64,000 nucleotides of DNA from Epilithonimonas mollis (GTDB lineage Bacteria; Bacteroidota; Bacteroidia; Flavobacteriales; Weeksellaceae). The position numbers and the translations under genes are program-made. Under the pieces are notes generated by a model. It was not told the origin of the DNA. It did no database searches and saw only the letters and a program-made list of their open reading frames with translations. The stretch spans positions 248,001-312,000 of the forward strand of contig NZ_FRAM01000001.1 of assembly GCF_900142325.1 (NCBI RefSeq), read 5' to 3'. Positions 1-64,000 of the stretch are shown here, piece after piece. Every line of letters begins with the position of its first letter. Positions within the stretch are counted from its first letter, which is position 1.

Positions 1-480
1 AGTAGGCATAAAATTCATTCCCTGAAAAACGGGTTGGATGGATTTGATATATTTTTTACCTAATGCATCAGCCGGAAATATTTTAACCAAATTAAGTCCG
101 CTCTGAAAAGCTAAATTGACATCTGATGGCGTAAAACAACCCGGAATCAGCAGTACATTTTTCTTTATGGAATGTTTGATAAGTTTCCTGCTAATAACTG
201 GCGTAATGATGAAATCGGCTTTTGCATTGGCATAATCGTCCATCTCATTTGTGTTTTTCACAGTTCCGATTCCTAACAAAAGCCCGGGAAATTCGGTGGA
301 TAAAATTTCTTTAAGTCTGATAAAATTTTCCAAAGCCTGAGAACCACGGTTAGTGTATTCTATGACACGGATTCCGCCGTTGTAGAGAGCTTTAACTGTA
401 CTTTTTGAAGCCTCAAAAGATTCGTTGTAGAACAACGGAACGATTTTCTGGTCTTTTATTGTTTGTATGATTGGATTCAT
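1..480 (-). CDS. eda: 2-keto-3-deoxy-6-phosphogluconate aldolase, C-terminus cut by window edge
   Basis: Reading the minus strand from ATG at 480 gives a KDPG/KHG aldolase (class I aldolase, TIM barrel). It starts MNPIIQTIKDQKIVPLFYN and contains the family stretches RVIEYTNRG (substrate-binding glutamate region), GIGTVKN and LKFFP-like LVKIFPAD with the Schiff-base lysine. It splits KDPG into pyruvate and glyceraldehyde 3-phosphate, the last step of the hexuronate route encoded by the genes to its right. Its ATG overlaps the kdgK stop codon (ATGA), so the two are probably translationally coupled. About 160 residues are present; the last 50 or so lie outside the window. Confidence 0.9.
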   Translation of the reverse strand, partial: MNPIIQTIKDQKIVPLFYNESFEASKSTVKALYNGGIRVIEYTNRGSQALENFIRLKEILSTEFPGLLLGIGTVKNTNEMDDYANAKADFIITPVISRKLIKHSIKKNVLLIPGCFTPSDVNLAFQSGLNLVKIFPADALGKKYIKSIQPVFQGMNFMPT

Positions 481-1478
481 AATTTTTCGATATTTATAGA
501 TTCATCAATGGTGTCGCCTTTCACAAATAGTTTTCTGAAAGCCACTTTTGTCGCATCGTCTAAAATCTGTTGTGAAGGATTTCCTTTGATTTTTCCGTGA
601 ATCAATGCTGCCATGAACGAATCGCCACTTCCCACTCTTTCTTCGACTTTATCGGATTGATATTGTTCTGAAACCAAAAGTTCGTCAGTGAATAAAGTCG
701 CATAATAATTCACTTTTTCTCCATTTGTGAATCTGAAAGTGTTCGCAATCATTTCTACATTGGGAAATTGCTTCTGAACTTCAAACGCTGATTTTTCGGC
801 TTGTTTTAAAAGATTTTCGTCATCGAAATTTCCGTTCAGTTCATATTCAATCGGGATTTCCAAAAACTGCTGAATCGACCAGATATTTCCCATCAATACA
901 TTGACGAAAGGCATCATATTTCTGACTAATTCTGATGGATTTCTGTCTTTCCAAAGCGCTGAACGGTAATTTAAATCCAAAGAAATGGTGATATTTCTTT
1001 TTGCAGATTCACTCATCAACTCAAGACATTTATTGTAAGCTTTTTCACTCAATGCCGGCGTTATTGTACTGATGTGAAGCCATTTAACTTCAGAAAAAAT
1101 TTCATCAAAACTAAACTGAGAAAAGTCGGACTGTGTAAAAACCGATGGAAAACGGTCATAGACCACCGAAGCATTCTGCATATCGCCATCTGACGACAGG
1201 TAAAAAGTTCCGATTCTGCCGTTGCTTTTTTCCGCCAAAACTTTAATTCCTTTATTCTGAAGTTGAATTTCCAATTGATCTCCGACAAAATTTTCCGGTA
1301 AAGCCGAAAGTAATTTAACCGGATTCTGCCATTGCGCAAGTGCGGAAGCGACATTATATTCTGCGCCTCCAACGAAGATTTTCATAACCTGTTCATTCAG
1401 CCAGTTTCCGTCAGAATCTGGCGCAAAATGAAGAAGCAATTCTCCGAAACACAATATTTTATTAGAACTGGAATTCAT
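477..1478 (-). CDS. kdgK: 2-keto-3-deoxygluconate kinase (PfkB family)
   Basis: A 333-residue ribokinase/PfkB-family sugar kinase that phosphorylates KDG to KDPG. The N-terminal FGELLLHF and the C-terminal GSGDSFMAALIHG (anion hole and catalytic aspartate) are the two family signatures. It lies between uxaC and eda in the glucuronate operon, 5 bp after the uxaC stop and overlapping the eda start by 4 bp. This context favours KDG over fructose or ribose as the substrate. Confidence 0.9.
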   Translation of the reverse strand: MNSSSNKILCFGELLLHFAPDSDGNWLNEQVMKIFVGGAEYNVASALAQWQNPVKLLSALPENFVGDQLEIQLQNKGIKVLAEKSNGRIGTFYLSSDGDMQNASVVYDRFPSVFTQSDFSQFSFDEIFSEVKWLHISTITPALSEKAYNKCLELMSESAKRNITISLDLNYRSALWKDRNPSELVRNMMPFVNVLMGNIWSIQQFLEIPIEYELNGNFDDENLLKQAEKSAFEVQKQFPNVEMIANTFRFTNGEKVNYYATLFTDELLVSEQYQSDKVEERVGSGDSFMAALIHGKIKGNPSQQILDDATKVAFRKLFVKGDTIDESINIEKL

Positions 1479-1483
1479 TTTAC

Positions 1484-2902
1484 TTAAAATTCAAAATAGT
1501 TTTTCGTGTTGTGATAACAGATATTCTGAATGATTTTTCCGACCCATTCTTCGTCATTGGGAAGAAGTCCTCTTTCTATCTCGCTGCCGAACATATTGCA
1601 CAACAATCTCCTGAAATAATCGTGTCTTGAGAACGACAACAAACTTCTGGAATCGGTGAGCATACCGACAAAAGTGCTGATGAGACCAATGTTGGAAAGT
1701 GTATCCATCTGCTTTTTCATTCCGTCAAGTTGGTCGAGAAACCACCAAGCTGCGCCAAACTGTACTTTGGACTTAATTCCGCCTTCATTGAAATTTCCGG
1801 CAAGGGTCACCAAAACCTCATTAAAAATGGGATTAAGGTTGTAAATAATCGTTTTGGTAAGCTGTCCTGAGGAATTCAATTCATCCAAAAGAGTGCTTAA
1901 TTTTTGTGCAAAATATTGTTCGCCAATCGCATCATAACCGGCATTGATTCCGATTTTCTTCAGCATTTGTGAATTGTTATTTCTGGTTGCGCCAACGTGA
2001 AACTGCTGAACCCAGTGCTTTTCACTGTACATTTTGCAAAGTTCTTTAAGTAAGTAACCGCACAACGCTTCAGGATTTGAAAATGTGGATTTATTACCTT
2101 TTAAAAATTCTGAAAATTCGGTTTCAAGATTTTGATTCCAAAGGGTTGTGTCAGGAAAATATTCGAAGCCGTGGTCTGAAACTTTCGCTCCGTTTTCTGC
2201 AAAATAATTTATTCTTGATTGAAGCGCATTCAGCAAATCAGAAGCTGAATTGATCTCAGTTCCGCAGACTTTTTCAAGTTTTTTGATTCCAGATAAATAT
2301 TGTCCGGGATTGATGATATTGATGTAAGCATCCGGACGGAACGCCGGTAAAACAGAAGTATCAAAACTAATGTCTTTTAAAATTTTATGATAAGCCAGAT
2401 CGTCTGCTGGGTCGTCTGTCGTGCAAAGCACTTCTACTTTAAAATTTTTAATGATAGATTGTGGTAAAAATTCTGATGTCTGCAGACTTGCATTCATCTG
2501 ACTGTAAACAGGTTCTGCATTTTTTGGTGAAAGATATTCTTTGATTCCGAAGGGATTTTTGAGCTCGAGATGCGTCCAGTGAAATAATGGATTCCTAAGC
2601 GTATTGGGCACAACTTCTGCCCATTTCTTAAATTTTTCTAAGTCTGAGGCATTTCCGGAAATGAATTGCTCATCAATTCCAAAATTCCGCATTGCACGCC
2701 ATTTGTAATGATCACCATCCAGCCAGATTGCCGTTGGAGAACGAAAATTCTGATTATTGGAAATAACATCCGGTTCCAGGTGATTATGATAATCGATAAC
2801 CGGCATCTCTTTCGCAAAACCGAAATAGAGATTTTCTGCCATTGTGGATTCCAGCAAGAATAATTCCCCGAAAACCTCTTTATTTTTATTAGAATGAGTC
2901 AT
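1484..2902 (-). CDS. uxaC: glucuronate (uronate) isomerase
   Basis: An amidohydrolase-fold uronate isomerase of about 472 residues, converting D-glucuronate to D-fructuronate (and galacturonate to tagaturonate). Visible signatures are the N-terminal metal-binding IDYHNHLEP, VGATRNNNS, and the C-terminal MLTDSRSLLSFSRHDYFRRLL. I chose the ATG at 2902; another in-frame ATG at 2923 would add seven residues. It follows the reductase gene after a hairpin-containing gap and is packed against kdgK. Confidence 0.93.
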   Translation of the reverse strand: MTHSNKNKEVFGELFLLESTMAENLYFGFAKEMPVIDYHNHLEPDVISNNQNFRSPTAIWLDGDHYKWRAMRNFGIDEQFISGNASDLEKFKKWAEVVPNTLRNPLFHWTHLELKNPFGIKEYLSPKNAEPVYSQMNASLQTSEFLPQSIIKNFKVEVLCTTDDPADDLAYHKILKDISFDTSVLPAFRPDAYINIINPGQYLSGIKKLEKVCGTEINSASDLLNALQSRINYFAENGAKVSDHGFEYFPDTTLWNQNLETEFSEFLKGNKSTFSNPEALCGYLLKELCKMYSEKHWVQQFHVGATRNNNSQMLKKIGINAGYDAIGEQYFAQKLSTLLDELNSSGQLTKTIIYNLNPIFNEVLVTLAGNFNEGGIKSKVQFGAAWWFLDQLDGMKKQMDTLSNIGLISTFVGMLTDSRSLLSFSRHDYFRRLLCNMFGSEIERGLLPNDEEWVGKIIQNICYHNTKNYFEF

Positions 2903-2951
2903 TATTTGATTTAAATGATTCAATAATCATATTCAAGAAATAATTTTGAAA

Positions 2952-2979
2952 ACAAGACCTTAAAAAATCAAGGTCTTGT
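2952..2979 (-). terminator. intercistronic stem-loop between the reductase gene and uxaC
   Basis: A perfect 10-bp inverted repeat (ACAAGACCTT / AAGGTCTTGT) with an 8-nt A-rich loop in the 90-bp gap downstream of the SDR gene. The genes on both sides appear to be in one operon, so it is more likely a processing or attenuation hairpin than a full stop. Confidence 0.5.
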
Positions 2980-3012
2980 CTTACCTAAATATGAGAAAAA
3001 ATTAACTTTAAT

Positions 3013-3828
3013 CTAAACGCCGCTGAAAGCGCTGAAACCGCCGTCAACAGGTAATAATGCGCCAGTAATAAAACTAGCTGCGTCTGAACAGAGAAATTGG
3101 ACAGCCCCGTTCAATTCTTCTACTTCACCGAATCTCTGCATTGGAGTTTTGGCAATGACTTTTCTGCTTCTATCTGTTAAAGAACCATCCGGATTCAACA
3201 AAATAGCACGATTCTGATCCCCTATGAAAAATCCTGGCGCCACTGCATTTACACGAATTTTGTCACCGAATTTCAACGCTAAATCAGAAGCTAACCACTG
3301 GGTAAAATTGGTAATCGCTGATTTCGCCGCAGAATATCCAGCGACTCTTGTAATCGCCGAATAAGCCGCCATTGATGAAATATTAACAATGCTTCCGTTG
3401 CGCTGTTCTGCCATCACTTTTCCGAAAACATAGCTTGGATAAACGGTTCCGTTGATATTCAGATTTGTCACCTCATCCCATCCGCTCATATTCATATCGA
3501 AAAAAGATTGCTCGGGAGACAGTGTTGCTGTTGGGATGTTTCCTCCGGCAATGTTCAGCAAAATGTCGATTTTACCGTAATTTTCAATAATTTTTTTGGA
3601 CGCATTTTCAAGACTTTCGATGTCCATCACGTTAGCTTCCACTGCAATAGCGTCTCCACCCAAATCAGTCAGTTCTTTTACGCGAGCATCCAGAGTTTCC
3701 TGATTTCTGCCGACTGCCACAATTTTTGCTCCAGCTTCGATGAAACTTTTCGCCAGACTTCCGCCCAGAACGCCGGAAGCGCCAGTGATGACCGCTACTT
3801 TATTTTTTATGCTAAATATGTTGTTCAT
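3013..3828 (-). CDS. SDR-family D-mannonate oxidoreductase (fructuronate reductase)
   Basis: A 271-residue short-chain dehydrogenase with the cofactor loop VITGASGVLGGSLAK and the catalytic Ser...Tyr-x3-Lys in NISSMAAYS...GYSAAKSA. Sitting between uxuA and uxaC, it most likely reduces fructuronate to mannonate, replacing the unrelated long-chain UxuB of enterobacteria; this function is inferred from context. The start used is ATG at 3828 (MNNIFSIKNK), which places the Rossmann motif at the usual distance; a longer frame opens at 3858. Confidence 0.85.
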   Translation of the reverse strand: MNNIFSIKNKVAVITGASGVLGGSLAKSFIEAGAKIVAVGRNQETLDARVKELTDLGGDAIAVEANVMDIESLENASKKIIENYGKIDILLNIAGGNIPTATLSPEQSFFDMNMSGWDEVTNLNINGTVYPSYVFGKVMAEQRNGSIVNISSMAAYSAITRVAGYSAAKSAITNFTQWLASDLALKFGDKIRVNAVAPGFFIGDQNRAILLNPDGSLTDRSRKVIAKTPMQRFGEVEELNGAVQFLCSDAASFITGALLPVDGGFSAFSGV

Positions 3829-3858
3829 TATTAATAAATGATAATTATAATTGATCAA

Positions 3859-3945
3859 TGATATTGAACCCTTCGGGCTCGTTGGGAATTACATCCGATT
3901 TTTCCCATAGCTTGTACCTACGGCTACTGATATTGAATCCTTCGG
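3859..3945. repeat. pair of near-identical 18-bp direct repeats in the uxuA-SDR gap
   Basis: Two copies of TGATATTGAAYCCTTCGG (3859-3876 and 3928-3945, one mismatch), each followed by G/A-rich sequence that can fold back on the CCTTCGG core. They sit in the 128-bp gap between uxuA and the SDR gene. This looks like a small dispersed intergenic repeat, but only this pair is visible here. Confidence 0.4.
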
Positions 3946-3956
3946 ATTTTTCAGTT

Positions 3957-5126
3957 TTATTTTGATTCAGAATTGACAGCTGCCATCACACCGTCGATTT
4001 GACCTAAAGCCAACATTCTTCCTAAGAAAGAATAACCGGGATTGTAACCTTTGTCAACATCTTCGGTCAATAATCTTCCGTGGTCGATTCTCATCGGTAA
4101 ATCCGGATTTTCTTTTTCAAAAACTCGGATAACGTCAATCAGCTTTCCTCTTCCACCTAAATGATGGGCTTCGATAAAATCTCCGCTTTCAAAAACATTG
4201 GTGCTTCTTAAATGGACAAATTTTGTTCTGTGGGCATATTTCTTAGCTAATTTCGGAACATCATTCTGAAGATTGGCGCTTAAAGAACCTGCGCAGAATG
4301 TCAATCCGTTGTGAGGATTATCAACGGCGTTCAGGAACCAGTCTATGTCTTCTTCATTGGTTACGATTCTTGGCAAACCAAGCAATGCGAAAGGCGGATC
4401 GTCCGGGTGAACACACATCTGGATATTCCATTCTTCACAAACAGGCATTATTTTTTCGAGGAAATATTTTAAGTTTTCACGAAGTTGATTTTTATCAATG
4501 CCGTCATATAAAGCCAATAAATTATTGAACTTTTCTACAGGATTCAGATCGCCTTCTTTGATATTTCCATTGACGAAGCCCTGCGTTTTTACAATCACAG
4601 AATCTATCAAATCATTGTTATCCGCTTCAGTCAGCGTATTTTTTAATTCCTCAACTTTTTTAATAATTTCCGGCGTATAATCCTTTTCTGCTTCCTCTCT
4701 TTTGAGTATATGAATTTCGAAATAGGCAAATTTGGCTTTATCAAAATATAATGATGATGAGCCGTCTTCCCACTCGTGGAAAAGGTCTGTTCTGGCCCAG
4801 TCTAGAACCGGCATAAAGTTATAACAAACCGTTGTAATACCTGCTCTACCAAGATTTTCAAGACTTTTGATATAATTTTCTATCAGTTGATCTCTGTCTT
4901 CGCCTCCGTATTTGATAGACTCGCTCACGGCAAGGCTTTCAACTACAGACCAACGAAGTCCGTGACTTTCTATATAGTTTTTATAATCGTTAACAGCCTC
5001 CAAACTCCAGATTTCTCCGTTCGGAATATCGTGCAGTGCAGAAACAATACCTTCTACTCCAATTTGCCGAAGAGTTTGTAATTTAATTTTATCCTTCTTC
5101 CCAAACCAACGCCATGTTTTTTCCAT
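3957..5126 (-). CDS. uxuA: mannonate dehydratase
   Basis: A 389-residue UxuA-family TIM-barrel dehydratase that converts D-mannonate to 2-keto-3-deoxygluconate. The N-terminus MEKTWRWFGKKDKI and the core motifs GITTVCYNFMPVLDWARTD, MCVHPDDPP and FVHLRSTN are characteristic; the Cys/His/Asp residues in these motifs bind the catalytic metal. It is separated from susD by a stem-loop that probably sets its expression relative to the transporter genes. Confidence 0.95.
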   Translation of the reverse strand: MEKTWRWFGKKDKIKLQTLRQIGVEGIVSALHDIPNGEIWSLEAVNDYKNYIESHGLRWSVVESLAVSESIKYGGEDRDQLIENYIKSLENLGRAGITTVCYNFMPVLDWARTDLFHEWEDGSSSLYFDKAKFAYFEIHILKREEAEKDYTPEIIKKVEELKNTLTEADNNDLIDSVIVKTQGFVNGNIKEGDLNPVEKFNNLLALYDGIDKNQLRENLKYFLEKIMPVCEEWNIQMCVHPDDPPFALLGLPRIVTNEEDIDWFLNAVDNPHNGLTFCAGSLSANLQNDVPKLAKKYAHRTKFVHLRSTNVFESGDFIEAHHLGGRGKLIDVIRVFEKENPDLPMRIDHGRLLTEDVDKGYNPGYSFLGRMLALGQIDGVMAAVNSESK

Positions 5127-5148
5127 AATACTTTAGAAATTTTAATTA

Positions 5149-5184
5149 AAACAAAGCAGGTGCAGCATTACACCTACTTTGTTT
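5149..5184 (-). terminator. stem-loop between susD and uxuA
   Basis: A 14-bp inverted repeat with one mismatch (AAACAAAGCAGGTG / CACCTACTTTGTTT), 8-nt loop, 25 bp after the susD stop. Reading the minus strand, the descending arm lies beside an A/T run. It is a partial terminator or mRNA-stabilising hairpin, of the kind often seen after susCD in Bacteroidota operons. Confidence 0.6.
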
Positions 5185-5209
5185 CTTGATTGATATGAAC
5201 TTAAAATTA

Positions 5210-7168
5210 TTAATTGTAACCAGGGTTCTGGTATTTTGCTTTAATCTCTGGTGAAACTTCCATTGCATCCAATTGGCTCTGAGGGATTGGTCTCAAATAA
5301 TGGAATTTCTGTATATTTCTATTGACAGTTTGTGGTGTGTGATCACTGTATGATACACCACCTATTTGATAGGTTCCACCATATTCTTCCCATTTCTGAG
5401 TACGAACTAGATCATACCATCTATAGAACTCGCCATAGTATTCTCTTGATCTTTCAGCTAAAATGTAATCAATCGTTATAACAGAAGGCGTTGCAGCTAT
5501 CATAGCTGCACTATTATCGGCAGAAACTGGTAAATTTTGTGCATTATTAAATTTCCATTTACCCGCACGTGCTCTTATTACATTAATTAGATCCCTCGCT
5601 GACATAGATCCAGATGCTCCTTTTACAATCGCTTCAGCAGCTATAAAATAGAATTCTGAAAATTTAGCAACATTAAAAGGACGCGTAAGACCTGCATTAG
5701 GATAGCCTAAACCATTTGGATCATCTGTACGGTAAGTTCCGATTTTCCAAAGTCCAGGATACATTATTCTATTGATAGCACTCGGTGCAACTACCCAATC
5801 TGCTCTTCCAGATAATGTACCTGCTCCTACACCACTTTGCACAGCTCCTGTAGGATATGTTACGGTTTGCGAATCATCATTTAAAAATGTTAGAATGGCA
5901 CCGCCTGGTTGCACGGGTAAGTTATTAGCATTATACAACACTGGTACTGAAGTAAGTCCTGTTCCATTTTTTTGCCAATTACCTCTGTATGTCGTTACAA
6001 AAGTACCATCGTATCGGGAATCATTGGTTTTATCTGCAAAAGTATTTTTAATAACCCCGATTGTAGGACACATACGAACCCAAGGTCGACCAAGCGGCTG
6101 AGCAGCTTCACGCTGTACTGAGCTAACAACATCGGCAGCAGCCCAAGCTGTAGTCTTGCTACTTTTGATAGCCGTATAATTCCAAGTTTGCATCCACGCT
6201 GCAAAATTATCCGGAGACCATCCTGAGCCAAAACCTACAGGATCACTTTCATTATAATATGTGCTTGAAACCGTATGATCTGCATATAGCATGCATTCAC
6301 TATTTCTGTCATTAGAACCAACATTTACATCATAGAATGTGGGCTGAAGGGAATATGTACCCGGACTATTAATAGCTGTCAAAGAGATATCATAAGCCTG
6401 TTGAAAATACCATTGTGCATTGTGACCGTTTGGATCTGTTCTTGGAGTTTCAGGATATGTAGGAATATTATTTGGATTTTGTAGCCACCAGCCATAAGTT
6501 AAATACGCTTTTGCCAAAAATAACCTGGCAACATTTTTCGTAACTCCTCCTGTCACACGAGGTGAAGTCGGAAGATTTTCGATCGATTTTAAAAGATCCG
6601 GAAAGATGGCTTTTGTATATACTTCAGTTACAGTATTTCTGGTAGAAGTTGTTACAGGAAGTGTATTGAATTTTAATTCTCCAGCTCCTAAATCAAGAGG
6701 TACTCCACCATAAGTCTGAACCAGCATGAAATAATCAAATCCTCTAAAAAATCTTGCTTCAGAAATCTTTGATTCCTCAATACCAAATCCCGGCCCTTTT
6801 TCAATAATTCCGTTAGCGGTGTTGATATATGGAAAAAGTGAACCCCATATCATACTTGTAGGAAAAGTATTAGAATTGATATTTCCTTGCCCGGACATAT
6901 CTAATTCTTTGAAATTACCATCAGCACTTTGTGCCCAAGTTGACTCATCAGTCCCGTTCTGACAGTTGCTCATAAAGTATCCATTACCATACAGCATTCT
7001 GAGTTGTCTATATAGAGATGTAAAGCTTTGATTTATTCCGTCCGGAGTACTGAAATAATCAACAGTGTAAACTGCTCTTGGCTGCTCGTCAAGAATCTCA
7101 TTACATCCTGTAAATGTTAGCGACAAAAATACCGCTCCCAATATCATTTTTTTATTAATATTTATCAT
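5210..7168 (-). CDS. SusD/RagB-family outer-membrane lipoprotein
   Basis: A 652-residue SusD-like surface glycan-binding lipoprotein. It has a signal peptide with lipobox FTGC (Cys22), followed by NEILDEQPRA and YFSTPDGINQSF, typical of the N-terminal TPR-containing SusD domain. The C-terminal RAGKWKF, ERSREYYGEFYRWYDLVR and YLRPIPQSQLD are the classic SusD family end motifs. It would cap the SusC channel encoded immediately upstream (12 bp apart) and select the oligosaccharide. The substrate is inferred from xylA/xylB and the uronate genes, not from the protein. Confidence 0.95.
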   Translation of the reverse strand: MININKKMILGAVFLSLTFTGCNEILDEQPRAVYTVDYFSTPDGINQSFTSLYRQLRMLYGNGYFMSNCQNGTDESTWAQSADGNFKELDMSGQGNINSNTFPTSMIWGSLFPYINTANGIIEKGPGFGIEESKISEARFFRGFDYFMLVQTYGGVPLDLGAGELKFNTLPVTTSTRNTVTEVYTKAIFPDLLKSIENLPTSPRVTGGVTKNVARLFLAKAYLTYGWWLQNPNNIPTYPETPRTDPNGHNAQWYFQQAYDISLTAINSPGTYSLQPTFYDVNVGSNDRNSECMLYADHTVSSTYYNESDPVGFGSGWSPDNFAAWMQTWNYTAIKSSKTTAWAAADVVSSVQREAAQPLGRPWVRMCPTIGVIKNTFADKTNDSRYDGTFVTTYRGNWQKNGTGLTSVPVLYNANNLPVQPGGAILTFLNDDSQTVTYPTGAVQSGVGAGTLSGRADWVVAPSAINRIMYPGLWKIGTYRTDDPNGLGYPNAGLTRPFNVAKFSEFYFIAAEAIVKGASGSMSARDLINVIRARAGKWKFNNAQNLPVSADNSAAMIAATPSVITIDYILAERSREYYGEFYRWYDLVRTQKWEEYGGTYQIGGVSYSDHTPQTVNRNIQKFHYLRPIPQSQLDAMEVSPEIKAKYQNPGYN

Positions 7169-7180
7169 GATTGCACAGTT

Positions 7181-10090
7181 TTAAAAAGTTAAATTAAGTC
7201 CCATTAGATAATTTCTTGTAGAAGGATTATTTGTTCCTATAATAAGCTGTCTTGCTTGGTAACCACTAACCGCCTGATTTTGATCTCCAACAGAATTAGG
7301 TTCAGGATCCATTCCGGAAAATTTATGATATGGAGAGAATAATACTACTGGGTTTGTAACAGTAACATAAATTTTTAAACTATTGATTCTTAAGTCATTT
7401 AAAAACTCTTTATTAATATTATAACCTAAAGTAATTGTACGAAGTTTAAGATAAGATGCGTCAAACATTGCAAGCGTAGATGAGTATTTAGGATTATCAC
7501 CACTTAAATGTCTTCCAGGACGTGGAAAGTATGCATTTGTATTTTCTTCAGTCCAATAGTCAACGTCTACGTTATTACCTCTACCTGTTAATCTGTTAAG
7601 ATAACTTGCGGAACCATATAAAGAACTGATAAGAATCCCTCCATGTTGGAATGCACCTACAGTGCTTAATTCAAAGTTTTTGTAAGAAAATCGCATATTA
7701 AAGCCACCCTGCCAATCCGGAGCTGTATCAAAAACTTGTCTGTCATCTGCATTAATTGCTCTAACTGGTGTACCATCAGGATTATAACCTCCTGTGTAAA
7801 GAACTTTTATAGATCCTACTACATCTGCTGCACTGCCTGGCTCCAAAATATTTTGATAAGGATCTCCTGCTTGCCAAAGTCCTATATACTGATAGTCATA
7901 TAGCGAATTAATATTATGTCCCACAAACCACAAGTTATTAACATCACGTTGAGTTCCTGAAGCAAGTGATAATATTTTATTCTTATTAGTATAGAAATTA
8001 ACTCCAGCATCCCAAGAAAAACCATCAGGATTATCAATGATAACTCCATTTAAACTCACTTCGAAACCTTTGTTCTCTGTTTCTGCTACGTTTGAAACGA
8101 TTGAGCCAATAGCTGTTGAAGCAGGAAGATTCTTTTGAGTCAGAAGATCATAAGTGTGCGTTTTGTAATATTCAACACTACCTGTGATTCTATTATTTAA
8201 AACCCCAAAATCTATCCCATAATTTTGTGTTTTAGAATATTCCCATCCTAGATCAGGATTGGGTGCCTGACTAACATATACCCCTGTACTATTAGTATTT
8301 CCAAAATTATATGGAGTTACGGTAAGTGCTCCTAATGTGGAATAAGGATTAACTGCCTGATTAGATGTTTGTCCCCATCCGGCTCTAAACTTCAAAAGAT
8401 TGAGAGCACTGATATTTTTCATAAATGATTCATTGGTAACATTCCATCCCAATGATAAGGCAGGGTAAGTATGCCATTTGTTACCAGGAGCTAGTCTCGA
8501 TGAGCCATCGGCACGCAGCGTCGCTGTTATCATATATTTATTATCAAATGTATACATTACTCTCCCCATTGCTGAAAGCAAACCCGTTTGCCAGTACACC
8601 TGATCTTCAGGTTTTACAGTAATATCTGCCTGAGGTGACTGTCCTAAATTGTAATACTGGAAAAAATCAGCAGGTACATTTTTTGCGCTCATATACGAGC
8701 TGGTATATCTATTACCTTCTGCAGAATACAACCCTACCGCATTGATCTTATGTTTACCAAATGTACGATCATAAGTTAAAAGGTTTTCCAAAACCCAATG
8801 GTAGGTTTGATTATTTTCTCTCCCTGCAGATGATGGACCTTGTGCATTTGTATTAAAAACACCAACACCTGTATAATTACCACTATTTGATGTACGATAA
8901 TCTAATCCTACATTTAATCTGTATTTAAGACCATTTAAAGGAAGATTAACCTCACCATATATATTATTATATGATGCAAAAGACTTTGTTTCATCGATAT
9001 ATTTATCTCCTAAACCGTCTAAAGTTTTACGAGTATAGATCCATGTTTGGTCAATTCCTCCAGCTGTAGTCATTACTCTTTTGAAGCTGCCATCTGGATT
9101 ATAAGGGTTAGCAATAGGTGAGTAACCCAACACGGCTCCCGGATTCACGCCGTTTCCTTCAGAATTGGAAAAATTGGTATTTGATGTCACCCCGAACTTA
9201 AAAGCTTTTCCTATTTGCTGATCAATAGCCATACGCAATCCAAATCTCTCATAATTTTGTAGAGGAATCAATGCATCTTGTTTAAAATATGATAACCCTA
9301 CATTATAATTACCACCTTCTGTTCCTCCGGATACACCTACATCATGACTAGTTATCATAGCTGGTTTATAATACAGTTTTTGCCAATCGGTATTATTACT
9401 AGCGGATTCATCACCATTAGTTGCATATAAAGGTGAAGTCGTAGTTTGGTTACCCGTAGGAGCAGGTGTTGCATAAGCTCTTAATTTTGCAAACTGAGGA
9501 CCATCCATCATAGGATACTTTGAAAACAATGTCTGAACACCTGTAAAAGAATTATAACTAAATCTTGGTTTTTGACCTTTAGTTCCCCTGTTAGTCGTTA
9601 CCAATATTACCCCATTAGCTCCTCTGGATCCATAGATTGCAGTTGCAGAAGCATCCTTTAAAATATCGATACTTTTAATATCACTCGAACTGATATCTCC
9701 TAATGAACCCACAAAAGGAATCCCGTCCAAAACTATTAATGGATTATTATCTCCTGTTAAAGATCTAGTACCCCTGATCCGAATTTGCATTGTAGCTCCT
9801 GGTTTTGTAGATGTTTGGGCAATATCTACACCCGCCGTTCTACCTTGCAGTGCCTGCGTAATATTGGCTGTAGGAACTTCTCTTAAAACATCTCCCTTCA
9901 CCGTAGCAACAGAACCTGTTACCGATTCCTTTCTTTGAGTTCCATATCCAATAACAACAACCTCCTCAATCTGCTTTTCTTTTGTAACAGTATCTTTTGT
10001 ACTCTGCGAGTAGACCAGACCTGATGGTAATAGAGTCATAGCAAAAAATAATGCTGCTCTATTGGTTTTACTTAAATGAAATAGATTCAT
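7181..10090 (-). CDS. SusC/RagA-family TonB-dependent outer-membrane transporter
   Basis: About 969 residues: signal peptide (ending near GLVYSQ), a TonB box region QIEEVVVIGYGTQ, plug domain (VDIAQTSTKPGATMQIRIRG, LDGIPF, ILKDASATAIYGSRGANG), then a long beta-barrel ending in aromatic LMGLNLTF. The N-terminal carboxypeptidase-regulatory-like (CarboxypepD_reg) domain found in most SusC proteins is absent; the TonB box follows the signal peptide almost directly. I used the ATG at 10090, which gives a proper signal peptide; the frame is open to 10159. Confidence 0.95.
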   Translation of the reverse strand: MNLFHLSKTNRAALFFAMTLLPSGLVYSQSTKDTVTKEKQIEEVVVIGYGTQRKESVTGSVATVKGDVLREVPTANITQALQGRTAGVDIAQTSTKPGATMQIRIRGTRSLTGDNNPLIVLDGIPFVGSLGDISSSDIKSIDILKDASATAIYGSRGANGVILVTTNRGTKGQKPRFSYNSFTGVQTLFSKYPMMDGPQFAKLRAYATPAPTGNQTTTSPLYATNGDESASNNTDWQKLYYKPAMITSHDVGVSGGTEGGNYNVGLSYFKQDALIPLQNYERFGLRMAIDQQIGKAFKFGVTSNTNFSNSEGNGVNPGAVLGYSPIANPYNPDGSFKRVMTTAGGIDQTWIYTRKTLDGLGDKYIDETKSFASYNNIYGEVNLPLNGLKYRLNVGLDYRTSNSGNYTGVGVFNTNAQGPSSAGRENNQTYHWVLENLLTYDRTFGKHKINAVGLYSAEGNRYTSSYMSAKNVPADFFQYYNLGQSPQADITVKPEDQVYWQTGLLSAMGRVMYTFDNKYMITATLRADGSSRLAPGNKWHTYPALSLGWNVTNESFMKNISALNLLKFRAGWGQTSNQAVNPYSTLGALTVTPYNFGNTNSTGVYVSQAPNPDLGWEYSKTQNYGIDFGVLNNRITGSVEYYKTHTYDLLTQKNLPASTAIGSIVSNVAETENKGFEVSLNGVIIDNPDGFSWDAGVNFYTNKNKILSLASGTQRDVNNLWFVGHNINSLYDYQYIGLWQAGDPYQNILEPGSAADVVGSIKVLYTGGYNPDGTPVRAINADDRQVFDTAPDWQGGFNMRFSYKNFELSTVGAFQHGGILISSLYGSASYLNRLTGRGNNVDVDYWTEENTNAYFPRPGRHLSGDNPKYSSTLAMFDASYLKLRTITLGYNINKEFLNDLRINSLKIYVTVTNPVVLFSPYHKFSGMDPEPNSVGDQNQAVSGYQARQLIIGTNNPSTRNYLMGLNLTF

Positions 10091-10176
10091 AATTATTATG
10101 TTTAATGTGTTAATTTTTATAAGAAAGCCATGGTTGTCCCAGTGTTGAGATTGGATCAACTTTCTTATATATTTTT

Positions 10177-11505
10177 TTAGATATACATATTCACAATGGC
10201 TTCGAACAGTTCCTGCTTGCCACTTTTTGGCAAAGGTTCGCCTGATTCGTGGGCAATTTTCTGAAGGTCTTCCAGTGTAAGTCTGCCTTCTTCGAATGCT
10301 TTCCCGTTACCATTATCAAATGATGAATATCGCTCTGTTCTAAGTTTTCTGTAATCAGAATTTTCAAGAATATCTGCCGCTACCAATAGGCCTTTTGCAA
10401 AGGCATCCATTCCGGAAACGTGTGCAATGAAAAGATCTTCTGCATCGGTAGAATTACGACGGATCTTGGCATCGAAGTTTACACCGCCTGATCCCAATCC
10501 GCCAGCCGGAAGAAGAACAAGCCAAGCCTGGATCATTTCATAATAATCAATCGGGAACTGATCTGTGTCCCAGCCATTCTGGTAGTCACCTCTGTTTGCA
10601 TCGATACTGCCCAGCATTCCCGCATCTACAGCAGCTTGCAATTCGTGTTCGAAGGTATGGCCTGCCAATGTTGCGTGGTTAACTTCAAGATTCAGTTTGA
10701 AATCTTTATCAAGCCCATAATGCCTCAGGAATCCAATTACCGTTTCAGCATCATAATCATACTGATGTTTTGTAGGTTCCATCGGTTTTGGCTCGATCAG
10801 GAAAGTTCCTGCAAAACCCTGCTTTCTTGCATAGTCTCTTGACATAGTAAGGAATTTAGCAAGGTGATCTTTTTCACGTTTCATATCGGTGTTTAAAAGG
10901 CTCATGTAACCTTCTCTTCCACCCCAGAAAACATAATTTTCTCCGCCCAGCGCAATTGTTGCATCGATAGAATTCTTCACCTGGGTTCCTGCGCAAGCCA
11001 CCACATCAAAGTTTGGATTCGTAGAAGCTCCGTTCATGTATCTTTCGTGAGTGAAAACGTTGGCTGTTCCCCAAAGCAATTTAATCCCTGTTTCCTGTTG
11101 TTTTTGCTTAGCATAATCAACAATAGCCTGAAGATTTTTTTCATAATCTCTCCAGTTATCAGCAGGTTCTACAAGATCTATGTCGTGGAAGCAATAGAAG
11201 TTGAATCCCATTTTTGACATGAATTCGAATCCGGCGTCCATCTTGTGCATGGCACGGCTAACCGCATCTGTCCCCTTATTCCATGGATGATGTATCGTTG
11301 CGCCACCAAACGGATCACTCCCGTCTGCACACAATGTATGCCACCAAGCCATCGCAAAGCGAGTCCAGTCCTTCATTGGTTTGCCCATCACTATTCTTTC
11401 TGCATCATAATAGCGGAATGCCAATGGATTTCTGCTCTCTTTTCCTTCAAACTTGATTTTGTCGATACTTTTAAAAAACTCTTTTGTACCTGTTAAAGTG
11501 TTCAT
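10177..11505 (-). CDS. xylA: xylose isomerase
   Basis: A 442-residue type II xylose isomerase, interconverting D-xylose and D-xylulose. Catalytic and metal-binding signatures are visible: FYCFHDIDL (base-catalytic His), [32 protein letters not shown] and GSIDANRGD. It lies between xylB and susC, matching a xylan or xylo-oligosaccharide locus. Confidence 0.97.
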
Positions 11506-11617
11506 ACTTTCTTTATTTATATTTTAATTTTGATTTCTAGATTTTGACATGAAAACATCCTGCTCATTGATTTTTTTATATCAATAAGTTCATTCGGAAA
11601 AAGTTCTTTTATTTGGA

Positions 11618-13102
11618 TTATATTATGTCTCTAAGATGATTTTTCCATCTTGTGTAGGCTTCTAAATATTGTTCCCGTTTCTCGTATTCCGGCTCTATGA
11701 CTGCTATTTTTTCTAATGAAGAAAAGGCCTCTACAGAATCGGAATAAAACCCGATTCCCATTCCTGCTGCTCTTGCCGCTCCCACAGCTCCATCCGTATC
11801 ATAAAGTTCGATGGTCGCATTGCTGACACTTGACAAAGTCTGACGGAAAATGGAACTCAAAAACATATTGGCATTTCCGGCTCGGATCACCTGGATGTCC
11901 ATTCCGATGTTTCTCATGATATCCATTCCGTATTCATAAGAAAAAACAATTCCTTCCTGCGCAGCGCGCAAAATATCGCCTTTGGAATGAATATTGAAAT
12001 TAATCCCATGCATGGAACAGCTCGTATCCTTATTTTCCAAAACCCTTTCCGCACCGTTTCCAAAAGGAATAATGCTCAGACCTTTTGAACCGATTGGTGA
12101 GAGTGAAGCCATATCGTTCATATCACCATACGATGACAATGAGGTGGCAAAATTATGCTTCAGCCAAGAGTTCAGAATTCCGGTTCCGTTGATGCAAAGT
12201 AAAACACCGAGCCTTGTCAGTTCCTCAGTATAATTGACGTGCGCAAACGTATTGACTCGCGATAATTTATCATAATCGAGTTCATCCAAAACGCCATATA
12301 CAACGCCTGAAGTTCCGGCTGTGGAGGCAATTTCTCCAGGATTGAAAACATTAAGCGAAAGTGCATTGTTCGGTTGGTCACCGGCTCTGTAAGAAATCGG
12401 TGTTCCTTCTTTCAGCCCCAGTTCCTTTGCTGCAGCTGCAGAAACTGTGGACTGAATCCCGAATGTCGGAACAATATCAGGAAAAAAACTTTTAGGAATT
12501 CCATAATAATTGATGACATCTTCGGAGATGCAATTGTTTTTAAAATCCCAGAAAATTCCTTCTGACAGACCTTCTATTGTGATTCCTATTTCACCCGACA
12601 GTCTCATAGCAATATAGTCTCCCGGAAGCATTATTTTATCTATTTTGGCAAATAATGCCGGTTCATTGTCTTTGACCCATGCCAATTTTGATGCTGTAAA
12701 ATTGCCCGGTGAATTCAGTAAATGAGACAGACATTTTTCTTCTCCTATATCTTTGAAAGCTTTTTCGCCATAAGGAACTGCGCGGCTGTCACACCAGATG
12801 ATGGATGGTCTCAGCAGATTCTGATCCTTATCTACCATGATCAGCCCGTGCATCTGCCATGTAATACCGATTCCTTTGATATCTTCTGCTTGTACCCCGG
12901 ATTCCTGCATCACGGCTTCGTGCGCCAGTTTCAGATTGATCCACCAATCGACAGGATTCTGCTCTGCCCAACCAGGATTGACAGCAGTGATCTTCATCTC
13001 TTTTTTTGGAGAAAATTCGGAAGCCACTACTTTTCCGCTGGATGCTTCTATGAGACAAACTTTAACAGAAGAACTGCCGATATCATAACCTAGTAAGTAC
13101 AT
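11618..13102 (-). CDS. xylB: xylulokinase (FGGY family)
   Basis: A 494-residue FGGY carbohydrate kinase, phosphorylating xylulose. The N-terminal ATP-binding GYDIGSSSVKVCLIE, the WCDSRAVPYGE and LPGDYIAMRLSG stretches, and the C-terminal phosphate loop with VIRAGNANMFLSSIFRQ fit XylB. It is the first enzyme gene after the regulator, 16 bp downstream of it. Confidence 0.95.
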   Translation of the reverse strand: MYLLGYDIGSSSVKVCLIEASSGKVVASEFSPKKEMKITAVNPGWAEQNPVDWWINLKLAHEAVMQESGVQAEDIKGIGITWQMHGLIMVDKDQNLLRPSIIWCDSRAVPYGEKAFKDIGEEKCLSHLLNSPGNFTASKLAWVKDNEPALFAKIDKIMLPGDYIAMRLSGEIGITIEGLSEGIFWDFKNNCISEDVINYYGIPKSFFPDIVPTFGIQSTVSAAAAKELGLKEGTPISYRAGDQPNNALSLNVFNPGEIASTAGTSGVVYGVLDELDYDKLSRVNTFAHVNYTEELTRLGVLLCINGTGILNSWLKHNFATSLSSYGDMNDMASLSPIGSKGLSIIPFGNGAERVLENKDTSCSMHGINFNIHSKGDILRAAQEGIVFSYEYGMDIMRNIGMDIQVIRAGNANMFLSSIFRQTLSSVSNATIELYDTDGAVGAARAAGMGIGFYSDSVEAFSSLEKIAVIEPEYEKREQYLEAYTRWKNHLRDII

Positions 13103-13118
13103 ATTGTCTTTGTCGTTT

Positions 13119-13844
13119 TTATTTTATTAGCTTGGTATTATTTTTCTTAAACATCTTGGCATCAAACTTATAATACCTTGCAGCACGGTGCGAAACATTG
13201 GTTTCTATCTCATCCATTGGGATTATATAATTGAAGGATGAAATTCTTTTATGAAAATTCTTGATATCAATTTTTTTCTCACTCAGGGCACAATACAATT
13301 GATAAAGCTGTCTTATCGTGAATTTCTTCGGTAATAATTCAAAAATAATTGAGAAATCCATTTCTATCCATCGCCTTACCTCTATCAGGGACTCTTTGAT
13401 GATTTTATTGTGATCAAAAGGCAAACTTGGTATCTCATCAAAAGGAAACCAGTCTACCGTATCATATTTGCTGCTGTTGATTTTATGATCGATTTTGCAG
13501 AGTGAAAGATAAGCCACGGTAATAATCCTGTCGATGTCCTGTTTATACTCCTCGCCCATCCATTTTATATCATGCATGTTATTGGCTCTCTCCGGATCTG
13601 CAAAACACTTGAACTGTTTGAGAACCATTTTTTTGATTCCTGTTAACTCATGAAGCACTCTTTCTGCTGCATCATCCACATCTTCATCGCTGAAAATAAG
13701 ACTGCCGGGCAGTTTTCTTTGCATTTCCACTGGAACGTCGTCTACGTGGCGCTGAACTAACAAAATATTCAGCCGGTTTTCATGATCAAAACCAAAAACA
13801 ACGCAATCAACGGATACATATGTATGTATAAAATTCGGACTCAT
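13119..13844 (-). CDS. Nudix-domain transcriptional regulator (NrtR/AraR-like), probable regulator of the pentose/uronate locus
   Basis: A 241-residue protein with an N-terminal Nudix domain (1-150) and a C-terminal winged-helix domain (about 155-241: FTIRQLYQLYCALSEKKI and a segment ending HRAARYYKFD). The Nudix box GSLIFSDEDVDDAAERVLHE continues LTG and lacks canonical catalytic glutamates: R-E-U-x-E-E becomes R-V-L-H-E-L. This suggests ligand sensing without hydrolysis, as in the Nudix-type AraR of Bacteroides. It heads the xylB-xylA-susCD-uxuA operon, so autoregulation and control by a sugar-phosphate or sugar ligand is the natural inference. The ligand is unknown. Confidence 0.85.
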   Translation of the reverse strand: MSPNFIHTYVSVDCVVFGFDHENRLNILLVQRHVDDVPVEMQRKLPGSLIFSDEDVDDAAERVLHELTGIKKMVLKQFKCFADPERANNMHDIKWMGEEYKQDIDRIITVAYLSLCKIDHKINSSKYDTVDWFPFDEIPSLPFDHNKIIKESLIEVRRWIEMDFSIIFELLPKKFTIRQLYQLYCALSEKKIDIKNFHKRISSFNYIIPMDEIETNVSHRAARYYKFDAKMFKKNNTKLIK

Positions 13845-13871
13845 TAAGGTGTTAACATTTATGTAACATTA

Positions 13872-13879
13872 CAAATATA
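13872..13879 (-). promoter_or_regulatory. Bacteroidota -7 box upstream of the Nudix regulator operon
   Basis: TATATTTG on the minus strand matches TAnnTTTG, 28 bp before the regulator ATG. I do not see a clear -33 TTG. Confidence 0.45.
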
Positions 13880-13951
13880 AAAATTCAGTTGAATAAAAAA
13901 AATAAAATTCACATTATTACCTGCTTATCAGTAATTTACATATCGATTTTT

Positions 13952-13991
13952 TATGATATCATATGTATAATAATTATGATAAGCTTATCAT
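13952..13991. promoter_or_regulatory. two palindromes, candidate operator sites upstream of the regulator/xyl operon
   Basis: A perfect 12-bp palindrome TATGATATCATA (13952-13963) and a perfect 16-bp palindrome ATGATAAGCTTATCAT (13976-13991) share the half-site ATGAT and lie 108-147 bp upstream of the regulator start. The rest of the 593-bp gap 13845-14437 is very AT-rich with no convincing ORF. Operator function is inferred. Confidence 0.4.
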
Positions 13992-14437
13992 TAAAATTAC
14001 ACTTACTTGTTTTGTAAAGCATGAGTTAACAATTAATTATAAAAACAAATGATGAAAAAAGAGTTAAGTTTTTTTTAAGAAAATATTATGATAAGAATAA
14101 AAATTTTTTAACGCAAAAAAAATATTAAAAAGTGTAAAAACAACACTTTAAAAACTAATAAATTTCCAAATTCTGATATTTTACTTTACCATTTTAAATG
14201 CTGACAAGATAAAATATTCTTAATCCTGGAAATTATGTCCGTAAAATGATGTGAAATTATTAACTATAATCCTTAATGTCTCTGAAAGAAATAACCAACT
14301 GATAAATAGGACATTACTACAATTTTTTTATTTTTATATTAAAGGTTTCGTAATAATTGTATAAATTTAGATTATTATTGATTAACAGAGAATGTCTTAT
14401 AAAAATCAATAAAAATAATAATTAAATATACCTGGAG

Positions 14438-14920
14438 ATGAAAACACTTTTATTAGTTCGCCATTCCAAAAGTGACTGGCCGGAAAACATGGACGATTTT
14501 GAACGTCCGCTGACAGAGGTCGGAAAAATAAATGCTCCAAAAATGGCCGAATTCCTGAAGCTGAAAAATATTGATATTGACGCTTTTGTCACCAGTCCTG
14601 CAGTACGGGCAAAGGAAACATGCGAACTTTTCTCTAAAGTTTATGGGAAAAATTATGCAATGCAGGAAAAATTATACAGACCTTCTGAAGAAAATTTTCT
14701 TTCGGTAATATTTGACACCGACAACAATGTCAGCAGCTTAGCATTATTTTCTCACAATAACGGTATTTCGAATTTCGCAAATTCTCTAGCAGACGAAATC
14801 GTCAATCTGCCAACATCCGGTGTAGTCGCCTATGAAATAGATTGTGATCAATGGAGCGATTTTGAAATGGCAAACAAAAAGTTCTTATTCTTTTACTCTC
14901 CGAAGAATTTTAATCAGTAA
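14438..14920 (+). CDS. SixA-family histidine phosphatase
   Basis: A 160-residue member of the histidine phosphatase superfamily. The N-terminal TLLLVRHSKSDW carries the catalytic RH pair, followed by RPLTEVGK, VTSPAVRAKET, and the second histidine in ALFSHNNGI. This short single-domain form is closest to SixA phosphohistidine phosphatases; the physiological substrate in Bacteroidota is not known. It is monocistronic, ending in a strong palindromic terminator shared with alaS. Confidence 0.85.
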   Translation: MKTLLLVRHSKSDWPENMDDFERPLTEVGKINAPKMAEFLKLKNIDIDAFVTSPAVRAKETCELFSKVYGKNYAMQEKLYRPSEENFLSVIFDTDNNVSSLALFSHNNGISNFANSLADEIVNLPTSGVVAYEIDCDQWSDFEMANKKFLFFYSPKNFNQ

Positions 14921-14929
14921 TTATAATAA

Positions 14930-14953
14930 AAAACTCCCGAATTCGGGAGTTTT
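14930..14953. terminator. bidirectional terminator between sixA and alaS
   Basis: A perfect 24-bp palindrome (AAAACTCCCGAA and its complement) flanked by A and T runs on either side, placed between two convergent genes. Confidence 0.85.
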
Positions 14954-14977
14954 CTCTATTTTTGTACAGTGAAGTAA

Positions 14978-17581
14978 TTAAATCTCTAAAGCTTTCTGAT
15001 AAGCATTCTCGATTCCTTTAAGATTTTTTCCACCGGCAGTTGCAAAACCTGGGTTTCCACCGCCGCCGCCTTGGATTTCCTTAGCCAATTCTTTTACGAT
15101 ATTTCCAGCATGATACGTTGATTCCAAATCTGTAGAAACACCAACAGTAATCATCGGTTTATCGCCAGCGTCAGAAATTATAATGATGACAGAATTTGAA
15201 TTTTCTTTCTTCAGCTGGAAAACAATATCTTTTATAGAAGCTGCATCCAGAGACGTTTTTTTAACCAATAATTTCTTTCCGTTTTTTTCTTCGAAATCGT
15301 TTTTCCAGTTTTGGATTTCGTCTTTTGCCTTTTCTTTTTTGAATAATTCGATTTCAGCTTTTAAAACCGAATTTTCTTCCAACAATTTCTCGATTGATTT
15401 GATCAGATCTTTTGATTTTAGTAATTGTGAAACCTCTGTAAACTGAGTTTCTAAATTTTTGAAATATTCTTCTGACTTATCTCCGGAAATGGCTTCAATT
15501 CTTCTGATTCCCGCCGCCGCAGAACTTTCAGAAACAATTTTGAAATGACCAATTTCGCTGGTCGATTTCACGTGTGTTCCCCCACATAGTTCTTTTGATG
15601 TTCCGAATTGTATCAATCTTACATTATCGCCATATTTCTCGCCAAACAAAGCCATTGCGCCTTTTTCCAAAGCTTCCTTAATCGGAATATTTCTGAACTC
15701 CTGCAAAGCCAAATTTTCCTTGATTTTAGCATTAACTTTCGATTCTACCAAAGTCAATTCTTCCTCAGTCATTTTTGAAAAATGAGAAAAATCAAATCTT
15801 AAATAATCCGGTCCAACATACGAACCTTTTTGCTCGACGTGTGTTCCAAGAACATCTCTCAAAGCTTCGTGCAACAAATGTGTTACAGAATGATTGGCCT
15901 GAGAATTTCTTCTGTCAGCGGCATTAACTTTAGCATAAAAAACGGCGCCAGCATCTTTCGGTAGCGCATTGATTAAAGAAATGATCAATCCGTTTTCTTT
16001 CTTAGTTTCCAAAACTTCGAAACTTTCTGTTGCATTTTCAATAACACCTTTGTCGCCTACTTGTCCGCCGCCTTCCGGATAGAATGGAGAATTACTCAAA
16101 ACAATTTGATAAAACTCACCGTCTTTATTTTCTATTTTTCTGTAACGTGTGATGTAAGTTTCCGTTTCCAGTTGATCATAACCGACAAAAGTTTCAGGTT
16201 TTTCTTCCAAAATAACCCAATCGTAAACCTTTGCGGCAGAATCTTTTTTGGAACGTTGCTTTTGCTTTGTCATTTCTGCCTCGAAACCTGTTTCGTCTAT
16301 GGTTAATCCTTTTTCTTCCGCAATAATTCTCGTCAAATCATCTGGGAAACCATAAGTATCGTACAATTCAAAAACTTCTTCGCTTGGCAAGACTTTTTTA
16401 CCATCAGTAATGGTCTGCTGGATTAATTTCTCAACTCTCAACAATCCGTTTTCTATGGTTTTTAGGAAAGATTCTTCTTCACTTTTTATAACTTCAGCAA
16501 CCAAATTTCCTTGTTTTTCTAACTCAGGGAAGAATTTGCCCATTTGATTCTGTAGAACAGCAACCAACTCGAAAAGGAAAGGTTCTTTTCTGTCCAAAAA
16601 TCTGTAAGCATAAGAAATTCCTCTTCTCAAAATTCTACGGATAACGTAACCCGCACCACCATTGGAAGGCAATTGTCCGTCAGCAATCGCAAATGAAACT
16701 GCTCTAATGTGATCTACGACCACACGAATGGCAATATCTTTTTCGTCGGTTAAAATTCCTGTATATTTTTTACCCGAAAGTTCTTCGACCTTAGCAATCA
16801 AAGGCGTAAAAACGTCCGTGTCATAATTGGATTCTTTCTGTTGAAGCGCCATACAAAGACGCTCAAATCCCATTCCTGTATCAATATGCTTTGCAGGAAG
16901 ATTTTCCAAAGTTCCGTCTGCTTTTCTGTTGAATTGCATAAAAACTAGATTCCAGATTTCCACGACCTGAGGATGGTCGTTGTTTACCAAATCTAAACCA
17001 GAAACTTTCGCTTTTTCTTCAGCACTTCTCAGATCCACATGGATTTCCGAACAAGGTCCGCAAGGTCCGCTCGCTCCCATTTCCCAAAAATTGTCTTTCT
17101 TATTTCCGTTGATGATTCTGTCTTCGGAAATAAATTGTTTCCACAAATCATAAGCTTCGTTATCTCTTTCAAGACTTTCTTTTTCATCACCTTCAAAAAT
17201 GGTAACGTAAAGGTTTTCTTTCGGAATTTTATAGACTTCTGTCAGTAATTCCCAAGCCCAGGTAATCGCTTCTTTTTTGAAATAATCGCCAAAAGACCAG
17301 TTCCCCAACATCTCGAACATCGTGTGGTGATAGGTATCTCGGCCAACATCATCCAAATCATTATGCTTTCCGGAAACTCTAAGACATTTTTGCGTATCGG
17401 CAATCCTGGATGATTTCGGTTCTTTGTAGCCTAAAAAGTAATCTTTGAACTGTGTCATTCCGGAGTTGGAAAACATCAGTGTAGGGTCATCTTTCAGTAC
17501 AATTGGCGCAGAGGGAACAATCAGGTGTTCTTTGCTTTTGAAAAAATCTAAAAATTGCTGTCTTATTTCTTGTGAAGTCAT
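14978..17581 (-). CDS. alaS: alanyl-tRNA synthetase
   Basis: An 867-residue AlaRS with all domains: class II catalytic core (GMTQFKDYFLGY, RLCMALQQKESNYDTD), editing domain with zinc ligands HSVTHLLHEAL and ELCGGTHVKSTSEIG, and the C-terminal C-Ala domain ending in GGGGGNPGFATAGG. It charges tRNA-Ala. The start used (MTSQEIRQQFLDFF) matches the family; the frame is open 48 bp further upstream but the extra residues look non-coding. Confidence 0.97.
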   Translation of the reverse strand: MTSQEIRQQFLDFFKSKEHLIVPSAPIVLKDDPTLMFSNSGMTQFKDYFLGYKEPKSSRIADTQKCLRVSGKHNDLDDVGRDTYHHTMFEMLGNWSFGDYFKKEAITWAWELLTEVYKIPKENLYVTIFEGDEKESLERDNEAYDLWKQFISEDRIINGNKKDNFWEMGASGPCGPCSEIHVDLRSAEEKAKVSGLDLVNNDHPQVVEIWNLVFMQFNRKADGTLENLPAKHIDTGMGFERLCMALQQKESNYDTDVFTPLIAKVEELSGKKYTGILTDEKDIAIRVVVDHIRAVSFAIADGQLPSNGGAGYVIRRILRRGISYAYRFLDRKEPFLFELVAVLQNQMGKFFPELEKQGNLVAEVIKSEEESFLKTIENGLLRVEKLIQQTITDGKKVLPSEEVFELYDTYGFPDDLTRIIAEEKGLTIDETGFEAEMTKQKQRSKKDSAAKVYDWVILEEKPETFVGYDQLETETYITRYRKIENKDGEFYQIVLSNSPFYPEGGGQVGDKGVIENATESFEVLETKKENGLIISLINALPKDAGAVFYAKVNAADRRNSQANHSVTHLLHEALRDVLGTHVEQKGSYVGPDYLRFDFSHFSKMTEEELTLVESKVNAKIKENLALQEFRNIPIKEALEKGAMALFGEKYGDNVRLIQFGTSKELCGGTHVKSTSEIGHFKIVSESSAAAGIRRIEAISGDKSEEYFKNLETQFTEVSQLLKSKDLIKSIEKLLEENSVLKAEIELFKKEKAKDEIQNWKNDFEEKNGKKLLVKKTSLDAASIKDIVFQLKKENSNSVIIIISDAGDKPMITVGVSTDLESTYHAGNIVKELAKEIQGGGGGNPGFATAGGKNLKGIENAYQKALEI

Positions 17582-17661
17582 TTTAGTTGTTGGTTGTTGG
17601 TTGAAGTTGATAGCGATTACACCCATCAACTTTTGGTTGGCAAATTTAATGAAATTATGTT

Positions 17662-17815
17662 ATTTCGGGCATGTTTTTCTATGGGTAAAAGTGAAATTAT
17701 TGCTGACTGCTGCGGCCGGGATAGAAAGGGCGCAAGCGCAGCGAGCGGTCTGGAAAAAACGCCATTGGGAAAAATTTGGATTTTTTCCAGACGGAACCCC
17801 TGCATAGCCCGAAAT
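17662..17815. repeat. 154-bp structured intergenic element with terminal inverted arms
   Basis: The ends ATTTCGGGCATG (17662-17673) and CATAGCCCGAAAT (17803-17815) are complementary apart from one inserted base. Inside is a perfect 12-bp stem, GTCTGGAAAAAA (17748-17759) with TTTTTTCCAGAC (17781-17792). The middle is a GC-rich core (CTGCGGCCGGGATAGAA, CGCAAGCGCAGCGAGCGG), unlike the AT-rich neighbours. It fills the gap between alaS and the TIGR02117 gene. It looks like a REP/MITE-like repeat or a structured RNA; short ORFs across it look spurious. Confidence 0.6.
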
Positions 17816-17832
17816 GTCCACCAAAAAAAACT

Positions 17833-18510
17833 CTACTTGTAATGCCTGAAAATCCCAAAATCCGTTGGTGTCCATAATGCAGCTTTTTGCCCTGCAGCTT
17901 TCAGTCCGTCATTTGCCCAAGTGTTGCAGGTATATGCAAAATTGTAGCTGCCTTTGGCATCGTAGAATGCATCGTCTTTTCCATAAACGGCATCGGTTTT
18001 TATCAAGTGGTAATTCCCGGCAGAATCTTTGTCAAACTTATCATCGATAAATTTTATCAAATCCTGATATTGCTTTTCCGTCAGCATTATTTTTTTGCAG
18101 TCTTTGCCAACCTTCATCTTTTTGTAATAAGTGCAGTGCATCGCAGAATCACTGAGCCAGAAAGCGGCTTTGAAAGCAGTGGAAAATTTGAGGTCTGCCC
18201 AAGTTGGCGTATCGAGATAAAAACCTTTGTCACCCCAGCCAAATGCAATATAATCCTGATCAGAATCTGCCCCTTTCGTGTTTCCAAAAGGCAACTTCTT
18301 ACTCCAATCGGTATATTTTGTTTTTACCGGAACTACGAGATCTGTATGAACGCCATTGGTAAAAATATACATTTCTACAGTTTTCGGCTCAACTGTTTTC
18401 TTAGCTTTTACGGGAATCATGGGTAATAATAAGCCCAGGATGATGTATAAAAAAACGACTCCAATTAAGAAGCCGGTTATTTTAAGGATTAGAAATAATG
18501 TTTTTTTCAT
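17833..18510 (-). CDS. TIGR02117 family protein (DUF2459)
   Basis: A 225-residue protein with one N-terminal membrane anchor (about residues 5-32). The extracytoplasmic domain has NGVHTDLVVPV, FGWGDKGFYLDTPTWADL and NFAYTCNTWANDGLKAAG. The His, Asp and Cys positions are reminiscent of NlpC/P60-like cysteine hydrolases, but no activity is established. The family is widespread in Bacteroidota and Proteobacteria. It is transcribed toward alaS and separated from it by the repeat element. Confidence 0.8.
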   Translation of the reverse strand: MKKTLFLILKITGFLIGVVFLYIILGLLLPMIPVKAKKTVEPKTVEMYIFTNGVHTDLVVPVKTKYTDWSKKLPFGNTKGADSDQDYIAFGWGDKGFYLDTPTWADLKFSTAFKAAFWLSDSAMHCTYYKKMKVGKDCKKIMLTEKQYQDLIKFIDDKFDKDSAGNYHLIKTDAVYGKDDAFYDAKGSYNFAYTCNTWANDGLKAAGQKAALWTPTDFGIFRHYK

Positions 18511-18645
18511 TTTATGGTTTTGCCACAGCGTCGAACTATAAAATTAATAAAAAATTCAATATAAAATCATCATGTTAATTTTTTTTAATAATTCTTGGAT
18601 TTATTGAAATATATCCTCAAATTTATTAATGAAAAATCACAGTAT

Positions 18646-18726
18646 ATGCCGAAAAAACGACAATCCAACAAAAGATTAAAAAACAGAGTAAAAGTAGCAC
18701 CAAAAAGATATCAGAAAAAACGATAG
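18646..18726 (+). CDS. 26-residue, extremely basic small protein
   Basis: ATG at 18646 opens a 26-codon frame (MPKKRQSNKRLKNRVKVAPK, then RYQKKR) with 13 Lys/Arg and no acidic residue. It is a coherent composition for a nucleic-acid-binding or ribosome-associated peptide. It ends 1 bp before the convergent queG stop. Upstream is AT-rich with no Shine-Dalgarno sequence, as usual here. I do not recognise the family. Confidence 0.5.
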   Translation: MPKKRQSNKRLKNRVKVAPKRYQKKR

Positions 18727-18727
18727 C

Positions 18728-19651
18728 TTACTCCGAAAGGAAATCCAGATTACGTTTCAGCCCTGAAAACTTAGTTCGCTTAACCGCCGACTTTCTGAAA
18801 ACCGAGGAGAAAACTTCCTGGGTAATATCTTTCCACTCCTGTTTTGTAAAGTTTTTTATTTCAGCATTCGGTTTGAACTTTTCTTCTAGAGTTGGTGCAG
18901 AAAACCTGTTCCAGGGACAAACATCCTGACAGATGTCGCAGCCGAACATCCAGTCTTCCATTTTATCTTTGAAAAAATCAGGGATCTGATCCTTCAGTTC
19001 AATTGTAGCATAAGAAATACATTTGCTTCCATCCACAATTTTATCAGAAACAATCGCCTGAGTCGGACAGGCATCGATACATTTTCTACAGCTTCCGCAA
19101 TGATCGGTCACAGGAAAATCTTCTATCAGGTCCAAATCACAAATAATTTCTGCCAGAAAATAAAACGACCCGTTCTTTTTTGTAATAAGATTAGAATTCT
19201 TTCCAACCCATCCGATTCCTGATTTTCTGGCCCAGGCTTTTTCCAAAACAGGCGCCGAATCTACAAAGACTCGAAAAGAAAATGCGCCAATTTGTTCCTG
19301 AAGTTCAGCAATCATCAACTTCAGTTTATCTTTTATCACATCATGATAATCTTCACCGTAAGCATATTTTGATAATTTAAAATCTTGATTGTTCTGAAGT
19401 TCTTCCGGAAAATAATTATAACTGAGGGAAATAACGGATTTTGAACCTTCTACTAATAATCTTGGATCAAGACGTTTATCGAAATGATTTTCCATATAAC
19501 GCATTTCGCCATTGTAGTTTTGTTTCAACCATTTTTCCAAACGTGGTGCTTCTTCTTCCAAAAAACCAGCTTTTGAAATACCACAAGACTGAAATCCGAA
19601 AGTCAAAGCTTTGGATTTTATCAGACTGCTGTATTTTTCTTGGTTGTTCAT
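18728..19651 (-). CDS. queG: epoxyqueuosine reductase
   Basis: A 307-residue QueG, the cobalamin and [4Fe-4S] enzyme that finishes queuosine in tRNA. Two ferredoxin-type clusters are visible: [16 protein letters not shown] and [13 protein letters not shown]. Upstream are SYNYFPEEL and the active-site region [14 protein letters not shown]. The C-terminal HEAT-like extension of longer homologues is absent. A TAATTTTG -7 box at 19662-19669 would give a very short leader. Confidence 0.93.
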
Positions 19652-19754
19652 TGGGAAACGGCAAAATTAAGATTTTAAAATCACCAATCATAAAATTGAT
19701 TTTACAACATGAAAAAAAGAATATCAATTTATCCCCGAACTAATATCTAATTCG

Positions 19755-19762
19755 TATTTTTG
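19755..19762 (+). promoter_or_regulatory. -7 promoter box of the rhodanese gene
   Basis: TATTTTTG fits TAnnTTTG and lies 34 bp before the ATG at 19797. Confidence 0.5.
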
Positions 19763-19796
19763 TTATTATTAAAAAAACGTAAAAAAATAAAATATT

Positions 19797-20084
19797 ATGG
19801 CATTAGAAGATGTTTTAAGAGCAGGTAATTATCATCTGATTGATGTGCGCGAACCACTTGAGCTGGAAATGGACGGACATATTGAAGAAGCAAAGAATAT
19901 TCCCCTAGGCGAATTGGAAAACAGAAAACAGGAAATATTAAATCTGAGCGGCACCAAGATTTTCTTTTGCAGATCAGGAAACAGATCAGGAAAAGCGGTG
20001 GATTATTTTAAATCCGAAGGCATGACAGATGTTTATAATGGCGGTGGTTATAATGATCTGAGCCAAGCTCTGGAAAGTATGTAA
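19797..20084 (+). CDS. rhodanese-like domain protein
   Basis: A 95-residue single rhodanese domain of the GlpE/PspE size class: LIDVREPLELEMDGHIEEA near the start and the active-site loop FFCRSGNRSGKAV, with the catalytic Cys as the persulfide carrier. It is cytoplasmic, without a signal peptide. The sulfur donor and acceptor are unknown. It is a single gene with its own promoter and terminator. Confidence 0.85.
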   Translation: MALEDVLRAGNYHLIDVREPLELEMDGHIEEAKNIPLGELENRKQEILNLSGTKIFFCRSGNRSGKAVDYFKSEGMTDVYNGGGYNDLSQALESM

Positions 20085-20105
20085 GAAACTTTAAATCAAA
20101 AAAAT

Positions 20106-20128
20106 AAAGCGGGAAAATTCCCGCTTTT
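20106..20128. terminator. terminator between convergent rhodanese and small lipoprotein genes
   Basis: Inverted repeat AAAGCGGGAA / TTCCCGCTTT with a 2-3 nt loop and T-run, placed between two convergent stop codons. Confidence 0.8.
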
Positions 20129-20293
20129 CTAGTTTTTACCCCTGGATAGTAACCACATTACCAAGCCGATGACACCGACTACAAGAATGATTCCCCACCA
20201 CATACCGGCTTTAAAAATGGTTTCCACTGCTTCGCAGCTTGTCAATAATCCTAAAATTAAGAATAATGGAATAATATTGATAAATCTTTTCAT
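20129..20293 (-). CDS. 54-residue membrane lipoprotein
   Basis: Frame from ATG 20293 to TAG at 20129. It has a signal peptide with lipobox LLTSC (Cys20), a short linker EAVETIFKAG, then one hydrophobic helix (MWWGIILVVGVIGLVMWLL) ending in SRGKN. Similar tiny two-part proteins are common in Chryseobacterium-type genomes and have often been mis-named. No function is known. The shared terminator follows directly. Confidence 0.7.
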   Translation of the reverse strand: MKRFINIIPLFLILGLLTSCEAVETIFKAGMWWGIILVVGVIGLVMWLLSRGKN

Positions 20294-20370
20294 AATTTAT
20301 TTATTTCTATTAAAGTTTCAAAATTTAAGCCAAAATAATATTTAATGTTTCATCTGTTTATTAAAACACA

Positions 20371-20400
20371 AAAAAACCGCTGAAAATCCAGCGGTTTTTT
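20371..20400 (-). terminator. terminator after the 40-residue small protein gene
   Basis: Perfect 12-bp inverted repeat AAAAAACCGCTG / CAGCGGTTTTTT with a 6-nt loop, directly after the stop at 20401. Confidence 0.8.
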
Positions 20401-20523
20401 TTATGCTTTAATAGCTTTTGATGTTTCTTTCTTTGCCAGCTTTTCCTCAACTTTTTTTACAATATATCCAATTACAATTGGAGCTGCCCAGGTCAAAGCC
20501 ATCTTTAGGATTCTTGATTTCAT
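20401..20523 (-). CDS. 40-residue small membrane-associated protein
   Basis: ATG at 20523 gives MKSRILKMALTWAAPIVIGY followed by IVKKVEEKLAKKETSKAIKA: one short hydrophobic helix then a lysine-rich amphipathic tail. It is 38 bp downstream of the HopJ gene on the same strand and is followed at once by a terminator, so it is probably its operon partner. I do not recognise the family. Confidence 0.55.
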   Translation of the reverse strand: MKSRILKMALTWAAPIVIGYIVKKVEEKLAKKETSKAIKA

Positions 20524-20561
20524 AATTTTAAATTTTCTTGATAATTACAAGAAATGAGCCA

Positions 20562-20900
20562 TTATGATTCAATCAGTTTCAAAGCTTCACCTTCAAAAGA
20601 AATCCCTTTCCATCCAAACTCTATAAAATTCCTGATATTCTGATGGTCATCGCCCGTCGGATTTTGCAAAACATCAGTTCTGTAAAAATCTCCGAATAAT
20701 GCTAATGTTTCATCTTTTGAAAGGTTATTTAGTTTCGCAAAACTGAAAACTTTACAGGAACCGTTATTCTGATTGGCTTGATTAATAGTATTTCCATTTA
20801 CAAATTTCGTCGGTGTGAATTTATAATTTTTATCGATATATAAAATCACTTCTTGAAAATCAATAGTCTCCGGCGATTGATTCAGATGTTCTAAAATCAT
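20562..20900 (-). CDS. HopJ type III effector-like family protein
   Basis: A 112-residue protein matching the small HopJ family: the start SPETIDFQEVILYIDKNYKF, TPTKFVNG and the FGDFYRTDVLQNPTGDDHQN block. The name comes from a Pseudomonas effector. In free-living Bacteroidota no secretion system is implied and the role is unknown; it is core genome in related bacteria. Confidence 0.8.
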   Translation of the reverse strand: MILEHLNQSPETIDFQEVILYIDKNYKFTPTKFVNGNTINQANQNNGSCKVFSFAKLNNLSKDETLALFGDFYRTDVLQNPTGDDHQNIRNFIEFGWKGISFEGEALKLIES

Positions 20901-21522
20901 ATTTAATTTTTTTTCAAAAAAAGATTAATATAGCACAAAGTGACTAATAAAGAGTAGTTTACAAGAGAGGAAAACTCTATCGGTAACGATTTAGTAATGG
21001 TGCTTATTACATTCTTTTTCATTTGATTACCTTGTAAATCAATATTGCAAATATAAAAAATAAAGGGTAGAGTACATTGGCTCTTTACCCTTTATTTCGA
21101 CTTACAAAGTTATTGCGGAGGTTGCTCATTTGTGTGCTCCTACAATTGCGCATTACCGTAATCCCAATAGTATGAGCCCTGCTTTAGTATAAGACATGGC
21201 AAGGTGTATATAGAATATGTACCCAAACAGAGAGATACAGAATGCTTTAGATATATGGCTTAAGCAAAGGCTGGTAGTTTGACCTATCCATGTACCAGGA
21301 ACACTGAGCATAAAGCTATGGTGCTGTTTTATATCCATAATGACAGCCTTACTGAGTTAGAGTTTTTTTCAAGACATTAAAAACTCAGTCAATCAGGTCG
21401 CACAATAATTAAATCGAAACCTATTAAGATCGATTTACCCTACTGTTCAAGATCTGCCCTTAAAGAGGTCTACGTTTTTAATTGCTATGTTTTTAAGCCT
21501 AATCCGCCTAAATTCTCTTCTT
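20901..21522. other. 622-bp non-coding stretch at the junction of core genome and island
   Basis: It contains a minus-strand -7 box (TATATTTG, 21048-21055) about 150 bp before HopJ. Next to it is a terminator-like hairpin (AAATAAAGGGTA at 21058-21069 with TACCCTTTATTT ending at 21096, plus GAG/CTC). The rest, 21100-21520, shows no convincing gene. Gene content changes from core to mobile cargo here, so the element's left end may lie inside, but I see no tRNA and no recognisable attachment site. Confidence 0.4.
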
Positions 21523-22356
21523 TTATTTGAGTCGAAATTCGGTAGGAGAAATACCTGAGAGTCTCTTGAAAAATCGGCTGAATACCTGCACGTTTTCAAA
21601 TCCGAGTTCGTACGCTATTTCAGAAATATCCCGTTTTGTATAATGCAGCAAGTTTTTAGCCTCTAACAGAATACGGTCATGGATAAGCTGAAGTGGTGAT
21701 TTTTCATCAATCTTCTTAAAGGTATTGGTAATGGTCTTTGGTGATTTGTGTAATAAACCTGCATAGTAAGAGACGCTATGCTGCTCCTTAAAGTTTTGTT
21801 CAACCAGAAAATTGAATTCCCTTATTAAATTATGCTGACTATCGTCGATGAAAGACAAGGTACCTTGCATTTTGTATATTCTTGTGCACAGTATCAGGAT
21901 GCGCTTGAGGACAATTTGCAGCATTTCAAGCTGCAATTCGTCTTTCATTTCTAATTCCATATCGGTTAGGTTCCAGGCATCATTCATTATCGCAAATTGC
22001 GGCTCCTGAACCGAAACAACCGGTATTTTTGCAGGTGTATAATACAATACACCTTTACAGCCGACTTCGCTATCATGGTTAATTATGCAATAGAATTCTG
22101 AATTGAACCGAAGCATTTTCATAGCGTTAATCTGCTCATATTGCACATGATGGTATTGAGAGAGACTAACAATCTGGTTGTTATTAAAAGTTTGGTGAAT
22201 GCCATCGATGATCAATTTGTTTCCGTCAGATTGAAACCACAGTAGCTGCAGAGCCCCAGATACAATCGGCCTAAAGCTTCTGAAATTGTCACAATCTACA
22301 TACTCCAACTCAAAGTATTCGTTCTGCTTTCCTTGATAGATCATATTAATATTCAA
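21523..22356 (-). CDS. AraC-family transcriptional regulator
   Basis: 277 residues. The C-terminal double helix-turn-helix (about 185-277) contains KSPKTITNTFKKID, ISEIAYELGFENVQVFSRFF and KRLSGISPTEFR. The N-terminal half is a cupin-like sensor with CIINHDSEVGCKGVLYYTP, in which Cys residues occur beside the conserved HDSEVGC that is shared with the two other AraC proteins of this island. It is the last gene of the trxA-cysS direction but also has its own -7 box. A sensor of oxidants for the local regulon is an inference. Confidence 0.9.
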   Translation of the reverse strand: MNINMIYQGKQNEYFELEYVDCDNFRSFRPIVSGALQLLWFQSDGNKLIIDGIHQTFNNNQIVSLSQYHHVQYEQINAMKMLRFNSEFYCIINHDSEVGCKGVLYYTPAKIPVVSVQEPQFAIMNDAWNLTDMELEMKDELQLEMLQIVLKRILILCTRIYKMQGTLSFIDDSQHNLIREFNFLVEQNFKEQHSVSYYAGLLHKSPKTITNTFKKIDEKSPLQLIHDRILLEAKNLLHYTKRDISEIAYELGFENVQVFSRFFKRLSGISPTEFRLK

Positions 22357-22380
22357 TTTAAAGTACTTCTATATTATTAT

Positions 22381-22388
22381 CAAAAATA
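22381..22388 (-). promoter_or_regulatory. -7 box upstream of the AraC gene
   Basis: TATTTTTG on the minus strand (TAnnTTTG), 25 bp before the AraC start, in the 81-bp gap after cysS. Confidence 0.45.
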
Positions 22389-22437
22389 CATATAATCTCA
22401 AAACACAATTTAATTTAAAGCGAATCTTTAAATCAGA

Positions 22438-23919
22438 TCAATAGTTAAAAGTTGTTTCTTCCTTTGAATCATTCAATTTGATAGCTAACTCAGCGAGTCG
22501 GTTGCGTATCTGATCTGACAAAGTAAAGTTTCTATCTGCTCGCACCTTATTCCTAATTTCAATTAGTAATTTGATTGTCCCGTCGAGTTTTTCAGCGTAG
22601 CTGTCATACACACCCGATCTCATTTCCAATCCTAGTACGTCAAAAACAAAGGTTGAAATACCTTTATTGAAATGTTCCAGATCGGTTGCTGAAAGTATGG
22701 CAGTCTTGTCTTTCAGTTGATTAATATACGTAACGCCTTCAAAAAGGTGTGAGATAAGTATCGGCGTATTAAAATCGTCATCCAACGCCTCATAACATTT
22801 GGCTTCCCAACCAGCGATGTCGAGTGTCGATCTATTTCCAGGCTCAAGCTTCGATAAGCTATTTATCGCTTTCATCAGGCGGTCGTATCCTTTTTCAGCA
22901 GCCAGGATCGCCTCATTCGAAAAATCCATAATACTTCGATAATGCGTTTGTAACATAAAAAAACGCGTCACCGAAGCTGAAAACGCTTTGCTAAGAACAG
23001 GATTGTCGCCAGCCAAAATCTCATCTGGCAGAATATTATTTCCACTAGATTTGGACATTTTCTTTCCATTCAGCGTTAACATATTGGCATGCAGCCAGTA
23101 GTTAACCGGTGCATGGCCCGTGGAGGCTTCTCCCTGAGCTATTTCACATTCATGATGTGGAAATTTCAGATCCATACCTCCACCGTGGATGTCAAATCTT
23201 TGCCCAAGGTATTTTGTGCTCATTGTGGTGCACTCCGTATGCCATCCCGGAAAACCATCGCTCCACGGCGAAGGCCAGCGCATTATATGGTGTGGATCAG
23301 CACGCTTCCATAGCGCAAAATCCTGTTCATTCCGTTTGTCAGACTGGCCGTCAAGTGGTCTGGAGTTATCAAGCGTGTGTATCAGGTCCCGATGGCTGAG
23401 CACACCATAATCGTAATCCTCACTATACTTTGCCACGTCGAAATATACCGATCCATTCGATTCGTAGGCATAGCCCTTATCTATGATGTTCTGTATGACA
23501 TTGATTTGCTCAATCATGTGACCGGTCGCCGTTGGTTCAATGCTTGGCGGCAAAAGGTTGAATTTTTGGAGGATATCATGGAAATCAACGGTATAGCGTT
23601 GAACAATTTCCATTGGTTCAAGTTGTTCCAAACGCGCTCTTTTTGCAATTTTATCTTCACCGCTATCTGCATCATCAACCAGGTGTCCTACATCAGTGAT
23701 ATTACGCACATAACGGACTTTATAGCCTAAATGCAGAAGATAGCGATAGATGATATCGAACGAGAGGAATGTCCTTACATTACCAAGATGTACATTACTG
23801 TACACCGTCGGACCGCAGACATACATCCCAACGTGACCATCTTGAATCGGTGTGAATATTTCTTTTTCGTTCGAAAGTGAGTTATATATTTTCAGTGGAT
23901 GATCTTTATATATAGTCAT
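22438..23919 (-). CDS. cysS: cysteinyl-tRNA synthetase (extra copy inside mobile cargo)
   Basis: A 493-residue class I CysRS. Signatures are [20 protein letters not shown] (HIGH variant HLGN plus a zinc-ligand Cys), WHTECTTMS and [10 protein letters not shown] (zinc ligands), and [10 protein letters not shown]. All catalytic motifs are intact, so it should be active. It lies in an operon with a peroxiredoxin, GAPDH, Msr and thioredoxin genes, an unusual place for a housekeeping synthetase; the core-genome copy is presumably elsewhere. Its zinc-thiolate site is a known type of oxidant target, which suggests a reserve copy for stress. Confidence 0.95.
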
Positions 23920-23963
23920 ATTGAATATTCAAAAGTTGCAATGTTTTGAAGGTAAATTCTAAT

Positions 23964-24419
23964 TCACTTTTCCAACTCTTCAATAATTGCGTAATCTAAC
24001 CATAATAATGCTCGATTGGGATCCGAACCAAATATGGAACGGACTACCTTACCGTTTTTATCTACCAAAACCCAGTGAGGTGTCCCCCCGGCTTGGTAAT
24101 CGTGAAAAGTGGTGGCCATACCGGCATCCCTAAAAACCGGAAACCTAACATGCAATGACTTTAAATTTTCAATAATTTCATCATTGGTATATTCGGGACC
24201 TTCAAAATTGCTATGAATCCCTAATACGTTCATCTTGTCCCCGTGTTCATACGCCATTTTATTGGCAAATGGGATAGCTCTTCCTACACATCCCGGACAG
24301 CCTAAATAGAAAAACAAGATCAATAAGGGTTTTCCTTTGAAGCTATCGTAATGTGGAAGATCTTTCTGTCCGATACTTTCCAAATGCCAGGGTTGGATTT
24401 GGTTGTTCAAAATTTCCAT
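23964..24419 (-). CDS. peroxiredoxin/TlpA-like thioredoxin-fold protein
   Basis: 151 residues from ATG 24419 (MEILNNQIQPW). A TTG at 24434 could add five residues. It shows a thioredoxin-fold redoxin domain with FFYLGCPGCVGRAIPFAN (CxxC) and GGTPHWVLVDKNGKVV (cis-proline strand). There is no signal peptide, so it is cytoplasmic. It sits between gapA and cysS in the redox operon. Whether it is a peroxidase or a disulfide reductase cannot be told from sequence alone. Confidence 0.8.
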   Translation of the reverse strand: MEILNNQIQPWHLESIGQKDLPHYDSFKGKPLLILFFYLGCPGCVGRAIPFANKMAYEHGDKMNVLGIHSNFEGPEYTNDEIIENLKSLHVRFPVFRDAGMATTFHDYQAGGTPHWVLVDKNGKVVRSIFGSDPNRALLWLDYAIIEELEK

Positions 24420-24500
24420 AACAATAAATATCAAAATTCCCCTATCCTTTTCAGAAGGGGAATGCAGTTAATCGACGTAAGCATGTGCGCTTAAATCAGT

Positions 24501-25496
24501 TTATTCAGGTTGCCATATTGATTGAATCTGTCTGATCATCTGATTGGTAAATCCCCATTCATTGTCATACCAAGCCATTATTTTCACTAGGTCTCCATCA
24601 ACAACCCTTGTCATTTCTAAATCTACGGTAGAAGCGAAAGCACTTCCTATGATATCAGTTGATACAAGGGGTTCATTTGTTACAGCGATCACTTTTTTAT
24701 ACCGTTCTGTGGTCGCTTCTTCTGACAGAATCTGATTGATTTCCTCAACCGTGGTAGGTCTCTCAGCAATAAAAGTAATATCCGAAATGGAGCCAACAGG
24801 GACGGGAACTCTAATGGCAACGCCGTCGAACTTTCCGGCGTACTGAGGTAATACTTTAGTAGTCGCTATGGCTGCTCCCGTAGCAGCCGGTGCCAGATTC
24901 AAGCCGGCCGCTCTACCCATGCGTGGCTCTTTTTTCGAAGGCGCATCGACAAGGCTTTGTGAAGCAGTATATCCATGTATGGTATTAAGAATTGCTTTTT
25001 TTATACCTAACCTTCTTCCCAAAATTTCTATTACAGGGCTGATGTTATTGGTCGTACAACTTGCACAAGAAAAGACCAATGTCTTATCATCTGTAGTATT
25101 TACGCCATAAACAACTGTTGGAGTGTCTTTTGTAGGACCTGAAATTACAGCTGCTTTAGCACCAGCCAGAATATGCCCTTCAGCATCGGCACTGTTGGTA
25201 AATATGCCGGTACTTTCAATAACAACGTCTACATTGAGTGCTTTCCATGGTAACTCTAAAATGTTGCGTAGACTGGAATACTTGATTTCTTTATCCCCCA
25301 CAAATAAGCTGTCTCCTTCAAATTTAACATCTTTAGCATACTTACCATAGTTACTGTCGTATTTAAGCAGATATGCTGCATTTTCTACCGACATCAAATC
25401 GTTTATGGCGACGACTTCAAGGTCATCGGTTTCAAAAATCAGTTTTAATGCTGCCCTTCCTATGCGACCAAATCCGTTGATTGCTACTTTTTTCAT
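24501..25496 (-). CDS. glyceraldehyde-3-phosphate dehydrogenase, variant active-site loop
   Basis: A 331-residue GAPDH with the NAD-binding INGFGRIGRAALK, substrate-binding TIHGYTASQSLVDAP and C-terminal AWYDNEWGFTNQM. The catalytic loop reads SCASCTTNNISP where almost all GAPDHs have SNASCTTNC: the catalytic Cys is kept, the second Cys four residues later is Asn, and an extra Cys appears three residues before it. I checked this at the nucleotide level (about 25041-25070). It is in an operon with Msr and thioredoxin genes. GAPDH is a classic target of peroxide and HOCl, so an oxidation-tolerant isoform is a reasonable inference. Confidence 0.93.
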   Translation of the reverse strand: MKKVAINGFGRIGRAALKLIFETDDLEVVAINDLMSVENAAYLLKYDSNYGKYAKDVKFEGDSLFVGDKEIKYSSLRNILELPWKALNVDVVIESTGIFTNSADAEGHILAGAKAAVISGPTKDTPTVVYGVNTTDDKTLVFSCASCTTNNISPVIEILGRRLGIKKAILNTIHGYTASQSLVDAPSKKEPRMGRAAGLNLAPAATGAAIATTKVLPQYAGKFDGVAIRVPVPVGSISDITFIAERPTTVEEINQILSEEATTERYKKVIAVTNEPLVSTDIIGSAFASTVDLEMTRVVDGDLVKIMAWYDNEWGFTNQMIRQIQSIWQPE

Positions 25497-25524
25497 GATT
25501 TTTTATAGTTTTTTGATGATATTA

Positions 25525-26184
25525 TCATTTATTGGTTGCCTTATTAGCTTCCTTCGCCACTTTAAAAAGTGCCGGATTAATATGGCAGTATCCTCCCGGA
25601 TTCTTATCCAGGTAGTCTTGATGGTAATCCTCGGCTTTATAATATTTCTTTATGGGGGTTACTTCAACTGCTATAGCTCTGATATGTTTTGCCGCCTCTT
25701 TATTTATCCGTTGGTTTATAAGTGGTAACTGCTGGCCTGAGGTGTAATAAATGCCCGTACGGTACTGATCACCGATATCATTACCCTGTTTATTTACGCT
25801 CGTAGGATCAATAGCAAGGAAATACAAATCAAGTAACAGATTCAAATCCAATTTTTCAGCATCGTATGTAACCTTTACGGTTTCAGCGTAGCCCGTATTT
25901 TTCTGTACTACATCCTCATATGTCGGATTGTCGGTACGGCCATTGGCAAAGCCTACTTCGGTAGCGATAACACCATCTACCTGTTTAAAAAAATGCTCTG
26001 TTCCCCAGAAACATCCTCCGGCAAAATAGATAACGTCCGTGCTATCGCTATTGCCTGTCATTTCAGTAATGCTTACTTTTTCTTCCAAGCCCTTATTATG
26101 CTCGGCTTTGTTACTCATACTGTTGCTACAACCTGTCATGGCGAAGAAGCCGAGTGCGGTCGATAAGAAAACTACTATATTCAT
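25525..26184 (-). CDS. msrA: peptide methionine sulfoxide reductase MsrA, lipoprotein form
   Basis: 219 residues with a signal peptide and lipobox FAMTGC (Cys19), then an MsrA domain with FAGGCFWGTEHFFK (catalytic Cys), QGNDIGDQYRTGIYY and [20 protein letters not shown]. The lipobox puts this copy outside the cytoplasm. It overlaps the small upstream gene by 4 bp (ATGA) and precedes gapA by 28 bp. Confidence 0.93.
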   Translation of the reverse strand: MNIVVFLSTALGFFAMTGCSNSMSNKAEHNKGLEEKVSITEMTGNSDSTDVIYFAGGCFWGTEHFFKQVDGVIATEVGFANGRTDNPTYEDVVQKNTGYAETVKVTYDAEKLDLNLLLDLYFLAIDPTSVNKQGNDIGDQYRTGIYYTSGQQLPLINQRINKEAAKHIRAIAVEVTPIKKYYKAEDYHQDYLDKNPGGYCHINPALFKVAKEANKATNK

Positions 26185-26390
26185 ATCTTTATTTTTTTAT
26201 TTTCCATTTCTTCAACAAGCTTTTTGTATACCGACTTTGTAAACCGAATATATTCTTTGGTTAAGGTATCATAGCCAACCCATTGTTGGACATTTTCATA
26301 AGGGCATGTAGGTGCGCCTTCCTCCTGTCCAGAGACCAATATATACCGATCGGGATGCAGCTGGTAAATTTCTGCCGTTACTTTGTTCAT
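26181..26390 (-). CDS. 69-residue hypothetical protein between two msrA genes
   Basis: ATG at 26390 (MNKVTAEIYQLHPDRYILVS), starting 4 bp after the upstream msrA stop and overlapping the next msrA start by 4 bp. This tight packing argues that it is translated. It contains GAPTCPYENVQQWVGYD with one Cys and a lysine-rich C-terminus (KKLVEEMENKKIKI). A longer frame to 26438 overlaps msrA and is less likely. I do not recognise a family. Confidence 0.6.
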   Translation of the reverse strand: MNKVTAEIYQLHPDRYILVSGQEEGAPTCPYENVQQWVGYDTLTKEYIRFTKSVYKKLVEEMENKKIKI

Positions 26391-26394
26391 TGCT

Positions 26395-26886
26395 TTACAA
26401 AAAAGTTCCAAAGCGCTCAAAGTGGCAGGTGTAGCCATTCGGATTTTTGACCAGATAATCTTGATGGTAGTCTTCGGCAGGCCAAAATTTTGTGAACGGC
26501 TCCAATGTCGTTACTACCTTTCCAGGCCAGCGTTGCGAATCATCAACTAATTTGATCATTTCCACGGCATCATTTCCTTCTTCATCGTTCTGAATGAATA
26601 GTGCCGAGCGGTAACTTTTGCCCCTGTCATTGCCCTGCCTATCTACCGTGCTGGGATCATGTACCCTGAAAAAATAATCCAATAACTCCCTATAAGTTGT
26701 CTTGCTTGGATCATAGGTAATTTCAACACCCTCTGCATGGCCGGGATGATACTCGTAGGTGGGATTATCGTTCTGTCCCCCTAAGTACCCGACTTCGGTA
26801 TTAATTACGCCAGGACGTGCTCTGAAAAGATCTTCCATGCCCCAGAAACATCCACCCGCCAAATATGCTTTTTTCAAATTTTCCAT
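26395..26886 (-). CDS. msrA: peptide methionine sulfoxide reductase MsrA, cytoplasmic
   Basis: 163 residues, no signal peptide. It has [14 protein letters not shown], the [14 protein letters not shown] segment, [17 protein letters not shown] and [22 protein letters not shown]. This is a standard short MsrA reducing the S-epimer of methionine sulfoxide. It follows msrB by 63 bp in the trxA operon, which supplies its reductant. Confidence 0.95.
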
Positions 26887-26949
26887 TACTTATAGCTTTT
26901 ATTTTATTTAAGTTCTTTAAAATTTTTGATCTGAAATGCTTGAGAGATC

Positions 26950-27396
26950 TCAGCCCTCTACTTTCTTAAGCGCCACGGCATTGATACAGTATCTAAGACC
27001 ACTTGGTGCAGGACCATCCGGAAAAACATGGCCCAAATGCGCATCACAGACATTGCAGGTCGTTTCCACTCTTATCATACCATAACCACCATCCTTATGG
27101 TAGGCAATATTTTCAACAGCTATGGGCTGAGTGAAAGAAGGCCAGCCAGAAGTGCTGTTAAATTTTTCAGTTGCATCAAACAAAGGTGTTCCACAACTGA
27201 TACATTCATATTTACCCGGTTCAAATAAGCCGCACATATCCGAACTATGTGCTCGCTCAGTACCCTTCCCCCTGGTAACAAAATACGAATCGGGGCTTAA
27301 CAGTTCTTTCCATTCCTCGTCTGTTTTTTCCACCCTGCGAGTCGGAACAGGATTACCTTTGTTTACGAACTTGATGATATCATTCCAGTTTAACAT
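26950..27396 (-). CDS. msrB: peptide methionine-R-sulfoxide reductase MsrB
   Basis: 148 residues with two CxxC zinc pairs (CISCGTPLF and CNVCDAHLGHVFPDGP), STSGWPSFTQPI, and the C-terminal catalytic GLRYCINAVALK. It reduces the R-epimer. It is 21 bp downstream of trxA and upstream of msrA. Confidence 0.96.
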   Translation of the reverse strand: MLNWNDIIKFVNKGNPVPTRRVEKTDEEWKELLSPDSYFVTRGKGTERAHSSDMCGLFEPGKYECISCGTPLFDATEKFNSTSGWPSFTQPIAVENIAYHKDGGYGMIRVETTCNVCDAHLGHVFPDGPAPSGLRYCINAVALKKVEG

Positions 27397-27417
27397 AACT
27401 ATTTATTTTGAATGTTA

Positions 27418-27744
27418 CTATTTATTTCCTATTTCCAACGCGGATATCTTCTTTTGAAGTTCATCCTTGGTTCGAAGACCTACTATGGTCTCCACAGCTT
27501 TTTGGTTCTTGAAAAAGATCAATGTGGGGATGCTACGCACACCAAAACGCTGGGCAAGTTCCTGTTGATTATCAACATTAACTTTAACTATTTTGACCTT
27601 CCCCTCAAAGTCTTTGGACAGGTCATCCAATGTGGGTAATAGCGTCTGGCAAGGACCACACCAGTCGGCGTAAAAATCTACAACTACGCTTGCTTCTTTT
27701 TGAATTGTTTCTTCAAATTCCTGTTTACTTTCTATTTTTCTCAT
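27418..27744 (-). CDS. trxA: thioredoxin
   Basis: A 108-residue classical thioredoxin: VVDFYADWCGPCQTLLP (WCGPC) and RSIPTLIFFKNQK (cis-Pro). It is the first gene of the operon trxA-msrB-msrA-orf-msrA-gapA-prx-cysS, directly after a -7 box and two upstream boxes shared with three other promoters in the island. It would recycle the Msr enzymes, using the TrxB encoded at 31147. Confidence 0.96.
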   Translation of the reverse strand: MRKIESKQEFEETIQKEASVVVDFYADWCGPCQTLLPTLDDLSKDFEGKVKIVKVNVDNQQELAQRFGVRSIPTLIFFKNQKAVETIVGLRTKDELQKKISALEIGNK

Positions 27745-27775
27745 AACTAAAAACTTTAATTGTTATCTAACTCCA

Positions 27776-27841
27776 CAAAGTTAATATACGGCAATACCCT
27801 TTCTCTTACCGTTATCACCCGATATTTTGGCAATTCTTCCC
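27776..27841 (-). promoter_or_regulatory. trxA operon promoter with two upstream boxes (shared regulon architecture)
   Basis: Coding-strand -7 box TAACTTTG (27776-27783). A distal box GGGAAGAATTGCC lies at 27829-27841. A weak proximal box GGGTGATAACGGT (27808-27820) sits 24 nt from the -7 box. Box spacing is 21 bp, exactly as at the other three regulated promoters. This is the most degenerate member. Confidence 0.5.
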
Positions 27842-27844
27842 ATC

Positions 27845-28330
27845 TTAAAAATCATTTCGAATATGATGACCGAATGTTTTGCGTATTGCAGCTAGTTTAG
27901 GATTTATATTGGTTTGGCAGAAAGGTTTCTGTTTGTCTTTTTTATAATAATTGAGGAAACGCTCCGAATTCAATCTGAAGTCTGCCAAGGGCAGTGTCTG
28001 TGTAATATATTTGGTGTCATTTTCCTTTGACAGTTTATTGATTATTATTTCGATAGTGTCTTTATCATTGGGATCAATATAATACACTGCCGAACGATAC
28101 TTGTAACGCATACTGTGTGCGCTTGCGCTACTATGCGTCAGCAGATGCACTTCAATTAACACATCCAGTGTGATGCCTTCATTAAAATGGACAATAACGG
28201 CTTCTGAAAATGTATCATAGGGGTTCAATGAGGAGATCCAGCCCTGCTCCACAGACTCAACGCCATTTAAAGCCTGAAATATGGCTTCTGTACACCAATG
28301 ACAGCCTCCACCAAAACCTATTTTTTTCAT
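27845..28330 (-). CDS. divergent MsrA-family protein
   Basis: 161 residues from ATG 28330. The MsrA fold is recognisable (GFGGGCHWCTEAIFQALNGV and KYRSAVYY), but the motif is GCHWC instead of GCFWG/GCFWC, the GYSGG stretch is GWISS, and the HDPT and AEDYHQ motifs are missing. The Phe-to-His change alters the aromatic pocket that grips the methyl sulfoxide, so substrate or activity may differ. It ends 61 bp upstream of the trxA promoter's -7 box and just overlooks the operator region. Confidence 0.75.
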   Translation of the reverse strand: MKKIGFGGGCHWCTEAIFQALNGVESVEQGWISSLNPYDTFSEAVIVHFNEGITLDVLIEVHLLTHSSASAHSMRYKYRSAVYYIDPNDKDTIEIIINKLSKENDTKYITQTLPLADFRLNSERFLNYYKKDKQKPFCQTNINPKLAAIRKTFGHHIRNDF

Positions 28331-28394
28331 ATTTCTTATTAACAAATTATTATCTGAGCTAGCGTCTTTTATATTAAAATAATGAATTGAACTC

Positions 28395-28604
28395 CTAAAG
28401 ATTATTCGGAGATGCTGCGCATTCTAAAAATTCTTCGAGTTGTGATATCGTTGGATTCTTAATATAATCGTTGCCCACTATTATGGTAGGGAACTTTAAT
28501 TTACCTTCGTACAGACCCCGTACTTTAGCTTCGGCTTCAATTTTTGTTTCCACATTAAAATCATCAAATTCCATCCATTTGCTTTGCAGGTAGTCGGTAA
28601 CATC
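28395..28604 (-). pseudogene. glutaredoxin/thioredoxin-fold remnant (C-terminal part)
   Basis: An open stretch reads VTDYLQSKWMEFDDFNVETK and goes on to RGLYEGKLKFPTIIVGNDYI, typical of the second half of a NrdH/glutaredoxin-like protein (cis-Pro in FPTI). The N-terminal half with the CxxC is missing. It is joined in frame, after a stop codon, to the remnant of a different gene (OsmC), so this is a deletion scar. Confidence 0.6.
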
Positions 28605-28835
28605 TCATCCCTTCCTTTTGATATACATCCGTAAATTGGTCAATGTACAGCTACAATACCAGATAAAACCGTTGTAAACGGATCGGAACCAATATCACTA
28701 CCACCATTAAATGCTGGTTCATCGAGAACCAGTTGTCCTGCTCGCCAGTTAAAAGTAATTTTCCTGGTTGTCTTTAACGATATCACCCATAATATCCTTT
28801 ACGAAGAGTCGTACGGTTTGTTTTTTGTGTATCAT
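28605..28835 (-). pseudogene. OsmC-family peroxidase remnant with frameshifts
   Basis: From ATG 28835: MIHKKQTVRLFVKDIMGDIV, a frameshift near TTTTAACTGG, then NWRAGQLVLDEPAFNGGSDI GSDPF in a second frame, a further shift, and CTLTNLRMYIKRKG followed by TGA where OsmC proteins have Trp. The GG.D.GP.PF and TLRMY pattern is the OsmC signature. It is broken by two shifts and a stop, then runs into the glutaredoxin remnant. The rest of the gap to 29092 shows no gene. Confidence 0.6.
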
Positions 28836-29092
28836 AATTTTTAAATTTGCACGATCTTAGAAGTATTTGGTTCCCTTTGAAAAATCCTTTTGAATTCAGT
28901 ATTCTTTATCTAATACAATTAGCTTTCCTGTTAGCTGGCGCTCCATATATGACAACTTCTATCTTTACCAATATTTATGGCTTGGACGTCTGGGTAACAA
29001 CAGATAACACGAATGAAGCTTAACAACTTGGAGTATCTCTTTTCGAATTTCAAGATATGATTCTATGTACGCTGGATCGGTTATCATTGTGT

Positions 29093-29386
29093 TTACATAC
29101 GGGCACGGATGTCTCCGTAAGTCTCCGGATATTTGTTAAACATCATCGCCACAAAACCACATTTAGCTATTACTTTCAGGTTGTTTCGGCGAGCATAGTC
29201 AACTACTGCGTCTACGAGTTTCTTGCCATATCCACTTTTACGCTGGGCAAAGCCAACACTGGTATATCCCGCTTCCAATATATCGGGAGTAACGGTGACA
29301 AGCATTCTGCCAACTTCCTGGCCATCTGCATGAAGCGAAAAAAAAGAGATGCCTTTTTGGCCTTTGTGTATTTCAATCTTTTCCAT
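29093..29386 (-). CDS. short GNAT-type acetyltransferase domain protein (YjdJ-like)
   Basis: 97 residues of the small single-domain GNAT subfamily: HADGQEVGRMLVTVTP, GFAQRKSGYGKKLVDAVVDY (acetyl-CoA-binding helix region) and KCGFVAMMFNKYPETY. The substrate of this subfamily is unknown. It is 67 bp downstream of glnS on the same strand. Confidence 0.75.
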   Translation of the reverse strand: MEKIEIHKGQKGISFFSLHADGQEVGRMLVTVTPDILEAGYTSVGFAQRKSGYGKKLVDAVVDYARRNNLKVIAKCGFVAMMFNKYPETYGDIRARM

Positions 29387-29453
29387 TTTATGTATTTTTT
29401 AAATAATTGATATTTGTTTGTTATTTAAGCATGAGTTATTGTAAAATGAATTT

Positions 29454-31106
29454 TTAAGTTTTCTTCCAGTTTTCTCTCAGACCGACGGTTCTGTTAAAAA
29501 TAAAATGATCCGCTGTTGAGTTCCTGTCTTTTATAAAATAGCCCATTCTGACAAATTGAAAATTTACACCTACATCGTCTCTATTAATGAGATCATTCTC
29601 TACATAGGCGTTTGGCAATACCTGAATACTGTCTTTGTTAAAATGTTTTAGGAATTCGTCGCCCGTTTGACCAGGATCTTCTATCTCAAAAAGTTTATTG
29701 TAGAGACGGATTTCGGCCGGGATAGCAAAAGGAATACTTAACCAATGGATCGTGCTTTTTACTTTAATGTTACTATGATCGTGACCAGACTTGCTTTCCG
29801 GAAAATATTTACAATGAAGTTCTGAGATGTTTCCATCTTCATCTTTTACAACATGTTCACATAAGATGATATATGCTCCTTTCAACCTGACTGCTCCTCC
29901 TAAAGTCAACCTGAAGTAATTCTTTGTCGGATGCTCCATAAAATCGTCCTGCTCGATCCATAACTCCCGGGTAAATGGCACCTCACGACTACCTTCAGCT
30001 TCTTCTCCCGGTAAATTCTCTAAAACTATATTTTCAGTAAATTCTTGGCCGTAATTCGTTATAATAACTCTCAACGGTTTTAAAACGGCAATCCTCCGCT
30101 GTGCCGTTTTATTTAGATCCTCGCGGACACAAAATTCCAACAGATTGTAATCTGTAATGGCGTCCCGCTTTGCGACGCCAATCCGATCACAAAATTCCCG
30201 GATAGCGTTTGGGGTATATCCCCTTCGGCGCAGACCCGCTACCGTAGGTAGTCGCGGATCATCCCATCCATCAACCAGGCCTTTTTCAACCAGCTGCTGC
30301 AACTTGCGCTTGCTCATGATTGTAAAAGCAAGATTCAAACGAGCAAATTCAATCTGTTTGGAGGGAAATAAGCCCAATTTCTCGATAAACCAATTATAAA
30401 GCGGACGGTGTGCAACAAACTCAAGGGTGCAGGTGGAATGCGTGATGCATTCAATAGCATCCGACTGTCCATGAGCAAAATCATACATGGGATAAATACA
30501 CCATGCACTCCCGGTACGATGATGGGGTGTGTGTTTGATGCGATATATGATCGGGTCTCTCATGTGCATATTAGCGGCCTTCATATCAATCTTAGCACGC
30601 AATACTTTCGCCCCATCTTTGAAGCTGCCAACCTTCATCGCTTCGAATAAAAGTAGATTTTCATCTATCGAACGTCCTCTGTATCGATTAGGTACTCCCG
30701 TAACTTGGGGAGTACCTTTCTGCTCGGCAATTTCTTCAGGTGTGCTATCGTCAACGTAAGCGAGGTCTCTTTTGATTAATTCTATGGCAAATCCGTAGAG
30801 GATTTCAAAGTAGTCGGAAGCATAGAATTCATTATGCCATTCAAATCCCAACCACTGAATATCTTTCCTGATGGCATCTATATAACTGCTGTTTTCTCTT
30901 TCTGGATTGGTATCGTCAAACCTCAGGTTAACCCGTCCTTTGTATTTTGATGCAAGCCCAAAATTCAAGCAGATGGATTTGGCATGACCGAGATGCAGAT
31001 ATCCATTAGGCTCTGGAGGGAACCTCGTCGAGATACCTTCACTGTAAACCTCATTACAGATGTCTTGCTCAATGATTGCTTCGATAAAATTTAATGATTC
31101 CTCCAT
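29454..31106 (-). CDS. glnS: glutaminyl-tRNA synthetase (extra copy inside mobile cargo)
   Basis: A 550-residue class I GlnRS with FPPEPNGYLHLGHAKS (HIGH), RFDDTNPEREN, and the KMSKS equivalent FTIMSKRKLQQLV; the C-terminal anticodon-binding beta-barrels are complete. It is in the same transcription direction as trxB, the msrBA fusion and the ergothioneine genes. Its placement in a redox cargo block parallels cysS and gapA. Confidence 0.95.
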   Translation of the reverse strand: MEESLNFIEAIIEQDICNEVYSEGISTRFPPEPNGYLHLGHAKSICLNFGLASKYKGRVNLRFDDTNPERENSSYIDAIRKDIQWLGFEWHNEFYASDYFEILYGFAIELIKRDLAYVDDSTPEEIAEQKGTPQVTGVPNRYRGRSIDENLLLFEAMKVGSFKDGAKVLRAKIDMKAANMHMRDPIIYRIKHTPHHRTGSAWCIYPMYDFAHGQSDAIECITHSTCTLEFVAHRPLYNWFIEKLGLFPSKQIEFARLNLAFTIMSKRKLQQLVEKGLVDGWDDPRLPTVAGLRRRGYTPNAIREFCDRIGVAKRDAITDYNLLEFCVREDLNKTAQRRIAVLKPLRVIITNYGQEFTENIVLENLPGEEAEGSREVPFTRELWIEQDDFMEHPTKNYFRLTLGGAVRLKGAYIILCEHVVKDEDGNISELHCKYFPESKSGHDHSNIKVKSTIHWLSIPFAIPAEIRLYNKLFEIEDPGQTGDEFLKHFNKDSIQVLPNAYVENDLINRDDVGVNFQFVRMGYFIKDRNSTADHFIFNRTVGLRENWKKT

Positions 31107-31146
31107 ACATTGTTATTCCTTTATTTGTTAAATCATTTGGCAGCCA

Positions 31147-32106
31147 TTATTCAATAGCCCCGTGTTCCATAGCCGATAGAAACCGTTCGCAATCTAGGGC
31201 CGCCATACAGCCACTTCCCGCAGCGGTAATTGCCTGACGGTAGTTCGGGTCCTGAGCGTCACCACAACAGAAAATGCCCGGGATATTTGTTTTTGTAGAA
31301 CAATTTTTTGTTTTAATATATCCTACATTATCCATATCAATCCAGGGGCTGAATACACCGGTATTTGGACGGTGGCCGATGGCTAAAAACAGACCGGTTA
31401 CGTCTAGTTTAGTTTCCTCCGAAGTAATGTTATGGAATAACCGGGCACCATTAACTTTTACACCATCTCCGAGGATTTCTTTTACCTCGACGTTAAACAT
31501 GATTTCAATGTTAGGCGTGTTTTCTACCCGATGAACCATTGTTTTCGAAGCCCTGAAGTTGGATTTACGAACCAACATGTATACTTTCCTACAAAGTTTT
31601 GATAGGTGCAGTGCTTCCTCAGCCGCAGTATCCCCGGCACCTACAATGGCAACATCCTCGCCCTTAAAGAAGAACCCATCACAGGTGGCACAGGCCGAAA
31701 CCCCGTGACCCGAATATTGCTCTTCCGAATCAAGTCCCAAAAGCTTTGGTGTTGCTCCTGTAGCGATAATCACGGAATCTGCCAGTAACACCTTGTTTTC
31801 ATCGATGGTAACTTTATAAGGCCGTTCAGAAAAATCGACATCGCTTGCAAACCCGATCCGCAGATCTGCGCCCATTCTGGAAGCCTGTTTGTGAAAACCT
31901 TCCATCATTTCGGGCCCCATTATACCATCAGGATATCCCGGATAATTTTCGACATCAGAGGTTTTAGTAAGCTGCCCGCCGATAAGTAAGCCTGTATATA
32001 GTACAGGTTTTAGGTCTGCGCGGGCAGTATAAATGGCGGCGGTGTAACCTGCTGGTCCAGATCCGATGATCAGACATTTTATTCGTTCGTGTTGTTCTGT
32101 ATTCAA
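31147..32106 (-). CDS. trxB: thioredoxin reductase
   Basis: A 319-residue low-molecular-weight TrxB: FAD site GSGPAGYTAAIYTARA, redox motif SACATCDGFFF, NADPH site VGAGDTAAEEALHL, and C-terminal CGDAQDPNYRQAITAAGSG. It reduces thioredoxin with NADPH and so powers the Msr enzymes. It is 27 bp downstream of the msrB-msrA fusion gene. Confidence 0.96.
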   Translation of the reverse strand: MNTEQHERIKCLIIGSGPAGYTAAIYTARADLKPVLYTGLLIGGQLTKTSDVENYPGYPDGIMGPEMMEGFHKQASRMGADLRIGFASDVDFSERPYKVTIDENKVLLADSVIIATGATPKLLGLDSEEQYSGHGVSACATCDGFFFKGEDVAIVGAGDTAAEEALHLSKLCRKVYMLVRKSNFRASKTMVHRVENTPNIEIMFNVEVKEILGDGVKVNGARLFHNITSEETKLDVTGLFLAIGHRPNTGVFSPWIDMDNVGYIKTKNCSTKTNIPGIFCCGDAQDPNYRQAITAAGSGCMAALDCERFLSAMEHGAIE

Positions 32107-32133
32107 TTGTATCTCTGTTTTAATAAGTTAGCG

Positions 32134-33102
32134 TTATTTTATTTTGTCATTATACAATTCCCTGAATTTAGATAGTTTAGGATCGATAATAGCCTGGCAA
32201 TATCCTCCGTCGGGGTTCTTGTTGTAGTAATCCTGATGATAATCTTCCGCTTTGTAAAAGTGTTCGAACATTTCTATTTGAGTAACAATCATATCTAAAT
32301 ATGATTTCTGCACTTCATCAATAACCTTCATCGCAGCTTGTTTTTCATCTTCAGTCCTGTAAAAAATGATGCTCCGGTATTGGGAACCCTGATCCGCACC
32401 CTGTTCGTCCACGGTTGTTGGGTTGTGGGTACTCAGATGTATTCGCAGTAAATCATCAAATGATATTTCGTTTGGATTGTAGGTAACTTCAATCATTTCA
32501 GCATGTCCGGTTGCACCGCTGCAAACCTCTCGATAGGTTGGGTTGGTGATCTTCCCTCCACTGTAGCCACTCTCTACTTTTATTACCCCTTTCAGTCGTT
32601 GAAAGATCGCTTCGGTACACCAGAAGCAGCCTCCACCTAAATCCACCTTCTTTTCGCTAACATCTACCTTTTTTAGCGAAACGGCATTCATGCAATAGCG
32701 AAGACCGCTCGGCATAGGTCCATCCTGAAAGACATGCCCCAGGTGGGCATCACAGGTATTGCAGAGCGCCTCAATACGCACCATACCAAATGTGCTATCC
32801 TTATGGTAGGCAACTGCATTTTCTTGTATCGGCTGCGTGAAGGAGGGCCATCCCGTCCCACTTTCAAACTTAGTGTCCGAATCAAATAGTGCTGTACCAC
32901 AGCAAACGCAGGTGTATCTTCCCGGCTCAAAATAGGAACACAGGTCAGAACTGAATGCATGCTCTGTCCCCTTAAGCCGCGTAACATTGAACTGCTCTTC
33001 TGTAAGCAGTGCTTTCCATTCCTTTTCAGTCTTTTCCACTCTTTTGTCAGGAGCAGGGTTGCCGTTGTTGGCATATTTTATTACATCAAGCCATTTTAGC
33101 AT
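32134..33102 (-). CDS. bifunctional methionine sulfoxide reductase, MsrB-MsrA order
   Basis: A 322-residue fusion. Residues 1-145 are MsrB (CVCCGTALF, CNTCDAHLGHVFQDGP, catalytic GLRYCMNAVSLKKV) and residues about 155-322 are MsrA (LGGGCFWCTEAIFQRLKGV, GYSGGKITNPTYREV, HLSTHNPTTVDEQGADQGSQ, EDYHQDYYNKNPDGGYC). It handles both sulfoxide epimers in one chain, with no signal peptide or thioredoxin domain. The MsrB half resembles the stand-alone MsrB at 26950. Confidence 0.95.
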   Translation of the reverse strand: MLKWLDVIKYANNGNPAPDKRVEKTEKEWKALLTEEQFNVTRLKGTEHAFSSDLCSYFEPGRYTCVCCGTALFDSDTKFESGTGWPSFTQPIQENAVAYHKDSTFGMVRIEALCNTCDAHLGHVFQDGPMPSGLRYCMNAVSLKKVDVSEKKVDLGGGCFWCTEAIFQRLKGVIKVESGYSGGKITNPTYREVCSGATGHAEMIEVTYNPNEISFDDLLRIHLSTHNPTTVDEQGADQGSQYRSIIFYRTEDEKQAAMKVIDEVQKSYLDMIVTQIEMFEHFYKAEDYHQDYYNKNPDGGYCQAIIDPKLSKFRELYNDKIK

Positions 33103-33182
33103 AATCGTATGATTTTAAAAGTTTAAAAATCGATTCAATCGTAAAGTCTTTACCGTTGAAAACAAAGGATTCATTTTGTTTC

Positions 33183-33353
33183 TTACCCATAAGCTCCAGG
33201 TAAAATGGATGCTTCGGGTGACATGGCAATAAAATGCTTTCTATCAAGGTCAAATTGGCATCCAGGTATTCCAATAGTGTAGTATTTACCCTCTACCAAT
33301 GCTATCGCACCTTTTGTAAAAGGAACTACTTTTAACACTGCTTTATAGATCAT
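33183..33353 (-). CDS. uncertain small ORF between egtB and msrBA, possibly frameshifted
   Basis: ATG 33353 overlaps the egtB stop by 11 bp and gives 56 residues (MIYKAVLKVVPFTKGAIALV, then EGKYYTIGIPGCQFDLDRK). A second frame continues as MGKKQNESFVFNGKDFTIES to 33086, overlapping its stop. The two pieces together may be one protein split by a frameshift. I recognise no family. Confidence 0.35.
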   Translation of the reverse strand: MIYKAVLKVVPFTKGAIALVEGKYYTIGIPGCQFDLDRKHFIAMSPEASILPGAYG

Positions 33354-34515
33354 CAGTATTAACGGTCCGTGCCAGCCTGATACCTGTATATTGCCATCTT
33401 AAATGCGGATGGAAGAAATTGCGGTAACTTGGACGGCTATGTTCCGGCGGCGTGACAATTGAAGCGCCACGGAGTACCATTTGATTAACCATAAATTTGC
33501 CATTATACTCTCCGATAGCCCCGGCGGCTCGGACGTATCCGGGATAGGGCAGATATGCGCTGCCGGTCCATTCCCAACGGTCACCCCAAGGAAATTGGTT
33601 ACACATTGCTTCCCACTCAAATTCTGTAGGCAATCTCATTCCTTTCCATGCCGCAAAGGCGGATGCTTCGTAATAGCTAACATGAGCAACCGGTTGGTCC
33701 ATTTTCAATGGTTGGATTCCAGCCGTACCGTAGGAATACCATTGGTCAGCTATCCAATGCCAGTAAAGTGGCGCATCAATGTTATTATTTTTCACCCAAT
33801 CAAGACCCTCGGCATGCCAGTATTCATGTTTCTTGTACCCGTCATCCTTGATGAAGGAGAGATATTCGCCATTTGTGACCAGATTCTTCGCTATTTTAAA
33901 TGCTGGGAGAAAGACTTTATGACGCCCAAGTTCATTGTCAAAGCAGAATCCATTGCCATCGTATCCAATGTTGTGCATGGAATCTTTAACGGTAATAAAC
34001 TCATTGGTAGCCGTATCTACGGCTATTGGATTTAAAATTTCCTCATAGGTTGGAAAGAGCGGATTGTGTCCTAAAATATATTTAATATCGGTCGCTAATA
34101 ATTCCTGATGCTGCTCTTCATGATTAAGTCCAAGAATAATAAGGGCATGTAGTTCCTCACTTACCGGTTGACTAAGCAACTTGTCCATTGCCACATCGAC
34201 ATGACGGCGATATTCATAGACCTCGTCAACAGTTGGCCGGCTTAAATTACCACGGTTAGTCCGTATCACACGTGCGCCTAAACTCTCATAATAACTGTTA
34301 AACACGAAATGATAAGACGGATTAAAACTGGAATAATCTTCAACATAGCATACCAGGATAAAGGTTTCAAAGAACCAGGATGTATGTCCTAAGTGCCATT
34401 TTGGAGGACTCACGTCTACTATCGGTTGTACCACATAATCTTCCTTCTCCAAGGTCGAACAGATGTCTTCGCTTCGTTTGCGGACTTTACTGTATTTATC
34501 TTTAATAGCTATCAT
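33343..34515 (-). CDS. egtB: EgtB-type ergothioneine sulfoxide synthase
   Basis: 390 residues. The N-terminal DinB-like domain holds the iron ligands KWHLGHTSWFFE and GLNHEEQHQELLATD (H...HxxxHxE). The C-terminal FGE-sulfatase/C-type-lectin domain includes KGMRLPTEFEWEAMCNQF, WEWTGSAYLPYPGY, NGKFMVNQMVLRGAS and the terminal RWQYTGIRLAR. EgtB joins a sulfur donor to hercynine with oxygen. No EgtA or EgtC is nearby, so free cysteine is the likelier donor than gamma-glutamylcysteine (inference). Its ATG overlaps the egtU-like stop by 4 bp. Confidence 0.88.
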   Translation of the reverse strand: MIAIKDKYSKVRKRSEDICSTLEKEDYVVQPIVDVSPPKWHLGHTSWFFETFILVCYVEDYSSFNPSYHFVFNSYYESLGARVIRTNRGNLSRPTVDEVYEYRRHVDVAMDKLLSQPVSEELHALIILGLNHEEQHQELLATDIKYILGHNPLFPTYEEILNPIAVDTATNEFITVKDSMHNIGYDGNGFCFDNELGRHKVFLPAFKIAKNLVTNGEYLSFIKDDGYKKHEYWHAEGLDWVKNNNIDAPLYWHWIADQWYSYGTAGIQPLKMDQPVAHVSYYEASAFAAWKGMRLPTEFEWEAMCNQFPWGDRWEWTGSAYLPYPGYVRAAGAIGEYNGKFMVNQMVLRGASIVTPPEHSRPSYRNFFHPHLRWQYTGIRLARTVNTDDL

Positions 34516-36080
34516 TTTTCTAATTTTAGATAATTGGACAAATCACTAATTGTCCGAATTTTAAGTCGTTTAACGTCTTCTTTCCGCATCATTAAAGCAT
34601 AAGTGTTATTGAATCCTACAGGCTTTAACCATTTGATTTGAAACTGCTGTTTAAACGCCCGTTGCACATAATCATACACCGCATCTTTATTTGCTATCAG
34701 CCTGTGCACAGTTGCCGAATCGGCGTGCAACATGACCGTCAGTCCTGTTCCTGTGTATTCCGGATATAGATCAATCTGATCGTTCATTAGTGCGTCAAAG
34801 CATATTTTAGTGCCGCCTAATCCGGTTTTTGGTAAAACATCCAAGTCTGTATAACCCCTGATAAGCTGTGTATAAATGCTTGCAAGAATATATTGCTCGT
34901 CAAATACTTTAGAGCCAATCCTGATTGAGCTTTTACCGACAGGACGGGCCGGTTTATATAATCGTTGGCTTTCAAGAAACTCACGGGCAATGGTAGCCGG
35001 TTCACGGTGTAGATAGTCGGCCTGATAGTTAAGGGAAGTCATGATCGAATCATTGATCCTACCTGCAAGTAGGTTAAGTACAGGTTCCAGTTCGGGGAAG
35101 CGCTGGAGTGTCTGCTCCTTTATAATCGGTGCCGCATAATATGGGGGAAATATTCTCTTGTCATCTTCCAGGCTAACCAACTGGTAAGCATCAATCCGGC
35201 CGTCGGTACCATAGCCACTCACTACATCAAGCTTTTTCTCATAAATTGCTTTGTACATAACGGCGTCATTGATAACCACTGTCGGTATCTTTAAACCATA
35301 TATTTGCTGTAGGCCGATGTAACCATCGGCACGTCCCATAAATTCAGGAGTAAACCCCGCTAATAATTTACTCCGTTCTATGGATGGAATGATATAGAAC
35401 CCCGAAAGCAAAACAAATCCTGCCATGATGGAAGAAAGGCCCGCTATCTTCCTAAATCTTGTTTTTTGTAGACGCGAAAGAACAAAATCGAAAAGAAGCG
35501 CCAGCAAGGCCGCAGGTATTGCACCTGCAAGCATCATGGTTGTATTGTTCAGCGAAATCCCGCCAAAAATAAACTCGCCCAATCCACCGGCCGCTATATA
35601 TGCGGCAAGTGTGGCTACTCCAACGTTGATGATCGTCGCGATACGAACGCCGGCAAGTATTACAGGCATTGCTAGTGGCAGCTCAACTTTCAGTAATGAT
35701 TGCTTATAGCTCATGCCGAGCCCTCTTGCAGCCTCTTTTATCTCAGGATCAATGTTTATAATACCAGTGTAGGTATTGCGAACAATAGGAAGCAGGCCGT
35801 ATAAGAACAATGCTGCAATAGCGGGCTTGGCACCAATACCCAATACAGGAATCAGCAACCCGAGCAATGCTATGCTTGGAATTGTTTGCATCACTCCGGC
35901 GATACCAAGAACCGAGGATGACAACTTTCTTTGTCTGCTGATGAGAATACCTGCGGGAACACCTACCATTATCGCAAGGGATATGGACATAAATGTAAGC
36001 CCGATATGTTGCCCGGTTTGTTCGAGCAACTTTTCCCAATGGCGGGCAACAAACTCCCAAAGATTAATACTGTCGTTCAT
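34512..36080 (-). CDS. ABC permease fused to substrate-binding domain (OpuC/EgtU type)
   Basis: 522 residues. Residues 1-205 form a BPD-type permease with about five to six membrane helices and the EAA loop EIKEAARGLGMSYKQSLLKV. A linker helix (residues about 205-235) leads to an OpuAC-type substrate-binding domain (residues 240-522) with SKVFDEQYILASIYTQLI and YPEYTGTGLTVML. This permease-SBD fusion is the architecture of glycine-betaine/carnitine importers and of EgtU, the ergothioneine importer of Helicobacter and streptococci. Between egtV-like and egtB with 4-bp overlaps on both sides, ergothioneine or a precursor is the best-supported substrate. Confidence 0.85.
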   Translation of the reverse strand: MNDSINLWEFVARHWEKLLEQTGQHIGLTFMSISLAIMVGVPAGILISRQRKLSSSVLGIAGVMQTIPSIALLGLLIPVLGIGAKPAIAALFLYGLLPIVRNTYTGIINIDPEIKEAARGLGMSYKQSLLKVELPLAMPVILAGVRIATIINVGVATLAAYIAAGGLGEFIFGGISLNNTTMMLAGAIPAALLALLFDFVLSRLQKTRFRKIAGLSSIMAGFVLLSGFYIIPSIERSKLLAGFTPEFMGRADGYIGLQQIYGLKIPTVVINDAVMYKAIYEKKLDVVSGYGTDGRIDAYQLVSLEDDKRIFPPYYAAPIIKEQTLQRFPELEPVLNLLAGRINDSIMTSLNYQADYLHREPATIAREFLESQRLYKPARPVGKSSIRIGSKVFDEQYILASIYTQLIRGYTDLDVLPKTGLGGTKICFDALMNDQIDLYPEYTGTGLTVMLHADSATVHRLIANKDAVYDYVQRAFKQQFQIKWLKPVGFNNTYALMMRKEDVKRLKIRTISDLSNYLKLEK

Positions 36081-37051
36081 CTTTGATTATCGTTTTGATG
36101 TAATCGATATGCATTCATGAGATCGCTCCATGTAATACGCTTCGATTCACCGTAATATTCGTGTCGCATGGTGATGAACTGACAATTTTCAGTGTTATGC
36201 TGAAACCGTTCCATTGCATTCCATAATGTGGTATCACCGACCGGCTCCGCAGAAAGACCTTCTTCGTCACCGCTTTCTCCCGACAGGTAATTCCACAGGT
36301 CATCAATCGATGTAACGCCAAGCGAAAGTTTTAAATAGTCGTTTGAAAGAAAATCTTTTACGAAATCATTAGCAGGATTGTATAATAGTTCAGATGGCAT
36401 TCCTTGCTGAACCAGTTTCCCATGACGAAGCAAAACAACGGTATTTGCCATTGAAAATGCTTCCTGGATGTCGTGAGAAACCATGATGATCGTTTTCTTC
36501 CGGAATTCATCTAGGCGCATAAATTCCTCCCGAATGGATTTTCTGGTAATGGCATCTAAAGCACTGAACGGTTCATCCATCAATAATACCGGTGGATCTG
36601 TAGCAAGAGCCCGCGCGATATTTACTCGTTGTGCCTCGCCGCCGCTTAATTCTTCCGGTCTGCGAGATAGATATTTTTCAGGTAAGTGTAACTTTGCCAT
36701 CAGTTCTCTAACTCTTTGAGCAGTCGTCTGCTTGTTCCATTTTAACAGACTGGGCACCACACTAATATTCTCTTCCACGGTATAATGTGGAAAAAGACTA
36801 TTGCGTTGAAGTACATAGCCAATCCGACGCCGCAGCTCATCCTGAGGCTGCTCCTGGATATCCTTTCCATTGATCGATATTGTACCGGCTGAAGGAACTA
36901 CCAGACCGTTAATCATGCGAAGTAATGTTGTTTTACCGCTTCCACTGGGTCCAAGCAATACAGCGTGTTCGCCCTCAGCAATATTAAGATCGACGTTTTC
37001 TATTGCTGAATGTGCTCCAAAAGACTTACTTACCTGGCGAATACTGATCAT
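36077..37051 (-). CDS. ABC transporter ATPase (OpuCA/EgtV type)
   Basis: 324 residues: Walker A LLGPSGSGKTTLLRMI, Q-loop RIGYVLQRNSLFPH, signature LSGGEAQRVNIARALA, Walker B VLLMDEPFSALD and switch His in MVSHDIQE. The C-terminal 90 residues are an extension after the nucleotide-binding domain. It energises the fused permease encoded directly downstream (4-bp overlap). Its stop-start overlaps the oxidoreductase gene by 4 bp as well. Confidence 0.9.
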   Translation of the reverse strand: MISIRQVSKSFGAHSAIENVDLNIAEGEHAVLLGPSGSGKTTLLRMINGLVVPSAGTISINGKDIQEQPQDELRRRIGYVLQRNSLFPHYTVEENISVVPSLLKWNKQTTAQRVRELMAKLHLPEKYLSRRPEELSGGEAQRVNIARALATDPPVLLMDEPFSALDAITRKSIREEFMRLDEFRKKTIIMVSHDIQEAFSMANTVVLLRHGKLVQQGMPSELLYNPANDFVKDFLSNDYLKLSLGVTSIDDLWNYLSGESGDEEGLSAEPVGDTTLWNAMERFQHNTENCQFITMRHEYYGESKRITWSDLMNAYRLHQNDNQR

Positions 37052-38451
37052 AACTTAGCTTTTGGTTTTATATGTGCCGGGTGGAAAAGATTATTGATAG
37101 CTTCTGCATATGTGGGATGGGCAAACATGGTATCGCGCAACTGTTCATAGGTAAGACCGCCCATCATGGCCACCTCTAGCAAAGACATCAATTCGCCACC
37201 GTTTGGACAAATCACAGCGACACCTAAAATCTTCTTTGTTTTGTTGTCAATAATTGCTTTAATAAATCCGCTTGTTTCGCCAATCTCTACTGCCCGGGCA
37301 ATAGAAGAAGTATTCATTTTTGCAACCGAAAAGTCCAGACCCATTTCAACGGCTTCCTTTTCAGTGAGCCCAATTCTTCCCAACTCAGGATCAATAAAAA
37401 CACAGTAAGGGATTATCCGATTGTGGATAGAGGATATTTTTTTATCCAATAGATTTTCAGCTAACACAATATAATCATGATAGGATACATGGGTGAATGC
37501 AGGCCCGCCTTTTACATCGCCTAGCGCGTAAATACCTAGTTCGGTTGTTTCCAAATAATCGTTAACAGGAATAAATCCCTTTCCATCAACCATGATACCT
37601 GTTTTTAGTAAATCCAAGTCTTCCGTGTTTGGCGTTCTACCGGTAGCAACCAACAGATCCGTGCCCTTTAACGTGTATGATTGCTGCGTGGAAAGAATTT
37701 CTACGGCGATACGCCCATCGGTCGAGGCACCAACACGTTTAATGGATGCATCCATAACGATCTGCACACCTTCGACCTCAAGAATTCTGGTGATTTCTAA
37801 TCCTACATCCTCATCTTCTTTTGGCAGTAACCTGGCAGATTTTTCAATGATCGTAACCTGGCTGCCCATCCGACGAAAAATCTGCGCAAATTCAAGTGCC
37901 ACGTAGCCGCCGCCGGCAATAATCAAATGCTCGGGCAGATATTCAAGGTCTAAAATGGTTTCCGAGGTTAAAAAATTGACTGATTGCAACCCATCGATAT
38001 CCGGAATACGGGGCCGAGCGCCCGTGTTAATAAATACCCAGTCCGCCGTAATTAATTTAAAGCTCAAATCTGCCTGTTGTACACTGACTTCCTTATATCC
38101 TGAAAACTTGCCTTTTCCATGATAAACCGTAATATTTGGGTCCTCAATTAGTCTATTTTCAAGCCCTTCCCGGTAATAGGATACAACTTCGTTCTTGCGT
38201 TGATTGATTAGTTTATAATCCGGAACATCGTTATTTAGTATGATGCCATAGTCTGAGGCCTTGCGTGCTTGGACAATGTTTTTAGCCAGACCAACCAAAG
38301 TTTTTGTCGGTGTGCATCCATAGTTAACACAAGTGCCTCCTATATATACTGATTCGACAATAGCCACACGTTTACCCTCCCTAGTCAATCGCTTTGCTAA
38401 GGGATTGCCGGCCTGACCGGAACCAATAATTATCGCATCAAATCTTTCCAT
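37048..38451 (-). CDS. FAD-dependent pyridine nucleotide-disulfide oxidoreductase (MerA/RclA-like)
   Basis: A 467-residue class I flavin disulfide reductase: FAD site IIGSGQAGNPLAKRL, redox pair GGTCVNYGCTPTKTL (C-x4-C), NAD(P) site IAGGGYVALEFAQIF, YALGDVKGGPAFTH, and the C-terminal base in MFAHPTYAEAINNLF. It lacks both the N-terminal heavy-metal domain and the C-terminal Cys pair of mercuric reductase, so it is not a true MerA. Encoded between egtD and the EgtV-like ATPase, it could reduce an ergothioneine-derived disulfide; RclA-type reactive-chlorine defence is the other candidate. Both are inferences. Confidence 0.88.
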   Translation of the reverse strand: MERFDAIIIGSGQAGNPLAKRLTREGKRVAIVESVYIGGTCVNYGCTPTKTLVGLAKNIVQARKASDYGIILNNDVPDYKLINQRKNEVVSYYREGLENRLIEDPNITVYHGKGKFSGYKEVSVQQADLSFKLITADWVFINTGARPRIPDIDGLQSVNFLTSETILDLEYLPEHLIIAGGGYVALEFAQIFRRMGSQVTIIEKSARLLPKEDEDVGLEITRILEVEGVQIVMDASIKRVGASTDGRIAVEILSTQQSYTLKGTDLLVATGRTPNTEDLDLLKTGIMVDGKGFIPVNDYLETTELGIYALGDVKGGPAFTHVSYHDYIVLAENLLDKKISSIHNRIIPYCVFIDPELGRIGLTEKEAVEMGLDFSVAKMNTSSIARAVEIGETSGFIKAIIDNKTKKILGVAVICPNGGELMSLLEVAMMGGLTYEQLRDTMFAHPTYAEAINNLFHPAHIKPKAKL

Positions 38452-38462
38452 ATTATTTTAAT

Positions 38463-39443
38463 TTAAACAACCGTCCAAAGTGCATCCATAAACCAAGATT
38501 TGCTGTCCACGAACTCCACCACATGGATAAACCCATTGTCTGCCGCTATTTGGTGAATCTGATCTCTAGAATATTTTTGGGATATTTCAGTCCATATACA
38601 TTCGTCTTTTTCAAAAGGAATACTGACGCCGGATATGTTTACTGACATTTCGCTTAAACTGACGAGATAGCTTTTGGCTGACCCTGTCAAAGGATCATAG
38701 CTACAGTAATGGTCAAACTGGTCAATCTTAAAATCTGCATCTAATTCACGGTTAATTCTCGCTAAGAGGTTTAGATTAAATTCCCGGGTCAGGCCATCCC
38801 TGTCATCGTATGCTTGCTTGATAATTGCAGGATGTTTTACAAGATCAAATCCGATGATACACTGATCACCGGGCTGTAAATAACTACGAAGCGCTTTACA
38901 GAAGCGGTTAGCTTCAGCTATTGTCATATTCCCGATATTGCCGCCTAAACACATCACAACTTTTCGCGCCCCTGGCAATAAACAATGGTGGGCTAATGCG
39001 TCAAAGTAGTCACCTACCAATCCATTAAATTGTAAATCCGGAGCGTTCTCCGGTAGAAATGATTGCAGCTCACTGATTACGTTTTCAGATATGTCGATGG
39101 GTACATAATTAAAAGACACATTTGCATTAACAAGGGCACTTAATAGATGAATTGATTTAGCGCAATTACCTGGTCCCAGTTCAATTAATTCAAAATCTGA
39201 GTTTTGACCTGTTATCCTTTCAACAATTTGTTTGGCTTGACAAGTGAAAATTTCCATTTCACACCGGGTGAGATAATAATCCGGAGACATCATAATGGCC
39301 TCAAAGAGGCCATCACCTTTTTTGTCGTAAAAGTATTTTGAGGATAGCCTTTTTGGGGTTTCCTTCAGACTCTGGATAACGTCCAAATAAAAATCTTTAT
39401 TTTTTGTTGCAAATCTGTACTCGTCTGTCTCTATTGATATCAT
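38463..39443 (-). CDS. egtD: L-histidine N-alpha-trimethyltransferase EgtD
   Basis: A 326-residue EgtD (DUF2260/Methyltransf_33) that makes hercynine from histidine with three SAM molecules. The family opening KETPKRLSSKYFYDKKGDGLF and MSPDYYLTRCEMEI is clear; SAM motif ELGPGNCAKSIHLLSAL; the FNGLVGDYFDAL segment; MCLGGNIGNM; and the end YSRDQIHQIAADNGF. It is the first gene of the operon egtD-reductase-egtV-egtU-egtB. Confidence 0.93.
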   Translation of the reverse strand: MISIETDEYRFATKNKDFYLDVIQSLKETPKRLSSKYFYDKKGDGLFEAIMMSPDYYLTRCEMEIFTCQAKQIVERITGQNSDFELIELGPGNCAKSIHLLSALVNANVSFNYVPIDISENVISELQSFLPENAPDLQFNGLVGDYFDALAHHCLLPGARKVVMCLGGNIGNMTIAEANRFCKALRSYLQPGDQCIIGFDLVKHPAIIKQAYDDRDGLTREFNLNLLARINRELDADFKIDQFDHYCSYDPLTGSAKSYLVSLSEMSVNISGVSIPFEKDECIWTEISQKYSRDQIHQIAADNGFIHVVEFVDSKSWFMDALWTVV

Positions 39444-39509
39444 ATTGTTTTAACAGGGTTTAAAAGATAAACTTATATTTCGCCCGATTGCTTAAAATCA
39501 TCAAAGCAT

Positions 39510-39540
39510 AAAGATGGCAAGTTAAAAACTTGCCATCTTT
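39510..39540 (-). terminator. stem-loop between the 39595 gene and egtD
   Basis: A perfect 14-bp inverted repeat (AAAGATGGCAAGTT / AACTTGCCATCTTT) with a 3-nt loop, 55 bp past the upstream gene's stop and 67 bp before egtD. It separates the two transcripts. Confidence 0.7.
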
Positions 39541-39594
39541 TAAACATTGACATTTATCACACAAATCAATTGTGAAATTGATTCCTGCCGAAAA

Positions 39595-40065
39595 TTATAG
39601 GGTCTTAAACTCGACTCTTTTAAGGCGACTATCATTTAGTATGCTTGTTGAAAGCCATACGTATTGCCGTGTTTGTTCATCAAATCCCAGCATCGTAAAA
39701 TCAGTTCCTACAGGACATGCAGGGTAATCAGGAAACCCAATCCGCAACACGTATCGATTGTTATCTGCGTTAAAATCTGATGGCGTAATTTTTTTCAACC
39801 CATATTTTACATAGGGGTCCTGATCGTCAAAGACGTAGCTAATCAGAGATGCGTCTCTCAGTATCTTGGTAATTGGTTGCTCTTCCATATAGAAGTACAT
39901 TCCTAAAAGATCAACGATCAGCCCCCTTAACTCATATTGCGGCACCGAAACAGCGAATAGATATTGTGTATTGAAGGCGTCTTCGGTGACATCAAATTGG
40001 TATGCCCCTTCAATAATTACATCTTCTTCTTTAAACCCTTGGTTCATGCTTGTCGAAAAAATCAT
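39595..40065 (-). CDS. hypothetical protein
   Basis: 156 residues, acidic, no membrane segment; MNQGFKEEDVIIEGAYQFDV near the start and FGFPDYPACPVGTDF-like RIGFPDYPACPVGTDFTMLG with a single Cys. An alternative start is Met7 (40047). I do not recognise the family. It lies between a truncated CMD gene and the egt operon and is followed by a terminator, so it is a separate unit. Confidence 0.55.
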   Translation of the reverse strand: MIFSTSMNQGFKEEDVIIEGAYQFDVTEDAFNTQYLFAVSVPQYELRGLIVDLLGMYFYMEEQPITKILRDASLISYVFDDQDPYVKYGLKKITPSDFNADNNRYVLRIGFPDYPACPVGTDFTMLGFDEQTRQYVWLSTSILNDSRLKRVEFKTL

Positions 40066-40089
40066 ATCGTTTTTTATGATAAAAATCTC

Positions 40090-40293
40090 TCAAACTAACA
40101 TTAAAAATGCTTTCAAATGTTTTAATGATGAGCTTGATATCTGCATTTCCATTATCGACGTATTGTCAGAATACATCATCGTCAAAAACAGATTTGGTGT
40201 ACGCCCCAACTTTCTATTGAAATAGGTTAAATACTTACTATTCTGCTCACTCATTGCATTAAGAAGGTACATGTTGTTATCTATCGTTGACAT
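40090..40293 (-). pseudogene. truncated carboxymuconolactone decarboxylase (AhpD-like) fragment
   Basis: 67 residues. NSKYLTYFNRKLGRTPNLFL and MMYSDNT align well with the N-terminus of the CMD protein at 48595 (FLKYFKERLGSVPNLYAS, MMHSEN), but the CxxC region and C-terminus are gone and the last 20 residues look like read-through. It follows the AraC gene by 24 bp, the same order as the intact AraC-CMD pair at 47730-49137. Confidence 0.6.
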
Positions 40294-40317
40294 CTCTATT
40301 ATATTAAAATGCTTCTA

Positions 40318-41157
40318 TCAGATACTTCTGAACTTCGAAATATTTGTTCCCGTATAGAGCTTAAAAAACTTGCTGAAATGTGCCGGACTTTCAAAACCAA
40401 GTTCATAGGCTATTTCCTTAGCCGATTTTTCAGTATAATGTAAATAACGTTTGGCTTCCAACAGAAGCTTTTCACGAATGAGTACCGAAGGTGCCGGTTG
40501 TTTTAATCGTGCAAAAACATTGCTCAATGTCTTAGGAGATTTATGGAGGGCACCTGCATAAAAATTAACCTGATGTTGTTCTTTGAAATTTTTTTCGAGA
40601 AGCAATGCAAATTTTCTCACAATATCCATTTTTTCGTCAGGGAATTTTGAATAGCTTTCACTTTGAAGCTTTGCTATTCGTGTAGTTTTTATAATTACCC
40701 TTTTTAATAAGGTACGAAGCATTTCTCCCTGAAAATTATCCCTCACCATCAGTTCAGTAGAAAACACTTTTTCAAGGTCGGACAATTCTTCTGCTTCATC
40801 GGCATTTAGTGTGATAAACATTGGATGCTGGATTCCGTAGAAGAGAAAACCGACGCATCCAACTTCAGAATCGTGATCGATGATACAGTAAAATTCACGG
40901 TTAAATTGCCAGGCAGTTAGGGTCTCAGGATGCTGAAAGGTAAAATGCTGATTGGAAACGAGCGGAAGAATGCTCCGTGGTGGCATTGTGTAGGCTATCG
41001 CATCGATGAGTACTTCTTGCGATTCACCCTTATTGTAAACAAAAGTATTTACGGGATTAGGACTTGAATTGCTAAGTCCTAATCCTGAAAACAGTTGATT
41101 ATCGCTGTGCATAACAAACCGCGCCAATGTTGCATTTTCGTTATATTCTTTGATCAT
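40318..41157 (-). CDS. AraC-family transcriptional regulator
   Basis: 279 residues, clearly a paralogue of the AraC protein at 47730 (shared LPLVSNQ, AWQFNREFYCI, HDSEVGCVGFLFYGI, KSPKTLSN, YELGFESPAHFSKFF, YTGTNISKF). The N-terminal sensor has conserved Cys residues. The downstream partner is a truncated CMD gene, so this locus is the decayed twin of 47730-49137. Confidence 0.9.
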   Translation of the reverse strand: MIKEYNENATLARFVMHSDNQLFSGLGLSNSSPNPVNTFVYNKGESQEVLIDAIAYTMPPRSILPLVSNQHFTFQHPETLTAWQFNREFYCIIDHDSEVGCVGFLFYGIQHPMFITLNADEAEELSDLEKVFSTELMVRDNFQGEMLRTLLKRVIIKTTRIAKLQSESYSKFPDEKMDIVRKFALLLEKNFKEQHQVNFYAGALHKSPKTLSNVFARLKQPAPSVLIREKLLLEAKRYLHYTEKSAKEIAYELGFESPAHFSKFFKLYTGTNISKFRSI

Positions 41158-41224
41158 TCCCGTTCAGATTTCGTTTTTTTTCATATAATACATGTAAAAA
41201 AATAACATCAATTGCACTATTGAG

Positions 41225-41652
41225 CTATTCTCCGGTTACCATATGCATGGCAATAGCGATTCGGTTCCTGCTACCGATGGTAACTGTAACAAAAATTACT
41301 TGAGCTAATTTCTGTTCACCAAGCAGCGCTAGTGCTCGCTCGTAAGTTTCATCAGAAACCCCAGCTTTATCAAGTTAGGCAATTTCTTCTGCCAGTTTAA
41401 GTACAGCTTGTTCTGTTTCTGTAAAAAAGGTGTTTCCCACCATGCGGCCAGGACAAACAGGCGCTACGGAGTTTACCCTAATTCCAATGCCGCTTGGGTA
41501 TGACTGATTATATAGTAACCGCAAACGTTGATTAGTGAAATCCAAGTCCGGATAAGTTCCTGGGGGTTTGGTTCCAGATCTAAAGTTGGTAAATATTTGT
41601 CCGAAGTCCCCCTCGCTCTGTATAATTTAGGTTCTGCTTTTCCGATGTCCAT
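41225..41652 (-). pseudogene. AhpD/CMD-family gene with stops and frameshifts
   Basis: From ATG 41652 the reading switches frame several times: MDIGKAEPKLYRA, then WISLINVCGYYIISHTQAAL, stops, then FTETEQAVLKLAEEIA, a stop, and DKAGVSDETYERALALLG followed by IAIAMHMVTGE. This order matches the peroxidase-related AhpD-domain proteins of Chryseobacterium-type genomes (the CAYCINKHTQ region is mutated to CGYYIISHTQ). It is clearly decayed and accounts for most of the 41158-41751 gap. Confidence 0.65.
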
Positions 41653-41751
41653 TCTTGTTTTTAACTTATATTACTGTCGCTTATAATCTTGCAATCTTGT
41701 TTTCAGCATGTTCATGTCTCTTAGAAGATCATTTATCCAACCAAATAAAAG

Positions 41752-42297
41752 TTAGATCGAACCAGCCAGCGGAACAGCGGGATAGTCCTTCTCCGGATCG
41801 AACACGTTATTGAAAAAGTTCGTCAGCGAATACATAGCCACCAGAGCGACAATCTCCATGATATTTGCATCTGTATATCCAGCTTGACGAACAGTTTCCA
41901 GATCAGACTCACCGACCTGACCGCGGGTCTCGATGATTTTGCGCGCAAACTGGACGGCGGCGTCCTTCTTCGGATCGATAGCATGGCCTTTCCGAGCGAG
42001 AATAATTTCATCGGCCGGCAACTTAGCCATACTGGCCGCATAGCTGTGAACCGCCAGGCAGTAGTTGCAGCCATTCACCTCAGAGACGGCGAGGCTGATG
42101 ATTTCTCGCGTCTTCACGTCAAGCACCTTGTTCAGGGAACTGCGGAAAGTAGCCCATGCATTGAACGCAATTGGACTCTGCGCAAATGTCGCAAGCATAT
42201 TTGGCGTGAACCCGAGCATCCTGGTGAACGTATCAAGAGTTGGTTTAGAGTCAGCCGGCACCTGTTCCGGCTTTAGAGCTTGTGTTCTTGGCATCAT
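41752..42297 (-). CDS. carboxymuconolactone decarboxylase (AhpD-like) family protein, GC-rich
   Basis: 181 residues with an AhpD-type active site VNGCNYCLAVHSYAA (CxxC and His), RMLGFTPNMLATFAQ upstream and VALVAMYSLTNFFNN downstream. Codons are visibly GC-rich (many GCC, CTC, CGC) compared with the AT-rich genes on either side, suggesting separate acquisition, perhaps from a proteobacterium. The role is a thiol-dependent peroxidase or reductase (family-level). It is 46 bp downstream of the second CMD gene and probably cotranscribed. Confidence 0.85.
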   Translation of the reverse strand: MMPRTQALKPEQVPADSKPTLDTFTRMLGFTPNMLATFAQSPIAFNAWATFRSSLNKVLDVKTREIISLAVSEVNGCNYCLAVHSYAASMAKLPADEIILARKGHAIDPKKDAAVQFARKIIETRGQVGESDLETVRQAGYTDANIMEIVALVAMYSLTNFFNNVFDPEKDYPAVPLAGSI

Positions 42298-42343
42298 AGT
42301 CTATAGATTTAAAGTTATTTTGACGTTAACTGAATAGTTATTA

Positions 42344-42883
42344 CTAGCTAATAGATTTTGCTAATGGAAATTCATTAGGCACTTGGGTTACAGCATGTAA
42401 TATGTTACTGATAGTTCTGTCGCCTATGTGCACGATCATATCAATAAGGTTCTCTTTCGAATAACCGGCATCAAAAAAGGCTGCTACCAATGTTCCATCA
42501 CCTGCATTTCTTTTTTCTGAAAGCTGTTTGGCGAGTTTTACCAAAGCATTCAATTTTTTATCAAACCCTGCGCTTCCGCCTCTGATTTCAAGCGTCTGTT
42601 CTTCTGTGAAACCATTCATCTTGGCAACCATAGTATGTGCACTTAAGCAATATAAACAACTATTCACCTCACTAACTACTAGCGTTACCGCCTCAATTTC
42701 TTTTTTTGTTAACGAGGTTTTGCTATTTTCAAGATTAATATAAGCTTCTAGCGCATTTTCGGAATAAGCTAACGTAGAGTACAAATTAGGCACAGCACCG
42801 AATGCTTTTTTCAGACCATCGAATATCTGTTGATTTTTTGCTGAAACCTCTTCTCTTTTTAGGACGTTGAATGTATTTTCCAT
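42344..42883 (-). CDS. carboxymuconolactone decarboxylase (AhpD-like) family protein
   Basis: 179 residues with LKKAFGAVPNLYSTLAYSE, the CxxC site VNSCLYCLSAHTMV, and the end SNILHAVTQVPNEFPLAKSI. It is AhpD-like by its CxxC plus His. It stands directly behind a promoter with a TACCTTTG -7 box and two GGGAAGTAnnGAC boxes, so it belongs to the island's shared regulon. Confidence 0.88.
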   Translation of the reverse strand: MENTFNVLKREEVSAKNQQIFDGLKKAFGAVPNLYSTLAYSENALEAYINLENSKTSLTKKEIEAVTLVVSEVNSCLYCLSAHTMVAKMNGFTEEQTLEIRGGSAGFDKKLNALVKLAKQLSEKRNAGDGTLVAAFFDAGYSKENLIDMIVHIGDRTISNILHAVTQVPNEFPLAKSIS

Positions 42884-42927
42884 TTTTATTAAATTGTTAT
42901 GTTATAAATTTATTCGTTTGTATAGTA

Positions 42928-42993
42928 CAAAGGTAAGCCGAGGGAAAGCTTTCACAAATGTCCGTACTTCCCTTTAAGTTGTCTATACTTCCC
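42928..42993 (-). promoter_or_regulatory. promoter of the CMD pair with tandem 21-bp-spaced boxes
   Basis: On the coding strand: distal box GGGAAGTATAGAC (42981-42993), proximal box GGGAAGTACGGAC (42960-42972), 24 nt, then -7 box TACCTTTG (42928-42935). Box-to-box spacing is 21 bp (two helical turns), typical of AraC-family direct repeats. The rest of the gap to 43433 shows no gene. Confidence 0.7.
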
Positions 42994-43433
42994 GATATGG
43001 AAAATTTCACTTCCGGATAAGTTTTAATAAATATTGACGATGTACAAATTGACTAGCTATATTAGAGTACTTACACGTTAGCCATCACCGAAAAAGAAAT
43101 TGTGGGTGAAATAGTTTATCTGTATGTAAGATCTGCTTATGTATGTATCTTAAAACGCACGAGTATTCCCTTCCAATAATTTCAAATTTGTTTTTTTGAT
43201 TTTCCCTAAAATTCTCTTTTAAAAAACTTTATTTGATATTTCCCAGATGCATCGGGCAGTTTATTCTCCCTTCACTTTGCTTATTAAGAAGTAGTTATTT
43301 CTACATTGTATTGTAGTACTGTGCGCCATCTTAGGATTAAATAGATGATTTTTCAGTTGTTATATATCTTGGATCAAGGCAGAATACTTTTAATAAAATA
43401 TATTGATCATGTTTTCGTTTACATTGATCAACA

Positions 43434-43726
43434 TTATATTCTTTTCGTAGATTTTTCAATTACTGCGACTACAATAGAGCCACTATTACATGCTTTCCCG
43501 CAACATTTACTTGCACATTCCCCTTTACATTTATTATTTTTTGTCTTACCGGATTGATGTGATTTAGAATCACTTTTTAAAGGATTGCAATAAGAGATTT
43601 CCATATGGGAAGCCTGTTGAGCTTCAATCGTATATCCATACGATTGAAGCTCAACAAAATCAATACAAGGCTACTTAAAAGTAACCTCATACTAACGCCT
43701 CCCATTATTTCTAATCTTGTTTTCAT
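43434..43726 (-). pseudogene. small secreted Cys-rich protein, frame broken at a hairpin
   Basis: ATG 43726 gives a signal-peptide-like start (MRLLLSSLVLILLSF from its second Met). One frame over, the sequence continues QSYGYTIEAQQASHMEISYC, then KNNKCKGECASKCCGKAC, to TAA at 43434. The Cys-rich block resembles a metal-binding or redox tail. The switch point falls inside a 19-bp hairpin. The part from ATG 43604 (56 residues) is open and could still be translated. Confidence 0.45.
43615..43656. repeat. perfect 19-bp inverted repeat with 4-nt loop
   Basis: TGTTGAGCTTCAATCGTAT (43615-43633), loop ATCC, then its exact complement (43638-43656). It is not followed by a T-run and lies inside the broken Cys-rich gene, so it is not an ordinary terminator. 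Confidence 0.75.
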
Positions 43727-43788
43727 TAATTATTTATTCACAATACAATTTTATCGTTGATTCGATTGATTCTTCAGCTACCGAGGCT

Positions 43789-44226
43789 TCATTTAATACT
43801 ATCTTTCCATAAGGCCACACCAAATCCCAAAAAGACTAAATCTTTCAAAATAAAAAAGTCCGTAACAGGTACTCCATCTACTGTCTTCCATACTCCAGGA
43901 GTAGTAAATAAAAAACTAATTGTAAATCCAAAAGTCAAAATCATTAGCAATCCAGCCCATTTTAGGCTATTTTTTATTTTTATTCCTATCAACAGCATTA
44001 ATCCCGTGATAATTTCAATTATGCCGATTATATTTGAAACGGTTCTAATTGACCATATTTCATAACTCCATCCCATTAAAGGATGATTTTCTACGAGAGA
44101 TTTAATTCCTTTAGCTTCCGTTAATGTAAACTTAAAAGCACCGATCCAGAGTAGAACAACTGCTGTACCTAGAACCATGATTAATAGCCCGATACTTGGC
44201 GTTTTTATGTTGCTTGATTTTTCCAT
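43789..44226 (-). CDS. DUF417 family inner-membrane protein (RclC/YkgB-like)
   Basis: 145 residues with four hydrophobic helices. VVLLWIGAFKFTLTEAKGI, VENHPLMGWSYEIW, SNIIGIIEIITGLMLLIG and TISFLFTTPGVW match DUF417, the family of E. coli RclC, a membrane protein of the reactive-chlorine resistance operon. The Met/Trp-rich periplasmic face is typical. It is monocistronic behind a promoter with the shared 21-bp boxes. Confidence 0.85.
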   Translation of the reverse strand: MEKSSNIKTPSIGLLIMVLGTAVVLLWIGAFKFTLTEAKGIKSLVENHPLMGWSYEIWSIRTVSNIIGIIEIITGLMLLIGIKIKNSLKWAGLLMILTFGFTISFLFTTPGVWKTVDGVPVTDFFILKDLVFLGFGVALWKDSIK

Positions 44227-44251
44227 TTTTTTATTTTTTTATTTGATAAAA

Positions 44252-44316
44252 CAAAGATATTTATAAAACAGCGCGGTTAATAGTCCATATTTCCCTAATA
44301 CATGACGAAATTTCCT
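44252..44316 (-). promoter_or_regulatory. promoter of the DUF417 gene with tandem boxes
   Basis: Coding strand: distal box AGGAAATTTCGTC (44304-44316), proximal box GGGAAATATGGAC (44283-44295), 23 nt, then -7 box TATCTTTG (44252-44259), 26 bp before the ATG. Spacing matches the other three promoters. Confidence 0.7.
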
Positions 44317-45127
44317 TTTATCGACTAAATTGGAATAGCTTTCTTTCTAATTCTAATTTAAAGCTGTTCCGTATTTTTTATATTCATGAATAAGATGCTT
44401 TCTAAAATAATAAAAAGGCCTATCATAGAATTAAAGTGATTTTATCTTTTGTGAAGAATAAACTAAGCAATATAGCCACTACAGGATTACATAAGCATAT
44501 ATACTTACTTGTGTAGATACTCGTACATACCACTAAAAGATATAAGGGAAGCAAATATTATCAGGTAATATAGTGAGAGCCGTGATCCTATGTCAACGGT
44601 CCTTATGTTGAAATTTTATATTCGGAATTTAGCAGACTAAATGTAATAAAGACCACTCCACCAATTCGCATTTGCCATGAGGTGCTGACCGTCAAACTGT
44701 GTAATAACCTCAAATCACAATTTCATACACGGGCACCTATCTTACAAAATTCGCGTATATTCGATTCTCAGCAGTTAGGTTTAGGTTTTTAGACACACTG
44801 CCGTTAATGATGTTTTGGAATCTGCGTATTTTTTTGAATATAAAAAACCACTTACCCAAGCAATTTGTGCAAGTAAGTCATGATACCATTTTTACATAGA
44901 ACCCGCTAAGACCTCTATCCTGTGAAGGAATAGAATATGATTGATGAATACATGGCTGGATTGTATGTTAACATGGTATTAATTCTCTTTTTTTGATTCT
45001 GTCTTCGATTTACTGTTTCAAATTTTCCTTTGAATAGGTGGTTGACATTTTAAGTTAGCTAATTTTGTCAATTTGAATCTCCCAAATCAATAATTTTTTC
45101 GAGTTAAACAGATAGATACCGTAAATC
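44317..45127. other. 811-bp intergenic region without a recognisable gene
   Basis: This lies between the two divergent regulated promoters (DUF417 gene and the 45221 operon). It is AT-rich; all frames are short and I see no motif, tRNA or strong hairpin. It may be decayed coding DNA. Confidence 0.4.
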
Positions 45128-45193
45128 GGGAAATTCAGTCATATGATAGGGAAATTTGGACATCAGTATAACTAATATCATCAAATACCTTTG
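45128..45193 (+). promoter_or_regulatory. promoter of the 45221-47570 operon with tandem boxes
   Basis: Distal box GGGAAATTCAGTC (45128-45140), proximal box GGGAAATTTGGAC (45149-45161), 24 nt, then -7 box TACCTTTG (45186-45193), 27 bp before the ATG. The -7 box is identical to that of the CMD promoter. Confidence 0.7.
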
Positions 45194-45220
45194 TTTTATA
45201 AAATTTTAACAGAATAATTT

Positions 45221-45583
45221 ATGAGACACAAACAATTTGGGTGGTTATCACTTTTGGGACTATCATTAGTTTTAGCATCATGTAGTAAGGACGATGATGG
45301 CATGATGGAAATGTCATCATCGTCAACGATTACAATTGAAAATGTATTGGACTCCAGACCTTTAGTTGAATCAGGAACATTTAAAAATAATGGCGGTTCT
45401 CCTCTAATTATGCCAGGAGAATCAATTTCAATTCAATTATATGCAGGTAAAGGACAGGCTGTATCATTTGCAACAATGTATGGATGGTCAAACGATTTAT
45501 TTTTTGCTCCTGCTAATCCTGGCAACTTATTACATGCCGTAACACAAGTACCGATAGATTTTCCTTTAGCAAAAAACATTTAA
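45221..45583 (+). CDS. chimeric ORF: spondin-like lipoprotein N-terminus joined to a CMD C-terminus
   Basis: 120 residues. Residues 1-101 are a lipoprotein (lipobox VLASC) followed by a spondin-domain-like stretch TITIENVLDSRPLVESGTF, VPGESISIQL-like MPGESISIQLYAGKGQ and FAPANPG. Then, without a break, it reads NLLHAVTQVPIDFPLAKNI, the C-terminus of the CMD proteins here (NILHAVTQVPNEFPLAKSI at 42344). The junction is near 45522. An in-frame deletion between a lost spondin gene and a lost CMD gene explains it. The exported product is probably not functional as either. Confidence 0.7.
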   Translation: MRHKQFGWLSLLGLSLVLASCSKDDDGMMEMSSSSTITIENVLDSRPLVESGTFKNNGGSPLIMPGESISIQLYAGKGQAVSFATMYGWSNDLFFAPANPGNLLHAVTQVPIDFPLAKNI

Positions 45584-45603
45584 TCACACTTCATTAACTA
45601 AAA

Positions 45604-46308
45604 ATGGAAAGTATAACACAAAAAATAAAACACATTATGAGCATACTTGGTCTGCTTATAATGGTTAGTCAGGCCAATGCCCAAGGACAACAAAAGAACA
45701 TGATGGACCATAAAGAAAAAAGCCAGATGGAAATGGGGAGGATGGCTATGGGAGAGAATATGTATCCTCAAAAAGCTGAGGATATCAGCCCACTTTTGGC
45801 AGGAGAGAAAATACCTATGGTAACGTTGATGAATCAGCAAGGGAAAATTGTCGATTTAAATAAAATGGTAGCTGAGAAACCTACTATCTTAGTTTTTTAT
45901 CGGGGTGGATGGTGTCCATACTGTTCTAAACAATTATCTGGATTACAAGAAATATCAGGCGATCTGGAAAGAATGGGATATCAGTTAATTGCAATAAGCA
46001 CCGATAAGCCTGAAGGTTTAAACGCTTCAATGGATAAAGCAAGCTTAGAATACACATTGTTGTCAGATGCAGATCTGGCAGTTTCTAAGCAATTCGGCAT
46101 CGCGTATAAAGCCCCTAAAGGTTATTGGGATTTTCTCCCTAAGTCTACTGGCGGAAAAGACATTGATTTGTTGATACCTGTTCCATCGGTATTTATATTA
46201 AGCAAAAATGGTGAAATAAATTTTGAATACATCAATCCAGATATTACAAAAAGGTTAAAGCCTGAATTATTAAAGGTAGTAGCACAAACAATATTTAAAG
46301 ACTTATAA
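45604..46308 (+). CDS. exported peroxiredoxin-like protein (AhpC/TSA fold)
   Basis: 234 residues with a signal peptide (ends near VSQANAQ), a Met-rich segment (MMDHKEKSQMEMGRMAMGEN), then a redoxin domain with VFYRGGWCPYCSKQLSGLQ (CxxC) and IPVPSVFILSKNGEI. The signal peptide puts it outside the cytoplasm, where DsbD (50405) could recycle it. Second gene of the regulated operon, 20 bp after the chimeric ORF. Confidence 0.85.
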   Translation: MESITQKIKHIMSILGLLIMVSQANAQGQQKNMMDHKEKSQMEMGRMAMGENMYPQKAEDISPLLAGEKIPMVTLMNQQGKIVDLNKMVAEKPTILVFYRGGWCPYCSKQLSGLQEISGDLERMGYQLIAISTDKPEGLNASMDKASLEYTLLSDADLAVSKQFGIAYKAPKGYWDFLPKSTGGKDIDLLIPVPSVFILSKNGEINFEYINPDITKRLKPELLKVVAQTIFKDL

Positions 46309-46318
46309 AACAGAAACG

Positions 46319-46789
46319 ATGTTAAAAACTAAGAAAAGAGTAATGACTTATACGATGCTAATTTTTGCATTGGTGTCTTTAGTAAGTATGTCATTTGCCC
46401 AAAATAATCCAAAAGCCGGTATGAAAAAGGAAAGTCAGGAAATTGACTTTACTAATGGGAAATGGAGCGAAATTGCTGCAAAAGCAAAAAAAAGTAATAA
46501 ATATATTTTTGTGGATGCTTATACAACTTGGTGCGCGCCTTGTAAATTACTGAAATCTAAAACATTCAAAGAGAAAGAAGCAGCAGTGTATTTTAATAAA
46601 AATTTCATTAATGTGACCATTGATATGGAGAGTGGTGAAGGTATTGCATTAGCAGAGAAATGGAAAGTGACAGCATATCCAACATTATTATTCTTCACTC
46701 CACAAGGTAAATTAGTGATGACAAAAATAGGATTTGTCAATGGAAAGCAGTTGATAGAATTTGGTGAACAGGCTTCAAAGAAAAAATAA
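46319..46789 (+). CDS. exported thioredoxin-domain protein
   Basis: 156 residues: signal peptide ending LVSMSFAQ, then a thioredoxin fold with VDAYTTWCAPCKLLKSKTF (WCAPC) and TAYPTLLFFTPQGKLV (cis-Pro). It resembles the C-terminal domain of DsbD and periplasmic TlpA-like reductases. It is 10 bp downstream of the peroxiredoxin gene and likely acts with it. Confidence 0.88.
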   Translation: MLKTKKRVMTYTMLIFALVSLVSMSFAQNNPKAGMKKESQEIDFTNGKWSEIAAKAKKSNKYIFVDAYTTWCAPCKLLKSKTFKEKEAAVYFNKNFINVTIDMESGEGIALAEKWKVTAYPTLLFFTPQGKLVMTKIGFVNGKQLIEFGEQASKKK

Positions 46790-46805
46790 CTGAAAATATA
46801 AAGAC

Positions 46806-47570
46806 ATGAAAAATTGGAATTTAGAAGGGAAAAAAGTAGTAATAACGGGAGGTTCCAAAGGGATTGGGAAAGCAATAGTCACAGAGTTTGCGGAATTAGG
46901 AGCCGAAGTATTGTTTACTGCACGCGATAATGAGGAGGTCATTAAAGTAGAGAGTGCTTTGAGAGAGCGAGGATTAAATGTATATGGTATGTCAGCTGAC
47001 GTAACTAGTACAGATCATCGTTTGAGAATTAAAATGTGGGTAGATAAAAAATGGGGTAAATTAGATGTGCTGGTCAATAATGCTGGAATTAATATTCGTA
47101 AACCAAGTAACGAATATGAAGAAAGAGAATACAGATCTGTATTTGAAGTAAATGTGTTAGCCCCATTTGAATTAAGTAGAATTTTATATTCAAGCCTTTT
47201 GGACGGGGCAGGAAGTGCGGTGGTCAATATTGCGTCTGTAGCGGGAATATTGGATGCTAGAACTGGTGCTCCTTACGGAATGTCAAAGGCAGGGCTAATT
47301 CAATTGGGAAGAAACCTAGCGAATGAATGGGCAGAAGATAAAATTAGAGTAAATACGGTATCGCCATGGTTTACCGAAACACCAGCAACAAAAAATGTAT
47401 TGGCAGATGAACAAAAATTAAGTGCAATAACAAACAGAACCCCATTGCGACGCGTGGCCCAAGATGTAGAAATAGCAGCGGTAGTTGCTTTTTTAGCAAT
47501 GGATAAGGCATCGTATGTGAGCGGTCAAAATATTGTAGTGGACGGAGGTGCGACAGCAGCAATTTTGTAA
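46806..47570 (+). CDS. SDR-family oxidoreductase (tropinone-reductase-like)
   Basis: 254 residues with VVITGGSKGIGKAIV, NNAGINIRKPS, NIASVAG and the catalytic YGMSKAGLIQLGRN, ending SGQNIVVDGGATA. It is a classical NAD(P)-dependent short-chain dehydrogenase; LDVLVNNAGIN and the length suggest the tropinone-reductase-like clan. Possible job: detoxifying carbonyls formed during oxidative stress (inference). Last gene of the regulated operon. Confidence 0.9.
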   Translation: MKNWNLEGKKVVITGGSKGIGKAIVTEFAELGAEVLFTARDNEEVIKVESALRERGLNVYGMSADVTSTDHRLRIKMWVDKKWGKLDVLVNNAGINIRKPSNEYEEREYRSVFEVNVLAPFELSRILYSSLLDGAGSAVVNIASVAGILDARTGAPYGMSKAGLIQLGRNLANEWAEDKIRVNTVSPWFTETPATKNVLADEQKLSAITNRTPLRRVAQDVEIAAVVAFLAMDKASYVSGQNIVVDGGATAAIL

Positions 47571-47729
47571 GATATATAAGAACATATAAATGTGAAATGA
47601 GAGGGTGTCTTATGATGTAGTGTAAGTATGAGATAATTGGGGAAACGTGATGGATATTATAAGGGAATAAAGAGGGAGAAAAATTAAATTAGTATCCACT
47701 TAAAAACGATAAAATAAAGGCAAATCAAT

Positions 47730-48563
47730 ATGGTAAGGGAATACGAAGATAAAATAACTTCAGCAAGATTCGTCATGCATGTGAACAGTGATCAGTTAAA
47801 AGGAGCAGGACTTCGTAAGCCAACAGCACCTATCAACACTTTTGTTTATAATAAAGGTTCTAAGCAAAAAGTAAAAATTGATGAAATTGACTATGAAATG
47901 CCCGAAAGGTCTTTATTACCATTAGTATCCAATCAAAATTTCACATTTGAAAAACCAGATCAATTAATTGCCTGGCAGTTTAACAGAGAGTTTTATTGCA
48001 TAGTAGATCATGATGCTGAAGTAGGTTGCGTTGGTTTTCTATTTTATGGTATTGAACATCCTATGTTTATTAAATTAAATGAGGATGAGAAAGAAGAAAT
48101 GCGATACTTAGAAAAAATGTTTTCTGATGAATGGTTATCGCAAGATAATTTTCAAGGAGAAATGCTTAGGACTTTGCTGAAACATCTAATAATTAAAACG
48201 ACCCGTACTGCAAAACAGCAAAGTGAATGCTATTCAAAATTTTCAGATGAAAAACTTGATATGATCAGAAAGTTTGCCTTATTACTGGAAGAAGATTTTA
48301 AAAAGGAACATGGAGTGAAATTTTATGCAGATGCGTTAAATAAATCACCAAAAACTTTGAGTAATATTTTCGCGATTTTGAGGCAACCTGCTCCATCAAA
48401 AATAATACAAAATAGGATTATCCTGGAAGCAAAAAGATATCTGCATTATACCGACAAAACGGCAAAGGAAATTGCATACGAATTAGGTTTTGAAAGTCCG
48501 GCACATTTTAGCAGATTTTTTAAAATGTATACCGGTACAAACATCTCCAAATTTAGAGAATAA
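47730..48563 (+). CDS. AraC-family transcriptional regulator
   Basis: 277 residues, paralogue of 40318 (about two-thirds of residues alike by eye). C-terminal HTH with KSPKTLSNIFAI, TAKEIAYELGFESPAHFSRFF and MYTGTNISKF; N-terminal sensor with REFYCIVDHDAEVGCVGFLF. It is upstream of a CMD gene, as at the decayed twin locus. It is a candidate to bind the 21-bp-spaced boxes. Confidence 0.9.
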   Translation: MVREYEDKITSARFVMHVNSDQLKGAGLRKPTAPINTFVYNKGSKQKVKIDEIDYEMPERSLLPLVSNQNFTFEKPDQLIAWQFNREFYCIVDHDAEVGCVGFLFYGIEHPMFIKLNEDEKEEMRYLEKMFSDEWLSQDNFQGEMLRTLLKHLIIKTTRTAKQQSECYSKFSDEKLDMIRKFALLLEEDFKKEHGVKFYADALNKSPKTLSNIFAILRQPAPSKIIQNRIILEAKRYLHYTDKTAKEIAYELGFESPAHFSRFFKMYTGTNISKFRE

Positions 48564-48594
48564 GAGTCTTAGTTAAAAAAATGAAGATATAACA

Positions 48595-49137
48595 ATGTTA
48601 ACAATAGAAATACCCGATAATAAGGAAGTTAGTAAAAAAAACAAGGAGTTCTTGAAATACTTCAAAGAGCGTTTAGGGAGTGTCCCTAATCTTTATGCGT
48701 CGATGATGCATTCAGAAAATGCATTAAGTAATTACTATCAATTTCATACTAGAAAGGTTTCTTTGTCAAAGCAAGAATGCGAAGCGATTATGTTAGTGGT
48801 TTCTCAAAAAAACAATTCTTTATATTGTCTAAGTGTCCATACTATGATCGGAAAGCTAAATGGTTTTGATGAAGATCAAATATTACAGCTTCGTCGGGGG
48901 AATGCTGAATTTGATAAAAAATTAGATGCGCTGGTAAAATTCATTAAAAATGTAGTTGAAGAAAAAAATAGGATTAGTGTGCAACTGCTTCAACAATGTT
49001 TTAAAATGGGCTATAATCATGAAAATCTGATTGATGCGTTGCATGTCGTAGGTGATAGTTTCATCACAAACTTCACAAGCAAAGTTTTAAATGTGCCAAT
49101 AGATTTTCCTTTAGCTAAAGAATTAAAAGAACACTAG
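48595..49137 (+). CDS. AhpD-like CMD family protein missing one active-site Cys
   Basis: 180 residues: YFKERLGSVPNLYASMMHSE, then NNSLYCLSVHTMIG where the paralogue at 42344 has NSCLYCLSAHTMV, so the first Cys of CxxC is Ser (checked in the codons AAT TCT TTA TAT TGT). The end is NVPIDFPLAKELKEH. Loss of one Cys should abolish classic AhpD disulfide chemistry; it may act with a one-Cys mechanism or only structurally. It is 31 bp after the AraC gene. Confidence 0.8.
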   Translation: MLTIEIPDNKEVSKKNKEFLKYFKERLGSVPNLYASMMHSENALSNYYQFHTRKVSLSKQECEAIMLVVSQKNNSLYCLSVHTMIGKLNGFDEDQILQLRRGNAEFDKKLDALVKFIKNVVEEKNRISVQLLQQCFKMGYNHENLIDALHVVGDSFITNFTSKVLNVPIDFPLAKELKEH

Positions 49138-49167
49138 GAAATAGGGCAATACTTAAAAACTTGGTTA

Positions 49168-49818
49168 TTGGCATTGGTCGAAATACCCTTGGTTTCCTGT
49201 GGTCAACAGAAAATCAATAAAAAAATAGGAAAAAAAGAAGTCGAAAGAAAGGGAGTCATGGAAATAGATAGTAAAAATTGTGAAATTGCCACGTTTGCTG
49301 CCGGATGTTTTTGGTGTGTAGAAGAACAATTCAAACTACTAGAAGGGGTGGAATCTGTAACCTCTGGATACACTGGTGGTCATCAGAAAAATCCTAGCTA
49401 TAAAGAAGTAAGTACTGGTATGACCGGGCATGCAGAAGCTTGTAATATAGTCTATGATGCTGAAAGAATATCATATAAAGAATTATTAGGAGGTTTTTTT
49501 GTCGCGCATGATCCGACCCAATTAAATAAACAGGGAGACGATATTGGAACACAATACAGGTCCGCTATTTTTTACCATGATGAAAGTCAAAAGAAATTGG
49601 CTGAAGCTATCATTGCTGAATTGAATATTGAACAGGTTTATCCAAAGAATATAATAACCGAAGTAACAACTTATGGAGAGTTTTACAAAGCAGAAGATTA
49701 TCATCAAAATTATTTTGAGAATAATCCAGAGGCCGCGTATTGTCAGAGAGTGATTAAACCTAAGCTAGACAAGTTTAAAAAAGTGTTTAAGAATAAAGTT
49801 AAACCGAAATATAAATGA
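49168..49818 (+). CDS. msrA: peptide methionine sulfoxide reductase MsrA (start uncertain, probably exported)
   Basis: MsrA domain with FAAGCFWCVEEQFKLLEGV, GYTGGHQKNPSYKEV, KQGDDIGTQYRSAIFYH and FYKAEDYHQNYFENNPEAAYC. The frame upstream reads WLLALVEIPLVSCGQQ, a lipoprotein-signal-like stretch that lacks an ATG; TTG at 49168 is the start used. An internal ATG at 49258 after GAAAGGGAGTC would give a cytoplasmic form. The neighbours (exported MsrB and DsbD) favour the exported form. The msrB start overlaps its stop by 4 bp. Confidence 0.85.
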   Translation: MALVEIPLVSCGQQKINKKIGKKEVERKGVMEIDSKNCEIATFAAGCFWCVEEQFKLLEGVESVTSGYTGGHQKNPSYKEVSTGMTGHAEACNIVYDAERISYKELLGGFFVAHDPTQLNKQGDDIGTQYRSAIFYHDESQKKLAEAIIAELNIEQVYPKNIITEVTTYGEFYKAEDYHQNYFENNPEAAYCQRVIKPKLDKFKKVFKNKVKPKYK

Positions 49819-50333
49819 AAAGGATATTGATATTAATTGGATGCATGTTTTTCTTAGGTAGTTGTTATGCGCAGGAAACGAATAAAGGTATAAGTCAGGA
49901 ACATATGGAAAATCCCTATTATTCCAGAACCGATAAAAAAAAATTAAATATCAGTAATGCAGAATGGAAAAAAGTCTTAAATCCACAGTTGTATCAAGTT
50001 GCAAGATTACAGGCTACTGAACAGGCATTTACTGGTAAATATTGGGATAGTGAAACGAAAGGCACCTACTATTGTGCGGTGTGTGGAAATAAACTTTTCC
50101 GTTCAGATGCTAAATTTTCAAGCAGTTGTGGGTGGCCTAGTTTTTTCGAACCCGTTAAAAACAGTGTCGTCTATAAAGAAGATAATTCACATGGCATGCA
50201 TAGAACAGAGGTTGAATGCAATCGTTGTAATTCGCATCTCGGACATATCTTTGATGATGGCCCCGCCCCTACATATAAGCGTTACTGTATGAATTCCATT
50301 TCAATGGATTTTGAGCCTGATACGCTTAAATAA
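49815..50333 (+). CDS. msrB: exported peptide methionine-R-sulfoxide reductase MsrB
   Basis: 172 residues: signal sequence MKRILILIGCMFFLGSCYAQ (a lipobox-like LGSC is present), then MsrB with CAVCGNKLFRSDAKFSSS, CGWPSFFEPV, CNRCNSHLGHIFDDGPAP and catalytic KRYCMNSISMDF. It repairs R-methionine sulfoxide outside the cytoplasm. It overlaps msrA by 4 bp and precedes dsbD by 71 bp. Confidence 0.93.
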   Translation: MKRILILIGCMFFLGSCYAQETNKGISQEHMENPYYSRTDKKKLNISNAEWKKVLNPQLYQVARLQATEQAFTGKYWDSETKGTYYCAVCGNKLFRSDAKFSSSCGWPSFFEPVKNSVVYKEDNSHGMHRTEVECNRCNSHLGHIFDDGPAPTYKRYCMNSISMDFEPDTLK

Positions 50334-50404
50334 GACAGATAAGCTTCCTCTAACATGGGCCGAAAACAGCCCAACATTATTTTAATAAACTTACAAAAAT
50401 TATC

Positions 50405-52408
50405 ATGAAAAAATGGTTATGGGTCTTGCTATTGTTCCAAATAACAAACTTACAGGCTCAGATAAAGGAAGTTGTTAAGTGGGATTATAAAATTAATAAA
50501 ATCGCAGACAATGAATATGAGGCTGTGTTGAAAGCACAGATAGACGAAGGTTGGCATCTTTACTCTAAGGATTTACCAAAGGATAGCGGTATACCAACAA
50601 AAATGAAAATTGTTAGTAATAACGTTGAATTAATAGGAGACGTAAAAGAGCTGGGAAAAAAAACAGAAGAGTTCAGTGAAGCATTTGGTGTTCAAATAGT
50701 ATATTTTGCCGATTCTGTAAGATTTATTCAAAAATTCAGATTAAAAAGTAACGGAATCAATCCCAAGATAGCTACTGAGATTATTTTTCAGGTATGCAAC
50801 GATAAAATTTGTTTAGCTCCAAATACGATAGAATTTGAGGAAATAGTAAATGCAAAAAATGATTTGGAAACAAAGTCCAAAATCATAGTAAGTGAAATGC
50901 AAGATTCTGATTTAGCTCATCTGCAAAGTGACATTAAGGTCAATACATTAGATTTTAAAAATCCCCTGGTAGATTGTGGTAATGAGCAAGTCACAGAAGA
51001 ATCTGGTAATTGGCTGGTATTGCTATTAGGATTCCTAGGAGGATTAATAGCGTTGTTGACACCATGCGTCTTCCCTATGATTCCACTGACAGTTTCTTTC
51101 TTTACAAAAAATGCTACTGATAGATCTAAAGGAAAACGGAATGCACTGATTTATGGCGGGTTTATTTTAGTCATCTTTTTAGTACTAAGTATTCCTTTCC
51201 ATATTTTAGATGGTATCAGTGGAAATGTTTTCAATGAGATAGCAACAAATATATGGTTGAACTTAGTGTTCTTTGTTGTATTCTTATTCTTTGCATTAAG
51301 TTTTTTTGGATATTATAATATAACGTTACCGACTTGGATTGTCAATAGATCCTCCCAAGCAGAAGAAGCTGGGGGAATTGTAGGGATATTTTTCATGGCA
51401 TTAACACTAGTAATTGTTTCCTTTTCGTGTACCGGCCCTATCTTAGGTAGTCTTTTAGGCGGAGTTGCTTCTAGTTCTAAAGATGTCCCAACGTTACTGT
51501 CATTTGCTCTTGGAGGATTTGGACTTGCCTGGGCATTTGTATTTGGATTTTTAGCTTTATTTCCGCAAGTATTATTATCACTTCCAAAATCAGGAAGCTG
51601 GATGAATACATTAAAAGTATGTCTGGGCTTTATAGAAATAGCATTAGCATTAAAATTTTTATCAAAAGCGGATTTAGTTTCCAAGACTTTTTTGCTAAAG
51701 AGAGAGGTATTTATTGTACTGTGGATTATAGTAACAGTGGGTCTAGTTTTGTACCTGTTTGGTAAAATCCGATTCCCACATGATGATAAAAATGAAAAGA
51801 TAACAACTGTTAGAAAAAGTTTTGGGATCGCAGGTATTTTGTTTGTATTGTATTTGATACCGGGCTTATTACACTCAGAGAAACCACGTTTATCTTTACT
51901 AAGTGGCATTCTGCCTCCTTTAAATGTAAGCTTCTATACTTCCCCAGAGGACGGCATTTTTGGAATACATCCAGAACATGATTATTATGAAGCTATTAAA
52001 GTAGCAAAAGAAAAAAATAAACCTGTTCTTATAGATTTTACCGGATACGGGTGCGAGAATTGTCGTAAAATGGAGGAATTTGTTTGGAGTGAACCAGATG
52101 TTTTACCTCTAATTCAAAACGAGGTTGTATTGGCTTCCTTATATGTAGATGATCGCGAAGAGTTACCAAAAGAACAACAAAGATCAATTGATATGGGGAA
52201 TGGACAGAAGAAAAAAATTAAAACAGTTGGAGACCAATGGTCTATGTTTCAACAAATAAACTTTAACAATAATTCGCAACCACATTATGTTATGGTAACA
52301 CCAGATGGAAAAGTTATTAACTCCCCTGTTTCAGGCTATATGTCAAAAGATGATTTTAAAAATTTTCTAGAATGCGGGATACAGTATTATAAAACCAGCA
52401 AAAAATAA
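50405..52408 (+). CDS. dsbD: DsbD-type thiol:disulfide interchange protein
   Basis: 667 residues in three parts: signal peptide and N-terminal DsbD-alpha domain (DEGWHLYSKDLPKDSGIPT; CNDKICLAP), a transmembrane core of about eight helices with TPCVFPMIPLTVSFF and FSCTGPILGSLLGG (the two membrane Cys), and a C-terminal thioredoxin domain FTGYGCENCRKMEEFVW (CxxC). It carries electrons from cytoplasmic thioredoxin across the membrane. Directly behind exported MsrA and MsrB, it is their obvious electron donor. Confidence 0.95.
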   Translation: MKKWLWVLLLFQITNLQAQIKEVVKWDYKINKIADNEYEAVLKAQIDEGWHLYSKDLPKDSGIPTKMKIVSNNVELIGDVKELGKKTEEFSEAFGVQIVYFADSVRFIQKFRLKSNGINPKIATEIIFQVCNDKICLAPNTIEFEEIVNAKNDLETKSKIIVSEMQDSDLAHLQSDIKVNTLDFKNPLVDCGNEQVTEESGNWLVLLLGFLGGLIALLTPCVFPMIPLTVSFFTKNATDRSKGKRNALIYGGFILVIFLVLSIPFHILDGISGNVFNEIATNIWLNLVFFVVFLFFALSFFGYYNITLPTWIVNRSSQAEEAGGIVGIFFMALTLVIVSFSCTGPILGSLLGGVASSSKDVPTLLSFALGGFGLAWAFVFGFLALFPQVLLSLPKSGSWMNTLKVCLGFIEIALALKFLSKADLVSKTFLLKREVFIVLWIIVTVGLVLYLFGKIRFPHDDKNEKITTVRKSFGIAGILFVLYLIPGLLHSEKPRLSLLSGILPPLNVSFYTSPEDGIFGIHPEHDYYEAIKVAKEKNKPVLIDFTGYGCENCRKMEEFVWSEPDVLPLIQNEVVLASLYVDDREELPKEQQRSIDMGNGQKKKIKTVGDQWSMFQQINFNNNSQPHYVMVTPDGKVINSPVSGYMSKDDFKNFLECGIQYYKTSKK

Positions 52409-52461
52409 AATAAAAAACAATAAAATTAAATCAAGCCTAATTGAAAAAATAAAAAAATTCT

Positions 52462-53304
52462 GTGAGAGACTTTTATTGTAAAATTATTCGAGAACTTGAA
52501 GAGGAAATTGGTATACGCTATATTGATAATGGTGACCAAATAAGTTTATGCGAGTCTATGATTGAAATTACCTTACAAAAATTGACGAAACTAAAGCGAT
52601 TTATTAACGAAAATGAGTTCAAGACAATCGAGGATGAAATTATCTTTTTTAAAGAATTGAAACCCAAGATTGTTTCAAAACTTATTTATTACAATGCGAT
52701 CTACAAAATAGAGATGAAAAAGCCTCATGGAGGCCAACGAATAATTAAAAAATATCTGAATAATGAATTGGCGAAATTAAAGCGGTTTTTCGATAATAAT
52801 CTAGAGTTTTATAAATACTATCGAACTAATAGCACGTATCTCGATGAGAAGTATTTTGTGAGAGGAAAATTTGATATTAAATTGAGTTTAGACACATTTT
52901 ATTTCGAATCAGATCATAGTTTTTCAACTTCTCATGATTATAAGGTAGCTAAAGTTATTGCAAATGACTTAATAGAAGTATATCTAGAAGATCAGATATT
53001 AAACATGAATAAATTTTCTAGAGCAAAATCCAAAGAAATACGTAGTTCATTATTAAAATGGACTGCAAGCAAAACATCCCTAATAGAATTAATCTATGCG
53101 TTGCATGCTTTCAAAGCTTTTGATGACGGTAGTTCCGAAATAAAGGTTATTGTAAGAATATTTGAAAATACCTTTGGAATTGATTTAGGCGATTTCTATC
53201 ATACATATTTGGAGCTAAGAAATAGAAAGAATAATCGAACAAAATTTTTAGATCTTTTGAAAGATTCCTTAATAAAAAAAATGGACGAACAAGAAGGAAA
53301 ATAA
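52462..53304 (+). CDS. RteC-domain protein (first of two)
   Basis: 280 residues from GTG 52462. The RteC signatures EDEIIFFKELKPKIVSKLIYY, FYKYYRTNSTYLDEKYF, SFSTSHDYKVAKVIANDL and the C-terminal RNRKNNRTKFLDLLKDSL are all present. In CTnDOT RteC activates the excision operon. This copy is AT-rich and divergent from the next one, which suggests different origins rather than a recent duplication. Confidence 0.88.
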   Translation: MRDFYCKIIRELEEEIGIRYIDNGDQISLCESMIEITLQKLTKLKRFINENEFKTIEDEIIFFKELKPKIVSKLIYYNAIYKIEMKKPHGGQRIIKKYLNNELAKLKRFFDNNLEFYKYYRTNSTYLDEKYFVRGKFDIKLSLDTFYFESDHSFSTSHDYKVAKVIANDLIEVYLEDQILNMNKFSRAKSKEIRSSLLKWTASKTSLIELIYALHAFKAFDDGSSEIKVIVRIFENTFGIDLGDFYHTYLELRNRKNNRTKFLDLLKDSLIKKMDEQEGK

Positions 53305-53423
53305 AAAAATATCACCCAAGTTACCCCCAACTGTGGGGAATTTATCGCTAGAATTCATAAGGTTTGTGATTTAATTGAAGAACACTTTCTGGAAAGTCAA
53401 ACTGTTCTAAAAAATCATGAGCT

Positions 53424-54269
53424 ATGAAAAATTCTCTACAAAACATTCTTTTAGAGATACACAACAAAGAGGATAAGATTTCATCTCAGAGCAAGAGCCT
53501 GCTTGATGAAGCTTACGAAATGATCCTGTATCTCCAAGATATTTTATTTTCAGTCAAAAAGTCAATTACCCAAAAGGGATTTAATGATGAAGCTGAAGAA
53601 ATCAATTTCTTCCGTACCATAAAACCTCAAATACTTGGCAAACTAATTTATTACAATAAGGTTTATCGTATAGAGACTACTTGTCCGGTCAGTAATGGTA
53701 AAATGTATTATAGTTATTTTTCTAGCCAATTGGCAAATCTTAAACGGGAGTATATTGAACATATCTGCAATGCCGATTTTTACAGGTATTATCGTTCGGG
53801 ACGAACTGATCGAGATGACATTTATTTCAAACGTGGCAATATCAATTATCATGATGGACTAAACAGCATTGTATTTGAAATAGATCCAGCATTCTCAACC
53901 TTCTTCGATTACAAAGTTTCAAGGATTATCGCTAATGAACTGCTCTACACTTACCTGCTTACCAAAATCAATCCTGATGAAAGTCTAGATACGAATTTAC
54001 AAAAAACCGAAAGTTCAAAAGATATATTTTGGACAGATAGCAAAAATGCACTCGTCGAATTGATTTATGCCCTATATGCTTCGGGTGTGATCTCTCACGG
54101 TAAAATTGGAATCCGAAAAATCAGTCTGATGTTTCAGGTGCTTTTCCGTATTCCGCTTAGCGATTTGCATCATGCGTTTCACCGGATGAAAACCCGTACT
54201 GGTTCAAGAACGGCATTTTTAGACCAGCTCAAAATATCCCTCGAAGAATATATGGATAAAGACCTTTAG
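53424..54269 (+). CDS. rteC: RteC-domain protein (second of two)
   Basis: 281 residues: AEEINFFRTIKPQILGKLIYY, FYRYYRSGRTDRDDIYFKRG, AFSTFFDYKVSRIIANELL, and KTRTGSRTAFLDQLKISL. It is followed by a strong terminator and lies immediately upstream of the excision-type HTH genes, the usual rteC position in these elements. Confidence 0.92.
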   Translation: MKNSLQNILLEIHNKEDKISSQSKSLLDEAYEMILYLQDILFSVKKSITQKGFNDEAEEINFFRTIKPQILGKLIYYNKVYRIETTCPVSNGKMYYSYFSSQLANLKREYIEHICNADFYRYYRSGRTDRDDIYFKRGNINYHDGLNSIVFEIDPAFSTFFDYKVSRIIANELLYTYLLTKINPDESLDTNLQKTESSKDIFWTDSKNALVELIYALYASGVISHGKIGIRKISLMFQVLFRIPLSDLHHAFHRMKTRTGSRTAFLDQLKISLEEYMDKDL

Positions 54270-54290
54270 CTGTTTTAATACAGTAATTTC

Positions 54291-54326
54291 AAAGCAGTAC
54301 ACAAAATGTACTGCTTTTTTTTTTGC
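54291..54326 (+). terminator. terminator after rteC
   Basis: Perfect 11-bp stem AAAGCAGTACA / TGTACTGCTTT with a 5-nt loop and a run of about ten T. Confidence 0.85.
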
Positions 54327-54333
54327 CCATATC

Positions 54334-54477
54334 TGCCAATTAGCAAATGTCGGCAATTCCCTGTTACAAAATACTCAAAATGCCTGAACTCCTTATTAAA
54401 CAAGGGTTTTTCCTAATTGTAAAAAATTTCAAAAAACCGCCAAACCAATTGGCAAGGCTTGGCAGACAAACACTGCC
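54334..54477. repeat. cluster of TTGGCA/TGCCAA inverted motifs upstream of the HTH genes
   Basis: TGCCAATT (54334-54341) and its inverse AATTGGCA (54447-54454, within ACCAATTGG), plus TTGGCA (54459-54464) facing TGCCA (54473-54477). The cluster lies in the 250-bp gap between the rteC terminator and the first HTH gene, a likely operator or regulatory DNA region of the element. Confidence 0.45.
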
Positions 54478-54519
54478 ACTCTAAACAATTTTGCATAGTG
54501 AACTTTAAAAAGCTGTGCA

Positions 54520-54873
54520 ATGAAAATAATAACCATTGAAGAAGAAGCGTGGCAACAGCTCAACAGCCGTATTAATGCCATTGCCGACTATCTGAAAAGA
54601 TTGGATGATACGGGGTATGATGACCTGTGGCTCAATAACCACGAGGTATGCCAATACCTGCACATCAGCGAAAAGACCTTGTGGCGTATGCGCACCAAAG
54701 GCGAGATTGCTTATTCAAAAATCTACGGTCAATATTTCTACACTATTGGAGCAATTAAGGATATGCTCAATGCCAATGCCATACAGAGCAGTGATCAGTT
54801 TGTGCAGGAGCTTATGGCAAAAGGCAAAAGCTATATCGAAAAAGGCAGAAAGCTAAAGACAGACAAAAAATAG
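54520..54873 (+). CDS. helix-turn-helix excisionase-type protein (first)
   Basis: 117 residues with a MerR/excisionase-like HTH_17: LWLNNHEVCQYLHISEKTLW followed by RMRTKGEIAYSKIYGQYFY. Paired small HTH proteins of this type sit behind rteC in CTnDOT-like elements and control excision. The coiled N-terminus (LNSRINAIADYLKRLD) is typical. Confidence 0.85.
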   Translation: MKIITIEEEAWQQLNSRINAIADYLKRLDDTGYDDLWLNNHEVCQYLHISEKTLWRMRTKGEIAYSKIYGQYFYTIGAIKDMLNANAIQSSDQFVQELMAKGKSYIEKGRKLKTDKK

Positions 54874-54899
54874 GTATGAACCCCTAAAAGTATATCCCT

Positions 54900-55190
54900 A
54901 TGAATATTGACAGAATGGAATTTTTAGCGTGGATGGAACGCCTGATGGGTCGTCTTGATATGCTGGGCGACAATATAAATGAGTTGCAAAAGAAACGCAA
55001 TAGTATTGACGGCGAGGAATTGCTCGATAACCAGGATTTACTTCAAATGCTTAAAATCAGTAACCGTTCCCTGCAACGGTATCGCTCTATTGGGAGGCTG
55101 CCCTATTATACCATAAGCGGAAAATTGTATTACAAGCTATCTGATGTACATCAGTTCATTAGAGAGAGCTTTAACCCACTCTCAAAATGA
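54900..55190 (+). CDS. helix-turn-helix excisionase-type protein (second)
   Basis: 96 residues: an N-terminal coil (WMERLMGRLDMLGDNINELQ), then LLDNQDLLQMLKISNRSLQR and RYRSIGRLPYYTISGKLYYK. It is the partner of the upstream HTH gene, 27 bp away, with the same architecture but a different helix 2. Confidence 0.85.
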   Translation: MNIDRMEFLAWMERLMGRLDMLGDNINELQKKRNSIDGEELLDNQDLLQMLKISNRSLQRYRSIGRLPYYTISGKLYYKLSDVHQFIRESFNPLSK

Positions 55191-55289
55191 ACGACAATGA
55201 AAGACAAAGACTGCCTTTGAGTGCCACATTGGGCAATACAGCCAACGCTTAATTTACATTCGGCAGTGAACTTTTAAATTTTCAAAAAT

Positions 55290-56747
55290 ATGAGCAAAGA
55301 AATCACAAACAACCCGGAAATGCCCGAACAATTATCGGACATACTATTAGTGCTGGATAAAGAAAAAATGAAAATCCAAGCCGTAAAGAGTATTGACGAG
55401 AATGGGAAAATGGAAACCGTTGACCCCACGAAGAAAAACCAAAACCAGTTTATGCGTGTGGATAAAAATGGTGACGTTTTTTCCAACTTCTTCTCTAATT
55501 TTTTCAGCCAGTTAAAGAACCCTACCAATTTTTCATTCTTCAAAGTGCCTGCACCCGTCGCAGTTGAAAAAGCACAGGAAATGCAAAAGCAGGTAGATAA
55601 GCCAACTCCCGAAGGCGAAAAAGTGATGAAGGAACACGAAGTAAAAACAGAACTGCAACAAGATAAGAAACAAGAAAATCAAAATAATATGGCAACAACA
55701 CAAACAACACCGGAAACCAGCGAGTACCGCTACAAGCCCGAGCAGATTGATTGGGACACAATGAAAAACCTCGGATTAAGCAAGGAATACCTTGAAAAAA
55801 GAAATCTGCTTGACCCTTTGTTACGAGGTTACAAAACCAATGAACTCTTGCCGATAGGCATTAATTTCGGAGGTTCTGTTCTTCGCACAGATGCCCGATT
55901 GTCTTTACAGCAAGCCGAAGATGGAAATGTTATCGTAGCAATACACGGTATCAAAAAAGAACCAAACCTGCATTTTGAGTTTTTCGGACACAAGTTTACC
56001 GATGAAGACAAAAAGAACCTGCTCGAAATGGGTAATATGGGGCGTGTGGTTAACTTGACCAATTCTAAAACTGGCGAACTGATGCCGTCCATTATCAGTA
56101 TAGATAGGCTAACCAATGACGTAATTGCATTGAGGACGGATTTCATAAAAATTCCCGATGAAATTAAAGGTGTAAAGCTGAACGATGAGCAGAAGCAAAC
56201 TTTAATGGAGGGTAAACCGCTAAAGTTAGACGGTATGATTTCCACTAAAGGAACGGAGTTCTCGGCAACGGTACAGTTCAATGCAGACAAGCGTTATGTA
56301 GAGTTCCTGTTTGACCGCAATAATTCCAACAGGCAAACCCAAAGCAACGGACAAAGTAATCAACAAAGCCAGCCGCAGGAAGCTCCAAAAACGTTCAGAG
56401 GTAAAGAACTGACCGATGAGCAACATAAGGATTTCAAAGCCGGACAAACCGTTTATATGGCAGGGCTGGTTGATAAGAAAGGACAAACCTACAACGGCTA
56501 TATCACTTTCGACAAAGATACCGGAAAAACAGGCTTTGAGTTTCCTAATCAATATAAAGAAAGAATGCAGCCCATCGAAGCCCACAAAACGCAAATTGCC
56601 GTCAATTCGGAGGGCAAGACTAATGAAGCAACCAAAAATATCAATGAGCCTTTGAAGTCGGGACAGCAAAGACCGAAAAACAAACAGCAGCAGGAGCAAC
56701 AGGAAAAACCCGAAACACCTGCAAAGTCCAAAGGCAGAAAAATGTAG
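55290..56747 (+). CDS. DUF4099/DUF3945 domain protein
   Basis: 485 residues. A variable charged N-terminus (about 1-150) leads into DUF4099 (IDWDTMKNLGLSKEYLEKRN, LPIGINFGGSVLRTDARLSL) and DUF3945 repeats (FRGKELTDEQHKDFKAGQTV). A Gln/Lys-rich tail follows. It is a standard Bacteroidetes conjugative-element gene immediately upstream of topB; the molecular role is unknown. Confidence 0.88.
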   Translation: MSKEITNNPEMPEQLSDILLVLDKEKMKIQAVKSIDENGKMETVDPTKKNQNQFMRVDKNGDVFSNFFSNFFSQLKNPTNFSFFKVPAPVAVEKAQEMQKQVDKPTPEGEKVMKEHEVKTELQQDKKQENQNNMATTQTTPETSEYRYKPEQIDWDTMKNLGLSKEYLEKRNLLDPLLRGYKTNELLPIGINFGGSVLRTDARLSLQQAEDGNVIVAIHGIKKEPNLHFEFFGHKFTDEDKKNLLEMGNMGRVVNLTNSKTGELMPSIISIDRLTNDVIALRTDFIKIPDEIKGVKLNDEQKQTLMEGKPLKLDGMISTKGTEFSATVQFNADKRYVEFLFDRNNSNRQTQSNGQSNQQSQPQEAPKTFRGKELTDEQHKDFKAGQTVYMAGLVDKKGQTYNGYITFDKDTGKTGFEFPNQYKERMQPIEAHKTQIAVNSEGKTNEATKNINEPLKSGQQRPKNKQQQEQQEKPETPAKSKGRKM

Positions 56748-56753
56748 TAAAGT

Positions 56754-58838
56754 ATGAAAACAATAATCGCAGAAAAACCAAGCGTAGCCCGAGAAATAGC
56801 CGGACTTGTGGGAGCATCCGATAAAAAGGACGGCTACCTGACAGGGAACGGCTATTTTGTTACGTGGGCATTCGGTCATTTAATAGGATTGGGAATGCCC
56901 GAAGAGTACGGCATTTCGGGGTTTGATAAGGCATCATTACCAATACTCCCAAATACTTTTTTGCTGACCGTCCGGAAAGTGAAAAAAGACAAAGGTTATA
57001 CAGCCGATACAGGAGCGTTAAAGCAACTGAAAGTCATCGAACAGCTTTTTAACCGTAGCAGCAGTATCATTGTAGCCACCGATGCAGGTCGTGAGGGCGA
57101 ACTCATTTTCAGGTATATTTATGAATACCTGAAATGCAACAAGCCTTTTGAACGTCTTTGGATAAGCTCACTAACTGAAAAAGCTATAAAACAAGGGTTT
57201 GACAATCTAAAAGACGGGGCAGCATTTGACGGACTGTATCAGGCGGCGCAAGGCAGAAGCCGTGCCGATTGGCTCGTGGGCATCAATGCTACACAAGCAT
57301 TGAGCATAGCCGCAGGAAATGGAATTTATTCGCTCGGAAGAGTACAAACACCTACGCTGGCATTGATATGCAAACGCTATCTGGAAAACAAAAATTTCTC
57401 GGTAACGAAATATTGGCATATACAGTTATCGCACAACAAAGAGCTGATAGATTTTAAAAGCATTTCCAAAACCAAATGGGAAGACCAAAAACTTGCCGAT
57501 GATACGCTTAAAGCCATTCAGCGAAACGAAACAGCAACGGTTACGTCCGTAGAAACCAAAAGTGTTACAGAGCAACCTCCTTTATTGTTCGACCTTACCG
57601 GATTACAAAAGGAAGCCAACAAAAAGCTGAACCTTTCTGCCGAAGAAACGCTCAATATTGCCCAAAGCCTCTACGAAAAGAAGTTTATCACATACCCACG
57701 CACTGGAAGCAAATATATTCCCGAAGATGTTTGGGCTGAAATACCCAACCTCGTAAGGGCTTTGCAGGATAGGGAAACCTACAAGCAAGCCGTATCTAAA
57801 ATGAAATGGGGACGGTTCAATAAACGTATTGTAAATGACCTGCGTGTTACCGACCACCACGGATTATTGATTACTGATAAAATCCCGTCTGCCCTGAACG
57901 CAAAGGAAAATTCCATTTATGATATGATTGCCTTTCGATTGCTCGAAGCCCTTTCACAAGCCTGCATCAAAGCGATAACCGATGTAGGTTTACAGGCATT
58001 GCATTATGATTTTACAGCAAAGGGTTGTAAGGTTTTAGAAGCAGGCTGGCGTTCCATCAAAGGCAGTTTCTCCGATGATGATACCGAACCTGTACAGGAT
58101 TTGCCAGAACTAAAAAAAGGTGATGAACTTAAAATCAAAGAAGCCTCTGTTTTAGAAAAGAAAACCAAACCACCCGTACTTTATACCGAAGCAGGGCTTT
58201 TGTCGGCTATGGAAACTGCCGGAAAGGAAATGGAAAATGAAGACGAACGGAAAGTATTGCAAAATATAGGTATTGGCACTCCGGCTACAAGAGCCGCAAT
58301 AATCGAAACCCTGTTTACCCGCAATTATATCCAACGGGATAAGAAATCTTTAATCCCGACTGAAAAGGGATTGCAGGTTTATGAGTTGGTCAAAGAACGT
58401 AAAATTGCAGACGTTGCAATGACTGCCGAATGGGAACTCGCATTGCAAAAAATCGAAAACAACGAAGCGGATGCAGAGGCTTTTCAAAAGGAAATGGAAA
58501 ACTATGCTTCATCCATTACAAATGAATTGTTGCAAACTTCCATTGCTCAAAACAACCTGCCTAAATTGGTTTGCCCGAAATGCAGAAGTCAACAACTCAT
58601 TATCCGTGATAAGATTGTCAAATGTTCTGATGAGGATTGTAATTGGATACAGTTCCGCAATGTGTGTGCCATACAAATCGGTATAGCCGATATTGAAAGC
58701 CTTGTCAGCAAAGGGAAAACTTCACTCATCAAAGGAATGACAAGCAAAGCCGGAAAGAAATTCGATGCATACATCGTGTTGAATGAGGATTACAAAACTT
58801 CCTTTGAATTTGCCAAAAATAAAAGCTACAAAAAGTAA
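56754..58838 (+). CDS. topB: type IA DNA topoisomerase (topoisomerase III-like) of the element
   Basis: 694 residues: TOPRIM domain (MKTIIAEKPSVAREIAGLVG, ATDAGREGELIFRYIYEY), active-site KKFITYPRTGSKYIPEDV with the catalytic Tyr, GIGTPATRAAIIETL, and a C-terminal zinc ribbon CPKCRSQQLIIRDKIVKC. It relaxes negatively supercoiled or single-stranded DNA during element transfer. Its TAATG overlaps the next gene's start. Confidence 0.94.
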   Translation: MKTIIAEKPSVAREIAGLVGASDKKDGYLTGNGYFVTWAFGHLIGLGMPEEYGISGFDKASLPILPNTFLLTVRKVKKDKGYTADTGALKQLKVIEQLFNRSSSIIVATDAGREGELIFRYIYEYLKCNKPFERLWISSLTEKAIKQGFDNLKDGAAFDGLYQAAQGRSRADWLVGINATQALSIAAGNGIYSLGRVQTPTLALICKRYLENKNFSVTKYWHIQLSHNKELIDFKSISKTKWEDQKLADDTLKAIQRNETATVTSVETKSVTEQPPLLFDLTGLQKEANKKLNLSAEETLNIAQSLYEKKFITYPRTGSKYIPEDVWAEIPNLVRALQDRETYKQAVSKMKWGRFNKRIVNDLRVTDHHGLLITDKIPSALNAKENSIYDMIAFRLLEALSQACIKAITDVGLQALHYDFTAKGCKVLEAGWRSIKGSFSDDDTEPVQDLPELKKGDELKIKEASVLEKKTKPPVLYTEAGLLSAMETAGKEMENEDERKVLQNIGIGTPATRAAIIETLFTRNYIQRDKKSLIPTEKGLQVYELVKERKIADVAMTAEWELALQKIENNEADAEAFQKEMENYASSITNELLQTSIAQNNLPKLVCPKCRSQQLIIRDKIVKCSDEDCNWIQFRNVCAIQIGIADIESLVSKGKTSLIKGMTSKAGKKFDAYIVLNEDYKTSFEFAKNKSYKK

Positions 58839-59719
58839 TGGAAAATAAGCCTACCATTAGCCAGATGGAAATCAAGAACCTAATATATACCATACGTGGC
58901 AAGCAAGTGATGCTGGATAGCGACCTAGCTTCATTATATCAGGTGGAAACCAAGAACCTCAACAAAGCCGTAAAAAGAAATATTGAAAGGTTTCCTGCTT
59001 CTTTTTGCTTTCAACTGACCGAAGAGGAAGTTGAAAACTTGAGGTTCCAATTTGGAACCTCAAGTTTGAGCTATGGAGGAAGACGTTATTTGCCTTATGT
59101 TTTCACCGAACAAGGCATTGCAATGGCTTCTGCTATACTCCGTTCAGATATAGCGGTCAAAGTCAGTATTGAAATTATGGAAGCTTTTGTAGAAATGCGA
59201 AGAATGCTTATTAGCAACGCTTCTTTGTTTCATCGTTTGGATAAGATTGAAATTAAACAACTGGAAGCCGACCAGAAATTTGAAGAAATCTTTAAGGCTT
59301 TGGAAAGCGATAAACTCCATAACGAAAAGGGAATTTTCTACAACGGACAAATTTTTGATGCCTATACCTTTGTTTCCGATATTATCAGAAGTGCCAAAAC
59401 CTCCATTATCCTTTTGGATAATTATGTGGATGATACAGTACTGACTTTATTGGGCAAACGGAATGCCAATATAACTGCCACCATCTATACCAAAAATATC
59501 AACAATCAGTTACGGCTGGATTTGCAAAGGTACAACAGCCAATATCCCCAGATTGAAATTGAAATTTTCTCTGATACTCACGATCGTTTTTTGATAATTG
59601 ACGATACGGAACTTTACCATATTGGAGCATCACTGAAAGATTTGGGCAAAAAATGGTTTGCCTTTTCGAGAATGGATATTGAGGTTGGAAGGATGTTACA
59701 AATTTTGTATAAACAATAA
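58838..59719 (+). CDS. ORF6N domain protein
   Basis: 293 residues. The N-terminal ORF6N domain has RGKQVMLDSDLASLYQVETK, NLNKAVKRNIERFPASFCFQ and RRYLPYVFTEQGIAMASAIL. A coiled middle follows, then a C-terminal domain ending GASLKDLGKKWFAFSRMD, resembling a PLD-like/RelE-adjacent tail. DNA binding is expected. Its start overlaps the topB stop. Confidence 0.85.
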   Translation: MENKPTISQMEIKNLIYTIRGKQVMLDSDLASLYQVETKNLNKAVKRNIERFPASFCFQLTEEEVENLRFQFGTSSLSYGGRRYLPYVFTEQGIAMASAILRSDIAVKVSIEIMEAFVEMRRMLISNASLFHRLDKIEIKQLEADQKFEEIFKALESDKLHNEKGIFYNGQIFDAYTFVSDIIRSAKTSIILLDNYVDDTVLTLLGKRNANITATIYTKNINNQLRLDLQRYNSQYPQIEIEIFSDTHDRFLIIDDTELYHIGASLKDLGKKWFAFSRMDIEVGRMLQILYKQ

Positions 59720-59750
59720 ACCCTCTGATAATTAAGAGGGTTTCGTTTTG
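59718..59750 (+). terminator. terminator after the ORF6N gene
   Basis: Stem AAACCCTCT / AGAGGGTTT with an 8-nt loop, then a T-rich run; it starts at the stop codon. Confidence 0.7.
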
Positions 59751-59867
59751 AATTGATCCTTATTAATAAGTTGTACGAGTGTTTTCTACAGAAAAATCAG
59801 ATGTAGCAAAACAGCAACTAACTTTGTTTAACACTAAAACAAGCAATTATTAAGGTGTTAGCTGCAG

Positions 59868-60071
59868 TTATTTTTTCCTTTTCTTGAGTTTGTTCAATCT
59901 GTAATTGCAAGACCTATATTCGACATATTCGATTTTATGTTCAGATAGAAGCTGTACAATTATTTCTCTTGTTTTATCTTCACCAAGTCCAATTTTTTCG
60001 CCAAGGTCAATTTCATTTAGTTGACCATCATTTTCGATTAGTGCTTTGTAATATACTTCTTTAATTTCCAT
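59868..60071 (-). CDS. small winged-helix-like protein
   Basis: 67 residues with one helix-turn-helix-like stretch (IDLGEKIGLGEDKTREIIVQ) and wing (EYVEYRSCNYRL), ending in a Lys-rich tail. It lies 3 bp after the methyltransferase gene, reverse to the element's backbone. It probably regulates or is cotranscribed with it. Family not recognised. Confidence 0.6.
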   Translation of the reverse strand: MEIKEVYYKALIENDGQLNEIDLGEKIGLGEDKTREIIVQLLSEHKIEYVEYRSCNYRLNKLKKRKK

Positions 60072-60074
60072 AAG

Positions 60075-60899
60075 TTATTTTTTTTGAACAGCTATCATCA
60101 TATGTGGGCTAAAAGGTAAAAGATAACTGTCATTTTCTGTGATTTTAATAAGTTCTAATAATGTTTTTTTCTTTTTGTTATTCAACATACTTGCAAAGTA
60201 TTCTTTATCCAACCAAGCCATTCCTTCAACAGCATAAGTATTAATATGGGTTAATTCATGATTTATAAACTCGTCTTTTAGTTGTTCAGGTTTATGATAA
60301 TATGCTTCTGCTAAAAGCCAAGGGAAATCATTTGGTGGATTATGTATTCCTGATGTCAATTCTTCTTTGCACATTTCAAAAAATGAATTTTTATGAATTA
60401 GTCCATTTAAAAGACCGACCAAAGTTGATGCGGTATAATTAATGGCAAAAGCTAATATAATTCCGTCATTTTTCAGAACTCGTTTAGCTTCACTAATGGT
60501 TAAAGCTCTGTCTTCTTTTTTTTGAAGATGATAAAGTGGTCCGTGAAGTATTATTAAGTCGGCAAAATTATTTTTAAATTCTAATTTCCGAGATTCACCC
60601 AATTGAACAGAAAATTTGTTTTTTAATTTATTCGCTCTATTTTGGGCTAACTTAATATGTTTAGGAACTGGTTCTATTAAATGAACTTGATGTCCTTTTT
60701 TTGCAAGCCATTCTGAATATTTTCCTGTACCGCCTCCAATATCAATTATTTTTGACGATGTAGATGGGATATATTTTTCTATAAGTGATTTAATTCTTTC
60801 AAATTCAAATATGCCCATTCCTTTATCAAGTCTGTTTTCTTCTGATGCATTATTATAAAATACTTCTATATTTCTGCTTATTAACTGTTTACTGTTCAT
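60075..60899 (-). CDS. class I SAM-dependent methyltransferase
   Basis: 274 residues. SAM motif I IIDIGGGTGKYSEWLAKKG, motif II LIEPVPKHI, then LIILHGPLYHLQKKEDR and an insert before FSPHMMIAVQK. The fold is Methyltransf_11/25-like; the substrate is unknown. AT-rich codons differ from the surrounding backbone, so it is an inserted accessory gene between ORF6N and DUF1896. Confidence 0.8.
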   Translation of the reverse strand: MNSKQLISRNIEVFYNNASEENRLDKGMGIFEFERIKSLIEKYIPSTSSKIIDIGGGTGKYSEWLAKKGHQVHLIEPVPKHIKLAQNRANKLKNKFSVQLGESRKLEFKNNFADLIILHGPLYHLQKKEDRALTISEAKRVLKNDGIILAFAINYTASTLVGLLNGLIHKNSFFEMCKEELTSGIHNPPNDFPWLLAEAYYHKPEQLKDEFINHELTHINTYAVEGMAWLDKEYFASMLNNKKKKTLLELIKITENDSYLLPFSPHMMIAVQKK

Positions 60900-61377
60900 T
60901 TTTAATCATTGTATTATCATCACTTATTGAAATATTGAACACATTGCAAAGTGATAAAGCAATCGATTTGTAATCAATTGTTTTTGTTTAAGATTGGATG
61001 AAATAACTGGATATGATTATCTGCGCATTAAAAAATCAGAAGATTTTATGCATTAATTGCTCGTTTTGTCGAGCTTGTCTTTTTGAGAAAGACACAGATA
61101 ATATGTTAATTAGTAAATCAGACTACAAAGATAGAGATTCTGAATTAATTTTTTCGAGTTCGAGTTTTTTTTATTACATGTAATCTTTAAATATAAGCAA
61201 TGCGTATATTTTATATGCAAACTTAAAAAGCTCATTTGTCAACCACAAAAATACGAATTAATTCCTCCTTCATTTACGAACTTACGCCAAACTCTTCCTC
61301 TCAAAGCCAAACCCTACCACTTTAACAAAGGCTCTTCTAAACTGCTATAATTTTAAAATTCTAAACAAAATTATAGT
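60900..61377. other. 478-bp intergenic region before DUF1896
   Basis: No ORF is convincing. It contains a weak hairpin (GTCTTT TTGA GAAAGAC near 61078) and AT-rich sequence, then a GC-richer stretch that resembles element backbone leader from about 61250. It marks where the methyltransferase unit was inserted. Confidence 0.35.
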
Positions 61378-61815
61378 ATGGATACACAACAAAAAGACCT
61401 ATCGTATTTCAGGTTACGACTGCAAGGGTTATTAAACACCAGCTTTCCCGAAAAAGCATACGACCAAAAGTTTATAGACCAGCGTTCCTCGTGGGCCGCC
61501 AATGCCTACGAGGGTGCTTTTCGTTCTGGAAATACTATTGAGCAATGCAACGAAATAGCCAATTATATCCTGTTTGAAAAACTGCATTTCTCCAAATTCG
61601 ATACCGTGTTTCAGGTGGTATGCAATGAGTTCGACTCTATAATGGCAGACGAGGAACTGCGACCGTTTGCCCTTAAAATGTTCCCAGTTTGCGAGCCTGT
61701 TTTCTCCAACTATAAACTAACCGATGACTTCGCATACGGTTATGAGTTTGACCTGCTCTATACCGAAATAACAGGAACCATCGCTATATGGATAACCGAA
61801 AATGGGCTTCAGTAA
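61378..61815 (+). CDS. DUF1896 domain protein
   Basis: 145 residues: DLSYFRLRLQGLLNTSFPEK, SSWAANAYEGAFRSGNTIEQ, LFEKLHFSKFDTVFQVV, ending EITGTIAIWITENGLQ. It is the standard partner directly upstream of the giant N6-methylase/helicase protein in Bacteroidetes elements. Its last 14 bp overlap that gene's start. Confidence 0.9.
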   Translation: MDTQQKDLSYFRLRLQGLLNTSFPEKAYDQKFIDQRSSWAANAYEGAFRSGNTIEQCNEIANYILFEKLHFSKFDTVFQVVCNEFDSIMADEELRPFALKMFPVCEPVFSNYKLTDDFAYGYEFDLLYTEITGTIAIWITENGLQ

Positions 61816-64000
61816 AAAGCAACATCTCCAACAGAATATTAATGCCCTGCGAATTGCTTTTAAACTGGAAAAGGAGAAACGACAAGCCACCGTAGGCGAA
61901 AGACTGCTAATGATGCAATACAGCGGATTTGGCGGTCTTAAATTCGTGTTGAACCCCATAGCGAACGAAATAGACATCAATAATTGGAGAAAAACAGAAC
62001 ACGACCTTTTCCCGATTACGCAGGAACTACACCAGCTACTCAAAGAAAATTCCGAAGACGAAAAGCAATACCGCAGGTATGTGGATAGTATGAAAAGCTC
62101 TGTACTGACAGCTTTTTATACACCGCCACAGGTCATAGATGCGGTTTCCTCCGTATTGCGTGAAAGCGGTCTGAACATCGATAAATTCCTCGAACCCTCC
62201 GCAGGTATCGGCTCATTCATACAATCCTTTTTGGAAAACCAACAAAGTGTTACCGCTTATGAAAAAGACTTGCTGACAGGCAAGATTTTAAAACGGCTTT
62301 ATCCCGAAAGCAATATCCGTGTAAGTGGTTTTGAAGAAATCCCCGACAAGGAACAAAACAGCTATGATGTAATCGCCAGCAACATACCGTTTGGAGACAC
62401 TTCCGTTTTTGACCTTTCCTATTCCCGAAGCAAGGACAGTGCAAAAGTACTGGCTGCCCGAAGCATACACAATTACTTTTTCCTGAAAGGTGCTGATATG
62501 CTCCGTGAGGGTGGTTTGTTGGCTTACATTACTTCGCAGGGCATTCTGAATAGCCCAAAGAACGAGCCGATACGCAGGGCGTTGATGCAGGATAATAATT
62601 TAGTTTCGGTTGTCCGCTTACCCAACAGCCTGTTTACGGAATATGCAGGTACGGAAGTCGGAAGCGACCTGATTATCCTGCAAAAGAATACGGCAAAACA
62701 AAATCTGACCGAAAGGGAAGATCTGTTTTGCCAAAGCAGGCAAACAGAATATAATACTCCGGGCAATGCACTCTTTCAGGACAATACAAGAATTGTACAT
62801 ACCGACCGGAAATTAGATACCGACCCTTACGGACAGCCTGCACTCATCTATATGCATAAAGGCGGGGTTGCCGGAATTGCCAAAGACCTCAAACGAATGC
62901 TTTCGGATGATTTTGGAAAACATCTGAATTTGAGTTTATATAAAGGCGAACTGAACGATGAGTCAATAACACAAATTCCCGCTACTCCCAAAGTTAGACC
63001 TCCAATTGTCGAACCTGTAACCATTCGGCAGGAAATACAACCTATATCAGTTCCGATAATAAATCGGGAAAGTCCGCAGGAATTAAAGCAACTAAGCATT
63101 TTTGACTTGTTTCAAAATATGGACGAACCTGTAATGGTTCTTGCTACGCCCAAAAGAACACCACAAGTTAAAAGACAAAGCACCAACAAGAGAAGAGGTG
63201 CAGTAGGTCGCCAACCTGACCTGTTCAGTAGTGCGATGCAGCAACCTTTTACGCCGCCTGTTACTAATAGAGCCACCAATGGAAATACATCTATCAATGG
63301 TAAAAAACAGGAAGCTATCGGCGACCTGTTTTCACAAATAAACGGGAATGGCCAAGCTGATAAGCCAGCCGTTCCCGATACCATTCCCGAATCTGCTACT
63401 TATAGTGGCGAACTGGAATCGTACCACCGTAACGATTGCCTTGTTGTGGATAATGGTTGGGTCGGTCATCTGCAAGATGTAGATACATCAGACGGTATGG
63501 CAGTTTTCCACCCTTTGCAGCTACCACCTTTACAAAGAGCAAGAGCCGAAGCGTACATAGCTGTACGTGATGTTTACCAAGAGCTTTACAATAAAGAGGC
63601 AACGTTGCAGACTGAACAAAAAGAAGAAAGGGAAAACCTTAACCTCCTTTATGATGCCTTTGTCAAAAGGTATGGAAACCTCAATAGTGCCAATAATATC
63701 AAGCTCATTAAAATGGATAGTTCCGGCAAGGAAATCCCTTATTTGGAGCGTGTCGTTGGTGGCGTGGTACACAAAGCGGATATATTCAGCCGTCCGGTAA
63801 GTTTCTCCACCTTAACAATAGCAACGGACAATCCCGAAGAAGCGTTAGCGGCTTCGCTGAACAAATATGGAAATGTGGATTTGGACTATATGTCCGAAAT
63901 CAGCGGTATGACCGATGATGCTTTGAAAGAAGCATTACACAGTCGTATTTACTACAATCCTTTGCAAAAGGAATATGAAATAGCCGAACGCTGGGTTGCA
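61802..64000 (+). CDS. N-terminal 733 residues of a large element-encoded N6-methylase/helicase-type protein
   Basis: From ATG 61802 (MGFSKKQHLQQNINALRIAF) the frame stays open to the window edge. The methylase part shows YSGFGGLKF, AFYTPPQVID, FLEPSAGIGSFIQ (SAM motif) and SNIPFGDTSVFDLSY (NPPF-like catalytic motif), then GGLLAYITSQGILNS. A variable linker with KRTPQVKRQ and two LFS repeats leads to a conserved region before the expected SNF2-type helicase (outside). Such proteins are 1,800-2,000 residues in CTnDOT-type elements and may protect or remodel the element's DNA. Confidence 0.9.
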   Translation, partial: MGFSKKQHLQQNINALRIAFKLEKEKRQATVGERLLMMQYSGFGGLKFVLNPIANEIDINNWRKTEHDLFPITQELHQLLKENSEDEKQYRRYVDSMKSSVLTAFYTPPQVIDAVSSVLRESGLNIDKFLEPSAGIGSFIQSFLENQQSVTAYEKDLLTGKILKRLYPESNIRVSGFEEIPDKEQNSYDVIASNIPFGDTSVFDLSYSRSKDSAKVLAARSIHNYFFLKGADMLREGGLLAYITSQGILNSPKNEPIRRALMQDNNLVSVVRLPNSLFTEYAGTEVGSDLIILQKNTAKQNLTEREDLFCQSRQTEYNTPGNALFQDNTRIVHTDRKLDTDPYGQPALIYMHKGGVAGIAKDLKRMLSDDFGKHLNLSLYKGELNDESITQIPATPKVRPPIVEPVTIRQEIQPISVPIINRESPQELKQLSIFDLFQNMDEPVMVLATPKRTPQVKRQSTNKRRGAVGRQPDLFSSAMQQPFTPPVTNRATNGNTSINGKKQEAIGDLFSQINGNGQADKPAVPDTIPESATYSGELESYHRNDCLVVDNGWVGHLQDVDTSDGMAVFHPLQLPPLQRARAEAYIAVRDVYQELYNKEATLQTEQKEERENLNLLYDAFVKRYGNLNSANNIKLIKMDSSGKEIPYLERVVGGVVHKADIFSRPVSFSTLTIATDNPEEALAASLNKYGNVDLDYMSEISGMTDDALKEALHSRIYYNPLQKEYEIAERWVA

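Follow-up and report, generated by a model that had tools for sequence, protein, structure and literature searches.

A conserved Bacteroidota gene cassette with apparent ergothioneine synthesis genes, a candidate betaine importer with a circularly permuted binding domain and a flavoprotein disulfide reductase

Introduction

The ABC importer EgtU provides a route to ergothioneine (ET) without synthesis and, according to excerpts of the study describing it, has close homologues almost exclusively in Firmicutes (PMC9732360). The same excerpts report that the G244F substitution in the Streptococcus pneumoniae binding domain, SpEgtUC, lowers affinity ~100-fold (PMC9732360). On the side of synthesis, cysteine is named as the preferred substrate of the EgtB of Chloracidobacterium thermophilum (CthEgtB) in portions of its description (PMC10903977), and both mammalian thioredoxin reductase and, given glutathione, glutathione reductase are reported to reduce oxidised ET (PMC9816654). 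Among literature titles and abstract openings, we found no egt operon with a reductase and an importer in Bacteroidota, nor a permutation of the importer's binding domain (SBD) such as that reported below. Here we analyse a 64,000-nucleotide stretch of the Epilithonimonas mollis genome (hereafter the window), where an importer gene adjoins ET synthesis genes in a phylum other than Firmicutes.

Results

Five intact ORFs, all on the minus strand, span positions 33343-39443 of the window and encode, in the order of transcription, an EgtD-like enzyme, a flavoprotein disulfide reductase (FDR), an ABC ATPase, a permease-SBD fusion, and EgtB. They confirm the five-gene operon proposed in a previous sequence-only reading, including its 4-bp overlaps at the FDR/ATPase, ATPase/permease, and permease/egtB junctions, but the fourth junction (egtD/FDR), also thought to overlap, is an 11-bp gap. 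Upstream of egtD, RNA folding of positions 39480-39600 (-36.6 kcal/mol, z -4.52) revealed a terminator-like hairpin (39510-39542, no strand assigned) that stands between egtD and a gene of 156 aa (39595-40065).

The product of the first gene (38463-39443, 326 aa), a predicted histidine N-alpha-methyltransferase, matches PF10017 with 311 bits (cut-off 23) and TIGR03438 with 274.4 bits; we call it EgtD-like because the latter score lies under the equivalog cut-off of 290.9. Mycobacterium EgtD structures align to it over residues ~20-304, and its motif positions Y39, Y56, GN at 171-172, E286, and S288 coincide with what we take to be the substrate residues of EgtD. EgtB (33343-34515, 390 aa) scores 528.8 bits against TIGR03440, well over the equivalog cut-off of 360, has the motifs KWHLGH (39-44) and HEEQHQE (132-138), and finds its closest solved structure in CthEgtB (6o6l/8qf6/6qki), with ~412 bits over nearly its full length. 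Synthesis of ET by EgtD and EgtB, as previously predicted, is well supported by homology. The operon contains neither egtA nor egtC, as already remarked, and the use of cysteine as direct sulfur donor by its EgtB would be in line with the preference of CthEgtB. By contrast, the EgtE expected elsewhere in the genome did not materialise: a scan restricted to the Aminotran_5 family disclosed no dedicated EgtE. It yielded 11 matches, eight of them at ≤37 bits and three strong ones, rejected as EgtE candidates since, judged by sequence, they appear to be SufS, a desulfurase resembling IscS, and SerC. An EgtE-like aminotransferase does adjoin egtD in five Pedobacter loci; compared with the 11 Aminotran_5 loci, its best match reached only 22 bits (E 0.88), and outside its own five loci it matches L069 and L075 (~21%) and part of L096.

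The ATPase (36077-37051, 324 aa) matches ABC_tran (140.3 bits) and displays Walker A (34-42), LSGGE (135-139), and Walker B (156-161) motifs; its best NCBIfam match is proV (TIGR01186, 286.2 bits, under the cut-off of 326.6). The adjacent permease (34512-36080, 522 aa) consists of a membrane part (residues ~1-234; BPD_transp_1, 88.1 bits) fused to an SBD (~237-519) that matches OpuAC with 172 bits split into two stretches. SBD residues 237-374 align with EgtUC 137-276 and residues 384-519 with the first half of OsmF, and swapping the two halves back produces a single continuous match to solved sequences. In the structure model, a block with pLDDT 73-97 covers residues 241-520, and the SBD matches the OpuAC fold continuously, with the domain order of OpuAC. 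Sequence searches, by contrast, matched 37 and 27 solved sequences, none of them through an OpuAC SBD, 7ahc being matched via its permease part only. The SBD is thus a circular permutant, with EgtU/ProX-like sequence arranged in OpuAC order. The splitting of the profile matches might evoke an artefact of annotation or two half-SBDs, but this is hardly credible given that the re-ordered SBD forms one complete domain with an unbroken fold match and that the permuted order is present in 79 of the 88 rows derived from loci and in 118 of the 120 obtained by search, the usual order appearing in none of the scorable relatives (9 and 2 rows, respectively, were unscorable with the motifs used). The permuted SBD does not figure in the sequence-only reading.

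The SBD is identical to SpEgtUC at 9 of 14 named positions (Y494, Y290, Y314, N492, K391, T424, T445, R250, and E246), among them the carboxylate set and the whole cage except F293, although S takes the place of Y290 in 9 of the 88 rows of the family. The three positions that distinguish EgtU from AfProX are all AfProX-like (G244->F393, F293->Y442, and Y337->F490), and F393, Y442, and F490 are constant in 88/88 aligned rows, such that the ET-specificity switch of EgtU is lacking. Consequently, ET import as suggested earlier is no more than a possibility: the betaine cage is retained, but all three switch residues are in the state of the glycine-betaine-binding AfProX, and the ligand may be hercynine or another betaine. 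K425 is present in 86/88 family members, whereas three permuted homologues away from EgtB have T, Q, and Q at this position. We discarded K425 as the counterpart of EgtU T275, since the SpEgtUC sequence places T424 there; K425 aligns with S276 and is therefore a correlate and not a known contact.

Conservation was counted over 67 related loci recruited via the permease and having 3.5 kb on both sides. They contain egtB (66/67), egtD (66/67), the ATPase (67/67), and an intact FDR (56/67) in three gene orders, so that these genes have been kept together despite rearrangement. The combination, formerly judged unusual, in fact recurs in Sphingobacteriaceae and Chitinophagaceae, and many Bacteroidota have a compact gene set for apparent synthesis of ET, apparent uptake of ET or a close relative and, perhaps, its maintenance in reduced form. 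The FDR is dispensable, as an intact copy is missing at 11 of the 67 loci and seven species of the same genus have EgtD-EgtB-ATPase-permease without it. In a sample of 148 genomes of the phylum, five FDR matches of at least 746 bits (a line set after the scores were known, the query genome being one of the five) all have EgtB and the permease-SBD no farther than ~4 kb away; seven more genomes have FDR matches at 463-616 bits, not near EgtB. The full-length permuted permease is located away from EgtB in 3 of the 8 genomes possessing one.

The FDR (37048-38451, 467 aa) has the FAD/NAD and dimerisation domains of class-I flavoprotein disulfide reductases (Pyr_redox_2, 194.5 bits; Pyr_redox_dim, 103.3 bits) together with CxxxxC (41-46) and HPTxxE (445-450) motifs, and E203, which ends the second NAD(P) beta strand, presumably indicates NADH as cofactor by general rules. 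It falls under the cut-offs of all 25 NCBIfam families listed among the 58 matched. The closest to its cut-off among those listed is lipoamide dehydrogenase (TIGR01350, 394.9 of 408.8), and the scores are also below the equivalog cut-offs for MerA (374.8/454.45) and mycothione reductase (320.9/501). The nearest solved chains are 6kgy (300.7 bits), 8ajj, 8ajk, and 5x1y, the first of which we take to be RclA and the next two HOSCN reductase. In phylogenetic analysis, 62 cassette FDRs (the query and 61 from related loci) separate from five others (support 87/89), one of which stems from a locus (L135) where an FDR adjoins EgtB. By analogy with the enzymes reported to act on it, the reduction of oxidised ET by this FDR, as proposed earlier, is plausible but hypothetical.

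Profile matches identified an MsrB-MsrA fusion (32134-33102, minus strand) after a 240-bp gap downstream of egtB, followed by a thioredoxin reductase (31147-32106, minus strand) with a second genome copy (57%). The operon sits in an oxidative-stress region with Msr, Trx, TrxR, and second copies of GAPDH, CysRS, and GlnRS. MobB, MobC, TraJ, TraK, TraM, and TraN score above their cut-offs on the same contig, ~28-52 kb from egtD, as expected of the cargo of an integrative conjugative element; attachment repeats were not found, the two assumed element flanks having no exact stretch of ≥15 bp in common. The operon belongs to a block, 14 kb long or more, that recurs in Sphingobacterium arenae. No TraJ of that genome passes the cut-off (73.9 bits at best), so that the block is not bound to such an element there. 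The stress and conjugation genes around the operon had previously been missed.

Discussion

Considering the observed gene content, conservation, permutation, and pocket residues, our preferred reading, to which we assign a probability of roughly 0.55, is that of a conserved Bacteroidota ET cassette that unites synthesis, betaine recovery by the permuted transporter, and re-reduction by the FDR. By homology, the EgtD-like enzyme would convert histidine to hercynine and EgtB would combine hercynine with cysteine and O2 into a sulfoxide, from which a non-dedicated PLP C-S lyase may complete ET. The ABC transporter, with its permuted EgtU/ProX-type SBD, might retrieve a pathway betaine from the periplasm, ET in the first place and hercynine in the second, and the NAD(P)H-dependent FDR could re-reduce oxidised ET or a sulfenate-level product of the lyase step; ligand and FDR substrate are here our guesses from gene linkage.

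The competing explanation that we take most seriously, though we doubt it, concerns the FDR, which could be a general reductase of the RclA/HOSCN-reductase or lipoamide-dehydrogenase type whose sole link with ET is a common oxidative-stress response. Its closest solved relatives (6kgy, 8ajj/8ajk), the mere 14 bits by which it misses the TIGR01350 cut-off, and the Msr, Trx, and TrxR genes of the surrounding region all point in this direction, but it scores far under the equivalog cut-offs of RclA (388 of 740) and HOSCN reductase (376.5 of 650). Furthermore, MsrBA and TrxR proteins related to those of the window occur at only one (L002) of 80 cassette loci, which argues that the partner of the FDR is the egt cassette and not the stress region.

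As for the transporter, it seems unlikely that it carries hercynine (or histidine betaine) to feed EgtB in place of ET, even if an AfProX-type Phe replaces G244 near the EgtU water network around the thioimidazole. In favour of this cargo, one genome (G173) encodes EgtD-like and DUF427-like proteins, the ATPase, and the permuted permease-SBD consecutively and lacks any EgtB that reaches the cut-off (46.8 bits for the best TIGR03440 match); however, its pocket deviates (Q at 393 and 425), its EgtD-like protein is just 36% identical, and EgtB is also present in 66 of the 67 loci. An ordinary glycine-betaine/osmoprotectant transporter found in the operon by chance is more improbable still: adjacency to egtB and egtD in 66/67 loci across three gene orders and the contrast between K425 in 86/88 family members and T, Q, and Q in the three homologues away from EgtB speak against it, despite the agreement of all three switch positions with AfProX, the OpuAC-like fold, the osmoprotectant transporter names that many relatives bear in sources, and one locus (L067) where ATPase and permease with K425 have no egt gene in their 9-kb flanks.

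If the preferred reading of an ET cassette is true, one bacterial unit co-encodes the making, recapture, and re-reduction of ET, and active ET recycling by bacteria becomes testable with five genes. A larger claim appears rather speculative to us: that such an ‘ergothioneine economy’ unit of synthesis, recapture, and dedicated oxidised-ET reductase would be a standard Bacteroidota cassette, its importer having passed from ProX/EgtU-type sequence to OpuAC topology with its own ligand choice (perhaps involving K425), and would travel in the window's lineage as cargo of a mobile stress island with second copies of thiol-dependent housekeeping enzymes. The SBD represents a natural case of circular permutation in which the ligand cage is retained, and an ‘EgtU-like’ sequence is by itself no proof of ET transport.

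Compared with known systems, the operon has in common with the mycobacterial egtABCDE cluster, as given in parts of its description (PMC11993508), egtB and egtD, but is devoid of egtA, egtC, and egtE and adds an importer and a reductase. Its EgtB resembles CthEgtB, the nearest solved EgtB, although with 390 aa against chains of 434-462 aa. The FDR has the fold and the CxxxxC, HPxxxE, and FAD/NAD(P) motifs of RclA, HOSCN reductase, mycothione reductase, and lipoamide dehydrogenase, but lies below their equivalog cut-offs and clusters with the FDRs of egt cassettes. With respect to OpuAC/OpuA of B. subtilis and L. lactis, the SBD is only 13% identical to OpuAC in the fold match and has a Tyr cage of the ProX/EgtU kind. 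With EgtU (S. pneumoniae, E. faecalis, S. aureus, and L. monocytogenes BilEB, as covered in the excerpts of PMC9732360), the importer has in common an ATPase plus a permease-SBD fusion and 41-45% identity between EgtUC and SBD over 136-159 Foldseek-aligned columns, about half of the SBD; however, whereas EgtU has the native SBD order and belongs to Firmicutes, the importer described here is permuted, belongs to Bacteroidota, and adjoins egtB and egtD.

A conserved, probable ergothioneine gene cassette

The five open reading frames that the sequence-only reading had proposed are all intact where it had placed them, on the reverse strand: an egtD-like gene (38463-39443) and genes for a flavin disulfide reductase (FDR, 37048-38451), an ABC ATPase (36077-37051), a permease fused to a circularly permuted substrate-binding domain (SBD) (34512-36080), and EgtB (33343-34515). 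Neighbouring genes share 4 bp at three junctions, and at the fourth 11 bp lie between egtD and the FDR gene. A strong RNA hairpin (39510-39542; the 121-nt stretch around it folds at -36.6 kcal/mol, z -4.52) lies between egtD and an upstream gene for a 156-aa protein. Downstream of egtB, across a 240-bp gap, come a gene for a methionine sulfoxide reductase MsrB-MsrA fusion and then one for thioredoxin reductase (TrxR).

This cassette is real and conserved. Scanning named genomes with a permease-SBD alignment yielded the best 80 loci, 67 of them with at least 3.5 kb on each side. Among these 67, the ATPase was found in all, EgtB and EgtD in 66 each (L067 has neither), and the FDR in 56, the 11 loci scored without it including L047, where it is split over two frames. 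In all best 80 loci, many cut by contig ends, EgtD occurs in 77, EgtB in 76, the ATPase in 74, the FDR in 61, and an adjoining DUF427 protein (family checked with Pfam for one member; e.g., L006, 6270-6551) in 39; the window operon lacks the last. FDR-ATPase-permease-EgtB-EgtD is the commonest order; EgtD comes first in the window and Sphingobacterium arenae, and EgtB-EgtD in Niastella soli.

Since these loci were found via the permease, the linkage counts are biased towards it, and 148 phylum genomes at least 90% complete served as a counter-sample. Eight have a full-length permease match (at least 652 bits), with EgtB and FDR within ~4 kb in five, including the query genome; of the other three, G164 and G220 carry EgtB on another contig and G173 has none over the cut-off. 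The G173 row (L143) comprises EgtD-like protein, a probably DUF427-like protein (5397-5885), ATPase, and permuted permease-SBD, possibly a hercynine-only system. FDR matches occur in 24 of the 148 genomes: five at 746-800 bits (the cut at 746 chosen after the scores were seen), seven at 463-616 bits, and 12 at 355-375 bits. The neighbourhood check covered the first two groups: the five are all linked, and none of the seven is near EgtB. EgtB is present in 23 of 98 related genomes (22 besides the query); among the 20 of these 22 examined, seven lack the FDR and have EgtD-EgtB-ATPase-permease, and these are all same-genus genomes; the other 13 have EgtD-EgtB with the permease absent.

Genomic surroundings

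Between 25871 and 40083 the window aligns collinearly with S. arenae as six pieces (73.7-84.7% nucleotide identity, mostly near 78%); the compared locus ends at that point, so the shared block may extend further. The EgtB proteins of same-genus genomes reach only 61-63%. The nearest named homologue of the permease-SBD is in Chryseobacterium sp. T20 (95%). The putative mobile oxidative-stress region (21523-50333, continuing on the query contig to ~354400) carries second copies of GlnRS (53% identity to the other copy), CysRS (61%), TrxR (57%), and GAPDH (40%), several MsrA and MsrB, thioredoxin, redoxins, and carboxymuconolactone-decarboxylase-family proteins, followed by DUF4099/DUF3945, topoisomerase, and N6-methylase genes. 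Past the window, MobB, MobC, TraJ, TraK, TraM, and TraN score over cut-offs and a tyrosine-recombinase-like protein below them. The region is likely a conjugative element with oxidative-stress cargo; no element ends were found in the assumed flanks. Cargo that duplicates thiol-dependent housekeeping enzymes would merit separate study.

Synthesis enzymes

EgtB passes TIGR03440 (528.8 against a cut-off of 360), and its nearest solved relatives are three sequences of the Chloracidobacterium thermophilum EgtB type (~412 bits), described in PMC10903977 as preferring cysteine. The egtD product passes PF10017 and scores below the TIGR03438 cut-off (274.4 against 290.9), for which reason we call it EgtD-like. 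EgtE, which the sequence-only reading expected elsewhere, was not recognised when the genome's Aminotran_5 matches and a Pedobacter candidate were compared. That candidate is a class-V aminotransferase-like protein adjoining egtD on the opposite strand in five Pedobacter loci (L030, L051, L055, L063, and L080; ~12681-14006). For engineered yeast, PMC11993508 records the suggestion that the EgtE reaction is carried out by an enzyme of the host or proceeds abiotically; by analogy, a general lyase may replace EgtE in this pathway. We consider it very probable (roughly 0.85) that the operon makes ergothioneine or hercynine.

The flavin disulfide reductase

The FDR belongs to the class-I disulfide reductases and has CxxxxC (41-46) and HPTxxE (445-450) motifs; its E203 occupies a position where NADH enzymes have a glutamate. 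Its nearest solved chain is 6kgy (300.7 bits). It matched 58 NCBIfam families and stays under the cut-off in each of the 25 listed; among the matches listed, it comes closest to passing lipoamide dehydrogenase (394.9 of 408.8) and scores highest with NF004992 (492.5 of 629). In a 67-row tree, a branch supported at 87/89, under the tool's starred level, sets the 62 egt-cassette rows (the window and 61 loci, including L032, whose contig ends before EgtB) apart from the rest. The rest amounts to only five rows, one of them L135, where the FDR-like protein adjoins EgtB, and three of eight intended source loci gave none passing the motif filter. Mammalian TrxR reduces oxidised ergothioneine, according to PMC9816654. 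Activity of the FDR on forms of ergothioneine is a tentative proposal, at slightly under even odds; it might reduce a sulfenate-level product as well as the disulfide.

Other flavoprotein reductases stand beside or near egtB in four loci of the same order (L102, L133, L134, and L135). Three belong to the 13 permease-less genomes: L135 has the FDR-like protein (41%), and L133 and L134 a TrxR-like one (28-29%) adjoining EgtB or ~1 kb off. Together the four hint that the pairing of egtB with a reductase arose repeatedly.

The importer and its ligand pocket

Two permease-SBD relatives, P0020 (788 aa) and P0035 (805 aa), have two permease domains followed by a single permuted SBD. On the Martelella plasmid pMM593 (L140), an unpermuted SBD relative adjoins hutC and hutH, possibly a locus for histidine-betaine or ergothioneine breakdown.

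Gene linkage is the basis for assigning the window SBD to ergothioneine metabolism. K425 is found in 86 of 88 family rows. In the three homologues that do not lie near EgtB the residue is T, Q, and Q, though K is also present in L067, whose flanks hold no egt gene; K425 is thus no more than a lead. The transporter probably carries a betaine of the ergothioneine pathway, and the chances that it carries ergothioneine itself are about equal either way.

We compared the pocket with SpEgtUC, the SBD of the Streptococcus pneumoniae ergothioneine importer EgtU, after checking the residue numbering of PMC9732360 against its sequence. Nine of the 14 named positions are identical (K242, T275, T296, N339, Y341, E375, R379, Y419, and Y443), one is conservatively changed (I243->V), and four differ (T274->G423, G244->F393, F293->Y442, and Y337->F490). 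According to that paper, the T274 position is variable among EgtUs, whereas G244, F293, and Y337 separate EgtU from the glycine-betaine-binding AfProX. The cassette's interest lies more in its permuted importer and non-EgtU pocket than in co-location alone. F393, Y442, and F490 are in the AfProX state in the window SBD, as are their counterparts in each of the 88 family rows aligned, and with all three switches in that state the SBD is therefore not classed as EgtU.
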